From NCBI RefSeq assembly GCF_008831285.2, contig NW_022204618.1, forward strand, positions 1-64,000: 64,000 bases of DNA, read 5' to 3'. Positions 1 to 64,000 of the stretch are shown here, piece by piece. Under the pieces are notes generated by a model that worked only from the letters and a program-made list of their open reading frames with translations, was not told where the DNA came from and searched no databases. A program made the translations under genes and the position numbers. The first letter of the stretch is position 1. Every line of letters starts with the position of its first letter. The stretch comes from Nymphaea colorata (lineage: Eukaryota; Streptophyta; Magnoliopsida; Nymphaeales; Nymphaeaceae).

Positions 1-90
1 CCCAACCCCAACCCCAACCCAACCCAACCCAACCCCAACCCCAACCCCAACCCCAACCCCAACCCCAACCCCAACCCCAACCCCAACCCC
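1..90. repeat. Telomere, C4A2 repeats with some C3A2 units
   Basis: Uninterrupted CCCCAA repeats, with CCCAA units at the very start and around positions 18-32, end abruptly at GATC (91). C4A2/G4T2 is the telomere repeat of oligohymenophorean ciliates such as Tetrahymena. A repeat at the extreme end with unique sequence after it marks a true chromosome end, so this is a macronuclear chromosome terminus. The CCCAA units could be natural variants or homopolymer undercalls, since similar one-base losses appear elsewhere in the window. Confidence 0.97.
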
Positions 91-343
91 GATCAAATTA
101 TATGGATGGTTGTTTGGTATATTAATCAATAGTGATCACAATGCATTCACGTACGATATCTTAATTCGAAACTGTTTCTTAAATCCTTTACTCCTCGCAA
201 TTCCACAAAGGGTGGCTTCTTGTTTGTCATATGTTGAAGAGTCTTCCTTTCCTTATTTTGGCATTGGTTCCTTCTCTTCCTTTATTCTTAGCTTAATCTC
301 TATCAGTTTATGCTCTCCTGAGAATTTCGGTTTGCACCTATCT
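91..343. other. Subtelomeric spacer
   Basis: About 250 bases lie between the telomere and the first gene's stop. A minus-strand frame stays open here (to a TGA at 136-138), but it is not in frame with the supported part of the neighbouring gene by the usual one-base loss. I treat it as chance openness in a code with a single stop codon, or an alternative longer C-terminus of that gene. Confidence 0.5.
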
Positions 344-1613
344 TCATTTGCCATTTGAGCATTTAAACTTGCGAAATGCTTCGGAGCCAGTGGTTGACGC
401 TTGTTCTCCAAAAATGATTCTGACTGGTTAGAGATAAAGCATTAAGAAGTTTTCTTTTCTCTCTTATTCTTGGAGGGAAACAAGCAGGAAGCTTGTCTCT
501 TTAAAGGACTCCAAAGTCTATCTGTATGTTTTGCGGTTTGTTGAACTAAAGAGGTTATTTACTTTTGAGTTGCCTTTGGGACAATGATTTGAGAGTGAGT
601 TCCAATTTCTTCTTGCTTGCATCTTGATCGGCAGAATGGAGTAGAAGCTTGTCTTTTGCTTCCTGAGTTCGATCTGTTCTGATAATAGCAAGTATTTTTT
701 GAGAGTTTTGAATACCTTTTGGATGACGTTCATGTTCCTTGCCTAATTGTGGCTTTCCTCAATGAAGAACATCTACTTTTCTCCCTTGTACTTGTTGAAC
801 AACTCATCAATATGCTCAAGGGGATGAGTGCATCCTGTTTCGAAGCGATGAAGATGCCAGGAGCAGTAATGAAATTCACCAAAGGTCGAGGTCTACCTCA
901 TCGATGTCAAATTCGCCTTCTCCATTATGATCGGCTTTATGTATTTGTAAGCAACGTTCAGAAGGATTTAAGGAATGTTAGTTCTCTGTTTCCCGATCTA
1001 GATAAAGAGCTTGTTCAGGGATTGGAAGGGACTATCGAAGATAGCAACCTGTATTGCTTCTTTGTTTAGGGCAAGGTATCGCAAAGCTTCATCATATGGC
1101 ATTTACCTGTGACTGCTCCCATGGACCTTCCCCAGAGGCAAAACTTGGCGTCCGATTGAATGTGCTTCTTGACATAATTTATCACGGTTTCGAGATCTTA
1201 AGCCTAATAGAATCCTACTCAGCTGCATGTAAAATTCCGTACCTAGCGAAACGTATCTCCCTTACGATACTCCTGACCCGCAGAAATCGAAGATAAGATA
1301 GGAGAAGTCATTTTATAATGCGAGTCGAAGGTATGTCAGTCCTTGGTAGGGTGATTCTTACCTTCTATCTGCAGCCTGAGTTGCAGTGCAGGTAGATGAG
1401 GACGTTGCTGCTGCGAAATTCCTTATCTTTTGAATAGTAGCTGCATTTGAGAGTCATGCCCCGACTGTTTTTTGCTTCAAAGTCAGTCCTGGTGACGTTG
1501 GAGCCTTCGAAGGAGAAGGATTTGGAGCCAAGGTCTGAAGGCCTGTAGACGTGGCGGGAAGGCCGGATTATCACATTGGCAATTTCGTCTAAATTTGCAC
1601 CCAGGATGTTCAT
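344..1613 (-). CDS. Alpha/beta-hydrolase (serine aminopeptidase/ABHD17-like)
   Basis: Predicted serine hydrolase of the ciliate-expanded lipase/ABHD17-like family. In order: a family-typical N-terminal segment (VIIRPSRHVYRPSDLG); the oxyanion strand (VLIYLHCNSG, with Cys where Gly is usual); IFDFCGSGVSEGRYVSL, in which the E of SEG is a TAA; the nucleophile elbow GRSMGAVTAL; an AIFDSPF strand; and a C-terminal APGIFIASKQDALIP strand with the acid, followed by SHNEARN with the catalytic His. Three 20-nt introns interrupt it (1087-1106, 1223-1242, 1342-1361). The frame slips near 820 (run of G) and 884, and near the exon joins. I start at the ATG after an AT-rich spacer that is shared with the divergent deformylase gene. 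Substrate unknown. Confidence 0.8.
1087..1106 (-). other. 20-nt intron
   Basis: Minus-strand GTAAATGCCATATGATGAAG. Removing it joins GAVT to ALRYLALN in frame, as expected just after the GRSMG nucleophile elbow of the hydrolase. Confidence 0.85.
1223..1242 (-). other. 20-nt intron
   Basis: Minus-strand GTACGGAATTTTACATGCAG. Removal continues the reading frame after YVSL in the hydrolase. The downstream exon needs one further base to restore the DLETVINYV strand. Confidence 0.7.
1342..1361 (-). other. 20-nt intron
   Basis: Minus-strand GTAAGAATCACCCTACCAAG. It lies between the LHCNSG oxyanion segment and GLTYLRLALENDF. The join is off by one base in this assembly, as at many other places in the window. 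Confidence 0.65.
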
Positions 1614-1719
1614 AGCTAACGTATAATTTATAATATAATTCAAATTAGGCTTGCAGGCAAAGAGGGCCCCTATGAGGGCCTCCGATAATATTGGAAGGTA
1701 AATGGGATTATATTTAATT
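1614..1719. promoter_or_regulatory. Divergent intergenic promoter region
   Basis: A 106-base AT-rich gap separates the ATGs of the minus-strand hydrolase and the plus-strand deformylase. Both promoters must lie here or extend into the coding ends. I see no clear conserved box. Confidence 0.45.
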
Positions 1720-2274
1720 ATGAAGGCTCCCAAAATTATCAGTTTGGTAGGCTTACCCAAGCGCATTTGCGATCCTGTTAAATTCCCACTCTCTCAGGAG
1801 TGTCTTCTGAGATAGAATCGTTGAAGCTGGCCTTCCGCAACAGTTTCGCTGAGCACAATGTCTACTCTCTGGGCCTATCGGCGCCGCAGATCAATGTGTG
1901 GAAGCGTTTTCTGATTATGCCTAAGAGCTTCCTCTACGGAGAGATAAAGGATTTCAAACAGCTCAACATCGGGTCAAGGAATTTTACACATACATCAACC
2001 CGAAAATCATTGAGAGGTCAACTGAAATGGTGGAAATGAATGAATACTGCCTCAGCATCGGCTTCAACTAATACAAGATCAAAAGGCCAAAGTACGTGGA
2101 AGTTTAGTATTGCAGGGAAGATGGGGAAATCATTCAGGAAAAATGGACTCCTTACGATCAAGAATAATCCAGCACTAGCTTGACCATTTCGACGGTATTC
2201 TTATGTCCTAAATCCCAGGAGCCAAAATAGTGACAAATAAGCGTTCAAGGAGAGCCCAACCGCAATCAACCTGA
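1720..2274 (+). CDS. PDF: Peptide deformylase
   Basis: Metal-dependent enzyme that removes the formyl group from N-terminal Met; in a ciliate it should serve mitochondrial translation. About 184 residues, the usual size. Motif I is GLSAPQ (about residue 52). Motif II reads EYCLS (about 110) rather than the usual EGCLS. Motif III is HELDHFDG (about 152), with both metal-binding His residues; its catalytic Glu is encoded by TAG at 2176-2178. INPKII and the IIQ before motif III also fit the family. The start MKAPKIISLVG matches the family N-terminus. The frame slips by one base near 1799, 1979 and 2160. No clear transit peptide is visible. Confidence 0.88.
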
Positions 2275-2334
2275 ACTGAAGTGATCCATCTGTGATTGAT
2301 ATTGAAATAGTTAATAATAATTAATAGCTGATGA

Positions 2335-4906
2335 TCATGCAATATACCTAAAGACGTTCCTCTGTCCCTCCACCCGCTCGCATACTTCTTATTGATGAGT
2401 TCCTCCACGATTTCCTTAAGGAATTTCTCAGTGACTCTGAACTCCTTGTTCCTGCCCTCCTGGGTGACTTTGAACAGGTGCTAGAAAGAGCAGTTCATGT
2501 GGTGGTGGTGGGCGTGCTTGAGGGTCTTTACAGTGATGCACTCCACTTTGAACTTGCGCTCAGCTTCGATACGCTTCTCGTCCTCGTTGAACGCCTTGAT
2601 TTCCTCGTCAAAGCCCCTCTTAGCTCTTCGGAGAGAGTGAGGATGTTGCTCTTGAGAATGGGAATTGGCTTGGAGCAGGCCCCTTTGATCCTTTCTTTCT
2701 CTTCTCCTCCTCGACGAAATCATACTTGCGGTTGATTTCAAATTCATCACTCTATACGATCTTGCAGATGTTGGGCGTTCCGGGTTTGATGGACTTAGTG
2801 GGTGAGACGATGAGTCCGGAATAGAGAAGTTCCATGATGACTTTGGCCAGTTCGATCATTCCCTTCTGTTTGTTGGTGCCTACTGCTTCGATTTTCTTCT
2901 TGAGGTTACCGAAGAGCATGGGTTTTTTCTCTTCCTCGATGAAGAGGAGCACCATGAGGTAGATGTTCTTGAACTGGAAATTCTGCTTCTTTCCGTTGTC
3001 GAACTCGCCCTTGAATAGGGACACGCCGGAGTTGAACTCGAACGCGACGTTGGTGTTGCTGGCGCGGAAGTAGTCAGAGACTGAGTTGAAGGCTTGCTGG
3101 AGGATGGCTGGTGGGACTTCGATGGAGTAGGTGGACTTTTCAGGCCAGAAGTTGTTGTTCTTGATGATGATCTGGTTGAGCGGGTAGATCTTGTTGGGAG
3201 GCAGCTTGTTCTTCAGCTTGTTGTTGATGTCGATGCTCTTCTCCAGATCCTTGATGTTCTCTGCGAGCTCCTTCACCTCAGACACTCCGCACTCCTTCTG
3301 GATCTCCTCGATGAAGTTCTTCTCCATCGCGATGATCTGGCCAGTCTCAAGGTCCTTCGAGAACTCTACGTCCTCCACAGACGAGCAGCCATGTACTTTT
3401 GCTCCTCGTCGATGAAGCGAGTCTTTTCCTGTAGGATTTTGAACAGGGCGACCAGTTGGCGATAGCTGTCGCCCATGGCTTCGAGTCCTCCCTTCGAGTA
3501 GTTGATTTTGAACTTGTTATTCATGAAGGAGGCCAGGTTCTTGGCGCCGATATCGAACTTGGCTTCTTTTTTTCCGCGTTCTGTGAGATCGTTGCTGAGC
3601 ATGCCTCTGATCTTGGTGTTGCGGTCGTTTTCAAGTTCGAAGTTGTTGTTGCAGAAGTCGACGATGCGGATGCACTTGCCGTTGATGCGGATGAGCTCGG
3701 TGATGAAATCTGGAGGCTTCTTGGTCTTGTCCACCAGCTTCTCCGCCTCGTTCTGCAGGTAGTTGTTGAACATCTACCTGGTAAAGGGCAGCGATTTCTC
3801 CAGCACGCGGGAGTAGATGGTCCAGTAGCCCCGAATATCACGCTCGTAGTCCTCCTTGCCCTCCTCGTACAGCTCGAGGTAGCGCTTGAAGCCGTCCTCC
3901 TTCTTGATGCGCAGGTCGAGGCGATTGTCGATGAGATGCGAGTTGAGCACCTGATAGTACTTGGCGCAATTTTCCTTGGAGTGGATGTAGTACTGCGCCC
4001 TGCGTTCCTCCTCATCGATGATCTCCAGGATCCTGCGAATCTCATCAGTGGCGTTCATGGTGAGCGCCTTTTCCTCGACGAAGCGGTCGTAGAACTTGCC
4101 CAGGTTGTCGAGGGTTTGGCTGAGCAGGTGCGTGCTGAAGAATTCGCCGTCCTTGCTCTTCCGGAAGATCGGCATTTTCTCGTTCTTGAACTCGCGCTTG
4201 ATGAGCCTCGGCCGCCCTTCGTCCAGGATGGCAAAGGCGTCCATGTCGAAGTAGCAGCTCTCGAGGGAGTGGACGCTCTCTCGGATCTCCTCGCGCGGGA
4301 CGTTCTTGCCCTCTCGCTAGTAGAGCAGGAACTGGTTGAAGACTGACTTGAACTTGTCGATCAGTTTGATTTCCTCGAAGAAGCGTTTCAGTTCGTTGAC
4401 TCCCATCACGGGGATGGGCGCGATTTCTTCGTTCTGCCTCGAGCGGCTGCACCGGTACTCGTAGTCCCTGCAATTTCCCATCTTGAAGAAGTTGGTGAAA
4501 AACTCTGTGAGTTTTTCGCAGACGAAGAAGTGGCAGAAGACGTAGATCTGGTAGTGGGTCCATACTTCGTTGAGGGTGACAACGAATTGATGGGGATCCT
4601 TGCTCAGTTTGTCGAGGGGGAGGATCTTCTTGGCGATGTACTAGTGGATGAAGATCTGCAGGTTTTCCCTGACGAACCGATTGATTTCCACTTTTTCCTT
4701 GGTGTCTGATTTCACCTGTTCCGTGAAATTGTAGATATTGCTGAATAGTGATTCTTTTACCCTCGCAGCTAGCTGTGGTTGGTGAGGATGGAGGAGTTGT
4801 CGTTCTCGAAGCGGGAGATGAGAATTTTCCTCATGTTGTCGAAGCCGTTCTTGATGATCTCCAGGTACTCCCGGGCCCTTTTTCTATGATCTATCTTTTG
4901 ATCCAT
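2335..4906 (-). CDS. Cullin
   Basis: Scaffold of cullin-RING ubiquitin ligases. About 850 codons. Visible are the helical repeat N-terminal half (for example NELKRFFEEIKLIDKF, with a FLLYEREGKNV segment containing one TAG), the cullin-homology region (RFIDEEQKYMAARL, standing for the family FIDEYTKYMAKRL) and a C-terminal winged-helix region ending in NVFRYIA then TGA, equivalent to the family's YxYLA end. The expected neddylation Lys lies in a divergent stretch near 2500 that I cannot align confidently. Frame slips occur near 2370, 2700 and 3366. I cannot assign it to CUL1, CUL3 or CUL4. A GC-rich 296-codon frame on the opposite strand is its antisense shadow. Confidence 0.85.
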
Positions 4907-5121
4907 CTTATTAAAGAATTATTATATATCTTGCAAGCTTAAAAGAGGCACGTATAAAACCAGTCGACAACAAATAATCCACTAACCATCCAATAACACC
5001 ATTTCCCACCAAGGAACAAAAGAGAACGGCAAGAACTCACCTCTTTCGGTAGTTGTGTCTTGCATCGTTTCCAGAGCAAACCGACCCTTTCTTTCGTGTG
5101 ATAGCTTGGCTTATTTTATTA

Positions 5122-6787
5122 ATGGGGAACTAGCCCCAAGGCACGCGCAGATTATCCAAACCCACCAGATACTCCAGAAATAGCTACTCCTTCGACGAAC
5201 CCTCCATCATGTCGCGCCGACTCGACAATCCGCCCTCCGAGAGGGTCAAAGTGCCGCCCATCGAAAGCATAACCCCTCCCGTCCAACTCGAGCAATAAGT
5301 CGAAAAGTCAATCCCCTCGCCCTCCAAGCAGGACACCATGCAGAGGAGCCTCACCAACCCCAAATAACTGAGGCCAGCAAGCGGACAAAGGCATCCAACG
5401 ATCTGCGTTTGTCGGAGCTAAACATCAAGAACGATAAGCTCAGAAAGGAGCTCATCAGGATCAGCAGCGAGCTCACTGCCAAACTGGGCAAGAAGAAGTT
5501 CGAAGAGAAGAAGAAGGAAAAGGAGGAAGGGGAGCACGACCGATCGCTACCGGCCTTGAGGAAGGAACTGGAAAACGCGTATCGGCAGATCGATAGATAC
5601 AAGAAATTGGTGGAGGAACTGAAGGTAAACGAATGCACCAATAATGAAGATGTGCTGAACGAGGTAGAGGGGAAGCTGATCGACGTTGACTACCAGATCA
5701 AGCAAACCAATGAATAGATAGAAGCTGCCAAGATCATCGATAAAAACCAGGTTAAAATGGTCAAAAAGGCATAGAATTAGGCCAACAACGTAGAGCTTAA
5801 GTAGCTCAAGGCTGAAGTCTAAAAATTGAGGAATAGCTGAAGACCGACTATAAAGTAGAACGCAAAAAAGCTCATAAGGAGAAAGTGCTGCAATAGTATA
5901 TGTTCCAGCTTGAACGGAGGTGGCGAAGCTGAATGGAGACTACCTTCCCGATATCAAAAGCTACGCTAACAAAAATTTCCAACCGTAGATAAAGACAGAC
6001 AAGAAAAAGAAAGAAGAAATACCGTATAAGCCAGCCAAATGGGAAATGAAAGATGCGTTCGATTAGATCAGAAGTCTCAAGGAAAAGCATGAAGAATACC
6101 ACGTCAAGATCGAAAAGGCATTGAAGGTAAAGACAACTGCTAGATAAACAAACGATAGACTCAACAAGACTTAGAGAATGCTGATAAACAGCTGGAACTT
6201 TGAAATACAAGCGAGATAGATACTTGCAACTGGTGATGGGAATATCGACTACCTGATGAACGAGGATGAGCCTGACGAGATAGAGCTCTCACAGTAGGAG
6301 CACCAAGGGGCTGCAGGGCCATCATCAAAGGAAACGACGTCCCAGATCAGGTCCAATTCGACGACCACTCTCTGATTCAAAATGTTTCCTACGCTGATCT
6401 CAGGATCGTCTCTGTGAATGTCTGGTACACAGACAAGCGGCAGATCTCAGTGATTCAGGTGATCTACTTCAACGGGAAGGAGTTCTTCATGGGAAACAAG
6501 ACCGCCAACGTCACTGGCGAAATGGAAAAATAGGTACTGGAACTAGAGGAAGGAGATTACATTAAAAACATCATGGGAAGCTTCAACAAAAAGGGAGCCA
6601 TCGAATTTCTCGCCTTCAACTCGATTAAAGGCAAAGCCAAGCAATTCGGAAAGGAATCATGAATGGTCTTAATTTTACCTTTGGAGTGACTAGAAGATAA
6701 AGACCGATCTGCATTTCAGGCTTCAGCTTCTTCGATGGAAGCTATTGGAGAATCAACAAGTTGGTGCTTGATGTTACATATTTATGA
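5122..6787 (+). CDS. Coiled-coil protein with C-terminal jacalin-like domain
   Basis: N-terminal low-complexity Ser/Pro/Arg segment, then about 250 residues of charged coiled coil (KNDKLRKELIRISSEL; ELENAYRQIDRYKKLVEEL) with many TAA/TAG codons at Glu heptad positions. The C-terminal ~150 residues resemble a jacalin-type beta-prism: AIIKGNDVPDQ, EEGDYIKNIMGSF, IEFLAFNSIKGK and FFDGSYWRINKLV, which follow the family pattern GDYI...G..g.i..L.F.T.kG. Jacalin-like domains bind carbohydrate in plants; the role here is unknown. One-base frame slips near 5365, 5823, 5920 and 6315 join the parts. If those are real breaks, the coiled coil and the jacalin part could be separate genes. Confidence 0.6.
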
Positions 6788-6858
6788 CCAGTGATCGTCC
6801 TATTATCTATGCCATAGGGATAAATGCTTAAATGCTATAATAGTTTATTACCTTAATT

Positions 6859-8258
6859 ATGATGATGGCTTCGCATATCCCAGTTGGTTGTTTCTGGAGA
6901 GTGGCATTTGCGTTCGCGAGGGTGAGACGCAATTCTTAATGGATTTACAGCAACAAAGCTGAGGAAATGTCGCATGCACGTAAAGGAAAGGTCTTCATTT
7001 CCAGCCATCCTGGCATCGATAGTTACAATTGTACCATGCGTATCCACAAGACGCTGGAACTCTCTCACATCGTCTTGTCCCATCGCCCCATCGACACTGC
7101 GAAATTGCTGCACTCCATAGCCACCAAGCAAAGAATCACAGAGTCAACGCCATAACATGAAGAAAGAGCCCTGCAGCTAATCAATAACAATGGATCCTTG
7201 GTGACTTTGATAAAAAGGAGGAGAAGAAGAGGGATTTTGATTTTGTGATGGAGCAGAGCAAACAATTGGAAATGGCCATGGAAGTTGAAAAAATCAATAG
7301 AAGCAATAATGACAGAGTAATAGGTTGCTCAAACGACAACAAGAATAGCTTAATAAGTTTCTTTAGGCATCCAACATAAGAGAGAAGCTAGATACGTATA
7401 GAAAGGAAAATGGTTTCCCAGGATAGTGCAATTACTCGAAAATTATCAAAAAATCAGCTAGTTACGAAATGGAGGCATCAATATCTTCTGCTTTTCGATG
7501 AGAACATTCTTCGCCATCAAGGGCATTGTTCACTTACTTATAGTAATTGTGCATTAAAACAGGTAGAAGGAAATCCCATATGAAGTGTTACCGACAGCCA
7601 ACAGCATCGTAAGCCTCCTCGCAGCTTCAGGATTCCCAGCTGATCGATTTGCCATCGAATACTTCCCTTCCTCTATCACAAAGGCACTGAAAAGAGAAAG
7701 CCCATGAAGATGACGGTGGGAATGGTCTTCTATCGCAAAGACGTGCTGAATACCTTTGAAGCCATTAGGAACATCTATGGAAACGAGCATATGATATACT
7801 TGGAAAGCGAAACTGGCAAAATGCTCTTCAGGGGAAAAATTAGCGAATTTGAAAATGAATGCTTGTCTGGCATCACTGGAGAACTTGCAAGGATTGCAAT
7901 GCTCCCTTCATCTCTACTTTCAATGAGGAACTAAAGGAGTAACGCAATAAAGTCGATAGACTTATGGTGAAGCAATGAGCAATGTAATATTATTTCTTAT
8001 TAAGACTACTCACTTCGTCAGGATGGAGTTATAAACCAGGAACTGAAGTAACTGCTAAAGCGTAAAGACAGTAGAAAAGTGGCGGTCAATGCTATGTTCC
8101 AAGAGCTGATAGCACGCACAGGCAAAGAAAAGGCAGCATTAATAGGAGCAGATATTTTGGGAATCGGTAAAAAAGAAGTCTAAATGTTGATTTAGAGGGC
8201 TGAAGGAGAAACAGTAATGGATCATATAGGACTCTAAGAACTAACCAAGAAGAAATGA
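6859..8258 (+). CDS. Unknown conserved-looking protein
   Basis: Not recognised. Protein-like segments on this strand include AYPSWLFLESGICVREGE, KVFISSHPGIDSYNC, HRPIDTAKLLHSIATKQ, INNNGSLVTLIKR, EVLPTANSIVSLLAASGFP, MKMTVGMVFYRKDVLNTF and, at the end, ALIGADILGIGKKEVEMLI. The frame changes several times by one base, so I am joining open segments by their order and spacing rather than by one continuous frame. The stop is TGA at 8256. It could be two adjacent genes. The downstream neighbour converges on it with a 50-base gap. Confidence 0.45.
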
Positions 8259-8308
8259 AAGATCAAAGCTAATGAGATAGATGATTTATTGAAAATAATA
8301 TCAAAGTA

Positions 8309-9628
8309 TCAGATAACTATGGATTTCGTTTTAATGCTGGCTGCTTTCTGGTTGAAGAGAATGGTCAAATCAGCTATTTCCTGCCCACTATCTATTTTAT
8401 TTTTGTTCAGATTGAGGTTGAATTCTGCCAATGGGAGGTGAGTCATTGAAGAAGCCAATCTAATCTTATTCAGAAGCTAAACCACCTGCGCCTTCCTAAG
8501 GTTGTCCCTGGAAAGAGTGAGATTGAGACTACGCAACTCCATCGTATTGAGGAAATCACTGACATCACTTGCCTTTAGTTCTTTCTCATCGGTTATCTGT
8601 AAGGTGAGCTTTTCCACTTGCCTTACTGCCTTGCTGCGTTCCTTGAAGAGCTAGGTGAGGATGGGTAGGTCAGCAGCCCTCAGGTGAAGAGAAATTCCTT
8701 CAGTTGCTTTAGATACTCCATGCCGGTCATGATCTTCTTCCACCTGCGCTTCTCGATGCCGCCGTTGCGGTTGTTGATGCGCAAGGACTGCAGGTTGGAG
8801 CATTTCTAAATCAGCTGCTCAATTGGCTGCTCCTAGCTACTCTCTGTGCCCTTGGGAAGCTCAATCATTATTCTTCTACCTCCTAAGGCTTGGCTTCCTG
8901 CTTCAAGAGGTCCTTAAATTGAATATCCGATTATTCGATAACTCCTTCAGCCTGTTCACTCTCTTCTCGAACCTCACCCTTCCTCTACAATCTTAGCCAA
9001 ATTTTCGGAAAAGGCAAGCGCAGACTCCGAGAACTCCTTTGTACTGTTGATGCTTTTTTGACTTGTGATTTCTTATGCTTTCTCTCCTCTTCGCAATCTG
9101 CGCAAGTCGCTGGTTTGTCATCAGTGGTGAGGAACTGGTACTTGTTATTGAGTCTTGAGAAGTTGCGAAGAAGCATTTCTACTGACTGGTTATTGCTATC
9201 GTGGACAAACATTCCGTGGACTTCTCCGAGCAGCTACTGGAAGAGAGTAAGCTGGCGGATTGGCTGCGTTACTCTATCTGTTTTTTGACTTCCCGAAGGA
9301 TGTCGAGGCAGTAGTTGATGTTGACGAGGCACACCTTCCACTCGCTCTCGATTTGCTTGTGATCTCTCTGGATTTCGGTCCACTCTCCAAGGGCCCACTG
9401 CGCCAGTCTAGGCACGATGCGGTTGATTTCGAGCAGCTGGTGAGAGCAGCGGGGCGAGTGGCAGTCCTTGCAGGTGGGTGCGCAATAAGATTGGCACTTG
9501 CTGCTGAGACAGGTGGAATTAATCTATTGGTGGTGGGTGGGACAGGTGGCCAATCGATGCGGCTTGTAGGCCTACTTCTCGATGCTCTTGATTTTGTCCT
9601 GAAGGAGTGATGGCAGGATCAAACTCAT
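8309..9628 (-). CDS. B-box-type zinc finger protein with leucine-rich repeats
   Basis: Begins MSLILPSLL, then a Cys/His-rich segment CPTHHQEINSTCLSSKCQ continuing CAPTCKDCHS..CSHQ, which matches B-box-like spacing. A short helical region follows. The C-terminal half has leucine-rich repeats, such as LRSLNLTLSRDNLRKAQVV and LAEFNLNLNKNKIDSG, ending KSIVI-TGA. Ciliates have many B-box/LRR proteins of unknown function; the family suggests a cytoplasmic binding scaffold, but nothing here shows the partner. The frame slips at least twice (near 9000 and 9250). Confidence 0.6.
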
Positions 9629-9923
9629 ATGCTTCGTTATATTTCGAAAGGGTAAACAAATAGCTTAATTCATAAGCCCCCTTCCTCGATTCTCACTAAA
9701 TGGTCTTCAAAATGGGTTTTATGCATTCGAAAACAAAAAACATTATATAAGGCATTTGAGTGATAATCTTGATATCTTTGAATATCTATCAATTCCCAGC
9801 CATCTTTCGTTCCTTCTATCCCACTATCTCATTTCCCTTAAGTCTGGTCATTGATTTAAAGTTATTTTTGTTGTTTGTTGAGGGAGAAAAGCTATCCAAT
9901 AATGATGATTTGATCATAGACAA

Positions 9924-10322
9924 TCACTCTGCAGGTTTGGGTTATTATTGTTTGTTCTTCCAGTATTCGTCCATCTCCGAGTTCAGTCTTTCCTTCGCCA
10001 GGTCCAAACCGTCTACATAAAAAAAGAAGTTACTTGCATCGCCCTCCTTTCCTCCCTTTTGCTTGATCCAGTAGTCACGCAGCTCACGATCGAGATCGCG
10101 ATCCTCCTTCTTTCCGCCACGCTTGTCTCTGAAACCACCACGTCTCTCGCCTCCTCTGCCTCTGTTTTGGCCCTGGCCTTGATCCTCCCTGCGGATGAAC
10201 TTCCTCTTGCCTCCCTCCTGATCGTTGCCCCTGTGGTCCTGGTTTCCCCTGTTTCCGCCACGATTGTTCTGGCCTCCGCGTGGGGTAAAGTTCTTTCTCT
10301 GGTTGTTTACCTCTTCCTTCAT
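9924..10322 (-). CDS. RGG-rich protein with FoP-duplication-like C-terminus (mRNA export adaptor-like)
   Basis: A clean 132-residue frame with no slips. The centre is RGG/Gly-Arg-rich and basic, as in RNA-binding adaptors. The tail carries two copies of the short motif LDxELxxYW / LNSEMDEYW, like the C-terminal duplication of Friend of PRMT1 (CHTOP) and the ALYREF C-terminus, which contact the DEAD-box helicase UAP56 in the TREX complex. There is no RRM, so it is not a full ALYREF. Two consecutive TAA codons near the end read as Glu-Glu before the TGA. Confidence 0.6.
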
Positions 10323-10463
10323 TCCTTAATTTAAATTTGATAAATAAATCCAAGACTCTTATAAGTGACTCTTTTTATGAGAATACGCCAAAGGATTCAC
10401 CACAGTGATCGTTTTTTAGAGTATGAATTCATATGCCTCAGACGGTCATTATACATCATCAAA

Positions 10464-13401
10464 TCAAATCCATCGAATTTCCATCTTACCCTTTACCTAC
10501 TATTCCTGGAAGTAACTATAGATGTCGTTCTTACCAGCAGTTGTATCCTTGGAGAATGCGGGAGCCTTGATGGGATTGGAGGATAGGATTGGATTGGAAC
10601 TGAAACCTGATTAGATTTCAGCGAATGGATTGTTTGGATCGCTTGCTATAGGAGCAGAGCCGAGATTCAGTGAAGGCTAGCCGAAGGAAAAGCTAGGCGT
10701 GGTTATCTTTGGCTCTGATGGCTTGGAGATCGGTTTGATTGGATTGCCGATTGAGCTTGGCTGTGCGAATTTCATATCGAATCCTCCTAAGTTGCCAAAG
10801 TCCATCGACATGCTCGGAGTTTATACCTTTTGAGGCTTGCTAGAGAAGTAATCCATGCTCAAAGTGGGCTCTGGTTCTTCATAGTGGGCGAATCTTCTTT
10901 CTTTTGCTATGAAGGAGGAGGCTTTATCTTGGCTTGTGGACCAACGATTTTCTTTATCTACATTGGGCCTGATGCTCCACCTATGAATTTAGCCTATTTT
11001 TCCTTCTTTGCCTCAGTTGAAGGCTTTGATTGTAAAGTCGGCGTCGGATTTGGTGGTTTTGGCATAGAAATGGGTTCTTTTTTCTCTTCTTTTTCAGGTG
11101 GCTTCACAGTGGGAGGAGCGTTGAAAGAGAGGATGGGACTATCGTTGGTGAAATCTAAGTCTAGAGGCTGATAGTTGCTGATCCTCCGAAATCATAGAGA
11201 CTGGCTTCGGCGCAGGGGGATCGGGGATAGTTGGCTTGATGGATAGATTCATATGGGGTGATATTGTTGGTGGTTTAACTTCGATTGGAGGCATTGGGTA
11301 GTTGATTGTAGCCATTTAGTCGATTTACTTAGGCGGTGGCTCACGCAGGTGATGTGAAAGTAGCTATATTGTCAACCTTGGGAAGAGTGAAAGGAATCTA
11401 CTGGCTATTGAAGACCATCGGTTGAGTGGGAAGACTGAAGTTAAGTGTCGGATCGCTAAAGCTACTTGTTGGATTATATTGTGGATTTATTGATTGGGCT
11501 GGAGGAATAGAACCTACAGGGATGTTCGAAGTGGGATTAGTATTGACAGCTGATTGAGGAGAACGTTTAAATTAGCGTTTGGATCAGGTTTATTCTCGAT
11601 ATAATTCGCTAAGAAACTATAGTTTCCTTTGGATTATACTTGCGTCTTAGTTTCTTCCTCTTTGAACTTGAAATCTGCCTCTGTAAAGTGAGTCTAGTCG
11701 CAGCAATATTGTTATTAAGGTTTTTCCCTATCTTTTTCGATGATGTTGATCATGTTGATAATGGTTGTTTTGAATTGGTAGAACTCTACTTTGCTGATGC
11801 TGGGTATGAAGATAGGTATGAGATTTGGAAGGATTTTGCTGATAGAACGTCGCTTGGCAGAGTAGAGCTTAGGTTGTTGTAGATTGCGTTGATGATGGCA
11901 TTAACGAAACCTCAGAGCCTGCCTTCTGGCTGTCTCTATGGCGGGAAGCACCTCATGCTCATTGTTTGAGCATCGATCACCTTTAAAATTGCATATAAAG
12001 CCTTCAGAGCGTCCTTGCGGATCTCAATCATGGGGTCTTTGAAGAGAGCAAGCAACTTAGGCACGATTCTTGTCTTAAAGTTTTGGTAGTCTAGCTTGCG
12101 AGATAGTCTTCAATTCCTCTCAATGCGAGCTGTTTTAGCTTGGGTGGGCAATCGAAGCACTTGATGTACAAAGGAAGAAGATAGGCAATCGTATCAGCTT
12201 CGCCGATGAACTTTTCCAATGTTTAATAGTTCAGCACAAACAGGTAGATGCCTGTGCTGTCATTTCCTTGCCCTGCATCACTCCCTTGAGAGCAGGCCAC
12301 ACCAGCTTGTTAAAGACATCAGGCACTACCTTCCCTTTTTGAGAAGATCAATGATGATATAGGCAACGCTAGCAATAAGGTGGCCGAACTTGAGTAGATC
12401 GATCAACTTGGGAAGGACAATCCTCGCTAAACTCTTGCATCGAAATCTTCAAGCACTCCTGCAAGTCCCTTCAGAAACTCTAGCTGTTGTTTGTTCTCAT
12501 AGCTGCTGATCTTGTCAAGGTATTTAACCGTGATAAGCGTACTGTCATTCATCCATTTGCTTGAAAGCACTTCCGAGACGTTCCAGCGATAGGCGCCCTC
12601 CCAGCTGAGAAGCGCTCCTAGAAGCTACCTAAGTTCGGCTGGGTGGCTGCTCTTTGCGATCACGGCAGAGTTTGCAAGTTTTTTAAGCTCTCCCGAGTAT
12701 TTTTAGTAGTGGCTCCGATCTGGAATGCTGATCTGGCGCTGCTATTTGTGGATGAATTACATTACCTTCACTATGAAGACTCCCAATGAAAAAATATCGG
12801 ATTTCTTTGAGAATGTACTGCTAAGGGCCAGTTATGGAGCCGAATAGGAAAGATCGAAGAACTTCTATTATGTTTTCTGCTGGTCCTCGCCTGTGAGTTG
12901 CTGGTTTACGCCGAAACCTGCCAGCTTCCACTTGCCGTCTTGGGAAACGTAAATGTTTTACGGTGAGATGGCCAGATGGGCCTGCTTGAGCGTATCGTGG
13001 ATGAAGGATATCGTTTCGAGGAAGGGATATAGGTAGAGCTTTAATTCCAGTTCTGAGTTCAAATATTCTGCCATTTTGTTATTCTTTATCAACTGAGCCA
13101 TAGTCCCTTCTACTCTTTCTGTGACAAATGCAAGAATGTTTTCATCTTCTGTGAGCGGTTCCACAACAGCCAAGACTCCAGGATGTCTCACCCTCAGCAG
13201 GCTACTTGCTTCCTTCTTTGCAATCTTGATCGTATCTTCTCGCTCTGCCTTTTTAAGTTGTTTCTTTTCGATCAGAAAGATTGAAGCCAGGGTGTGAGTC
13301 TGTGCCTTGTGACCGCGATAGAGTTTCCAGGACTTGTTGAGACCTGCCAAGCCTTGAGAATCGCCGTCAAGCGCATATCCTTTGATAAGTTGCCCTCCCA
13401 T
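10464..13401 (-). CDS. SCY1-like pseudokinase, SCYL2/CVAK104 type
   Basis: About 980 codons. The N-terminal kinase-like fold includes RVRHPGVLAVVEPLTED, VEGTMAQLI, then HLAISPENIYV in place of the catalytic HRD loop and LAGFG in place of DFG: a pseudokinase. The E of SPEN is a TAA (12958-12960), an invariant Glu in this family. HEAT repeats follow (12000-12700; LPKLIDLLKFGHL, LALRGIEDYL). The long Pro/Phe-rich tail ends with NNPFAEI and SNPI motifs of the kind that bind EH-domain and clathrin-coat partners. Known relatives act in clathrin-coated vesicle traffic between Golgi and endosomes. Frame slips occur in the HEAT region and tail. Confidence 0.8.
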
Positions 13402-13445
13402 AATTATATATTATTCAAATCATCAATTCGACAGAAAATAGCTCT

Positions 13446-14493
13446 TCATGACCTTCTCGCTAAACCACTCTCCAAGTATTCGTTCCGCTTAAGACTCAAG
13501 TGCTCAACCGACCGGATCGATGCGCCTATCGAACAACCGATCCACGATACTTCGCATGGGTTAAAGCTCCATGAAACAAAGCCTATATTATTGTTTTTAT
13601 ACCTAATTTTTCTTTGATTCCATGGGATTCCAGTTTTGGAAATTTAGGCAACTGCTCCTTAAGCTGCTTTTTGAATAGTTTCTGCATTCCTCTGATCCTC
13701 CAGAAACCGCCAGCAAGCACGACGTTGCGACAGACCGGATCGAAGCAATTAGAAGGCAATTCACTGATGGCGCTAAGGAAGGCGTGGGCAACATTAGTTT
13801 CCTCATTTTAGGGATTTCCGAAGAAGATACCATAATTGACTTGTCAGGGATGAATTTGAGCCGTATCTTTTTGATGGTGATTGCGATGGGATTGCTGGAG
13901 GCTCCAATGGCTCCGTGCTGGTTCCTCAGATCGTTGAGATCCTCTTCAGTGATGGTCTTCAAATGCTCCATGGGTGTTTCTTTGTTGAGCAGGGCGAGAT
14001 CATCCCTCAGATACTTGTTGAGGTTGGATGTGCCGACGGGCAAGCTTTTAAAGCCTTTGAAAATCGGATATCCCTCGCAAACAGGCATTATCTATATAGC
14101 ACTGGCTCCAGCAGAAATCACGATCCCAGAGTAACGACCAGTGAGATAAAGCGGAGTCACGCAGCTCAATGCCAATTCAATCCTTTCCACTTTTAGTTTC
14201 TTGAACATGACTTTGGCCATAGCTTACAAAATGCGGCGATCGTGAAGACCTTCTCAAGGATTATTACTGTTTTCCCTGAGCATGAGCAGTTGATATGCGA
14301 GAAAAGATGTTGTAGAGGAGTTCTTCAAGGCCATTCTCGAATTTTTATACTTAGAAGGATGCAGCAGGGGATACTTTAAGTAGCTTCCTGTTTTCAATGT
14401 CTTCCTCGGCACTCGATCGCCCACCAGGCCCACTCTAATGTACTCTCCTCCCAATTCGATGATGATATCTTCTCGTTTTGTGTTCTCTATCAT
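13446..14493 (-). CDS. Actin-related protein, Arp10 (dynactin)-like
   Basis: About 349 codons, short for an actin fold, as in Arp10. Starts MIENTKREDIIIELGGEYIR (phosphate-1 strand). Then VERIELALSCVTPLYLTGR, GIVISAGAS, the PVCEGYPI segment, the SLPVG turn, NVVLAGGFWRIRGMQKLF (phosphate-2/adenosine region) and the terminal SWIGCSIGASIRSVEHLSL helix. The LPVG-sNLnKyL order resembles ACTR10, which caps the pointed end of the dynactin filament. The nucleotide-binding motifs look degenerate. The frame slips near 13710, 13770 and 14262. Only 44 bases separate its stop from the ATG of SCYL2. Confidence 0.65.
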
Positions 14494-14811
14494 CTTATAA
14501 ATAATCAAAAAAAGACGCAATTAATAACACGTTAACTCAAATTAAAGATAATAACGTCGATTATATCACGTTGGAAGGATCAATTACCCATTTCATTGAT
14601 GCCGTCACATGCTGTAATTGTGTCAAGTTTTTTTGGACTAAATTATGAAATTTTTACTGGTTTTGACGGTCTTAGTCAGGTTGAAGTAGTTATTGGGATG
14701 GGAAGACGATCTTGGATGTATATAATCTAAGGTTCTTGGCTGTTTTGCCGAATTGGCTCTTCTTAGTGGGGCGCTCAATAATCTAAGGAATTGGCCTTCT
14801 CTCCTCTTTCT

Positions 14812-15500
14812 TCAAAAAGGCTTCACTTCCTTGGCTAGCAGGACCATATTTTTACCGAATAAAGTTTCTTTGGTCTTCAGAGTAGTTGCGTTTGAAGCTG
14901 AAAAGCTCATTTTTGACTTGTCTTCTTCGCTTAGTTTTCTCTATACTTTTACCTCCTATTTTTACTTCACCACTGGTGGTTCTACTATATTTTTGTGCAG
15001 CTGTGCTGGCTGAGCAACGAAGGGCGGTCTTGGAGCCAAAAGGTCTTAATCGGGCCACATTTTTCACAAGCATATGAATGGCTACTTTTGGCTAAAAACG
15101 ATCTGACGTCGGGAGTTGAAGTCAAGGAGCCAACGCCTTGCACGTTTTCGGCAAAGAGACTGATGACAGCTTCGAGCATGGTCCTTATAGTCCATGCCGA
15201 GTTCCACTCCTAAGGATGGTACTGGGTGATGGTGAGGCAAATCTTGGTGTTTGTCTCGAATCTGCCATTTTTATTCATGAAGACGATATCTGGAGGCTTG
15301 AAGGGGTATTAGTAGGGAAGTAGAATTTGACCGTGGTATAGTCCTTCATGGAATTAGGTATTCTCGGGGCCTTGGAAGGTGAAATGCCAGGTGTACAGGT
15401 CATCCTCCAGGGGCGCTGCGGTAAGGTAGGAGAGTTTTTATTGTTTTAACTTCTTCAATTCGCCCATTATGCGCTGCTTGCTTATATTAGCTGGCTTCAT
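14812..15500 (-). CDS. UBE2J-like (Ubc6-family) ubiquitin-conjugating enzyme
   Basis: E2 enzyme of the ER-associated degradation family. Starts MKPANISKQRIMGELKKL. APLEDDLYTWHFTFQGP leads to ENTEFHEGLYHGQILLP, YEYPFKPPDI, GRFETNTKICLTITQYHP with the active-site Cys, and EEWNSAWTIRTML. Three invariant family Glu residues are written TAA or TAG here (GPENTE; PYEYPF, TAA 15309-15311; YHPEEW, TAG 15210-15212). The tail has a YACEKCG segment and Lys/Glu-rich sequence. The end is uncertain: I use the first TGA in the best-supported frame, but other frames stay open to about 14541. I see no convincing C-terminal membrane anchor, which UBE2J proteins normally have. Confidence 0.85.
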
Positions 15501-15789
15501 ATGTGTGAATATTATATAAGTTCCGAGGAGTCCGATTATTAGCACAGAAATGCGGAATTGTGATCAATTCAAAATTATCGTAAAAAGAGAAATAAAGTTA
15601 AAAAAATAGATAATATTCATTGTGGTATGCTGTAATAACCTCATAATTCCATATATTTGTTGGGAAAGCTTCAAAGAGAAATGACTATTTATCTTCTTAA
15701 TTTATTTGCCTACTGAATGGTTGAAGGAGGTTTCATATTTAGTATGTTTAAACCTATTATTTTCAATAATAAATTTAAGGTTCAAGAGC

Positions 15790-16522
15790 ATGAAGGTGTA
15801 CGAGCTTGAGTACAAGATGAAGAATTCGCGTCACATAAAGGACATCACCGATCTTTCTCGGCTGAAGATAGCAAGAAGGCAGCCAACATCGCCCATAACG
15901 ACGACTTCCTCTAAAGCGCATAGGATTTTTACATCAAGAACAACTTCAAGAGGGAAACCCAACCGGTCAAATACCCCAATCACCAGATGAACAACAAACA
16001 GGAAAATAAATAGGAGCCTTCTACCCCCATCCAGCGCTCCTCCAGAGGAGGTGCTTCCAGAATCACCCCTGATAACTTGAAGAGAAGCGTGGAGAGGGAC
16101 TATTCCAATAATCTGTAACACTGGAGAAAGGAAACTTTCAGGTATCAGGAGCAAGTGTTTGCGCTGGAAAGAAAAAATGCGGAATTAATGGCTGAGAATA
16201 GCAACCTAAAATATGAACTGAAGTTCAGACAAGGAGATAGAAATAACGATAGCAAGATAATCCTGCTCAGCAATCCATAATTGTAGGCTGCTAATAACAG
16301 AAGGCACATCTTGAAAAAAAAGTAAAACAGCTTGAAAGCCAACTACAATAAAAAGGAAAACGACTGTCTTAGTTAGAAACAGTTCTGAAGATTCTAAGTG
16401 ATAAGTTTCAGCATAATCCTTCGACCATACTCGATAAAATCAAGCTAAACGATCACTCAGCTCCAAGTGTTGAAATCTTAAGCAATTAAAACAGCCTTTA
16501 AAAACAGAAAACCAAATGCTGA
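15790..16522 (+). CDS. Coiled-coil protein, unknown function
   Basis: Starts MKVYELEYKMKNSRHIKDI. A Ser/Asn/Pro-rich linker (PVKYPNHQMNNK) precedes a coiled coil (HWRKETFRYQEQVFALERKN and AELMAENSNLKYELKF) with several TAA/TAG codons at Glu positions. The last segment (ILSDKFQHNPSTILDKIKL) suggests more helix. The frame slips once near 15870. The stop is uncertain; frames remain open up to the start of the next gene. Confidence 0.55.
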
Positions 16523-16696
16523 TAGAACATAAAAACAGCATAATCCCCAAATCCAGCCAGCTCCACGTTAAGGGATCCCGTTTATTCAAGTCATTAAAGC
16601 ATCTTATCTTCTAATCTCAAGCCACAATGATTCTAACCATTTATCTCTCTCGATATTGCAAGGCTTCTGTTGGTTTTTTGTTTTATTAATATTATA

Positions 16697-17100
16697 ATGA
16701 GCGAGTAAGATGACGGCCTGCAGATAGCCAAGATGGATTATCTTGAGGGCAAGTATGTCTTCCGATACCCCTACACCTTCACCTCCATCAAATGGGGCGT
16801 CACCCTCGGTAGTTTCTTCGGATTGCATACTTACATTAAAAATCGCAACATTCGCCATAGCTTCTTCAACTGGGTGGAGAAAACAGTGATCTTTACCTTC
16901 GCGGTTTGGGCGTACTTTTACGCCAAGTACAATTTCTACCAAAACTCAATCGATTCCCACGAGCATAATAGGACGAAAAGAACAGGGAGGCGCTTTTTCT
17001 AAAACGATATCTGGAGTATAAGCTGAAAGTTCCCTCCAATATATCCCTATCAGAATAGGAACTGCTGCAATAGTATGAACGCTTCGCCAAAACCAAATGA
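16697..17100 (+). CDS. Small membrane protein with two predicted membrane segments
   Basis: About 134 residues. After an acidic start (MSEEDDGLQIAKMDYLEG) comes YVFRYPYTFTSIKWGV, with one hydrophobic segment near WGVTLGSFFGLHTYI and a second near EKTVIFTFAVWAYFYAKY. The soluble tail is helical and charged (EALFLKRYLEYKLKVP; SLSEEELLQEYERF), ending AKTK-TGA. The layout recalls small mitochondrial inner-membrane assembly factors or respiratory-complex subunits, but I cannot name a family. One base appears missing near 16984. Confidence 0.55.
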
Positions 17101-17219
17101 ATCGAAACGCTCGTCTGGACATCATGCTCACATAGGTGACTGCCAGTACCTTCAACCTTCCCTCCATCAGGTGATTGCTGTTTGAATAATTAAATGGATT
17201 GCTTATGTGGAGGACAATA

Positions 17220-18358
17220 TCATTTTTAAAGATTCTTTTTCAGTCTGCTGATGTTGGTGATGATTTCGTTGTAACGTTGCTGCTCGTTGACGATTTAACC
17301 GTTTATCCCGCGAAGCTATAGTTGAAGCTGTTCTGTCTATTTTTGGGTCTTTGTGATCTATGATTCTATGCGCTATACTAATCGTAAACGCTTTCACTGT
17401 CGGGGTTGAAGTCTAAGAACTCTTTCCAGTTGAATGACTTCCACGGAAGAGGCTGGAGCGCCGGTTGTATGAATTTCGTACATTTTCAGGAGCCGCTGAT
17501 GATAATTCACTCAATTTATGTGCGTAATCGTTGAGCAAAGGCTCGATATTGTAGTTTTGCTCTTCTCTGGTGAGAGGAGAAATATCCATCATCTTCGACT
17601 CAGCCTGGAGCTGTTTGAATTCCCTCACTAATTTTGTCTTTTCCTCTTAGAAGAAGCTCCTGAGCGTGCTGACGGTGGAGTCGATATTATCGACGACCTG
17701 CATTTTCACTATTCTCTATTTTCGTCAAGGATGGCATTTTCGCTGTTCAGGCTGGAGCATTCTCTTTCAGATTGATATTCCTGGTGAAAAGCTATTCGAA
17801 ATCTTATTGTTCGTTTTATATGGGCTGATGATGGATTCCCTTGGAGAACTTATAAAGTTGGCTATTTTTTCCTATAACTATTCGATCTCGTTGATCAATC
17901 CTCGTTCAACCTTCTGTGCTCTTCGATTGATCTTTCGAAATACTATCGTTGTTATTAGATCTCTTTGCACAGTTGGGCAATGGAGGCATCGTATGTGTTC
18001 ACTCTTTGTTTTTTCTTCCACAAGTAATACTCCATTGGGGATACCTGGTTTTCCACTTTTCTGCAATTTTGAATTTGCTCCAAAATCTGGGCTCTTCATT
18101 CCTGCACATCCTTACCTCTTCTTCCAGCTCTGCTATCTCTTCGGAGTGGTCCAGATTAATACTCTTCTCCTCGTCGATCTTGAACTGATACGCTTTGATT
18201 TGCATTTCCAACTAATAGATACGATCATTTTCCTATCCGATAAACTCCTCCGCCATCGCTTACATATCAACTGGCTCCAGAGGTTTCGAGAATCGTTCAG
18301 TGGAGGTGTTCACTTTGCGATAGAGGGAGGGGTGTTCGCCGAGAAAACCGCGACTCAT
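17220..18358 (-). CDS. Coiled-coil protein, unknown function
   Basis: Starts MSRGFLGEHPSLYRKVNTST, then long helical stretches: EFIGEENDRIYELEMQIKAY, DHSEEIAELEEEVRMC, EYFERSIEEHRRLNED, GLINEIEELEEKIANFI and TLRSFFEEEKTKLVREF. A Ser-rich region (WKEFLDFNPDSESVYDE) and a last helix (ITNISRLKKNLEK) close it. Glu is often TAA/TAG. At least four one-base frame slips. Possibly cytoskeletal or ciliary, given its composition, but there is no identifiable domain. Confidence 0.5.
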
Positions 18359-18413
18359 GCCAGAGTAACTAAGAGTTGCAATTATAAATAATATTCAGAC
18401 AGTGCATAGTTAA

Positions 18414-19055
18414 TCAGCATTACACTTTTTTCACCGATTTCGGAATTTTTAACGGCTTCCTCCCTGCGCCTTCCCACGTTCTCCTGCAATTCATTCTCAT
18501 ACCCCTCCTTTTATAGTAAAGTCTTGAACTATTCGTCGCTGATTGCCTCCAAAGCCTAGGTCATCTTGTGCAAACCGTCCTAAACCTCCAACTCCTCTTG
18601 GACAAGGATGTCGGGATTAAAACTTCCTCTAGAGGAGATTTTTTCATTCCTTTTTTATCCTTTAGATCCTGGCGATATGTCAGGATTGTCTTTTGCATTT
18701 GGAAAGTTCCTGGTCCAAAAACTCCTTCTATAAGCTGTTTCATAGTTTCCTTCTAGGTCAGCTTCGATGTAAAGGAAGGCAGGGATTTCATCAGCAGTTT
18801 GGTTGTTATTCTTCATGTAGACTTCATTATCGCGAAGCGGTTCTAGGTTGTGAACAGATTTCTCTACTTTATCTTTTTCCTGAGTTGTTTGATATCGTTT
18901 TCCACTTTTTCCAGAAGTTGATCCATTCTCGCGGGTGGAGGGATTTCATCAGCATCTTGATACATCTTGCCGTCTGTGAACTTGTTGATTGCCTTCTTGA
19001 GGCCAACTGCATCCTTTTCGATGTTTGCCTTGTCGATCAGCTTCACCTGCTTCAT
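18414..19055 (-). CDS. Unknown helical protein (possibly an extension of the upstream gene)
   Basis: Starts MKQVKLIDKANIEKDAVGLK with ATG overlapping the TGA of the upstream methyltransferase (TAATGA). The first 80 residues are helical (DQLLEKVENDIKQLRKKIK); then PAFLYIEADLEG, YRRSFWTRNFP and DEEFKTLL. If one base is missing at the overlap, the frame continues directly from the methyltransferase, making this its C-terminal part. The end is uncertain; one frame stays open to 18355. Confidence 0.4.
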
Positions 19056-19968
19056 TATTTCTCCTATCTTGATGAATGGTCATTAGCGAACATATTCTCT
19101 ATGTCTCTGTCAGACCTTCCCTCCAGTTTCAAGCTCAAGACATCGTTTTTGGCCTTATTTCGGATGACTTGGATGGGATCCCAGCTATACTTCGCTTGGT
19201 ATTCCCTTACAACATCAGTCTTGTTCTTGGGTGATCCTCTATACTGTGAAATGAACTTCTTCATTGCCTACAACTAGTAGTTCATGGCAAAGCCTTTCAT
19301 CACGAAGAACTGAACCGGTGAGTTGTCCCGCAGAATTGATGGCTTGAAGATGAAGAATTCGTGGAAGAATATTCTTGCAGTTTCTTAGAGGATTTTAGAC
19401 GATTAGCAGTTGAGAACTTTGCAGATGAAGTTGCCGCCTTTCGATAGGAAAATTTGCTGAAGTACATGGCTTCAAACACGACCTTATTGAGCTCTGCTCC
19501 ATCTTCTTGCAGATTACCCGTGAACTCAGGAGAAGCATCGACCAGAATTGCATCGAATTTGCGATCTCCAAGCTTAAGGCCGATGTTGGTGCGTACTTGT
19601 TCTTCGAGGAAGTTTCCTTTAACGTAGACTTGGTTGGAGCGGAGACCAACCGAGTCCATGCGGTCATTGGAGATGACTCGATGCGTGTTCTTTTCGTCTT
19701 AGGCGAGGCGGAGGGCAAGGTCAGTCCAGTAGAAATTCGGTCCTGCGCCGATATCTAACACCCAATCGCCCGGCCTGATTACTTTGTGCTGTTGTTGAAT
19801 CTCATGCAGGACCACCATGTTGGCGTCTTATACTCCTTGTTGCTCTTGCTAGCACATAATGTACGTATTTTTTGGCGACCAGTGCTGCCAGCTCATCGTA
19901 GGAGCTATTGATGACTTGCTCTTTGGTATCTTGGCAAAGCCATTCCTGAGGCAACGTAGCAGCAACAT
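19052..19968 (-). CDS. FtsJ/RrmJ-type rRNA 2'-O-methyltransferase (MRM2-like), probably mitochondrial
   Basis: The start MLLLRCLRNGFAKIPKSKSS is basic and amphipathic, like a mitochondrial presequence. The S-adenosylmethionine loop is VIRPGDWVLDIGAGP. Next come DRMDSVGL, VKGNFLEE, the acidic strand KFDAILVDASPEFTGN, then LSKGGNFICKVLNC with the catalytic Lys, and FFHEFFIFKPSILRDNS, FFVMKGFAMNYEL. This order is that of FtsJ methyltransferases, which methylate a uridine in the large-subunit rRNA A-loop. A C-terminal extension (MKKFISQYRGSPKN... to EEKE-TGA) is not part of the core fold. One-base slips near 19420 and 19440. Confidence 0.72.
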
Positions 19969-20078
19969 CGATTAATATCAGCACAATTATATTAATTTGC
20001 CAATCACGCAATACTCAACGACCCAATGAATCATTTATTAATGAATAATGTGATGTGACTTTGTGAATACTAAAAATA

Positions 20079-22241
20079 TCAGGGATTGGAGGGACGTATA
20101 TCTATGTTTTCTTTCATCCTGGACTATTTCTTTGCCTGTTCCTGCTTGATATCGTTGTAGGCCAGCTCGTGAGAGTGGGTGGGGACTGACTCTCCCTTAG
20201 TGAAAACTTCCATCCACTCATCTGGAAGCGGATGGCACACGCTCACTGCGTTTTGAGAATAGAAAATCCATCAGTGCCCTCCACCAATCCCAAACCGTCT
20301 CCAGTCACTTCTCCGTCGCACACCAAGCCAACAGTCAGCTCTAAGTTGCAGTATTTTAGATGTTCATCAAAGAGGAAGATCTCGGAAGAATGCCTTTGGC
20401 AGGTGTCTCTATTCTTTAGGGCTTGCATGGTGGCGCTTCTTCCCGTGAATTTTTCCTAATTGATAGCGAGATTGAACTATAGTTCAGTGTTGGCGAACAG
20501 GCTGCTAGTTTGGCTTTTCTTGGTGTAGAAAACGTAAACTTTCACCTTCTATATGGAATAGCTTTCCCGCATTTGGACCTGATTGCCGACCACCTTCGAT
20601 GCCATCGTTGTCATCGTCTCGATTGTCTTGCTGCCAGTGTCCAATCTCGACTGGGATTGCTTTCTTGTGAGGTAGCTTTGGTCCATTTTGGTGAGCACTG
20701 ACCGTTTTTCCTGTGCGGATTGGACTCTAACGATTGAGGAGAATCTGCTCTTGCAGTTGATCTGTTCAGGATTTTCCCCACAGACTACCTTGGTGAATTG
20801 TTCTCGGAAGTTGTTGAAGTGCATCTAGAGGTTCTAAATAGAAGAAAAATTACGATTGCAAATTTTTGTTGGCGGAGTGGGTTTAGTAGTTCTTGATGCG
20901 TTAGATGTAGAAGAAGAGGCGCCATGCCTTAAAGCCGATCTAAACTGGAGCCTATTCAGTGCTATCGATGAATGTCTCTATCTTAGGCTCGCTTTTAGGA
21001 ACTCTTTCGATGGAGTTTGCGGACAAGTTCAGCAGGCTTGAAAACTCCCTTTCAACGTTGATGAGCTTGTGCTATGCAACTACCACCTAATAGCAGATAT
21101 CGCAAATATAGCTCAATCCTTCTTTCCTGAGGTGAGGAGGGGCTTTGAATGGCACTCCTCTAGCTTCTAAATGCGCAATCAATTCCCAAATCAACTTATT
21201 AGTCACAATCTTTTCCATTTACTGGCGAGTATAGTCATGCCGCACAACTTGCAGTAGTGTGAGCTATTGTTCTTCTCAGTAAGCAACTGAAGCTCATCCT
21301 TGCTGCCGATGTCCCACAGCTTGGTCATGGTCTTACTGCGTAGGCTCTTGATCTCGTGCAGCCATGGCTGTTTCTGCTCGTCCACGATGAAGTCAATCAC
21401 CATTTCGCTTACCTTCACGAAAACTCCCTTCTCAAGGTATTCCGCCAAGGATTAGGCCATTCCGATGCATTCTACAAGGCCTTGCCAGTAAGCAATGTGG
21501 AAGTATATGATTATTATCTCTATGAGTTAACGATGAAGTTTTGGAGAAGTCTATGTTTTTTTCTAAACATATCGTCATTCATCTGTTTCGTTAGCACTAG
21601 CTTATACCCATAGTTCTTTTTTAGTTGTCTGCTTCCCTTGGCGCAGAAGCAAAGGCGAAGGATGTTGGGAGTGGAGGCATAAGGTTGGACGAATCTTCTG
21701 CAAATGAATCCCTCGCTTCTCGGTATGATCTTATTTCCGATGACTTCGGTATTCATGAGGATGGAGTCATTGAAGTTGATGCCTGAGATGGTGGAGTGCA
21801 GAACATATGGATAAATGGAATCTGATCTCTAATCTTCTATCTTCTTCAGGAAAGTCTCATTAGAAATGAAAGGCTCCACCTTTACAATCCCGTTCTCAGT
21901 GTAGATCATGGAGTTGCTGTTATCGTTGAGCAAAACAGTCTCAGGGATTGGAAGTCTCAGATGAGGGCCGAAGTATTAATTATTTGCACGACGCTATTCG
22001 ATTTATAGGATGGTCTAAGTGGATTTTATCTTACCTTGTAGAGGGAAATGCCGGGTTTGACTTTTTTATCGTCGTAGTATGATTCAGGTAGAAAATTGTT
22101 ATTAATTTTCTTGCTGGGCATTTTGGCGCTTTCGGGTCTGGACTGGAACGGCGAGATTACAGTCTTTTCCTTGAGTTGTGGCACCGTATCGTTGAGATCG
22201 CTCGAGTAGAGAGCCTAAGTAAGATAAATTTCTTTTTCCAT
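20079..22241 (-). CDS. Unknown protein with two Cys-pair motifs
   Basis: About 700 residues with one 20-nt intron (22015-22034) that joins ISLYK to TILEIEERRANN in frame. Segments: MEKEIYLTEALYSSDLND, RLPIPETVLLNDNSNSM, FICRRFVQPYASTPNILRLC, FIVDEQKQPWLHEIKSL, then HYCKLCGMTILASKW and LSYICDICYEVVV, two CxxC pairs that may bind zinc, and a terminal DGEVTGDGLGLVEGTDGF with CHPLPDEWMEVFTKGES. It looks well conserved but I do not recognise the family. Frame slips occur near 21230, 21490, 20860 and 20300. Confidence 0.5.
22015..22034 (-). other. 20-nt intron
   Basis: Minus-strand GTAAGATAAAATCCACTTAG. Without it, the frame runs from GISLYK into TILEIEERRANNEYFG with no further change: one of the cleanest intron calls in the window. 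Confidence 0.88.
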
Positions 22242-22727
22242 TTCTATTATTTAAAAAGCAAATAATTATCTGATAGTCATCTTGACCCCCGATCTAAGGT
22301 TTGGAAAAATAATGAGTTTAATAAGAGAAAAATAGATAAAGGCTTTATTTGTGGTTTTTTGAAATGGATTGAAAACCTTATAGGTTTTGAAAAATGTGGT
22401 TATGTGGTATTGTGATGATATGGATGAATAATAAGCCATTTAAATCATACATTTTTCGACTTGGCGTTTGAGGAAGTGATCAAGATATTTTACTATTAGA
22501 AGACTTTTCTCTCGTCTTCTTCATCAATTTTTCAGGCTTAGCATGAGTATTTACTTTATTCTATGATCTATATGCATCTAAAAAGCATCTAAAACAGCTT
22601 ATTTTTCCTATCTTCTACTCTTTTGATTTTAGGCGGTTGGTTACTGTATAGATCTGAATCCATCCAATCAAATTTCTGCTTTAAATAAACCGTCTACGCC
22701 TCTATTGTGCGTATAATTTGGCTCCTA
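22242..22727. other. AT-rich intergenic region, divergent
   Basis: 486 bases between divergently transcribed genes. AT-rich with T-runs and no open frame that looks like protein. It must hold the promoters of the minus-strand Cys-pair protein and the plus-strand Rap1-like gene. I see no RNA gene or repeat. Confidence 0.6.
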
Positions 22728-23589
22728 ATGGCGGAAAGCATTGAATTAGAGCAACTCACCAAATCCCTCTCGCAAATCATCAGCACCCTCAACGACCTCG
22801 TCGCCAAGGGCAACGCCCCCAACCTTATCAAATCACAACCCAACCGCATTCGCAAACTCCAGATATGACCTACCACGAGTATCTTGTGAAGGTTTTGGCC
22901 AACAGGCAACCGATTCCCTCCACCGGCGTCAAGCAGAGCTACCAGTTGCAGGAGGATCTTGAGCTGCTGCTGGAATTATCGGGCTACAGTAGCATTAGTC
23001 AGAAAAGTTTTGAATAAATTGCTGACAGGAAGCGAATTAACCGACCCGTGGAGAGCCTCCGCGCCAGATATAATGACTACCTGAGCAGGATTGGCGAGGC
23101 TGAGATGAAGAAAATCGTATCTGGGTGGAGAGCGAGGGCGTTGAAGGCTACATTTCCTTTGAGGATAAGGAGCTGCGCATCACCCACAACGACCCACGCG
23201 AAGTGAAATCCGAGAAGAAAGAGGAAAAGACAACAGATAAGAAGCGTTCCCGCAATCCCTCCCTCGAAACTGGAGAGAAGAAATACGAGCGTAAGGGAAA
23301 GGAAGCATCAAAGAAGCCATTGCCTACCAACTGCAAGGAACTCAACGATATCCTAAAGCTCTACTCCAAGATGGTGAACGTCCCCATCAAGACCCTGCTC
23401 GAACGCTTGGACCAAGTCTCAGGAGACTTCATACAGTTGGACAACTTCGTCGAAAGCAAGGATTCCAAGCTCCTCTGGAGTATTGAGGAAGACGAGATTC
23501 TCAGAAAGGGAGGAGTGGAGGTGGAACTCCTACGCAAGTATAGACCAGCAGCTGTCGACGCACGCAGGAGATATTTGGGACTCATTTGA
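22728..23589 (+). CDS. Rap1 (TERF2IP)-like protein: Myb-like domain plus RCT-like C-terminus
   Basis: About 287 residues. After a short helix (MAESIELEQLTKSLSQIIS), residues ~55-110 form a Rap1-type Myb: YQLQEDLELLLELSGYSS, then FEEIADRKRI and NRPVESLRARYNDYLSRIG. A basic, acidic linker follows. The C-terminal ~80 residues (ILKLYSKMVNVPIKTLLERL; SGDFIQLDNF; LWSIEEDEIL; LLRKYRPAAVDARRRYLGLI) follow the pattern of the Rap1 C-terminal domain: helices, then W-(S)-x-x-E-D-x-x-L and R-R-x-x-L. Rap1 binds telomeric proteins or DNA and acts in end protection and silencing. Frame slips near 22866 and 23125. The C-terminal 154 residues are in one clean frame. Confidence 0.6.
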
Positions 23590-23676
23590 TTGCATAATTT
23601 CTATAATTGCACAAAAGCATTAAGTTATTTGCTATAGTCTTATATCAAAGTATGAGGAATAAGCCTTCTATATCAT

Positions 23677-25554
23677 TCATTTTTCGACTTGCGACTTGAG
23701 GAACTGGACTGGATTTTCAACGATTAGAAGGCCTCTCTTAAGCTGCCTTGCCAGGGTTTCTTCTCTCTTCGTCAGTCTCACCTCGTTGGTCTCCTCCTGC
23801 TTCCTCACCGTCTCCCTTGCCTTTTCGAAGCTGTCAAGACTGTAGTTGTCGCTCAGGATGTTCTTGAACAGTTTGTGGCGCTTGATTTCTCCATCGTTAC
23901 AGATGGTATAGACCAGCTCCATCTTTTTACTGAACTCGGCCAACCGATGATTGCAGAGGCAATATACTCGATTTCGAAGGGCTCAGGTAGAAGGTAAGGT
24001 CGAGTCTCATGTATCCTGGCTTGTCACGCAAAATGCCAACGCTTACCTCCTCTTCGATGATTTGAGCAGTTTCGTCATCCAAATTGAGGAGCTGCATGCC
24101 GAAGGGTCCGCACAGAAGCAGCCAGACCTGAGCTGTATTCCAAACACATCAGCGAAGATGAGGCTGGCGAAGCTGTGCTGCACAATTCTCCTTACGAAAG
24201 CAAGTTGAATGTTATGACATTGGCCCTGTGTTCGAAATCAGAATCACCGTAAATGACTATGTGTTGTTGAGGTTCCTTTGCTTGAAGCTGGCATTCGCTT
24301 CCTGGATTCCTTCATGAAAAGAGTTGTGTTTATCGTTTATCTCTCGTGGATGAAGTTGTATCCAATATTATTTTTCAGCAGCTCGAAGGAAAGGCGGCCC
24401 TGTAGAAGCCCAAAAAGGGTGGAGTGCCGGCGATTTCTCTGTTGAAGATATCCACATCGTACATGACATCCTTTTTTGAGTAGCCCTTAACAAAGGCCAC
24501 AGTTCCGCCTCCAGGGAAGGTCGGTTTAGCATTCTTGACGATGTTCTTCCTCGCGATCAAAACTCCGCAAGTCTCAGCTCCTCCCAGGTTCTTGTGCGGG
24601 CTAGGAAGGCAAATCGATTGGTCGTATATTTTTAGATTAAGTTCATGGTGCAACAGAAAGCCGCGCAATCTACTGAAAACAATATTTTCTTATGTTTTCT
24701 GGCCCTTTCTAAATTGAAAAAAGATTACTTATGACAGCGTTGAGAGCGTGGAGGTCGGTTATCTTTGAAGTTACGTTGGATGCAGCAGAAGCCGACACGA
24801 TTACCTCTTCCGTTGGAGCCTCCAGAAGTTGTTTTTAAATTTAGCTCATAATTAAATTTCCGTGCTGATCGCTTGCCAAATGTTGACGTTATCGTAAAAC
24901 TAGACCCACGGGAGGATGTTGGAGTGATGCTCATAGGGCGTGATGTAATAGAGGTTTTTTATCTTATTTTTCCAGTGATTTTATGAATTTAATTGCTTTC
25001 TAGATTGCCCCTGTCGAGCCGCTCCCGTGGGCAGCGCCACGAAGTCCTCCTTGGATGCACTGAAGAGTTCAGGAGGCTGTCATGCGCGTAGTGCATCATT
25101 TCGGTGAATATTCTAGAATAGAGTAATCTGTACTTCCGAAGTGACTAAACTCGGTGTGAGGGTTGGCAGCATACAGTTTCGCGTATTTTACCATATCTTC
25201 CACGGTTTGATAAGGGCGGTTGGTGGCGGTGTGGTCGACGTATACTGACTCCAGTTAAATGTTGAAGGGGAAACATATGCAGTATTAAAACCGATGATGT
25301 TTTTCCTTATTTGTTGATCTTTGTTTCCTCACTATTTTTGGTGAGTTATCCATGAAAAATGTCTTTATTTGAGCTGACCTTGCTGGTCTTTTTGTTGAGG
25401 GCAAGTTTTCCATCTAGAAGTTCTTCCTGGAGGAGGGTGTTCTTGATCTCGTTTCTGAGTTGGTCAAGCTTGAGGAGCACTTATTTGCTCTCGGGGCGAC
25501 TACTTTCTTGGCTCCGTTTATTTGCTTCTCCCTTAGTCCCCTATTTGATTACAT
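23677..25554 (-). CDS. Class V PLP-dependent aminotransferase / cysteine desulfurase-like
   Basis: Fold type I PLP enzyme. YVDHTATNRPYQTVEDM, NPHTEFSHFGSTD, YYITPYEHHSNILPWVEF, IVSASAASNVTSKITDLHAL, then ILFSVDCAAFLLHHELNL with the cofactor-binding Asp. The Schiff-base Lys lies in SPHKNLGGAETCGVLIARK, followed by FPGGGTVAFV and REIAGTPPFLGF. This matches ciliate and protist relatives annotated as selenocysteine lyase or cysteine desulfurase, but I cannot tell the substrate. One 20-nt intron (24709-24728). Frame slips near 24160, 24960 and 25090. The N-terminal start is approximate. Confidence 0.75.
24709..24728 (-). other. 20-nt intron
   Basis: Minus-strand GTAATCTTTTTTCAATTTAG. Removal joins LHALNAVIS to KRARKHKKILFSVDCAAF in frame, right before the PLP-binding Asp of the aminotransferase. 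Confidence 0.9.
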
Positions 25555-25923
25555 TTATGATTAAAATTAGCCAATCAAATAAAAGCCAATAACTATTTAA
25601 AGCTACCGCATGCAAGAGGATATGAAAATGGAGAATTTTAGCGTTAAAATTAAATGGTCTTTATGCTTATCATCAATTAATAGTTACTGATGCATAGGAA
25701 CATTGTTTGTGTTTTATGGGGACTTTAAAATTTATCTTATTTTTATTGTGATTCATGATTTAAATTTACAGTCAAATATTTTGAGTAAAGTCCAACAATT
25801 TTCGCATATCTAAGCAGAGAACATCCTAAAATCGAGAATAAAAATATCCCTTCTAAAATGATTCACGTTTAATTGCATTTAATTGCATTAATAACATCAT
25901 TTTTACGAAAAATCCAACAAAAA
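25555..25923. other. AT-rich intergenic region, divergent
   Basis: 369 very AT-rich bases with A- and T-runs and a duplicated TTTAATTGCAT near 25870. No gene-like frame. Promoters of the aminotransferase (-) and MORN protein (+) must lie here. Confidence 0.6.
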
Positions 25924-26957
25924 ATGCACTTTTACTACGAGAAGGAAAAGCCGAGCCCCAATTTAAAAATGACCAAGAAGAACAGCAAGCAAAGCCAGCT
26001 CTGCTCGACTTGCAACTTGCTGAAACGCTAGGTGAAACAACTCAAATAACTCCAGCAAAAACTAACCAAAGAAATCAAGATGATAATCAGTTATATTCCT
26101 AGATAAATAGACAACATAATTACCAAGATAAGAATGCTCGTACATGCACAGACCAATGATAAAAGCCAAACCATTCTCAAGCCATCCAATACTCACTATA
26201 AAAAATCAACCGAACATCGAGATTCTGTAGAATCGAAAACATCATACCAATCAAAGCTGAAAGAAGAAGACGGCATCATCAAATAATCCATCTATAAGGA
26301 ACTGAAAGTGATTCGGGCCCTATAGTCAAAATAAAAGGATCTGAGACTAACCAACTAGAAACATGAAACACTTAGGAAGAGTCTCAGCAAAGAATCTATC
26401 AATTCAAACCATATCCCCAAAATGAGAAAGCTCTAATCCACCCCAAGATTGAATGAGAATTCCCCAAGGTCGCCTCCTCCCGATAATATCATCCTGAGGT
26501 GTGATACAACGGACGAAAATTAATGGATAAGCTCACCTAAATTCGGCAGGACTAATGAAGATTTCAAATTCTAAGCCAAGATAAGATACGCATCCCAGGA
26601 ATCAAAGCCTAAGCAGAAACCGGACAAAGAAGGAAGGCTGGAAATATAGAACCTAAAATGCGGAATGGACATGAGTGCTACAAAGGAGAAACTTTGAATC
26701 ATCTTCCCCACGGCAATGGCACTCTCATCAACTGTTGCAGCAAAATACCATTCAAAGTGAATCCAAAGACGCTAAAATATACAGGCGCTTTTAAGTAGGG
26801 GCAGTTTGAAGGCAAGGGGACTCTCATATGCAAGGACAATGTTAAGTTCTAAGGCTCTTTCTCGAAGGGAATGCGGCACGGAGAAGGGATCATTTACTTG
26901 TAAGGAGCAGGCGAGAAAGGATTTTGGGAGCAAGACAGACTCGTATCATTTATTTGA
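25924..26957 (+). CDS. Coiled-coil/MORN-repeat protein
   Basis: N-terminal two thirds: a CSTCN Cys pair and charged helix (LLKREVKQLKELQQKLTKEI), then Ser/Pro-rich sequence (TPRLNENSPRSPPPDN). The C-terminal ~90 residues hold MORN repeats: HECYKGETLNHLPHGNGTLI, YTGAFKEGQFEGKGTL, FEGSFSKGMRHGEGIIYLEG, KGFWEQDRL. In FEGSF the E, highly conserved in MORN units, is a TAA (26850-26852), and in FKEG it is a TAG. MORN proteins bind membranes or the cytoskeleton in ciliates and apicomplexans. One frame slip near 26660. Confidence 0.72.
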
Positions 26958-27163
26958 TTTTTATATTATCTCTGACGCAATACATCGAAGCCGTAGGCTA
27001 ATTAACCCCACATCCATTTATTGTAATTCCCAACATTCAATAATATATACTTGTTCTTGGATTAAGTAATAAAATCTATTAGATATGAGCTTATAAGAAA
27101 ATATATCAAATTCTTATATCTGAGTTGTCAAATTATAATTATCAAATATTAAGTATTGAAAGA

Positions 27164-29627
27164 ATGGAGGAATACCTCGCTGAGGGCACCCTCTAGTCAT
27201 AGAGAAACAGCATCTTCTTGATGAGTGAGTTCTACAAGTTGGTCAAGGATATGAAGCAGGTCCATAAGACTCTCATTATCTATGATATCTATCAGGAGAA
27301 GTCGAAGGAACTGCTTACAATCTTCACTCGATAGCTGCTGGAGTCTTGTCACCTGGTGTTAAGATCAAAGGAGAACTTTACGTCGATCCTGATGATGAGG
27401 ACAATAAGACAAGATATCATCGGGCTAACATTGAAGAAATGCTCGAAAGCAAGGCCATCCAGGGCGTCAACTATATCAAAGTCCACAGAGATTCCAAGTA
27501 GGAAGATTTCATCAACATTCGTCTCTACCATGCGGTCGTCAACGGACAATAGGTGAGAGTTGTCACGATCCCGATCTAAAAAAACTTAGTAGATAAGAAG
27601 GAAATAGAGGACATAAAGTCCAAGCTTAAAAAAATTGAAGAGTAAAACTTCAAGGTACAGAAAGGCCTTAAAGGAGATAAGCTTAAGTAATTTATCGAGA
27701 AATGTAAAAAGGAAAATGAAGCCTTGACTGACGATTATTGCAAATAGATGGGCTAGAAACATCTCAGGATGTTCAATATAGAGGCTCTTCTCTATGTGAT
27801 TCGCCAAAGGACTCAGTTTATCAGTGTCTGTGGCATTTTGCCTGCTAACTCAAAAAAAGAATACGAGCAGGAGTTAGATGGCCTGTTTGATGTACCGTAA
27901 AAAGCAGACAATTCATCATCCATACAGTTACTGCAACCACTGAAAGTAAGGTCAATGAGTTCAAATAAAAAAAAGGAGTTTCGTGCGTTTGGACGTTTGT
28001 TAATGAAAAAGTCACCAATGTCAAAAACTAATGTTTTGCTGATAAATACTACACTAATGAAATAAAAGACATTAAGACAAAGATTTATAAGAGGATGACT
28101 GAAGGAAACAACGAATTCCTCGCTAAGGTAATCGAAGATTTCGTCAAAAGCTGGACCAGCATCACCATCAATTCTGCATCTTGCATCGCTACAGTCATTA
28201 GAAAAGTATACTAAAATTTGTAATTTGGAGATGATTGAGCACCTCCTTCATCGATTCCAACGCATCGATGATGCCAGGAAGTAATAAGGACTTTAAAGAT
28301 CCTGAAAAATCAGTCAATATAAGCAAAGCCTCCTCTTCCAATGACTCAAAGCAGGCTACGGTTGTTTTACCTTTAATGAAATTTTCGCCAGATATGATGT
28401 AAAGAAAAACTAAAATCTGAGGGAAAATGAGCCTCTTGAATATTTTTTCAATTCTTAAAGGCTGAAGGACATCACAATCTAGAAAGGAGAACGTACCATC
28501 CTGAGTAGATTGAAAGTTGGCATTCCTGCACTTTTTCTACAAGATTAATAAAGATTTTTGCTAAACTTATACCACTTAGGAAAAGAAAAACCCCTCTGAT
28601 CTCTTGAGATATGTATTCAGATACCTAAAGACTGTCTACGAGTTGGTAGATGCAATCAACGGCTCTTCCCAAGAGGACTTAAAGCCAGTCAAATGCGAGA
28701 ACATGCAAACATACTTCAATTTCCTTGACTTCCTTTTCCAGTCATCAGGCCTCATCAAGTCCATCACCAACAGGCAGCTGGCTATCTGTGGTTCCTTGAA
28801 GGCTCTATTCGACCAGCTCAAGCCCAAGGACAACAAGCTTTTGACTTACATCCTGAGCAACGAATAAAGGATAAAGGAAAACCAGCCAGTGCACTACTAC
28901 GATCTTTACCTGAAGATCATCAAATAGAACAGCAAGGAGGAGAACAAGATCTAATACATCTATGTGATGATCCACAGGTTCAAGGCGACAAAATCGCCAG
29001 CCAATACATCTACGTCAAGAAGAGAGTAGTCCAGGCCATCAAAAGCTATTCGGAAATCATCCACCAGTACGCACGCATCGCCTAAAGCAAACGAGACAAA
29101 ATCAATAAACTAGATATCGAGAAAAGAATCGCACGGCTTCTGCTGGTGATTGGACTTCCTGACGAAGCAGCCAGGATCTACATGAAGAATCACCTCGTCA
29201 AGAGTGCAGAGAAATGCTTCAAGCAAATCTTGCAGAACTTGCATGGAGATGAGAAGGCCAAAGCCTACATCGAATGCGGAAGGTACTTCGAGAGCGAATT
29301 TTCCTTCCCGAAGGCTATCGATTACTACGAGAGCGCATATGAGGCTGCGAGGACAACAGTTGTGAGGCAGGAATCGATCAAGAGGAAGATGGAAAGCTTC
29401 AGCCACATGCAGAACCCCCGCGAGGAGGACAAGCGGCAATTTTGAGATACTACAACAACCAGGGCACCGAGGAGGAGTTCTTGAACAATCCCGCCGCCAA
29501 CGATCCCAACAGCAAGGAGAGCCAAAACCAATTCTCCCGCCTGAGGAACAGACTGAAATGGGACGAGGACCGAGGAACTTCAGTCATCATGGAGTAGGAC
29601 TCTTTTGAGGAGGTGATGATCTCCTGA
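27164..29627 (+). CDS. Large helical protein, possible tethering-complex or TPR-like subunit
   Basis: About 820 codons. It opens MEEYLAEGTLESERNSIFLM; then KIKGELYVDPDDEDN, a coiled coil (EIEDIKSKLKKIEEENFKV), RQRTQFISVCGILPANSKKE, YLKTVYELVDAINGSS, FLFQSSGLIKSITNRQLAI, and near the C-terminus RLLLVIGLPDEAARIYMKN with AYIECGRYFESEFSFPKAI. The IGLPDEAARIY segment is reminiscent of Exo84/exocyst C-termini, while the last part looks like TPR-like paired helices. Neither is convincing. Several one-base slips (near 27350, 27900, 28240, 28450, 29440). Confidence 0.45.
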
Positions 29628-29756
29628 TAGTTGCAATGATTGTATCCTTGAGCAAGGCCACGCTATTTAAAGACTTATCCATCCTTTCTACTTTTCCGAG
29701 AGTAGTCTGCTATTCTAATTTTGAATGACGGTAGTAGCGCATCCACAATCTTTATT

Positions 29757-30851
29757 ATGGACATCGAAAATCAACAAGACAAAAAAACGGAAGAACGCAT
29801 GCGATGCCTCTTCGCCCACATGTACATCGTCAATTCCAAATTCCACAAGCTTTACCCCAGCACTAAGGAGAGTCGCAATTTGCTCGACACGTCCGTCGGC
29901 ACCCTATCGCACAAACGCAAGAAAGTCAATTAAAAATTAGTCAGCATGAAGTTTCTCAAGGATAACAAGAATATTGTACTCGGATATGACAAGACCTCCG
30001 AAAGAGGAGATATCAACTTCATCGATGCCTCTGAGCCGAAAATTAGCGATTTTTACTACAATAAACTGCAGGGCGGCCTGGGCGGACTCAGCTGCTTCGA
30101 GGATGGAAGGTTTATCCTGGCTGCTGACAAGAAGGGAGTCTTTGCCTACGTAGACCTTTCGAAGGGTCCCAACATCGACGACATAAAGGCCAATAGCGTC
30201 CAGACGCCCCACGAAGGCGTGCTGGACATCTGTCTTTCCCCCTTCCAGACGAAGGTGGTCTGCGGGATGAGCGACAACAAGTGCCTGATAATTGACCTGG
30301 GGAAGGACAAGGCGCGTTCGGTCCCTTCGCTGAACCGCAAATTCTCGCACCACGTCTACGGGGTGAATTCGGTGAGCTGGCACCCCTACAAGAGCCTGAT
30401 CCTGAGCAGTTCGCTGGACATCAACGACTCCATCAAGCTGTGGGACCCGCACTCCGAGCACATCGTCCAGGAGATCAACCTGCACAACAACGCGACAATC
30501 ACTCGAAGCCTGTTCCACCCCGTCGGCAACACCTTCTTCTCCATCGGCAAGGACAACTCCGTCTACGAGTACGAGATTAGGTTCTCAGGCCCGCTGCACA
30601 AGTTCAAGCTGGACCACGAGCCGACCGCCCTGGAGATCATGCACAATGGAAACATTGTGATTGGGGACAGTAATGGAAGTCTGAGTTGGTACGATCGGTT
30701 GGGCAGTTTCCTGAAGAAGGTGGACGGGAGTTCTGCTGTGTCGATGATGTCGGCCGATTGGAGTAGGAGTCTGCTGGCTGTGGGGAGGGAGAGAGAGCAT
30801 ACGTTTTAATTCTACACCTATGAGGACGCCTTTGACTTGGAACTGCAGTGA
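29757..30851 (+). CDS. WD40-repeat protein
   Basis: A clean, unbroken frame of 364 residues, read through two TAA codons as Glu. WD-like blades include LGGLSCFEDGRFILAADKKG, DICLSPFQTKVVCGMSDNK, VNSVSWHPYKSLILSSSL with DSIKLWDPHS, ITRSLFHPVGNTFFSIGKD, and LEIMHNGNIVIGDSNGSLSW. Seven blades are plausible. It ends FEFYTYEDAFDLELQ-TGA. GC and codon use are higher than in neighbours. It may be a general scaffold; the family within the WD40 class is not clear. Confidence 0.75.
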
Positions 30852-30983
30852 TCGAATCTACTAATTTCATATCCCATCCGTCTGCACCATCCTTCTTCTA
30901 CATTTATGCATTAACAAGCTATTATTTGATTCTAATATTCCTGTTTCTGTGGTATGGGATGTAGATAAAAATGAATAAGATTA

Positions 30984-31636
30984 TCAGAAAGAGGAGGCCA
31001 TTTGGGGCTTGTTCATTTGCATACTGTAGAAATAATTCCAGAGAAGGAATTGGTCGGCAGGAATATACACGATTGATGTTCCAGCAGGAACTGCAGGGCA
31101 ACTACTCGATTGGTATGCATTAATTGCCTTCTGTTCATTATTATTGCTTGCGTTTTAGGTGTGGCTGCTTGCATTTTCCACGCAAGGTTTACCCATCAGA
31201 TTATTATTCTTCTACTATTCTTCCCAACTCTCATCCCCGTTCCCGTTCCCCTTCCTCCACTTCTACCCACTATTCGTCATCCCCTTTCCCTCCTCTTCCA
31301 TTCTCTTCTGCGTTTTCTTGATGGTGGAAATGGCGGCCAACCTGACTAGACGCATCTTTACTTGGATCCCTGCTTGAGCATGGGGTGCGTGAATTTGCTG
31401 CTTGAATGGGATTTCAGTTTCCTGAAGCCGTAGAGGTTGAGTTGGCGCACGAAGCTCTCGTACTTGGTCTGTCTGAAATGGACGGGCAAAATTGATTGTT
31501 CCATTGCCAGGGGGTCCAGGATCTCAATGACTGTATTTTTGTCAGACCAGCAGATGACCGAGCTGAAGGCGGCGTCCTGGGTAGGATAAGGAGTACATCG
31601 AGGATTTGTTGGAGTTTGGCTGCAAAATTTCTGCAT
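30984..31636 (-). CDS. Heat shock factor-type transcription factor
   Basis: About 217 residues. The HSF DNA-binding domain is clear: NFAAKLQQIL, SSVICWSDKNTVIEILDP, ILPVHFRQTKYESFVRQLNL, YGFRKLKSHSSSKFTHPML: the FxSFVRQLNxYGFRK recognition helix is intact. Past the domain there is a short basic/acidic helix (AISTIKKTQKRMEEEGKG), an Asn/Ser-rich linker and a hydrophobic end (FLLWNYFYSMQMNKPQ). I do not see the long HR-A/B coiled coil that trimerises classical HSFs. Frame slips near 31590 and 31375. Convergent with the WD40 gene. Confidence 0.8.
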
Positions 31637-32051
31637 TTGGATTATTTCATTTTCGAAAAAGGATTATAAGGGTGATAAGTTTGGGGAATATTCTATAAAG
31701 AAAATGGAAGCTATATTATGGGAAGTGTATTTAGAGATTAATTACGCCGAATGGAGAAAGGATGGCTCTGTTCTGATAGGGCGGTCCAAGGATAAAGAAT
31801 TTTGGGAGATGCTGATAGTGATTATTTTTTACTTTTTTCTTTTCTAAAATAGCTTAAAAAAGGAAGAACGCCAATCAATGCATAAACAGCAATAAAATGC
31901 AAAATTCGATGGTTTTCTGCCCATTTCAATACTCTCCACAAAACTATATCCCTTATTTTTCTTCATAGTTTGGAAGAGCGATGTATATTGATAGATGATG
32001 TGTCCCTCATGAACTATAGTCATTATTTATCACGCTTCCTCTTCCATACGC
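31637..32051. other. Intergenic region
   Basis: 415 AT-rich bases between the HSF start and the stop of the next minus-strand gene. No protein-like frame, RNA gene or repeat seen. It should contain the HSF promoter; no nGAAn arrays stood out. Confidence 0.55.
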
Positions 32052-33005
32052 TCACACCGGTATTTGGTAATACACCTTCCCCGCAACGGTGAGGGTGGGC
32101 GGACTGGCCGACTAGAACCTATTCACGTCTGACTCCTCCAGGTAGTGCTTCTTGGCTGCGAACTTGGACTGCTTGCTCTCCACCAGGTCGTCCATGTAGT
32201 AGGAGGCGTAGGAGTTGTGCTGCATCGACTGCTTGAACCGCTCGTCCATCTCGGAGCCGAACATGTCCATCAGCTTCGACTGGCGCTGCGACTAGCGTCC
32301 CGACTACTCGCGGATGGGCTCAACGTCCATCTCGTACTTGCTCCTCTCCCTCCGCCCCACTCCGAAGTGCTGGATTAGTACTCCTCCTCGTTGATCTCGT
32401 CCGTGAAGTGCTACCGTGTCCGTCTGGCAGTGCTCTAGGACTTCGTGTGGAAATTGGTTTGGGAGTGCGTGGGCGGAGGGGGAGGCGGTTCGCGGGCTGT
32501 CCTGGGGGGCTTTATCTCGATTGGCCTCGAGTACGATCCGTAGTAATCGTTGAAGGTGGGTTATTATTGATAGATAAGCTCCTCCTTCCTGCTCCGCTGC
32601 CTGGGGGTTTCCTCCTGCCTGCTCTCGTAGCTGTTGGGAGCGTAGGTGGTGTAAGCGTTGTACCTGAGTCCCTCCGCCCCGTAGGCCTGCAGTTTTCCCC
32701 GCTCCTGCCACTCCAGTTCCCGTTTCCATCCGTCGGCCTCCTCGAGCATCTGCTCTTGCCGAGGAAGAGTTTTTCGCGTGAGGCGCTGCCGATGCCGACT
32801 CTGCTATTGGAGAGGGAGCGCGCGGGGAGGGGCGAGGCGGCGGAGGGGGGAGCGGGGGCGTGAAGGGGTTCCTGCTCTGGAGGAAGTTGAGTTTGGAGGC
32901 GGAGAAGGTGGAGGGCGGGGGCGGCGGTTGCGGCTTGGCGATGAACTGGTAGTTCTTGCGGAAGAGGTAGTTGCTGTCGTTATTTGCAATAAAAGGATTA
33001 ATCAT
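32052..33005 (-). CDS. Pro-rich protein with charged C-terminal helix, unknown
   Basis: Starts MINPFIANNDSNYLFRKNY. Long proline runs near the N-terminus (KPQPPPPPSTFSASKLNF; FTPPLPPPPPRPSP), then a charged middle (DGWKRELEWQERGKLQAYG), a Tyr/Arg-rich stretch (NDYYGSYSRPIEIKPP), and a helical tail (SKLMDMFGSEMDERFKQSM; DDLVESKQSKFAAKKHYLEE) ending VYYQIPV-TGA. GC-rich compared with its surroundings. The polyproline tracts suggest SH3/WW/profilin-type binding, but there is no domain I can name. Three or more frame slips. Confidence 0.5.
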
Positions 33006-33308
33006 GATTATTTAGTTAGAGCCTCCTCACGCACCCCCACTAATACCCCTCCCCTAACCTACCGTCCCTCCCAAAATCCTCCCTCTACTTTATCCTGCGG
33101 GGCCACTTATAATAATTATTAGAATGATGTTTGAGTTGTGCACAGCAACTAACAGCGAGGTTTCGCTGCAATCGACTCACGCATTCATTCTCAAGAAATC
33201 CCCGCCGCCCCTCAGCGCCTCCCGTAGCAACACCCCCGCCCCCCTCGATGTTGAGTATCTGATGCATTATCTCTAATAGGTCGCACATTCAAGTCCCCGC
33301 TTTCAACC
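33006..33308. other. Intergenic region, divergent
   Basis: 303 bases with the divergent promoters of the Pro-rich protein and zinc-finger genes. It includes a C-rich tract near 33030-33070. No convincing reading frame. Confidence 0.45.
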
Positions 33309-33844
33309 ATGATCGCAAACATTATACGCCAGCCTTCACCCACTAGAATGGACTGGTATGCCAATCTCCACTCAGGACGATATCGCACACCATGACCAGC
33401 ACTACAGGGATGCCTTTTTGAACAAAACCCAGCAGGAGTGTCTCCACAGCTCCCTCCTCGTAAGGCTAGCATAACCCAGCTCCAGCCGAAGCCAACTTCC
33501 AGCTACTGTTTCGTCTGCAAATAGCATTACGCAGACTACTTCAAGGTATCCCTCTCCGCAACGCAGCACATAAACCACCCCATCCACAAGAAGAACGTGG
33601 CCTCTTCCTCCTGCGAGGACATAATCCAAGAGTTGATCGAGAACGAGAGAAAGAAGCGTAAGGTTCCCTCGACTGGTCTCAAGTAATTCCGAGAGCTCCC
33701 GCGCAAGGCCAGGAAGTAGGTATTGTGCTATGCAGGCTCTCGCAGATGATGACCCACGAAAGCATCTCTCTGCACTACCTCAAGGAGGCCAGCACGTGCG
33801 TCTCCAATTTTCAACCTCTCAAGATCAGGTCCCAAAGGAAATGA
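33309..33844 (+). CDS. Zinc-finger protein (DBF4-type-like CxxC...HxxxxxH)
   Basis: About 172 residues. After an N-terminal stretch (MIANIIRQPSPTRMDWYANL) and a Pro/Gln linker (GVSPQLPPRKASITQLQPKP) comes YCFVCKEHYADYFKVSL, then SATQHINHPIHKKN. This CxxC-x(n)-H-x(3)-H arrangement resembles a DBF4-type or U1-like zinc finger. A helix follows (DIIQELIENERKKRK), and after a 20-nt intron (33716-33735) the frame continues LSQMMTHESISLHYLKEAS to QRK-TGA. The intron call is strong because both sides then read cleanly. Function unknown. Frame slips near 33390-33430. Confidence 0.55.
33716..33735 (+). other. 20-nt intron
   Basis: GTAGGTATTGTGCTATGCAG. Removal gives RKARK-LSQMMTHESIS in frame; retention meets a TGA within 15 codons. 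It starts with the same GTAGGT as the intron in the next gene. Confidence 0.85.
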
Positions 33845-34027
33845 TCTTCTGTGTTTTAGATTAACTTTCCATTTATTTCCATCAGTTCTTTTGTCGCTGG
33901 TTCCTGCATGGAGCCCCACCCTATCTAAGTCTACCTGTATGGTTGTGATAAAATATTATAAGAGCATATGTCTGTATAAATCTGATCTGATAAGCTATGG
34001 GATGATTGTATTTGATAATTAAATCTA

Positions 34028-34673
34028 ATGGGATCGTAGCCGCCGAAGCCGAAGGAGCCCGAGAAGACCTTGAAGGGTATTTCCGCCCCTATTGTAGAAC
34101 AGGTGCAATAATATACCAAGGAGATCAGCAAAATGAGGAGGGAGTTTCAACGCGAGTGCATGAAACTGGAAATGAACGATAAGAAAATGCAAAAAGATCT
34201 CAAAAAATTACTCAATGGCAATAACCCCAATGTACACAGCAGGCCACTCAGGTGAATAAGCGCAACCTCGCTCAAAATATCCTCAAGAACCAGGGCTTTA
34301 TCAAAAAATACAAGAACTTAGATGCGCAATTGCAGAACACTCTGTTCGAGTAGGTTCCTTCCGATTCAGGTTGCAATCGATGGTGACGATGGACCAGATG
34401 GCCAACGTGATGAGCGGCATGGCCAAGATAATGGGCAGCGCCAAGAACAAGATCAACATCGAGCAGTTCCAAAACTCCATGAAGACCTACTCCACCGAGA
34501 AGGAACGCATGCAGCTCATGAACGAGATGATCCAGGACTCCATGGAGATGGCCGAGGACGAAGTCGATGACACCGACGTCGACAACCTCATCGCCGGCAT
34601 GGAGACCGAAATCAAGAATAAAAAGAATCGCCAGGTGGAGGCTGAGATGGAGGCAGAGGACGAACAGCTCTGA
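34028..34673 (+). CDS. ESCRT-III subunit (Snf7 family, CHMP2/CHMP3-like)
   Basis: About 208 residues. Basic N-terminal helix region (PPKPKEPEKTLKG; ISKMRREFQRECMKLEMND), then LAQNILKNQGFIKKYKNLD, QLQNTLFELQSMVTMDQMAN, VMSGMAKIMGSAKNKINIEQ, and an acidic tail (EMIQDSMEMAEDEVDDTDVD). The length, basic start, acidic end and the MAxxMxGMxKxM pattern are those of ESCRT-III proteins that polymerise on membranes for scission. The PPK-KE start is closest to VPS24/CHMP3, the middle closer to CHMP2; I leave it open. A 20-nt intron at 34350-34369 is required. One slip near 34237. Confidence 0.8.
34350..34369 (+). other. 20-nt intron
   Basis: GTAGGTTCCTTCCGATTCAG. Removal joins QLQNTLFE to LQSMVTMDQMAN in frame within the ESCRT-III core helix. 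Confidence 0.9.
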
Positions 34674-34718
34674 TCCGCAGGCCTTATTTTATCATATGAA
34701 ACAAATTATCACCCCTGC

Positions 34719-37700
34719 TCACTTCTCCCCCCGCAGGACGCGGTCCAACGCCACCTGCACCCTCTTGATCTCTTCGCTTGCCTGGGTTTTAGAGGCTTCG
34801 CTGAGCTCGCTGCCCAGGATGAAGACCTTGAGCTTGTTGTAGGCGAAGCTGACCTCCCGGATGCGCTCTCCAATGTACTTGTCGGTGGGGAGTTCTGCCT
34901 TGACGGTGGCCAGTTTGAGCAGTTTGTTCTTGTTGGACTCGAACTGGTCGCCCACGCGGGAGTACTCGGCCATGTGTCCCCTCAGCAGCTGCAGGTTGTC
35001 CCTCACTGGCTTCAGGTACTGGTCCTCCAACGAGTGCGATCTCTCCTGATCCGCCAGGTTCTTAGCAGCGGCACTCAGCCGATCCTCTGTGTCCTTTATC
35101 TTGAGCTTCAGCTCCTTGATCTAGTCCAGTTGCTGCTTGGTGGTCTCCTGGCTGTTCTTGGAGAGGTTGAGGATCTCCTTCTGAGCCGCCTCCAGCTTTT
35201 GCTTCGTCTCCTAGAGCTGCTTATCGAATTTGTCCTTTGTTTCGCTCAGTAGAGAGATCTCTTTTTGGCTCTTCTTCTCGTATTAGGTAGAGGTCAGTTA
35301 TAGAGTCTTCACCTTGTCCTTCAGAGCTGCCTTTTCTGATTATAGGTTCTTGATGAATGTTTCTTGCTTTTTCTGGGTTTCCTCTTTGACCTTGATGAGG
35401 GCGCTGGCTATCTATAGCTCCTGAGCTAATTTTTTCTTTTCATTCTATACTGTGTAGTTTTGCTCTCGCGAAGCAACTAGCTCAGCAGTTTTTTCCCTCA
35501 GTTGCTTTTATAGATCTGACTGTTTGCTGCTGAGCTGGAATTGACCGCTTTTCAAACCGGTGATGGTCTATTCAAGTTCCTTTTCCTTTTGGGCAGCCTT
35601 TTCATTCCGCTTCCTGATGGTTTCGTTTAGTTCCTTGAGAGCAGCGTTGTCCTTTCCTGCCTGTTCCAGCTTGCTCCTGAGTTCCGTCTATATTTCGCTA
35701 TACCGATTGTTCAGGTTTCCCTTCGCCTCTATCTCCTTGGCCTGTTTGGCTATCTGGCCATTCAATTTTTCATTCTCGCTTGTGAGTTTCTTGATCTCTT
35801 CCGAAGTTTTCTTTTACAGCTATTTGAGTTCTTTGGTCTTTTCGTTGAATTTGGATGTCAGCTATGTGAATTTATTAGCTTATGCCTTTGCTTGGTCCTG
35901 AAGGCTAGCGATGGTAGATTTGAGATTGGCTGACTCCTACTGGAACCTGCTGGTTTCTCTAGATTGGGTCATCGAAAACTCCCTTTCCTTCTATCTCGCC
36001 TGTTCTTACAGTTGTTGAATGTTGGATTTGAGGGTGGAATTTTCGTCGGTTTTGCTCTCCAGTGCGCTGTTGAGGTTGTCCAGTTCCTCAGAAAGGGAAG
36101 TATTGACTTCTTTCAAGTTGGCAATCTCAGCCTATAAAGCACTAATTTGATGATTGCAATTATCCAGTTAGTTCTGTAATTGTCCTTACAGATGGTTCCT
36201 AAGCTCTTCATTCTCCTGCAGCCTATCCTCCACTTCAAGCCTCAACTGGTTTGACTCATTTCTCTCTCCTTAAAGTTATTCCTCCAGCTTTTTGTAAGCC
36301 TATTCATAGTTGGTATAGACTTGGTTGACCTTATTGATGACGCTGTTCATTAGCTGCTGGATCTAAGCTTCCTGGTGGATGGGAGCGAATTGAACCTTCG
36401 ATCCTGTGAGGAATGCATTGAGGAATGCAGTTACTTTTTCCCAATTTGTTTGGACATAGTTTTTGAATTTTTCTTGTACTCCTGAACCATTTTAATGGGC
36501 TTCATTGAGTCGATCGTTCAAGCTTTCTACCTCTATATCCAGTTCTATCAGCCGATCGTTCATCTTTGCGTTGCTGATGGACATTTCTTTGACTTTGCAG
36601 GTGAGTTCGCTGATCTCTTGGTGATTCTTTTCCGCTGTTTCTTTCAGAAAGGCAATCTCGTTGTTCTTGATCTTTATCGTGTATTATAGCTATTAGTTGC
36701 TTGCCTGTCCTTGCACCTTTGCCGCCTAGAGTGTCTTTATATCGGCCTTAAGTCTATCGATTTGGCTTTGATATTCTTCGGTTTCGTGTTCAAGAGAAGT
36801 TATTTTTTGCTATAGGACTGAGATTTTGAAGGCATCTTCCTACTCTTGGTGGCTTTGTTGTTCTGTAATTTTTTAATATTCTATTAAAGCCTTTTAATTG
36901 TCTCATAGTTAGAATTTATTTCTGCCTTGCATGCATTAAGTAATTACTCTTTGCTGCGAACCTAGCTTGACAGACTAACCTCCAATTCTATCACTTCTTC
37001 TTCGAGAATTGATTTGCTCTTGTGGAGTTCTTCATGTTAGTTCTATAATTTGATGAGTTTTGCATTGAGATTAATGATTTCTGCTTAAAGTCTCTCGATC
37101 CTGCTGTTGTATTCGTTGATTGTGTCCACTTGGTCTTCGCTCTCCTTGCATAGGGTTTGGATCTTTATCTACTTCTCCTTTAGCTATTTTTTCAGATTTT
37201 TTGCTTATTCCGAACTCTTTCTCTAGAGCTGGCGGATTTGCTAGGAAAGGGCTTCCACTTTTGAGCTTTAGCCCTGCTTGACGTTATTGAGCTCATCGAT
37301 CTTCTTCTATTTCTCCTATACACTCTTCTTGAGGGATTCAATATCCTTACTCAGGCTATCCTGCTCTTTCTGTAGATTTTTCAAAGCGTTTGTTTTTTCT
37401 TTCAAAGCAAGTTCAACCTATTCTGTTTTTTGACTTGCTTTTGGATATTAGACTCTAAGATTGTTGCATTTTTGAGGTGTTTGCTTATCTACTGTTCCTG
37501 TTCTGCAATTTTTTCTTCAATTTTTTCTTCTCGTCCTCAAGGTCTAAATTATTGGCAAGAGATTCTTCCAGCTACTCTCGTTTGCTCTTCTAGGACTGGT
37601 ATGATTATTTGATTTGGTCGATTTGCGAGAGTAATGCTTGGATTTTATCCTCCAGCAGTTCGTTATTTTTGGTCAAGCCGGTGGAATCTCTTCCCATTTA

Positions 37701-38934
37701 TGCCAGTTTAAGCTCGTATTCTCCAGTTTTCGCCTGCATATCTGCCAGTTCCTTGGCATACTGTTCGTTTCTTTTGGCGAGCCGATTTCTCTCGTCTGTA
37801 AGTTGCTTTTCCTTTTAGCGAATGCTCAACCTAAGAGTTTTTTCCCTTTCCTAAAAGTCAGTGACTATATCGTTTTTCTCGAATATCATCTGTTGCTTTT
37901 CGTTCTCAGAAGCTGCTAATTTCTATGTTAGATTTTTTATCTGCTCCTTGTAGGAACTTTACTTGTATTCGAATCTCTTTTGGATGTTTTCGCTCGATTG
38001 CACGGAATCTTCGTATTTTTATTTGAATATCTTCAGCTGTCCTTACGCTTACTTCAGTCCTCGTTACAATATGTCCTTCTTTGAGCTTGCGCTTTTCAGC
38101 TCCATGGCTGCTTGCTCATACTTTTTCTGGACTGTTTTTAGCTATTTTTCCAGTTCACTCAGTTTTACCTTGGAAGTGTAGTCGTTACTGGGACTATTAG
38201 TGGTATACTAGCGTTCGCTTTTCTCGTCGGCTTTCCTCTTGGCGAAGCTGGATTGTTCCATTTCAAACTGATACTGTTTTTTCGAGCTTTATGCCTTTGA
38301 CCTTTGAAGCTATTCAAACTTATCAGTGCTTTTCTTGAGATCAGAGCCTCCATGCGAGCCTTTAGGTGAGGTGAAGCCACTCGTTGCGCCTTAGAAAGTC
38401 TTTTGGCGACTTTTCTGTCCGAAATTGGGATGGCTTTTCGCGTAATCGTCTCCTAAAGGTAGATCCGTGATGTGTTCTGTGCTCTGGACGAACTCTATTT
38501 CATTAAGGATTTGATAAGTGATACTGGTTTCGATAAAGGCATTTTTATCTGGGCATTTCTAGATGTTGAGAGTGAGTCTATTACTGCCTTTTTTGAGCAT
38601 GTTGGTATGTATTGATGCTGTTCCTGCGGGGATCCTTCCACTGGAGGTGGTCAGAAAGATGCCGACCGAGATCTAAATTACTCATCCTCTACCTTCTTCT
38701 CTGAAAATGCGTTTCGGAGGGTATCGAAATAGAGACTGAACCGATGCGCTGCTGAAAGCTAGAGGTATGCTTATCCCACTCGTAGCGGAACTTCAGTCCC
38801 GAAAGGTACTTCTTCGTTCTCTATATGACGCAATGGCTACCAACCTTGAGGACGGCCAAAAGGGAACAGGGGAACCTGACTTGCAGTTTCACCCTATGGA
38901 TGAGAACGTTGAGATTGATCTAGACGTGTCGCAT
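34719..38934 (-). CDS. Very long coiled-coil protein with N-terminal C2-like domain
   Basis: About 1400 codons. The N-terminal ~150 residues look like an NT-type C2 domain: INLNVLIHRVKLQVRFPCSL, LAVLKVGSHCVIERTKKYL, LKFRYEWDKHTSSFQQRIG, then GRIPAGTASIHTNMLKKG and LTLNIEKCPDKNAFIETSIT. A Ser/Lys linker (SHPNFGQKSRQKTF) leads into ~1100 residues of coiled coil, extremely rich in Glu/Gln/Lys, in which a large share of Glu is TAA/TAG. The last ~100 residues (KPVRDNLQLLRGHMAEYSRV, DKYIGERIREVSFAYNKLKV) are in a clean frame. The C2 end could bind membrane while the rod spans distance; basal body or vesicle-tether roles are guesses. Many frame slips. Confidence 0.65.
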
Positions 38935-39030
38935 GAAGATATTTACAACTCAGTAAAATAAAAGTGAATTAGTAGAGCAATAAACATCATTTTTTATTAA
39001 TAAAATCAAAATCGGATAAATTTTTCATCT

Positions 39031-39938
39031 TCACAGGACTCTAGGAGTGCAAATTGGACCACAGTTCACTGAATTGGCTTGATTATTCCCTGAATGATTT
39101 GGAAATTGGGCTCTATGATTACTTTTTTTTGGGTGGATTGTTCCAGATACTCTTTATCTTGGATTATGATTGCTTGTGAGCGTTTATTTTGGGATGGTAG
39201 GTCTCTCCCTTCATCACTTATTTTATTATCTAGGTGGATCGTAATTATTTGGTCTTTTAGCTCTGCTTCAATCTTTCCTCAAATGGCTTACTGATTTCTA
39301 TATTTCTATTGATTTTCGGCTTAAATGTGACTCCTGACATCTCGGATTAGGACTTTTCGACTAGCCTATGCGCTATAGCTTCTTCTTTTGCCGTCTTTGA
39401 TTGATCATAGCCTTGATATTTAGGCGTAACGTCCCTATATTCTTGATTAGCCATTTGCTTCAAGTTATTAATATGCTATAGCTCTCTTTCCTCTTCCATT
39501 TCTCTCATTTTTTTCTATTTCTCCAAAATTCCTTTGAATTTTTCGCTAACATTTCCGATGGGTTTCATATAATTGGTAAAATGGATAGAGGAGATAGATT
39601 TTTTCTTCATCGGTTTTACTTAGGGGTTATTCTGTGAGCTTTTGGTATGGCTTTATTTTTTGAAAGTGGGTGCGAGCATGAATTGCTTGATGGGAGTATT
39701 GTTGAAAGTGGTATTGGAGTTTGTGTGCTGTTTGATGGGACTTGCTGTAGGACTAACCATGGATGGTGAGTACATGGATATCTCTTCAAATAGGCTATTC
39801 AGGGATTATGATATGGACCGTATGTTCAAAATGGCTTTCCTTTCTATCTATGTTGATGTGGTAATACTTCAAGGGATTATTATTAGTTTGCCCTATTCTT
39901 TTCACTTTTCTTCCTCCGATATATTTATCGTAGTCCAT
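39031..39938 (-). CDS. Unknown protein, low-complexity plus helix
   Basis: Starts MDYDKYIGGRKVKRIGQTNN. A Ser/Thr/Asn/Pro-rich part (MVSPTASPIKQHTNSNTTFN) with a KQFMLAPTFKKESHTKSS stretch precedes a charged helix (KFKGILEKEKKMREMEEER, HINNLKQMANQEYRD) and a basic end (SGVTFKPKINRNIEISKP). No known domain. Several TAA/TAG codons at Glu positions; at least two frame slips. Confidence 0.45.
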
Positions 39939-40087
39939 AAGATTATCATTATAAAGTTAGCAAAGTATAAGTGAATTGTAGCTTGGCATGTTTATTGATT
40001 AATATTCTAGATTTTCTTTGGAGTTTCGAAATAATTATCATTTATTTTTGTTTATAAATTTAATAAAATAGCTAAAAAGTTATAAGC

Positions 40088-40784
40088 ATGGAGGAGGAGA
40101 CGAAAAAATAAAAGAAACGGTTCAAATATTCCAAAATTAACAACCCTAACAACATGAAACGTTCAGCATCATCCCTTGCCATATAAACTCAAAACATAAA
40201 GCTAAATATCGTGATCATAACACTTCATCTAATTGCTGCATTCCAATTCAAGGACCACAAGAACCAGGAGTAAAATATTTTAGCCACTCACTAACTACAC
40301 CCAAAGGCATTAATCTTTCAGCTTAGACCGAGCTAGTAAAAGTGCAAGCATGAGTGGATCACAAAATAGAAATCATAACATTTTTCGCAGCCTAAAAAAT
40401 GATAGAATCTCCTCTGAGCAGATCTACCAGAAATCAAGGAAGATGAAAGATTCATCAATCTGAAACTCAAAAAGACCAGACAGAGCCTATCAATGACTAA
40501 ACAACAAGAACTGAGAATAAAGGCTTAAAAGTGGAAAAGGTTAAAAATTATTATGAAGAAAAACTCGAAAAAAAGCTAATCCCAAAGGCTCTCAAGACAG
40601 CAAAAACGATGACATAATGAAACCGGTTTAGTTCGCTAAAATGGTCAAAGAATTGAGATCAAGTTCAAGGCTGAAAGCCCAAAAAAACTCTAAAGCTGTT
40701 CTAAGGATAGTTGGTGATTTCGCCAATCATCTCGACGGGAAGATCAGTGGTAAATACGAAAAGTATGGCGCACATAGGAAATGA
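40088..40784 (+). CDS. Unknown basic protein
   Basis: Starts MEEETKKEKKRFKYSKINN. Lys/Asn/Ser-rich, low complexity, with VEFAKMVKELRSSSRLKAQK and VLRIVGDFANHLDGKISGKY before GAHRK-TGA. AT-rich. The end lies 51 bases from the convergent zinc-finger gene. No recognised domain; the middle changes frame twice. Confidence 0.4.
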
Positions 40785-40834
40785 TATGATAAATACTATA
40801 TGATGAGCTTATATAAATACAGGATCATTTTAGT

Positions 40835-43557
40835 TCAAATGTAGTCCAGACCTTGTATTGACTTCATCAAATTGAAACAAGAATAATGATACCATCCCTT
40901 TTCCTCGATATGCTCTCCACTATCTCCAATCTCAAGTAAGCACAGTTGGCAAACAGGAAGTCTTTACACTGTTTATGAGAATTTAACATGAAGGTCATAA
41001 AGACTGTAGTTTTTTTATATGCAGTGCTTTAAGATCTTGCCGTAATCATGAGGATAAAGAGTATTATTCTAAGCTTAAGCGTATCGGTTGAAGCGGTTCT
41101 TTATCTATTTGCAATTTTTAAGTGTTTTCACCAAGTTCGAGTTTGTCTTTATCGTGCAAACCTTCATCAGTTGGATCATCCTTTCGCAAAGATATGCAAT
41201 CTGGAGCAATCCCTTTATGTATACTAAAATCGCTGGAAAAGTATCAGCCTTTTCTTCAACCTCTCTAAAGACTTCATCATTTAAGGATTTGCATCTTTCT
41301 ATTTCTTGATTCGTGTAATTGATGATTAGCTCCGCATAGTTTTTCAGCTTATTGAGGGTATTATTTTTCTACAAGATGAACAACATGCAAAAAGAGTTAA
41401 ATACATTCTATTGCTTTTATTGTGAACTTGACCTTGCAATCAGATCATTGTTGATGCAGGAATCAATAAGAATCTTTCCGAGCTTATAACATAAGCCTTT
41501 TTACTTGTTCTTGTCACTTAAAAGATGCTCAACGTATTTTTCAGTTATCGTACTTTTATTATATATCTTGTTGTAAAGAGCTTTGCTTTGTCTCAACGCA
41601 CGTTCCACCTTCTCTTCATCTTACTCCTCAACAACTGAAGTATATTTTGCAGTCAGCTCATGCATTTCCTTTACGATTTTATACTGTTCAGAAAAATGTT
41701 AATACTCAGGAGAGGATTAGAGGTTTGCAGATCGAAGATGATTGATGATGGTCAAGTAAAATGAAGCATTGCATTCAAACGATTTATGTCGTAACTATTT
41801 TTTGATGAAGGCTTTATCCGACTCTGAAAATTAGACCTTTAAGTTGTCGATAATATCGTATTTTTTCTCGTCTTCAGGTAAATAAAGTTGGGAATTCATC
41901 AGCATGTTTGGCTCTACGTCCAAATCAACAACTGTTTGGATGATTTCCTGTGGAATTTAAGGAACAACGATAAGGAAATCATCGTTGATATCCTGAATAT
42001 CGGTGGCTATGGTCTATTGCTTTGATTGGCCATGAGAGGAAAGGAAAAGATCAGCAGTCTCATGGTTTATTACAGGCGTTTATATAGCTACTTTGCTTTC
42101 AAATACATCAAAATCGAAAAGATTTCGCTTTGATATGATGATGAGTAAGCGGTTGAGGAGTGGGAAGAGCAGGGACATGGTTCGTTTATATGGGAAATCA
42201 AAAGCTAGCTGTTAATGAGGAGGTATTACAATCTTTTAGCATTGAGAATAGTTAATTTACTCAGATCTTGATGGCTTTGGTGGTTCTGGTATGAGACTGG
42301 CTCTTCCACTACATTTCCTGATTAAAATCCATCATTCCATTCTTATTCCTATTAATCAACTTCATCATCGTCCATTTAAATAGGAATCTATATATTGGAC
42401 TGGACGTTTGGAGCAGCATGTATGTTTCTGTAGGGTAATGATTAGCGTTGGTGTTAAAGTTTATCGATGCATCGAAATTAAGCAAAGAAGATTCGTAAGT
42501 ATTTTGAACTATTTAGTCGTTGAATGAGGTTTATTATTGAATAAACTTGAAGTCAAAATCGCTGTTTCCTGAAACAGCTAGGTTATTAGCTGCAGTTTGG
42601 CTTGCAAAGATATCAAAACTAGCTTTTCTAACATGGCTCTACTCAAAGTTTTTTGCACTCTATGGTTTCTTTGTCATGTCTTCTTGTGCTGGTTCTTTTT
42701 TCCTAAATACTTCATGCAAGCTTGGCTCATTATTCTTCAACTAAGTTTAACGAATTCCATTTCCCAAATGCTTAGTTTTTATGTATCTTTAAGCCCAAGA
42801 TCCTTGGTCATGGCTCTCTCCATGTTGTATCAAAGTTAAACATGCTGAAGACGATTGGTTGCTGTTGGGGTGCTGGTGGTGTATACTAATATTAGGTTTT
42901 GGTTAGATTTTATTTATTGCTTTCGAAGGTGAGGTCGAATTGATACTCATTTGCATTGTATCCTTGGGAATGATTTTCCACTGGTTTTGCTGGTTGAGCT
43001 TGCTCGACAGTAGACTCGACCCACTATCAAGTTCTTCGACTTCCTGGTAGGGAGTGTTGGCAGGTTCTGAATTTTTTTGTTCTGCGAGTTTGATAAGATT
43101 CAATTTCTGGAAGCTTTTTTAGCAGAAGCTATCGATTTGGCTTTAGAGCTACTTTTTCTTCTTTTCTTCGCTATTCTAAAGATTGGTGGGTTTTGCTTGG
43201 TGGAAGGCGTTATAGTTGTGTAATTTTTGAGCAATTTCCTTTAGAATTTTTTGGTAACTTCCTTATCGGTGATTTCTCCGTATATTTTTTTCTACTACAT
43301 AAGCAGGTAAAGCTTGAGCTTGTCCTCGTGGGCAAGGGTGAGGAAGATTTGGATGTATTCGGCTTGTTGCCGAAGGTAGCCAGCAGAAACTCCTTGTTGT
43401 AGTACGGTTGAACGGTTGTATACATGGAATCGATGCTGTTTAATGGTTGAGGAGGATAGGTTTGCCTCAACTGTGAGGATGTGGTCACTTGACCGTAACC
43501 GTAGGGCGACATTCGCGTGTCTTGAAAGGTGAACGACGAGTTAAAGTACGGATTCAT
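40835..43557 (-). CDS. Large unknown protein with C-terminal Cys/His motif
   Basis: The N-terminus is Tyr/Pro/Ser-rich (MNPYFNSSFTFQDTRMSPYG, TYPPQPLNSIDSMYTTVQPY), then a Lys/Ser-rich part (PPIFRIAKKRRKSSSKAKSI). The middle and C-terminal half is a clearly protein-like helical region: IPQEIIQTVVDLDVEPNMLM, LRHKSFECNASFYLTIINHL, EKVERALRQSKALYNKIYNK, FREVEEKADTFPAILVYIKG. Near the end LPVCQLCLLEIG...EEKGWYHYSCF looks like half of a zinc ribbon or RING. It may be two genes; I join them because no clear start or stop separates the halves. AT-rich with several slips. Confidence 0.4.
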
Positions 43558-43709
43558 TTTAATTCGAACTTTTAATTATTAATTATTAATCAATCAATCG
43601 GTAACTACCGAATCAACAGATATCAAATCATCAAACTCCACCCTTTTTTTATCGATATAGTTTTTGCTGCGTATTATCGGTGAGATAAATTCATAATAAA
43701 AAATCAAAA

Positions 43710-43903
43710 ATGCTCTGCAAAATTACCCATATGTATGAAAAGGTTTCAGGGATGATCGCGATTAGTCCTTATATTATGATTCCTATTATGTGCGTAAGTT
43801 TATTTGCGAATTCTCTCAGACTTACTGCATCCGTCAAGATGATTGCAACGAAGACGACCATTACCAGTAGCACTGTATAAGGTATTGGTTCATTTGCTTT
43901 TGA
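43710..43903 (+). CDS. Small Cys-rich ORF
   Basis: 64 codons if one base is missing near 43750: MLCKITHMYEKVSG then DESLYYDSYYVRKFICEFSQ and TYCIRQDDCNEDDHYQ, ending RYWFICF-TGA. Cysteines at C-x(6)-C-x(4)-C spacing could form disulfides or bind metal. There is no signal peptide. It could equally be chance openness; the region would otherwise be a 450-base spacer. Confidence 0.25.
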
Positions 43904-44008
43904 TTGACTGTGAGCGATGGCACGTAGAAATCTTACCTTTGGTTTTGGAGTGGCATCCTATTCTTTTATCAGATTATAATTAGGATTATGAAGCGAATCA
44001 AGTAGTAA

Positions 44009-44960
44009 ATGGAACGGTGGATTGGCTTTGTAAAGGAACATCCCAAGACCTCCATATCAATCGCTGCCGCTACACTCATTGTTTCGTTAATGCGTAAATA
44101 CCACTACAAGTTGGTGGTTAATCCAGGTACAATTTATTGTATTAAGATGTCGGCGGAAGGCACAACAATCAAAACCAATAAGGTTTTCGCCATCCTAGTT
44201 AGCAAGGATTGGCATCATAGGACATTGAAATCGTTACAGAAGGTAGTCACACCTTGAGAGGCTGGTATATCAAGCACCCAAATCCTTCCCAAATCATCAT
44301 TTATTTTCACTAAAATGCAGGAAGTAACAATTTCCTTATCAAGATATCGGTGGACGGCTCTTCTACATAAAGTCATTCCTATAAAATTCCGATTCCAACA
44401 TATTGCTGGTTGCTTATAGTGGTTTTTCTTAGAGTGATGGAAATTCTAAGCCAAATGAGTCTCAAATCATGAAGGATGCAGCAGCTATACTCAGGAGGGG
44501 AATTTAGATCTCAAAGAATTAAAATTTGCCTCTTTTTGTTTTCGGAAGAAGCTTAGGAGGAGCTGCAGCTGTTCACGTCCTTTCCAGACCGTAATTCAAG
44601 CATGCAGCTAAGGGATTGATCTTGGAAAACACCTTTACCAGCGTGTATGATGTTGCTTCAAACATTGTCCCTAGTGTCTTGTTTCCACTGAAATTCTTCC
44701 TTTGGGCCTCCACTTCCAATAGTTATCAACAATCACAAATGAAGGACCTCCATACTCCAGTGCTGTTCATAAAGGGGCGAAGAGATCAAATCGTGCCGAC
44801 GAAGTTGATGGACCAACTATAACAGGAATGCATTAAATACAAATTGGAGCATTACTCTTTTTAGGTTCCTAATGGAACTCATAACGAAACTTGGTACCAA
44901 GGAGGAAAGCAATATTTCGGCATTTTCAACGAATTCCTTAGCCGTTACTCAAAGCTATGA
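44009..44960 (+). CDS. ABHD13/BEM46-like alpha/beta hydrolase
   Basis: An N-terminal membrane anchor (TSISIAAATLIVSLM, residues ~14-28) and then the hydrolase fold: LRGWYIKHPNPSQIIIYFH, with the oxyanion FHENAGS (E = TAA), FGRSLGGAAAVHVLSRP with the nucleophile Ser, GLILENTFTSVYDVASNI, LHTPVLFIKGRRDQIVPTKL with the acid, and VPNGTHNETWYQGGKQYF with the catalytic His. All three catalytic residues are present. This is the ABHD13/BEM46 family of membrane-anchored hydrolases, whose substrate is not settled. The frame slips near 44210, 44330 and 44590. Confidence 0.82.
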
Positions 44961-45071
44961 TGATTTCTCTTTTAGAACAAATGCAACATTCATTTATTTA
45001 AATATCTTGGCTTAATGTGGTCGGCATTTTTAAAAGGGCATATAATTTATAATTGACACCTTGTCGAGCGG

Positions 45072-46569
45072 ATGAGCTGCATTTACAAAAGAAGCAAATT
45101 CTACACCACCGCCACTCTCAACCCGCAGGACATGTCGAGCCGATCGGATATAAATTCTTGAACAATGCCGAGTAGAGCAGGCAATCAAAGCCCAAGAAGT
45201 ATGGCGAGGCAAAGAACATCTTTTTGGTAGAGAAAACACTCATGAGACATATCTCCACCTTGCGCACATACGCTTCTGATGTCGTCAGGAACCTCAAGGT
45301 CAGCGATTCCGCACGCAAGAACTTCTACATGAACGGATCTAATACGGAAATGCTGACTAAGGATTCCACGAATGACATGATAGCAGAACTTCGCAATAAT
45401 TACTTCAAAAATAGCGGAAATACTAGCTGATTCAATACCTTTAGTTGGCTATCTTGCTGCACACGAATTAGTATTACCTGAGCATTCGGGATTACGCTCT
45501 CTCAACATACTTCGTCTACTATCACGGTGAAAACAAAAGGTTTTATAACCAGCTTGAAGCCACGCTCATCTCTGAGTTTCTTGAGTATTAGCACGTAATC
45601 ATCATCAATTCTCCCAAATTGTCTCGTCCACAACTGAGGAGAATCACCAATTATGAAAATTTGAAAGAAGTGGAAGAGTATATTCGAGAAATCAACGATA
45701 TTGGCAAAGAAAAAGACCCCTTTTACACTGGACTGCATATCTTCATCAGTGATTACCTGCCTGAATGCTCAACTGTCAACTTTGCACAAGAGAGAAGGAA
45801 TTTTGGCCATTTCTGCAGTTCAATATCTTAGTCCTGGTGAGTACTTTAGCTGAGGGCCAAAACGCTATCATCAGAGTGAAGGGAACATTTACTCACAAGA
45901 CATCCGAGTATATCTTTCTGTTGAAAATGGCATTCAACCGCGTCAACTTCCAAAAGAATATAATCTCCAATCCCTTTACTCACGATAAGTATGTGATCTG
46001 TGAGAACTTCAACAAGGAAAATGGCAAAATCATAGCGGAATACCTTATCAATAACTATGATCTACTCTATAGCCACCAAGACGAGAAATTGCTTGTCGAT
46101 CCGAAGATGACTTTCACTCAAGATTTCCAAAAAAATATTGCTACGTTTAACGACTCAACGCCAATCATGAAGGCTCTCAAGGACCTTTCAAACGATTACC
46201 ACGAAAATAGTAACATTTTGGTCTATCCTAACAAGGAAGCTCTTTTGAAGAAGATTTCATAATTGAAGATAAAAAACTTCAACGATCTTGCTTGTAAATG
46301 GAGGTGATAATCCCAAACCCAGCTTAGAAAAAGGAAGAGGCCAAGACAATAGAAATAAAGTAGAAAATTGCTGTAGAGATCAATTTTTAGGCGTTCAAAG
46401 TGAATGAAAAACCCAAGAAGGCTGCAATTGACTACCACGATATTTCCCAAAAGAAAGCTAATTAAATAGATGCTGTCGTCATCAGTATATATCGAAGGGT
46501 GATAAAAGTCTCATTCAGAAAAAATAGAAGACCAAAAAGAAGAAGGCATAAAAAGAGGATGATGTGTGA
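45072..46569 (+). CDS. Unknown protein with Lys/Glu-rich tail
   Basis: Starts MSCIYKRSKFYTTATLNPQD, then LMRHISTLRTYASDVVRNLK and MIAELRNNYFKNSGNTS. The middle reads RFYNQLEATLISEFLEYEHV, IIINSPKLSRPQLRRITNYE, VEEYIREINDIGKEKDPFYT; next MAFNRVNFQKNIISNPFTHD and YLINNYDLLYSHQDEKLLVD. The tail is Lys-rich (KTKKKKAEKEDDV-TGA). It looks like a folded conserved protein, but I do not recognise it. Slips occur near 45170, 45430, 45820 and 46300. Convergent with SUV3, 22 bases apart. Confidence 0.45.
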
Positions 46570-46591
46570 ATATAAATTTCTACATATAATA

Positions 46592-49214
46592 TCAAACAAT
46601 AACTTCCAGCTTTATTGCTCTCTTCTTGCGGTGTGAAAACTTAAAATTGCCTTTACTTCCTTGGGAAAGATTTTCTTCCAATTTTTTATATTTTCTTCAT
46701 GGTTTTTGATTTTAGCTTGTTTTTGAAGAAGTTTCTAACCTTTCTGATGCTGAACTTCAATCTATTTTTATTCATTTTCTTTTTGTTTGTTTGCCTTCTT
46801 GGTTTGTGAACGATAAGAGGCTTCACTTAAACCTTTTCTGCTTCTATCCTTTGCTGAGCCTAAACAATTGTTTTGCTTTTTTGAAGAATGATTTTGTATT
46901 TTATTTTTTCTGTTGAGGTTCAGCTTGGATACGAACTTATACTTGGTTGGAACTGTTATTTTCTTCTACTTTTTCTATTTATTCTATTTGATGATCGGAC
47001 GATAGCTTTTATGAGCCGTTTTCGAATGCATCTTCTAAGCAATATGAAAAGAATTCCCAGCTCTTTTCTCTGAATAAACTCATTATTCAGCAAGACTTCG
47101 TTTATCTTTTCAGAGAGTGCAAGCTTGATTTCTTTGGCAAGCTTTATCTCATGAAAAGCGAACTAAAACTTTGCCCATAGCCATACGTAAGTTTCAAGCA
47201 AGTTAAAATAAAACTGTAACTCAGCTATTTGGTCCATATACCTGTAACTTTCATAGTTTTCCTAATGTAGACGCACTATGAGAGGAGGCAAGCCTACTTT
47301 TCTTAGTTTTACAAAACTTTATATGTACATTTTATGGCAATTTTCCATTTTTTCCCTAATTCTCTTTGGAGTGGTTATGCTAGGAACTGATAAATTTAAC
47401 CCATTGTAGAACAAAAACAGTTCCTCCTGATCCATTTTTTGGTTTTATAGTAGATTCATGATATAGTTCATGGCTCTGCCTCCTGCATAAAATAGAGATC
47501 CGATATTTTGCAATAGCTGTGCAAGTAATTCAGGACTTCGATATTTGACAGCGTTCTGCCTATCACTTTCTAAAGCTGGATCTTGAAGAGGATGATAAAT
47601 CAGTCTGAAAGTAGAAGCAAGCTGCCTTTATCTTGCATTATTTTGGCTTTAAGTATCGTTCAGATGGATGCTGTAGGTCTGTAACGCCTTATCGTCATCA
47701 TTATGGTCCTCATCCATGGCGTGCTAAAGCTCATTAGAGTCATCTTTGATGTTTTAGAGCTGAATGCCATAGGTTTCGTTTACCTTAGAAAGAGCTTTTT
47801 CCACTTTCTTAAGCACGAATGCATTCGAACATGCACATACCTGTTTTTTTCCACGCCCTGCACGACCAGCTATCTGTTGAATCTCATGCTATTCAAGTTC
47901 TTCGTGGCCGAAGTTGGTTGGTCTTTCTATCGCTAGGAAGACAATCTTTCTGATGTTGAGATTAAGTCCCATTCCGATGGCATTGGTGGCGACCAGATAA
48001 GGCAAATCCTTGTATTGAACATCAAAGCTTGGGATTTTCTGCATTCAGGCGGCAATCTTCCATAAACAATGCTGAATGGTTGGTTTTTCCCTTGCTATCA
48101 TAGGTTTATTCATTAACTTAGCTTGTCTAATCAGCATCGGCATGCTATTTTCCTTTGGCTTTTCGCTCATTCTGTTTAATGTTTGCTTCAGCTATTCATT
48201 TTTTTCTTTTTGGAGTTAATGAACTTGTTGATATCATTACGGTGGTTGATCAGGCTATTCATGGAAAGTTGATTATGCAATCACCTGGAGATATGTTTTC
48301 CAGCTTAAATTTCCTGTGGATAAGTTTGAGCTTGCTGAGTCGTGAGTATCTCCTTTCCTCAAGCGTGTCCCAGTAAGCTCTAACAGTTTCCCTATGATAT
48401 TCAACGCTCTCTAGTCTCCACAAAGATGCACTCGTTTTGCCTTTACTGCAAGCACTGCTCTCGTCCACGCCCATCCTCTTTCAGCATCGCCGATCATCTG
48501 AATTTCATCAATGACTGCCACTTAATACTAATCATTTAGAGGAGCAGCTTCGATGGTACAGCTGATTAAGCTTGAGTTTTTATACTCCTTTTCCTGTCCT
48601 GTTACAAGTGACAATTTTCCAGTTTTTGTTGATATTCCCAAGCAAAAGTCTTAAGGGCGCCATATAGATTCCCCGTTAATTTCCTTTAAGACTGCGAAGA
48701 TCCTCCACTGCTGCTGTGGATTTTCCCGAGTTGGTGGGTCCGTGATGATAGATAAAAGTTCTTTTTTCGCAATAATCCTTGACCTGGAACCACTTATCCG
48801 GTCTATCTAAGCTGAGGAGTTCAAGTGCATAGTTATTCTCGTGGATGTTGAAGGATTCACACTCGTTCATCAGCCAATGGATATAGGTTTCCAGGCATTG
48901 GAGAGAGTGCTGGGTATTGATGGCGCGGAGCAATCTGGGCGTGGTGAAATATTTTTGCAGTGTGGTTTCCTTGCGTTATTCCTGCTAGAACTGGAGTTGG
49001 TTGTTGCAGAAGTGGTCGTGGAGGGCGCTGCTGCAGAACTGGTCGACGAGATCATGCGAAAAGTAGTCTGGGAGTATCTTGAGATGGTTGGACAATTCTC
49101 GCCTTGTGTCCTTGCATTGGAAAAGTTTGATCAGTTCGTTCCGTGCCTTCTGTGCCTGGTGTTTCACGCTTGCAGTCACTGCGTAAGTGCTCAATCGAAG
49201 CCCACCCGGTACAT
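46592..49214 (-). CDS. SUV3: SUV3-type mitochondrial RNA helicase
   Basis: DExH helicase of the Ski2-like SUV3 family, which unwinds RNA for the mitochondrial degradosome. N-terminal helical domain ([44 protein letters not shown]), then motif I in [33 protein letters not shown] (motif Ia), [40 protein letters not shown] (motif II; the Y-E before VAVIDEIQ is TAA at 48524-48526), [20 protein letters not shown] (motif III). The second RecA domain (47300-48300) is fragmented by slips, and a Lys-rich tail ends LEVIV-TGA. Presequence not obvious. Confidence 0.88.
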
Positions 49215-49505
49215 CTATTAATTGGCTTATTATGATAATTAAAATTTAATTACCAAATCCCTCACTTTTTCCACAAACGAAACTCATATATAAAAATGCG
49301 AAGTAAATTTGGAGGCGAGGGGCAAGGCATTGAATTTTGGGTTTGAAGATTTGTTGGTAATAATTGAAAAAATGGATTTATTGTTACCAACGATGGATTT
49401 GACAGATGTTATATATATTTTGCTAGCGTTACGGTGAAAAAAAGGGAGCTCATGATTAATTGGCTTAAAATTGGCCATATTTTATAAGTTAATGATGTAA
49501 AGAAA

Positions 49506-49751
49506 TCAAAATTAGTATTCCTGCAGTTAGGGCTGCATCTGTGTGGTGGCCTGATTTTTGTCCAGCTCACCCAGAACCTCATCGAAATCGTAGAGGTAGT
49601 CCAGACTGAGCTGGTTTTGCCTGCTCTCCTCCTCTTGCATCACCTTGTAGTAATGCTGCAGGCACCGTTCGTATTCCTAGGCTGACTCCACCTCGTAAAA
49701 AGTATTGGTGCGGCAGTCAAAGAACCCCATCTTGGCCGAACTTCCTTCCAT
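49506..49751 (-). CDS. Small acidic protein, 81 residues
   Basis: A complete, unbroken frame: MEGSSAKMGFFDCRTNTFYE, then EYERCLQHYYKVMQEEESRQ, YLYDFDEVLGELDKNQ and LQEYEF-TGA. Three TAA/TAG codons read as Glu. Acidic and helical, with no recognised domain. Higher GC than the flanks, as for true coding sequence here. It has its own upstream AT-rich spacer. Confidence 0.6.
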
Positions 49752-50409
49752 TCTTCTATTAATCTAAATTATTATAATCCTAAACACTCTCCTGCCTTAA
49801 AAATCATCCACACCCCACCCCTACAGTCGACACCCCTGAGGGAAGCGGCACCATGCAGCTCATTCAATTTATTTGGAAAGGTTGTTGGATTTGCAGTGGG
49901 GAACTCTTTTTGTGCAGCTGTTTGGAAACGCTGAGTAATGCTTATAATTGAATTCAAAAAGATTTAACTGCGAGCAATCTCGTCTTCCTCGCTCGACGCG
50001 GGAGGGCAAATCATCGGGGAACCGCTGTTGCTTTTGTGAATACATTACAGTTTTGCAGTTAAAAATCATAGATTTTCGTTTTTTTGTGATCGTAAAGCCT
50101 GATCTCGGTTGGACCTTATGCCCAAAAGATATGGGTCGCTCTAGAATACCCTCATCTCGCTTAAATGGTTTGAAACCTTTGAAACAGCGATGCTTGGTCA
50201 GTTAGAGCCAATCAAAGCTGTTTGTTGAAATTTTCGCTTCCTTAAAACTGAAAATCCATTCAAATCCAGCCTTATTTACCCGATTTTTCCCAATCCAGCC
50301 ATCGAACACCTTTATATTGAAGGGACGGTGGAATATGGGGTGAAATGATGACGCATATAAGTTTAATGTCGCTGATAGATAAACCGATTTTTACCAGAGT
50401 ATTTGAACA
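49752..50409. other. Intergenic region upstream of the tRNA
   Basis: 658 bases without a convincing gene. Open frames exist on both strands because TGA is the only stop, but none looks like a conserved protein. A moderately structured, GC-mixed part (about 49960-50220) could hide a small RNA; I found no match to U1-U6, 7SL or RNase P landmarks by eye. Confidence 0.4.
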
Positions 50410-50481
50410 TCCTAGATCGTTCAACGGTGAGGACAACGGACTTTAAATCCGTGAATCGGGGTTCGATTCCCCGTCTGGGAG
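50410..50481 (+). tRNA. tRNA-Glu(UUA): tRNA with UUA anticodon (reads UAA, UAG by wobble); Glu-type body
   Basis: 72 bases with a full cloverleaf. Acceptor TCCTAGA/TCTGGGA with one G-U, D-arm GTTC/GGAC, anticodon stem ACGGA/TCCGT around loop CTTTAAA (anticodon TTA), T-arm CGGGG/CCCCG with loop TTCGATT, discriminator G. The B box GGTTCGATTCC is perfect. The U1-A72, TCC...GGA acceptor and the CGGGGTTCGATTCCCCG T-arm resemble eukaryotic tRNA-Glu rather than ciliate tRNA-Gln(UUA), whose acceptor starts GG. The anticodon loop itself could come from either. With the in-frame UAR evidence, Glu charging is the best reading. Followed by a T6 tract. Confidence 0.92.
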
Positions 50482-50487
50482 TTTTTT
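50482..50487 (+). terminator. RNA polymerase III terminator
   Basis: TTTTTT directly after the tRNA discriminator base. Confidence 0.85.
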
Positions 50488-50738
50488 ATTATCAAGCCTA
50501 TTGCACTTTTTCCCATGCGTCTAGCGAGGACTCCAGCTTCATCCACTCCAGACAGACGCAATTCGCTTGGAAGCGGACCCTTAGAACGGTCGAATTTATT
50601 TGGTCCTAAGTTTATTTTTTATACCTTATTAATTTGCAGATAATAGTGGAGTTAATCTTGCACATGGGGAAAAGCCTAGAGACGGCTGGATAATAATGAT
50701 TGCTTATTTATAGATGATAGCAATCATAAAATTTAAAA

Positions 50739-51899
50739 ATGAAAAGGGAAAACAATAATAAGTGCTCGAACTGCTCTCAGATCTTCCCAAACACCTTACT
50801 GCTCGATTGCAGGCATCCGATCTGTCTGAACTGTCTGTAGCAGTTCGTCAGAGAGTAGGAAAAGCAGGAAAGGTTGAATGATATTTGGAGATCTAATGTC
50901 TGTCTGCAGCTATGCGACTGATATCGCAATGACTCTTGCGTATAAGCTGGTCCGCCCTACTCGTGACGCTTAGGCAAGCAAACACTCCAACCACTGCAAA
51001 AGTATGGTCTGTATGAACTGTCTCGACGGATGCTTTCCGGTTGATGAGTATCTCAGAGGGCCTCACTCTTCCCACCAGGTCTTAACGCTCTCATAGGCCT
51101 ATGTAAAGATAAAAGACGTGCTCTTCTATGAGTAAAAGCAACTGGAGGAAGTGGTAAGCAGGTTCTACCTGCAGACTGAAAAGCTGATCCATTGCAAAAG
51201 TATGCTAAATGATATCTTCAATGCGAATGTCATTAAGATTAAAGTTGGGTTTGAAAATCTGAAAGAAACGATCACCAAGAAGGAGATGGAAGTTTTGGAT
51301 TATTATGAATAGAGAATATACAGATTGTTCAATTCAATTGATGAAGACATTGCTTAGAATAAGAAAAAGGTCTAACTTTGCAAGAACCATCTGGAATGGA
51401 TCAACGAGAACTTGGCAAATCCTCATGAAAATTGCAATAATAACGATATGAAGTTCGAGACTGTGAACTACTTTATCATGAACCATGAGAAAATTGACAA
51501 TCTCAACATTAAATGCAATGACTAAAACGTTCTTTTTCTGATGGAGGAAATGTAAGAGAATAGGCAAATCGTGAATCTGGAGGAACAGAGACAATTATAG
51601 AAGGCAATCCGTGCACTGTAAGTCATCAGATCTGATGAGAAATCCACTCTTGCTTCATCCTGCAGCCTAAGTAGAGAATATTTTGAAACAAGAGGAAAGA
51701 AGTCTTTAATCTCCATCCTCAAAACGAAACCCCCCAAAAAGTGAAAAAAATAGAACAGCAGCATCGATGCAAAGATTAGACAGCCAAAAGGGATACAGAA
51801 TGGGAAGCTATCATAAGAAATAGAGGATTTCAGGTACAAGTTGAAAGTTCCTTACCTGAAATGAATGATTGTAAAGTATATATTTATATTTTCCGATGA
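50739..51899 (+). CDS. RING-finger/coiled-coil (TRIM-like) protein
   Basis: N-terminal RING: KCSNCSQIFPNTLLLDCRHP, then ICLNCLEQF, giving C-x2-C...C-x-H-x2-C-x2-C. A second Cys/His cluster follows (HCKSMVCMNCLDGC..HSSH), in the position of a B-box. Then a long coiled coil: VLFYEEKQLEEVVSRFYLQ, FENLKETITKKEMEVLDYYE, MNHEKIDNLNIKCNDENVLF, RQIVNLEEQRQLEKAIRAL. This RBCC order is that of TRIM-type ubiquitin ligases. The second half of the RING is partly masked by a frame slip near 50915. The end (VYIYIFR-TGA) relies on one slip near 51745. Confidence 0.65.
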
Positions 51900-51934
51900 T
51901 GAATAATAGAGTAGTTAAAGTTAAAAAAAATCAT

Positions 51935-54900
51935 TCAAAATTCAATTTCCAGATGTGATTTAATCTTGGCAATTATTTCAGCTTTCATGATCCCTTCTGG
52001 AAGTTGCAAGATCACTCCATAGAGGTTGCTCATCTCCTTTTGCTTGCTTCTAAAGCTCAAGAACCACCAAATGAGAACGATAACCAGAATGATGTGGAAC
52101 TTATATTGATGATATCCAGCAAGACCAATTAACTGCTGACAGAGTAATTCAAGCCTTCATACATCCTTGCTTGTGTTGCTTGGTACAATCGAAACATGTA
52201 GAATATGGAATCATCGATATCTTTAAAAACGTCTCTCATGAAATACTCGGTTTTGTTTATGTTCTAATGCTGTTTCGTGAAGCTCATTCAATGCTTAGAA
52301 AGCGCTTCGTTGGAAAAAGACCATTGATTGGACCAAACCTAACGAAAGGACTGGCGTTGTGAAATTGTTAAAACAGTATTAGACTTGCCAGGGCTCGAAA
52401 ACCCATGCAGTAAGCTGGCACACGTCCTGAGTAGGAGGTTATTGAAGTCATTTGTGAAGCCATCATCAGTAGAAAAGAGGTTAAGTGAGTCTTTGGCGAC
52501 CTAAACGAACCTGGTCTCTGTTTGGTTGATATGGAGTGAGATTTCGTAGCTTATCTGGTCGACGCTCTTGTTGAAGTCATAGGTAAGATAGTAGGTTTTG
52601 AGCTAAAAGTAAGCCTAAAGCAAGTAGTTCTATGAATCCATCAGGTTGTTGATGACTTTTACCATCTTCATACTTGCAGGCAGGACGAGAGAGATTTTCA
52701 AGATCTATACCGCACCCAGGGTGGTGATGACCAAGATGATTAGTATGATCTGGAGGAGACCATCTTGCTTTGATGATATTTCATATCCTTTCTCAATTCT
52801 TGGTGTACTTGCAGTGTAGTTTTTCGAATTGTTCTGGTATGAACTTTATGTCTCTGACTATCTATTTGAGATAGACATAGTAATCAGTAAGATCTCTAAG
52901 CAATTGATTGTTGATGTAGGAATGGATGGAGAGGATGGCAGTTTTCTTTGTGATGAAGGAATCCTCGTATCTTTTGAAGCCTATTCCCAGTGCAAGGATG
53001 CAAATAAATAAACCCCCGCCTAGGATCAGAAGGTAATTCAAAAGCAATTGCAATTATTTTTCTCCAGCGTCGAGATAAAAGTAAATTGCGTTATGGTTGA
53101 TGAACTTCATGGTCTACCAGTTGTTCAAAAGCACAGTCATTGCCTCTTATCCCTAATGCGATGAGCCCCTTCCTGCAATTATTTAATCCAGTTGCTTCCT
53201 CACAGCTGCATAGTAATACTCCATGAACTGAAGCGTGGAGATTTGCTGCGTGCTATCCTTCATCACGAAAGGCACTACTATATCGTAGCTGGCGAAGAAT
53301 TTAGCCCACTCAGGGCGGTCTTGTTCCGCAATACACTTTGAGATCGTCCAGGTAAAGACCGTAGAGGATGTTGTTGATGTTGCTGGTGGCCTTTATCAAT
53401 AGGCACAGCGGGGGGAAGATGGTTGGACCTAGCAGAAGACTTTACTCATGAGAACGTCGTTGTACATGATCTCTAGGATTTGGTTATTATCACTCACAGC
53501 TCCATCGCCGAACATGGCGTCGTTGAATGAGCCAAAGCCAACCACAAACAGCGTCCTTAGACTGTAAAACTCAATCACTAGAAGAGTGGAGAGCAGCATG
53601 AAGATAATGCTCATCTTTTTGAAGAAGACAAGTGGGATCAGGGAAGGATTAATCAATTTTTTCTTTACGTTTTTGATGAAGTGTTGTAGAAGGCTGCTTC
53701 ATTGTTTCCGTTTGAGGAAATGGAGGAATTTCGAACAGAAAGGTTCAACAATTGAGTGAATCTAACGTTATTTGCTACTGGTTCGACAGATTCATAATCG
53801 TCTGCAGCTATAAGCTCATCGTCAATGTATTTCATTGTAATAACTGTTCGATTGTCGTCCTCTTGGATCTTCTTTCTTGATCCGAACTTTAGCTACCTTG
53901 AGAATCACAAGAAGAAGACGAAACCCACTTCGTCACATTTTCAAATCTAATCAGATAATACACATCCTTGCTGATGTATGCTTGCTTAGCAGGATCGTGC
54001 AATCATATTTGAATTTGCTTTTATCGATGTTTCTGCCCTACGAGAGGCATTAATCAGTCATGCTGCCGGGATTTCGATGCTTTTATTCGTGTGGATATTC
54101 TTCAGAAACAGTTTTCCCCTTGTCTTTGTATTGTGTTCCAGTCTTTTATCGAAATTGTAATCAGTATATTCTGTGATGGCATGCTTGATATGCTCGGCTG
54201 TAAAGACCTCCTCTTTAATCAATCTTTTCCCGATTCCTTAGATCTACTTGCGACTGTTGAGCAGCAAGTAATCGTTTTCATTCTATCTGATTATGACAGA
54301 GTAATAGAGAAGGCTGTTTTCGCCTGGCAGGATCTTCATTAGCAAAAACCCTTGAAAGCATGTCTGGTTGGCATCAACGTATCCAAACTCAGTGACATCG
54401 GTATTGTAATGAGAGACTGTGCAATTTTAGAGCCAAGATTGCATAGATTCATGATGGCTTTTTGCGAAGTATTCGGCATGATGTCATTAACATGCATATT
54501 GATCATTTGTTCTTTCTTCAAACCCAAGACTTCGACGCAGTATTTGGAGACATTTGTAATAACTCCAAAAGATTCCTCCAGGTTAGATTATATCACACAG
54601 GATTTTCTAGAATAGATGTATTTATTGATGACATCCTTGCTAAAACCTTTCAGGTGTCTAAGCTTGTCTAGTTTTTCAATGATCTATCTAGTTATCTGCT
54701 TGCCTTCTATTTGCGAGGGTATTACGTTCTGATAGTAGAAGATGAAAAGGCGGTAAAGCTAGTGGTTAAAAGAGTTTATTTCGCATATCTTTTTCCAAAT
54801 CTATTACATTTAGCAAATGAAATCATTTATTTTGTTTGAAAATTATTCCACTGCATTCAGGTTATACAGCTAGAGCAAAAGCAATTTGTTCTTTTAAATG

Positions 54901-56394
54901 ATTGCGTTTATTAGATTTTACAGAAGCGATTTTGTATTGATCTTCATGGATTCTCAATGAAGATATTCTCACACTTGATGTGGTTTTATATTCGGTTATA
55001 CTCCTTGAAACGGTGCTTGATTATCTGTTGAGTCTCTATCATAATGTATTTTCCTCGAAGGTCAAGTTTTTAGGTTTTTTCTCTTGAGAAATTAGCTAAT
55101 TTATGATTGATGTTAATACCTTCAAACTGTGAGAAAGCTTGAAGCCGATATTGATGAATCTAAGACAAAAAGAATAAGGAAATTTTTGGCAAATTTATTA
55201 TAAAATCTCTTCAGTCAATTTCCTCATTAATCTCTCTTTGTTTTCTAGCAAAATCTTACCGTGACAGACACACTCTACATTTTCGCATTTGAGTCTGTGA
55301 TTTTAAATAGAAAGCGATTTGAAAGGCCCTTGACAGTGTTTTACCCATGTTTTTCAGGGTAAAGACTATAGATAAGTTCAAGCGCATATGAGATGGATGA
55401 ATCTTCATCCTTCAAAACGTTTTCTCCAGCAATGAGAGCATATTTTCTTTTGTGATTCAAGTAGATTTTAAAAGAATAATGGAAAGGACAAAAATTGACA
55501 AACTGATGGACCCTAGGTTGCCGAATATTATCGGAGAGGGTACGTATATGACCAAAGCCATGACAGTTAGGCATGTAAGCCAGGCCAACGTTACAATTTC
55601 CGTCATTTTTTGAAGAATATCATTCATGTACTTTCTACACTTGGCAATGCTTTCTAAATAAAAAATCATTTACTGAGTTCGATCAATGCAGGATGAGTAG
55701 CAAAGCAAACAGAAAAAACTAATAAAGTTTGGACTTGTCTTCGACGACGACGAAGGCAGACTGATAACAATCTTGATTATTTTTAGGAAGCCATTATGAT
55801 ATTTATATATTCTGAAAATTGATGACTCGGAACACTCGCTTTCCACATCGATGGCAAAGCCTCCACGGCGTAGATGAACACCATGGTCGAAATGAGATTG
55901 AATACATCGATACACTTTCCATAGGTTGGTGAAGAAAACGAGACATTTCGAAGTTGATACATAGAAAAGTAGATAATGGGCATGGCTAGCGTGACGACTA
56001 CGTTGAATGCGAAAAAGAAGCAGGTGTGGATGTATTGTTTGAGGGTGATTTTTGATTTTGCAGCTTGAAAAAATGCTATCAGGGTAATGGTGGCCACGCA
56101 ATTCAGTAGAAATATAGCCGTTTTTGCGAAAGAGAAATAAACCAGACCCGATTGTTCGTCTTTTGCTGAGAGGGTGAGAAAGTTGGCCATTTTGGAGATA
56201 TAACTGCCCAAAGCAGTCGTCAGTTAGAGTGAAATATAGAATTAGCTCATGACTATCATCAATATCGTCAACTAAGAGATTGAAAGAATCACATAGTACG
56301 TGTAACTACTAAGCTTTTTGAGGTAAAATTTGTTGACTACTTGTGCGAAAAGTATGAGGAAATTATGTGAATCGCCTTAAATGCTATCCCTCAT
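51935..56394 (-). CDS. PAS-domain multi-membrane protein (TmcB/TmcC-like, ciliate-expanded family)
   Basis: About 1480 codons. The N-terminal half has several membrane segments: VIFLLNC-like AIFLLNCVATITLIAFF, THTCFFFAFNVVVTLAMPII, STMVFIYAVEALPSMW, VTLAWLTCLTVMALVIYVP, LSIFVLSIILL. A cytosolic part has KYALIAGENVLKDEDSSISY and a PAS-like core (LGLKKEQMINMHVNDIMPNT). More membrane segments follow: MSIIFMLLSTLLVIEFYSL and LLLNYLLILGGGLFICILAL. This order (TM-PAS-TM) is that of the large ciliate PAS/TmcB family. Ligand unknown. The start follows an AT-rich spacer, and the stop is 36 bases from the convergent TRIM-like gene. Slips are frequent. Confidence 0.6.
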
Positions 56395-56619
56395 TATAAT
56401 TTAAATTTCATTTTCTATTTCCCCAGCTACTTATTTGAATCCCTACACCAGCCGGAGCAGATTTAGCCCTGTCCGCCTCTTTTCAATTTTCGGGACCGCT
56501 CAGAAGTGAGAAGTTGGGAATATCATGGGCTGGAAATATAAAAATGCCATGTATGTATGAACGAGGGAATTTTAGAATAGTAATTAACTGATTAATACGA
56601 AAAAAGTAATATCAAGAAT

Positions 56620-58713
56620 TCAGAGATTGGACATAGGCCTCAAGACCTATCTCACTTATTTTGTCCACTTTCGATAAACTGTCCTGATGTGGTTTATATT
56701 CACCCGCAAATCGTTGGTAGCCTCACTCACTCGCCCCCTCATTGTCTCCAATGCAGCCATACACTTGGAGACTCTTTTTTATATTTCCAGATTGAGTATA
56801 CACCAAATCTCATGAGCTTCGGGTTTCTGTATGCTTGCAGCTAGGAATGAGTTTTCCTCTCTCTCCTTCAGGTCGTACCAAACCTCGCTGAGGTCGAGCC
56901 TGGCTGCGTCTTCAAGCAGTTCCGCGCACTCAGACTCGACCACTTCTAGCGAGCCGAGCAGCGTTTACAAGTTATAGTGTAAATATTGGGAGTTTTCCTG
57001 AATCAGCCCGAGGAACTGATCGAAAAATTTCCTCATCTTGGCATCAAGCTCGCCCTGCTGGCCCTCTCCACCTCCTGCCTTGGCTGTCTTTGCTGATTCT
57101 TTCTTATTTGAGTCTATCTCATCGATGAAGGATCGGATAAGTTTGATCTCATTTACTTGGATTCGATGATCTTGCTTACCACTTTTTCCTTTCCCTGCAG
57201 GATGAGTTCCTTCTCTTTGCGCAGGGATTATATCTGCGCTTCGTACTCTTTCTCATTTGAAGTTTGCTGTCTTCGTAGGTTGTCTACATGCGGTAGTATT
57301 TTTCGTGTTCTAGGGCAAGCTCGTCCTCGAGGTAATGCATCTCTACCATCTATTAGCGGTATGAAATTGCCTTCAACTCATACTGTTAGAGAATGGATTA
57401 ACTTTCCTATTTCAAAAATAGAGCTTTCTTGATTCCTTCTATAATCTAGAAATCTAATTATTTTTATGGTCAATTTATCCCGTAATTTGGCCTCTCTTTT
57501 TCAAACTAGAGCTTAGTTCTTATCTTGAGAGCCATTTCTTCTTCCAGAAGCTGAGTAACATACATTTTCTCCTCATAGATGGTCTTTTTATCGTTGAGCA
57601 AACATTAAATTTACCTGTTTTTCCTCTCCAGCAAATTAGTGGAATTGGTCTCATGCTCTTGGATGATAGCTTCAATGCAGACAGCTCATTGGATAGCTTC
57701 AAGAGGTCTGCTTTTAGCTTCTCGTTTTAGTATTCCAAATCCTCCACTCTTTCTTGATGCTTTTTTATTGAAAATGCATGCTATTCTTCAAGGGAATTTC
57801 TCTCAGTAGCATTACGTATCTTGGTATCTTCCAATTACTGCTCAAGTGTTTGGATTTTCTGTTAAAATTACTCAGTATCTCCAGCATAGTTGAGAATGTA
57901 GCTGGAGTCATCTTTGACTCGTGACTCCAGAGACGATATCCTTTCGAGAGCCTCCTCATAATCCCTCCACAGTTTTCGGCATTCCTCTTCCTTGTATGCC
58001 AATTTTTTTTCCAAGACAATATTCTTGGCACTGCGTCCCGCTATCAATCTTTCCTCCTCGAAAGTGGTAGAGGCTTCAGGATTTTCCTCCTTCTCGCGGG
58101 AGGATCCGATAATGAGAAGATACTTGGCCAGATCGTGGAACAATTCCGTCACATTTTCATTGGTCTTGGCGGAGACTTCATAGAAGAGAGAGAGCGCCTT
58201 TTGCTTCTTGAGTTGTGCGCCCTATTGCGGGGTGACCTATCGCCTATATTAGCCCAAATAATACAAGTGTGGCCGATCGCAATGAGTTCCGACCAACGCG
58301 AACAGAATATCCTTCGGTAAATGCGACTTCAATTCCGATGCCATATCTGCCAATTTCAGGAAGCTCTGCTCACTAAATCCCCAATGCAGTACTTGGTGAC
58401 GTCGTAGACCAACAAAACGGCATCGATATCTCGTAAGAAGCTCTGAGGACCGTATGGGGGCATCCCGCTGCCGAGAGTATCGACAAGTTCCAGTCTGACG
58501 AAGAGGGAATCTTCGAGGCGAACAGCCTTGGTGTGGCTATTGGGTCCTGGGTCATATGGGAAGCGTACGAAGGGTCATGTGGTAATTCTCTTCGAAGGTG
58601 TTGTTGGCGAATCTGGCGACGAGTGAGGTCTTGCCGGCGGAGTAGGGTCCGACCACTGCTACTTTATACTTTGATTTGATAAACTTGGAAGGATGATTTA
58701 TTTTATTCATCAT
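56620..58713 (-). CDS. Rab-like GTPase with long coiled-coil extension
   Basis: The GTPase domain comes first: YKVAVVGPYSAGKTSLVARF (P-loop), NTFEENYHMTL, LFVRLELVDTLGSGMPPYG (the WDTAGQE position), DIDAVLLVYDVTKY, DILFALVGTHCDRPHLYYL (the NKxD position) and LFYEVSAKTNENVTELFHDL (clear SAK motif). Two key motifs are altered: DTLGSG lacks the catalytic Gln, and THCD replaces NKxD. About 480 residues of coiled coil follow (KNIVLEKKLAYKEEECRKLW; YEEALERISSLESRVKDDSS; AHEIWCILNLEIEKRVSKCM). No prenylation Cys at the end. A 22-nt intron is likely at the effector loop (about 58542-58563). Confidence 0.7.
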
Positions 58714-58998
58714 TTACTTTATTAGCATCAACCCTGTGGTTTATACGCTAGGCCAAAATCAGCAATAAATCTATCAACAGCATTTAAAATTATATTCGGG
58801 TATCATATAGCAGCCGAAAATGGGGAAGATATCCGAATTTATTTTGGAGAATTATTAATCACTTCAAAAAATGGATGGAAAATGGATGCTGGGGTGGAAG
58901 GTTGCATGCTTACTGTATTGGGTAATTTATTTATAATCATTTACTGGTGAATTGATATGTTTCGATGGGTATTCATATAAAATTCTATTCTAAATTAC
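58714..58998. other. AT-rich intergenic region, divergent
   Basis: 285 AT-rich bases between the Rab-like gene (-) and the next plus-strand gene. No protein-like frame; promoters of both should lie here. Confidence 0.5.
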
Positions 58999-59979
58999 AT
59001 GAAGCGAGGTTCCTTAATGACGCCGTCCTCCAAGCGCGAGGCTTGGCGCAAATACCCCAGCGCCGTCATCAAATCAGACTCCCAGAATATGTTCAAGCAG
59101 CCCTCGCAGGAAAACCCGCTTGCCATCGCCCTCACCATCGCATCCACGCTCTGCTAGGCAATCATCTAACAAACCGATGAAGCCATCTAGCGCATATAGG
59201 CCCACAATTTCATCAAGAGGCTCCAGGATTGTTCCGATAATATCGAAAAGTATGTCATGGATGCTCTTGCTCCCACCTTCTAAGAAAATCATCATTCATA
59301 AATAGTCCTGAAGATGAGCCTCATCAAGCAACAGTCGATTTTCTCTGTAGCGGTGAGAAGCAAGTTTAGAAAAAAACGGTCAAAAGATAGTATGTCTGCA
59401 TATCAGCCTTCAATACACCCCTAAGAGAGCTGAAACAAAAGGAAAAACTATGCACTTCCAGCAAAGAGCTGGCCATGGACAGAAAAGGAGCATCCGAAGC
59501 CAACTAGTCCCTCTTAAATCAGCGGAAAGCGAGGAAGATATCAGATCAACGCTTCTGCAGACTTTCTATAGGGATAAATTCGCAAGAGAAGATGAGATCA
59601 ATCAGGAATAGAATATACCCAAGCCTAGCTTACTCGGATGTTTAGGAAAACCAACGCAAGGGATAAGGAGCAATTCGCATTTGATTACGATGGCTAAAAA
59701 ATACCCATCATAGCTTCCAATTCCCTCAAGAATAACCCCGTCAAGGTTCTAAAGACCTTCTATAAGGTGCACAAGGACAGGATGTAGCTGAAAGGAAAGA
59801 GAACTCACGAAAGCGTAAGATTTACCAAATTTCCCTAGGTGACAGCCTCAGCGAGTCACAGATTCCTCGATAACGGAACCGACCTGCACGAGTTGAAGCG
59901 AGGGATATAGCAGAACGTGCACTGGGGCGGTAAGCTGCAGTCGATAAAGCTAATCACAGAGAACGAGTAATCGCGGTGA
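58999..59979 (+). CDS. Unknown protein, basic C-terminus
   Basis: Starts MKRGSLMTPSSKREAWRKYP. A clean first part reads SDSQNMFKQPSQENPLAIAL, TIASTLCEAIIEQTDEAIER, then NFIKRLQDCSDNIEKYVMDA. After one or two slips (near 59400 and 59640) it continues IRSTLLQTFYRDKFAREDEI, IPIIASNSLKNNPVKVLKTF, YKVHKDRMELKGKRTHESVR and TDLHELKRGIEQNVHWGGKL, ending NEESR-TGA. Four UAR codons in the first 80 residues. No recognised domain. Confidence 0.5.
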
Positions 59980-60030
59980 TCTAATATTGATGATGATATA
60001 ACATAGCCCTGCAAATATCCATATTTAAAA

Positions 60031-62908
60031 TCACTTCTTGAAAGCCGCCTAGAGGAAACTGACTAGCTCTTCAAACACGTATTTTTGGCGGTCGTTTGCT
60101 TTCTACTTCAGTATCAATGCGTCGAGTGTTAGGGATTATGTTTCAGGTGCGAACTGGAAAGCTATGCGAACTGATAATTCCGTCTCGCGGTGGTAGGCAT
60201 CCACTTAAAATTTCTACATGTCTTTTTATTTACATTTGGAGATGTTTATTCGGCTTATTAGAAATAGGAACGAATACTGCTAGGTTTTGGCAACATTTTT
60301 CTGTTAAATTTCAACTGTATGACTTCACGTATGTTCCTTGCTCTTTCCGGCAGAGAGTAGGGCTTGGGCGATAGAAATCGAAGAATTTGACGATAAGGAA
60401 GGGAGGAAAAGGTTGGTTGTGAAGGTGACTGTATTTTTGCTAAATATTGGACTTTTACTCGTAGGAGAGCTAGAGGATGGCTCTTTCCTTGAGAAATGGG
60501 GGTTATTGTTGGTGACTGTGACGACTATTTTCTCCTGCTACTGGGGTTGGATGCAGAAGACGTACTTATTGTCTATTTGGTAGTCAAGAGTGGATAGGTA
60601 GGAATGGGGCAAGTTGTAGTCTATTTTCAAGTTTTAAACCTGCTTTTATGAGTGTTGGTGAAATGGAGGATAAACTTTAGGCTCTGCTATGAGACTATTT
60701 CGGTGATGATTCCCACCTCAACTTCGTTGTCCTTCAAGAGAATGTCTTTCTTCTTGAGTCCGCACCTGCAAAGCCTGATGAAAAGCTCCTTGTTGTTTGG
60801 TCTGAGTTCCAGATACAGATCCTCGTAGTTGTTGAACCTCAGTCTTTTATCGTTGGAAAATACTTGCACTTCATTGTTGGATGTTTTTCCGGGGGATTGC
60901 ATTTGCATGGTGCGGCTCTTGACGAACTGTTCACTGCGATTGTTGTTCACTTCGTCTTTGCGCTATCCTATTTCCTTCAGTTTTCCCTGATAGCGTTTCA
61001 GCTACTATCTCAAGCCGAGAGTTTCGATCTCTTTCAAGTCTAGAGACTTCCTCAACTACAATTGCTTTTGCTTCAGTGTTTATTCTCGTTCTAAAGGTTT
61101 TAGTTTGCCTTCGTAAGTGCGGAGAGTCGTTGATCATGCTTATTGCGTTAGTTGATTAGTTCCGATTTATAGAGGCCGGCTAGTCAGAATAGTTTTGGAT
61201 TTGTTTTTAGGATTTGCGTAATTACGCTTTGGCTCGCTATATGGCGCTATCTTTCTCTTTGATTGTGGCCTCAAGAGCAGTCAGCTACTTTTAGAAACTG
61301 GTGCGGCAGACTTCAACTGGGAAAGCTTCTCATTTTATATCTAAAGTTTCTTCACCTTTGTGAGAAGCTGGTTGCGTTAGGACTCCAAATCACGCTCTCT
61401 TGCAGTACTGTAGTTATAGGCTGAAAGCTCCTACTACAGGTTGGCCACCTTTGCTCTTAATCTTTCGTTTTCTTTCTACAGTTCCTTCTCGAACGCTCCG
61501 CGATCTTGCTGTCCTCGCTTGACTTCGCTTTTGATCAACAGAATCCTGCTCTCGTAGTCCTCGATCAGCTTTGCCTTTTACTTGTCAGCGTTGGACTTTA
61601 TAATGACCAACTCATTGGACTTTTGCTCCAACTAGACAAGGAGTGAGTTTATTTTGGTCTTGTATTCGAACTATTGCCTCTTGAGCAGTTCCTCAGGCCG
61701 CTCTGCTTCGCTGTGGAGCGATTGGTTGACTTTGCTCGGCTCTGCTTCTGGTTGGCGTTGTTGGGGGTGCGTGTTTTGGCGAATTTGCTATATTTTTGGT
61801 CGATGCTGATATCCTCCTGCTGGAAGTTTTCGATCTCCACATCTTCCGAAATGCACCTCTGCAAAAATTACTCATAGTTGATGAGACTGCTGTTCAAGAA
61901 ACCGAAATTGATTAGATATCCCTCGATCCACTTCTTCTCCTCCTTGGTGAGACTCTTCCTGGCGCTGTCCAGCTCGTACATTTCCTGCACCTTTTTGTTG
62001 ATTTCTCGCAGATCCCCCATCTTTCTGCCCTTCTACGTTCTGAGACTGTTCAGGTAGCTCATCAGTTCGCTGATTTTATTCAATCCTCTAGTCTAGCCGG
62101 TATACTATTCCACTACTCCTTGCCGTGGTTGCTCGTTCACTTGCTTCTATTTTCAATTTGAAAGCTTTTGTTATGACCTTATATGCTTGCTCTCGATGAT
62201 GTTCGATTATCTCCAGACTGCGACTGTTGCACTTACGATGGGATTCCGGAGTAGGCTGAGTCGTAAGAGTCAGTGAAAAACTCCATCTTGTACATATTCT
62301 TGAATCTCTTTAAGACTAAGCATACTTTTAGGTGTCGGATTGCTTGTAATAGTGGAAGGAAGTGGGGAATTTGACTCCTCTATCCACTAGATTTTGGTAA
62401 GCCTGGCTATATGCTTTCCTGACCGTTGGAGTCCAAGGGGATCCACCGAGCCCAGTGGTACAAAGATTCCAAGCTGAGGATCAAGAATGTCGATCCAAAT
62501 GTGTCGATTTGCTTTTTATCATCCTCACTTGGCGCTTTCAAATAGGCTTCATCACTATAAGCTTACAGGGATGGTCATGAAAGTAAGTTTAGCCCCTGTC
62601 GGGGTCTGAGGAGGTGAGCTCGTGCGAGCATATCTTGGTCAGCTGGGGGATCAGCTTCTCGACTCGCTTCACCACGTCCTACTGTCCGAGCACCATGATG
62701 TCTCTGACGAACTGCGTGCAAGTTGATTTACTCGTAGCGCCAATACCTTGGTGACGATTTTTTCGTTTTTATCGGCGAGGATGATTTCGACCTAGCGCAG
62801 TACCACGTCTAGCGTTCCTTCATCTCCGTTTTATATTTCGTTCTTGAAGGTGACTGCGCGTTTGTAAGCACTGAAATCTTCCAAGGCCTTGCGAAATTCC
62901 CACTGCAT
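60031..62908 (-). CDS. VHS-domain adaptor with coiled coil and ear-like C-terminus (GGA/TOM1-like)
   Basis: About 960 codons. The N-terminal region looks like a VHS domain: EFRKALEDFSAYKRAVTF, VEIILADKNEKIVTKVLALR, VRDIMVLGQEDVVKRVEKLI, STFLILSLESLYHWARWIPL, then YQNLVDRGVKFPTSFHYY, matching VHS ...WA..F....I...Y..L...G..FP. A long coiled coil follows (NKKVQEMYELDSARKSLTKE; DEVNNNRSEQFVKSRTMQ), where GAT would be in GGAs. The last ~200 residues are beta-rich: RFNNYEDLYLELRPNNKELF, LKFILHFTNTHKS, YQIDNKYVFCIQPQEQEKIV, VTVTNNNP, EELVSFLEAAFKK-TGA, similar in style to an adaptin ear. The VHS call is moderate and the ear call weak. Frame slips throughout. Confidence 0.5.
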
Positions 62909-63221
62909 TATTATATAAATCCAACTTTCGAAACTTGGTAAAATTATTTGGATTTCGAAATAGAGGAAAGAGAGGGTTGCTTATAGTTGGTTGGTATCGT
63001 GTTTGATGTAGGTGTTATGATTATTGTTGATGCTTTCTATAGATTTATGGATAATAATGATCTAATTTCTTAGCAATTAATGGAATGTTGTTTGGGTTTT
63101 AGTTAATCATTTACTATCTGTTTGAAAGCTTTCTTTGGCATAGTGCTCTATGGATGGTGACTGATTCTTGAGGCTACATCATTCATAATGGATGTAGATT
63201 GATAGAAAATACTATTATTAA
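62909..63221. other. Intergenic region
   Basis: 313 AT-rich bases between the VHS-adaptor start and the kinase stop, both minus-strand. It contains the VHS gene's promoter region. Nothing else seen. Confidence 0.5.
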
Positions 63222-64000
63222 TCAATTGCTTGATGAAGATAGCCATTTCATCTGCTGTATCTACCTGGCTGTTGGTCTTTCCGAAGGCTTTACCTTCAGG
63301 ATCCTCTTTACGAAGTCCATAAACTATTGGTCTTTGGTTTTTTTGAATTCTAATTTTCCCCTATTGACCAGTCTTTCCAGTTAGTTGTAGGTTTCTGCCT
63401 TAAAGGGATGCCTTCCCTCTGCTAGTGCATAGACCACCACTCCATATGACCACACATCAGCCTGCTCTCCTTCATACTATTTTCTGCTAATCACTTCGGG
63501 GGCCATATAATTGGGAGTTCCGCAAATAACGGTCAATTTTTGATTCTTATGGGCTATGTAAAGGAAAAATTACTTAGCAGCTGAATCCGAAGTCGATCAG
63601 TTTCACTTTGTCCTGATGGATGAGCACGTTTTGCAGTTTTATATCCTGTGAACGATGTTGCGATCGTGGATATAGATGAGGGCCTCGAGTAGTTGCGCTG
63701 AAATGTCTCTCACTTTGGTGAGAGAGAGTGGGTAATTGTGTTTAACGTATTCAAGGAGAGACTAGTAGCCTGCAAACTCGACAACCAAGCTAATTTTGGT
63801 CAAAGTTTCCACGCTTTCGTACATCTTCAGGACTGAATCATGGCGAAGGTGCTGCATGATGTTGATCTCCTTTCTGATGTTCTTGAACTTGTGGGGATCC
63901 TTGTTCATCTTGAACTTCTCATACACTTTTATTGCAACTAACTACTCCACTGCTTCCTATTCATGACTCTATGCCTATTCTACGTTTGGTTGGTCTTCCT
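63222..64000 (-). CDS. Protein kinase (CAMK-like), 3' part; N-terminus beyond the window
   Basis: Ser/Thr kinase lacking only the P-loop region. ELVAIKVYEKF (VAIK Lys), ITKISLVVEFAGYESLLEYV, IYIHDRNIVHRDIKLQNVLI (catalytic loop; a G seems lost in HRD near 63645), VKLIDFGFSCE (DFG), 20-nt intron, VICGTPNYMAPEVISRKEYE (activation segment, APE), QADVWSYGVVVYALAEGRHP, YNELERLVNRGKLEFKKTKD and FMDFVKRILKVKPSERPTAR, then EIQQMKWLSSSSN-TGA. The GTPxYMAPE and DxWSxGVxxY motifs fit the CAMK/AMPK-like kinases abundant in ciliates. Several E positions here are TAG/TAA, such as KDQEF and TAREI. Confidence 0.88.
63554..63573 (-). other. 20-nt intron
   Basis: Minus-strand GTAATTTTTCCTTTACATAG, just after DFGFSCE in the kinase. 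Removal leads into PIRIKN and the GTPNYMAPE segment. Confidence 0.88.

Follow-up and report, generated by a model that had tools for sequence, protein, structure and literature searches.

A ciliate tRNA gene with anticodon UUA, very probably reading UAA and UAG as glutamate, looks part tRNA-Glu and part tRNA-Gln

Background

In peritrich ciliates, the codons UAA and UAG (together UAR) are established as glutamate codons (PMC10553269, PMC4695839, PMC11687900). According to the account of code changes in PMC10553269, UAR is inferred to have meant glutamine in the ancestor of the Oligohymenophorea and to have come to mean glutamate later, in the peritrichs. Given this inferred ancestral meaning, the lineage probably already possessed a tRNA-Gln(UUA), and what is at stake is the path from a probable ancestral UAR = Gln to Glu in peritrichs. 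In the searchable portions of the literature on peritrich, Vorticella and Opisthonecta tRNAs we found no sequence of a peritrich UAR tRNA, and we make no claim to a first report. We take the peritrich nuclear code to be NCBI table 30 (Campanella, Carchesium, Vorticella and Opisthonecta).

A second system in which UAR is read as glutamate is that of Blastocrithidia, where the Northern probe for tRNA-Glu(UUA) is the complement of TCTGGCTTTAACCCAGGCGAC (PMC12153298). As given by this probe, the Blastocrithidia anticodon arm keeps C38 and departs from the plant Glu arm of locus L024 by C36A alone.

Results

A ciliate contig in a plant assembly

The window (the whole stretch of DNA analysed) is the first 64,000 nucleotides of contig C120, one of 783 contigs that make up a plant assembly of 407.8 Mb. 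The assembly includes contigs of 159.8 kb and 617 kb, whose tRNAs we take to be plastid and plant mitochondrial, respectively, as well as large contigs, four of them 26-44 Mb. At its start, C120 carries CCCCAA-type repeats (Table 1), the telomere type of Tetrahymena-like ciliates. The DRC4 encoded on contig C293, beside a second UAR tRNA gene described below, has PDB chain 8tek_E as its best match (456 bits; next chain 262), and 8tek is presumably a Tetrahymena structure. From the telomere on C120, the DRC4 match to 8tek_E and the plant-type organelle-sized contigs, we conclude that the window is ciliate DNA assembled with plant DNA. Contig C601 was also counted as ciliate because its long frames are open only without UAA and UAG stops (607 codons versus 154 with them).

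The G+C content of the window is 42%, and that of seven peritrich assemblies is given as 25 to 46% (PMC12411067). A scan of 70.5 kb of ciliate loci turned up no rRNA. Judging from the code and the telomere, the organism is most likely a peritrich.

Identical tRNA genes (Lys, Thr, Arg and Asn) were detected on pairs of small contigs (C123/C377, C221/C286, C251/C293 and C378/C646); these are probably dispersed copies and not alleles, because the G+C content of the fetched stretches differs. The tRNA-Asp(GUC) gene of contig C783, which we read as plastid, is also found on the small contigs C17, C143, C161 and C227 (L001-L003 and L014), the C143 copy being one base short. Since small contigs share this gene, plastid fragments as well as ciliate chromosomes are present among the unplaced contigs. 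The case shows that a plant assembly can hold useful ciliate chromosomes.

The tRNA gene with anticodon UUA

ARAGORN, run over the whole 64 kb, reported a single tRNA, with anticodon TTA (Table 1), which matches the Rfam family RF00005 with 60.8 bits (E 1.1e-10; gathering score 29). Read from the sequence, it is 72 bases long and has U1-A72, C2-G71, C3-G70 and G73, and its anticodon loop is CTTTAAA, with A37 and A38. These are the features on which the original prediction was built (a 72-base cloverleaf with U1-A72, TCC..GGA, loop CTTTAAA and A37-A38), and all of them are correct on direct reading and by ARAGORN and Rfam. The minimum-energy fold is the cloverleaf, with a z of only -1.1. The T arm contains the B box, the T-arm sequence with the role of an internal element, and a run resembling an RNA polymerase III terminator follows the gene (Table 1). 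The locus is a real tRNA gene. In-frame UAR codons are present in conserved genes of the same genome; together with the intact cloverleaf, they support the earlier view that this tRNA decodes reassigned UAA and UAG. It is very probably what makes the ciliate read UAA and UAG as glutamate.

Table 1. Features of the window discussed in the text, with positions counted from its first base
Feature	Position	Strand	Evidence
Telomere, CCCCAA-type repeats, start of C120	1..90	+	Tandem Repeats Finder: period 6, 15.5 copies, 97% matches
Cullin ORF with in-frame UAR	3273..5036	-	Pfam PF00888: E 72.2, Q 71.7, D 71.6 bits
Kinase-like ORF, open only with UAA/UAG as sense; UAA at 12958-12960 (PxN) and 12832-12834 (APx)	12403..13419	-	Pfam PF00069
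tRNA gene, anticodon UUA, reads UAA, and UAG by wobble; proposed Glu	50410..50481	+	ARAGORN, Rfam, CUA partner on C293
GGACTTTAAATCC, tRNA positions 29-41; same as tRNA-Gln GGACTTTGAATCC save position 36	50438..50450	+	Pattern search, positional comparison
Anticodon TTA (tRNA positions 34-36)	50443..50445	+	ARAGORN, sequence reading
Internal B box / T arm GGTTCGATTC	50460..50469	+	Sequence reading
T6, RNA polymerase III terminator-like	50482..50487	+	Sequence reading
Rab-like ORF with in-frame UAR; UAG faces second Glu of the YPT51 EEG stretch	57412..58551	-	PDB alignment, Pfam

A partner gene with anticodon CUA

A DNA search of the assembly with the UUA tRNA (E up to 10) returned one relative besides the window, at C293:3538-3616 (85% identical over 79 bases). 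This is a second tRNA gene, with anticodon CUA, at C293:3539-3610 (Rfam 60.4 bits), and with the anticodon excluded the two genes are identical at 58 of 69 positions. A pattern for the anticodon arm that they share with tRNA-Gln matches both genes and, on large contigs, three Gln-type copies.

When the cloverleaf is imposed on both genes, 42 of 42 stem cells pair, compared with 36-57% when the partners are slid by 1-3 columns, and three of the 21 pairs (5-68, 27-43 and 50-64) are changed on both sides between the two genes. A shuffle control, weak because it involves two sequences only, reached the observed values in 65 of 500 shuffles. The minimum-energy fold of the CUA copy is not the cloverleaf (z -1.3). 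Taken by itself, energy folding supports the cloverleaf weakly. Six T lie directly 3' of the CUA gene as well as of the UUA gene, and outside the tRNA the flanks gave no convincing alignment except for this common T run. We read the stem pairing, the compensatory pairs and the T6 as signs of two kept genes.

In C293 the CUA gene sits between a DRC4/GAS8 gene (L021:2055-3725), the coding part of which ends at about 3434, and a TTL-like gene (L021:4273-5772). DRC4 and the tubulin-tyrosine-ligase-like enzyme are cilium or microtubule proteins.

Glu-type and Gln-type positions in the UAR tRNAs

Both genes were compared with the ciliate tRNA-Gln(CUG) of C601, three plant tRNA-Gln, one plant nuclear tRNA-Glu and the plant mitochondrial tRNA-Glu. 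With the anticodon excluded, the UUA gene is identical at 39-40 of 69 positions to the four Gln genes, at 40 to the plant nuclear Glu gene and at 39 to the mitochondrial one; the corresponding values for the CUA gene are 41-45, 44 and 43. Because the Gln and Glu values tie, total identity decides nothing.

At 21 positions (the separating positions), the four Gln genes have a common base that is not the base of the one plant nuclear tRNA-Glu. At nine of these (1, 2, 3, 9, 28, 42, 70, 71 and 72) both UAR tRNAs have the Glu-type base and at seven (25, 29, 31, 38, 39, 41 and 66) the Gln-type base; at the other five (5, 7, 36, 68 and 73) they are neither or split. The acceptor end (U1-A72, C2-G71 and C3-G70) is Glu-type when set against one plant nuclear tRNA-Glu, and the Gln acceptor end of the C601 tRNA-Gln(CUG), with G1-C72 and U73, is absent from the UAR tRNA; the Glu-type acceptor proposed in the original prediction is thereby borne out. 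The D arm (8-26) is identical to that of the plant mitochondrial tRNA-Glu at 16 of 19 positions.

The anticodon arm gave a different picture. Over positions 29-33 and 37-41, the UAR tRNAs match the ciliate and plant Gln genes at 10 of 10 positions, the plant nuclear Glu gene at five and the mitochondrial Glu gene at four, so that no Glu-type anticodon arm (C38 with the Glu stem) was found. It had been predicted that A37-A38 is the arrangement of tRNA-Gln; this is correct, but the misfit is not limited to these two bases and spans the whole core of the anticodon arm. The origin suggested at the same time, a duplication of tRNA-Glu followed by a single C36A change, found no support, since a third of the separating positions, including 38, are Gln-type. 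The UAR tRNAs thus look like a mosaic, with an outer acceptor and position 9 that are Glu-like and an anticodon-arm core that is Gln-like.

Three patterns for a ciliate tRNA-Glu were run on the assembly and none was found on the small contigs. Pattern searches of the assembly for a ciliate tRNA-Gln(UUG) likewise found none; because this tRNA is also missing, the assembly may hold only part of the ciliate genome, and such absences mean little.

Residues facing UAA and UAG in conserved proteins

Pfam was run on 30 ORF readings, of which those without a family were unusable for the code. For the kinase-like ORF (PF00069), ten residues were tried for UAR and E scored best (90.2 bits; Q 87.3, S 85.9, D 85.3 and K 85.1), giving E a margin over Q of 2.9 bits, compared with 0.5 for the cullin. 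The ATP-synt_C family also placed E first (92.6, 1.2 above Q), a difference that we regard as noise because Y ranks directly below E (92.0, 0.6 lower). The GAS domain scored D above E (155.4 and 152.9) and E above Q by 0.9. Q came out ahead in Ras (47.0, E 46.6), in TTL (Q 175.4, K 175.1, E 174.7) and in SUV3_C (21.6, E 21.2), and Helicase_C gave a tie. Since Pfam scores by code are too flat to decide, we used alignments to PDB chains in which UAA and UAG are written as X.

Six proteins were aligned in this way by phmmer: DRC4, eRF1, an Hsp90-family protein (which we read as GRP94), the kinase-like protein, TTL and Rab. One PDB chain per protein, the top match, was tallied, except for the kinase, for which the second match (4yc6) was taken; the Hsp90-family protein was aligned in two stretches, the middle stretch entering with its first alignment block only. 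The residues facing the 27 UAR sites are E (7), D (5), K (3), Q (3), G (3), S (2) and T, H, P and A (1 each), and BLOSUM62 sums over these sites are 45 for E, 33 for D, 23 for Q and 10 for K. With the kinase top match 3niz instead, tallied by hand, E and D face six sites each and the sums are E 42, D 37 and Q 21. E was best for each codon separately (UAA, 13 sites: E 17, D 13, Q 10, K -3; UAG, 14 sites: E 28, D 20, Q 13, K 13).

As an internal control, profiles were built from the residues opposite the genome's own GAR, GAY and CAR codons within these alignments. Scored on the UAR sites, the Glu profile gives +12.6 bits, the Asp profile +12.7 and the Gln profile -18.7. The gap between Glu and Gln is 31 bits, and the control does not separate Glu from Asp at UAR sites.

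Glu is conserved at the YENL site of eRF1, the SRE site of Hsp90 and the APE site of kinases, and the third residue of the kinase APx motif is usually Glu. The eRF1 stretch Y-UAA-DL faces YENL of mammalian chains, and NR-UAG-NLQ of the Hsp90-family protein faces SRETLQ of endoplasmin. AP-UAA of the kinase-like protein faces APE/SPE, with E in CDK1 but D in the top match 3niz; at its PxN site (UAA), both matches have Q. This ORF is without HRD and DFG motifs (HLAIS and GFG in their stead) and is for that reason probably a pseudokinase; we presume a resemblance to the SCYL group.

V-ATPase c was left out of the tally because its UAR codons fall either in a stretch that does not align and is probably intronic or beyond the conserved end. 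In the V-ATPase proteolipid gene (L034:1318-1800), a short non-aligning stretch in frame is probably an intron, one without a stop once UAR is read as sense. A cytosolic Hsp90 gene (L027) stands outside the alignments to PDB chains, the WD40 alignment has no UAR inside, and no PDB chain matched the cullin, read with UAR as X, at E 0.001.

In this genome, UAA and UAG serve as sense codons. The residues facing them fit Glu or Asp and not Gln, and the predicted meaning of UAR, glutamate, agrees with the alignments in that E is best by BLOSUM62 for UAA and for UAG, Asp being the residue that the internal control leaves level with it.

Release factor eRF1

Contig C78 (L029:341-1843) encodes eRF1 (448.6 bits to the best PDB chain), with KAAQIKD replacing TASNIKS and YNCDSKF replacing YLCDNKF. 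These motifs are altered much as in Tetrahymena, whose eRF1 has KATNIKD and YFCDSKF (PMC4695839). They seem to fit a factor restricted to UGA, without proving it.

Discussion

We are confident that the locus is a nuclear tRNA gene from a ciliate of the Oligohymenophorea, very probably a peritrich, in which UAA and UAG are read as glutamate and UGA is left as a stop. It would be a macronuclear gene of a ciliate whose DNA was assembled with that of the plant. Its UUA anticodon is expected to pair with UAA and, by wobble, with UAG, which the sister CUA gene would also read. Once expressed, both tRNAs would be charged with glutamate by GluRS, as suggested by the Glu-type acceptor end and by the protein positions at which UAR is used, and UGA would be left as the stop by a release factor whose stop-recognition motifs carry ciliate-type changes.

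How the pair arose is a separate matter. Under the extended-anticodon idea, an anticodon arm may be tuned for a codon starting with U. It is quite possible, if somewhat short of probable, that the UAR tRNAs descend from tRNA-Glu by C36A, with selection for efficient decoding of UAR later altering position 38 and the stem. The Glu-type acceptor, C9 and pair 28-42 argue for such a descent, as does the Glu-derived tRNA described for Blastocrithidia (PMC12153298), but several extra changes are needed, at 25, 29, 31, 38, 39, 41 and 66, and all of them go onto the Gln state. Less probable, though still to be taken seriously, is an origin from an inherited tRNA-Gln(UUA) that acquired Glu identity when its acceptor end and a few further positions changed, a tRNA identity conversion which would yield the observed mosaic. 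The perfect match of the arm core to tRNA-Gln points this way, as do the UAR = Gln placed before peritrich Glu in PMC10553269 and the Blastocrithidia arm, which, being a plant Glu arm plus C36A according to the probe in PMC12153298, shows that a Glu-derived case looks different. On the other side are the Glu-type positions 1-3 and 70-72, C9 and 28-42 (9/21) and the use of a single plant gene, not the ciliate's own tRNA-Glu, as the nuclear Glu reference. The Gln-like core may also have arisen by convergence, tuned to the reading of UAR. A shade more tentatively, we suggest that peritrichs turned UAR from Gln to Glu by converting the inherited tRNA-Gln(UUA)/(CUA) pair and not by recruiting a tRNA-Glu, the decoding half having been kept Gln-type and the acceptor half rebuilt for GluRS. 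If true, the codon changed its amino acid through a change of tRNA identity, and its reader was never lost.

Other readings concern the code itself or the nature of the gene. It is very unlikely that UAR means Gln as in Tetrahymena and that the tRNA is an odd tRNA-Gln(UUA): the Gln-type anticodon arm, the small Pfam preference for Q in three families and the Q at three of the 27 UAR sites, kinase PxN included, would agree with this, but the Q profile lies far below the E profile, Glu stands opposite UAR in eRF1, the Hsp90-family protein and CDK1, and the acceptor end and base 73 are unlike those of the same genome's tRNA-Gln. A split code, with UAA as Lys and UAG as Glu, deserves still less credence. 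It is brought to mind by Oligohymenophorea sp. PL0344, also an oligohymenophorean and with both UUA and CUA tRNAs (PMC10553269), but here Lys faces none of the 13 UAA sites and three of the 14 UAG sites, with a negative BLOSUM62 sum at UAA where E is best, and the two tRNAs have a common body and acceptor end. Least credible of all is that the tRNA plays no part in a reassigned code, being plant, organellar or degenerate. The assembly is that of a plant, and the D arm is close to that of plant mitochondrial tRNA-Glu; however, the gene lies on a telomere-capped contig with UAR-containing genes, has a CUA partner with compensatory changes, and has no copy on the large contigs by DNA search and pattern search.

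Glutamate as the meaning of UAR therefore stands as the preferred reading, and as a code it is already known; the tRNA mosaic bears on how the code changed. The mosaic UUA and CUA genes make two routes testable, capture of UAR by a new tRNA-Glu and conversion of a Gln suppressor tRNA. Of the described systems, the peritrich code agrees with the reading proposed here, with UAA and UAG both fitting Glu and UGA as the remaining stop. Blastocrithidia likewise has a pair of UUA and CUA tRNAs that reads UAR as Glu, but its UGA is Trp, and its anticodon arm, to judge from the published probe, is a Glu arm with only C36A, unlike the Gln-like arm core of the ciliate tRNA. The tRNA-Sup(CUA) of PL0344 reads UAG as Glu, as the CUA tRNA would here; in that species, however, UAA is Lys, and the published comparison gives tRNA-Lys as the nearest match for 8 of 12 UUA tRNAs, whereas the two tRNAs described here have one body and UAA fits Glu. 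With the tRNA-Gln(UUA) and tRNA-Gln(CUA) of Tetrahymena, our genes share the make-up of an oligohymenophorean pair reading UAR and, as we presume for the Tetrahymena tRNA-Gln(UUA), a Gln-type anticodon arm. They differ in having U1-A72, C2-G71, C3-G70 and G73, not the Gln type of the genome's own tRNA-Gln(CUG), and in UAR sites that fit Glu.
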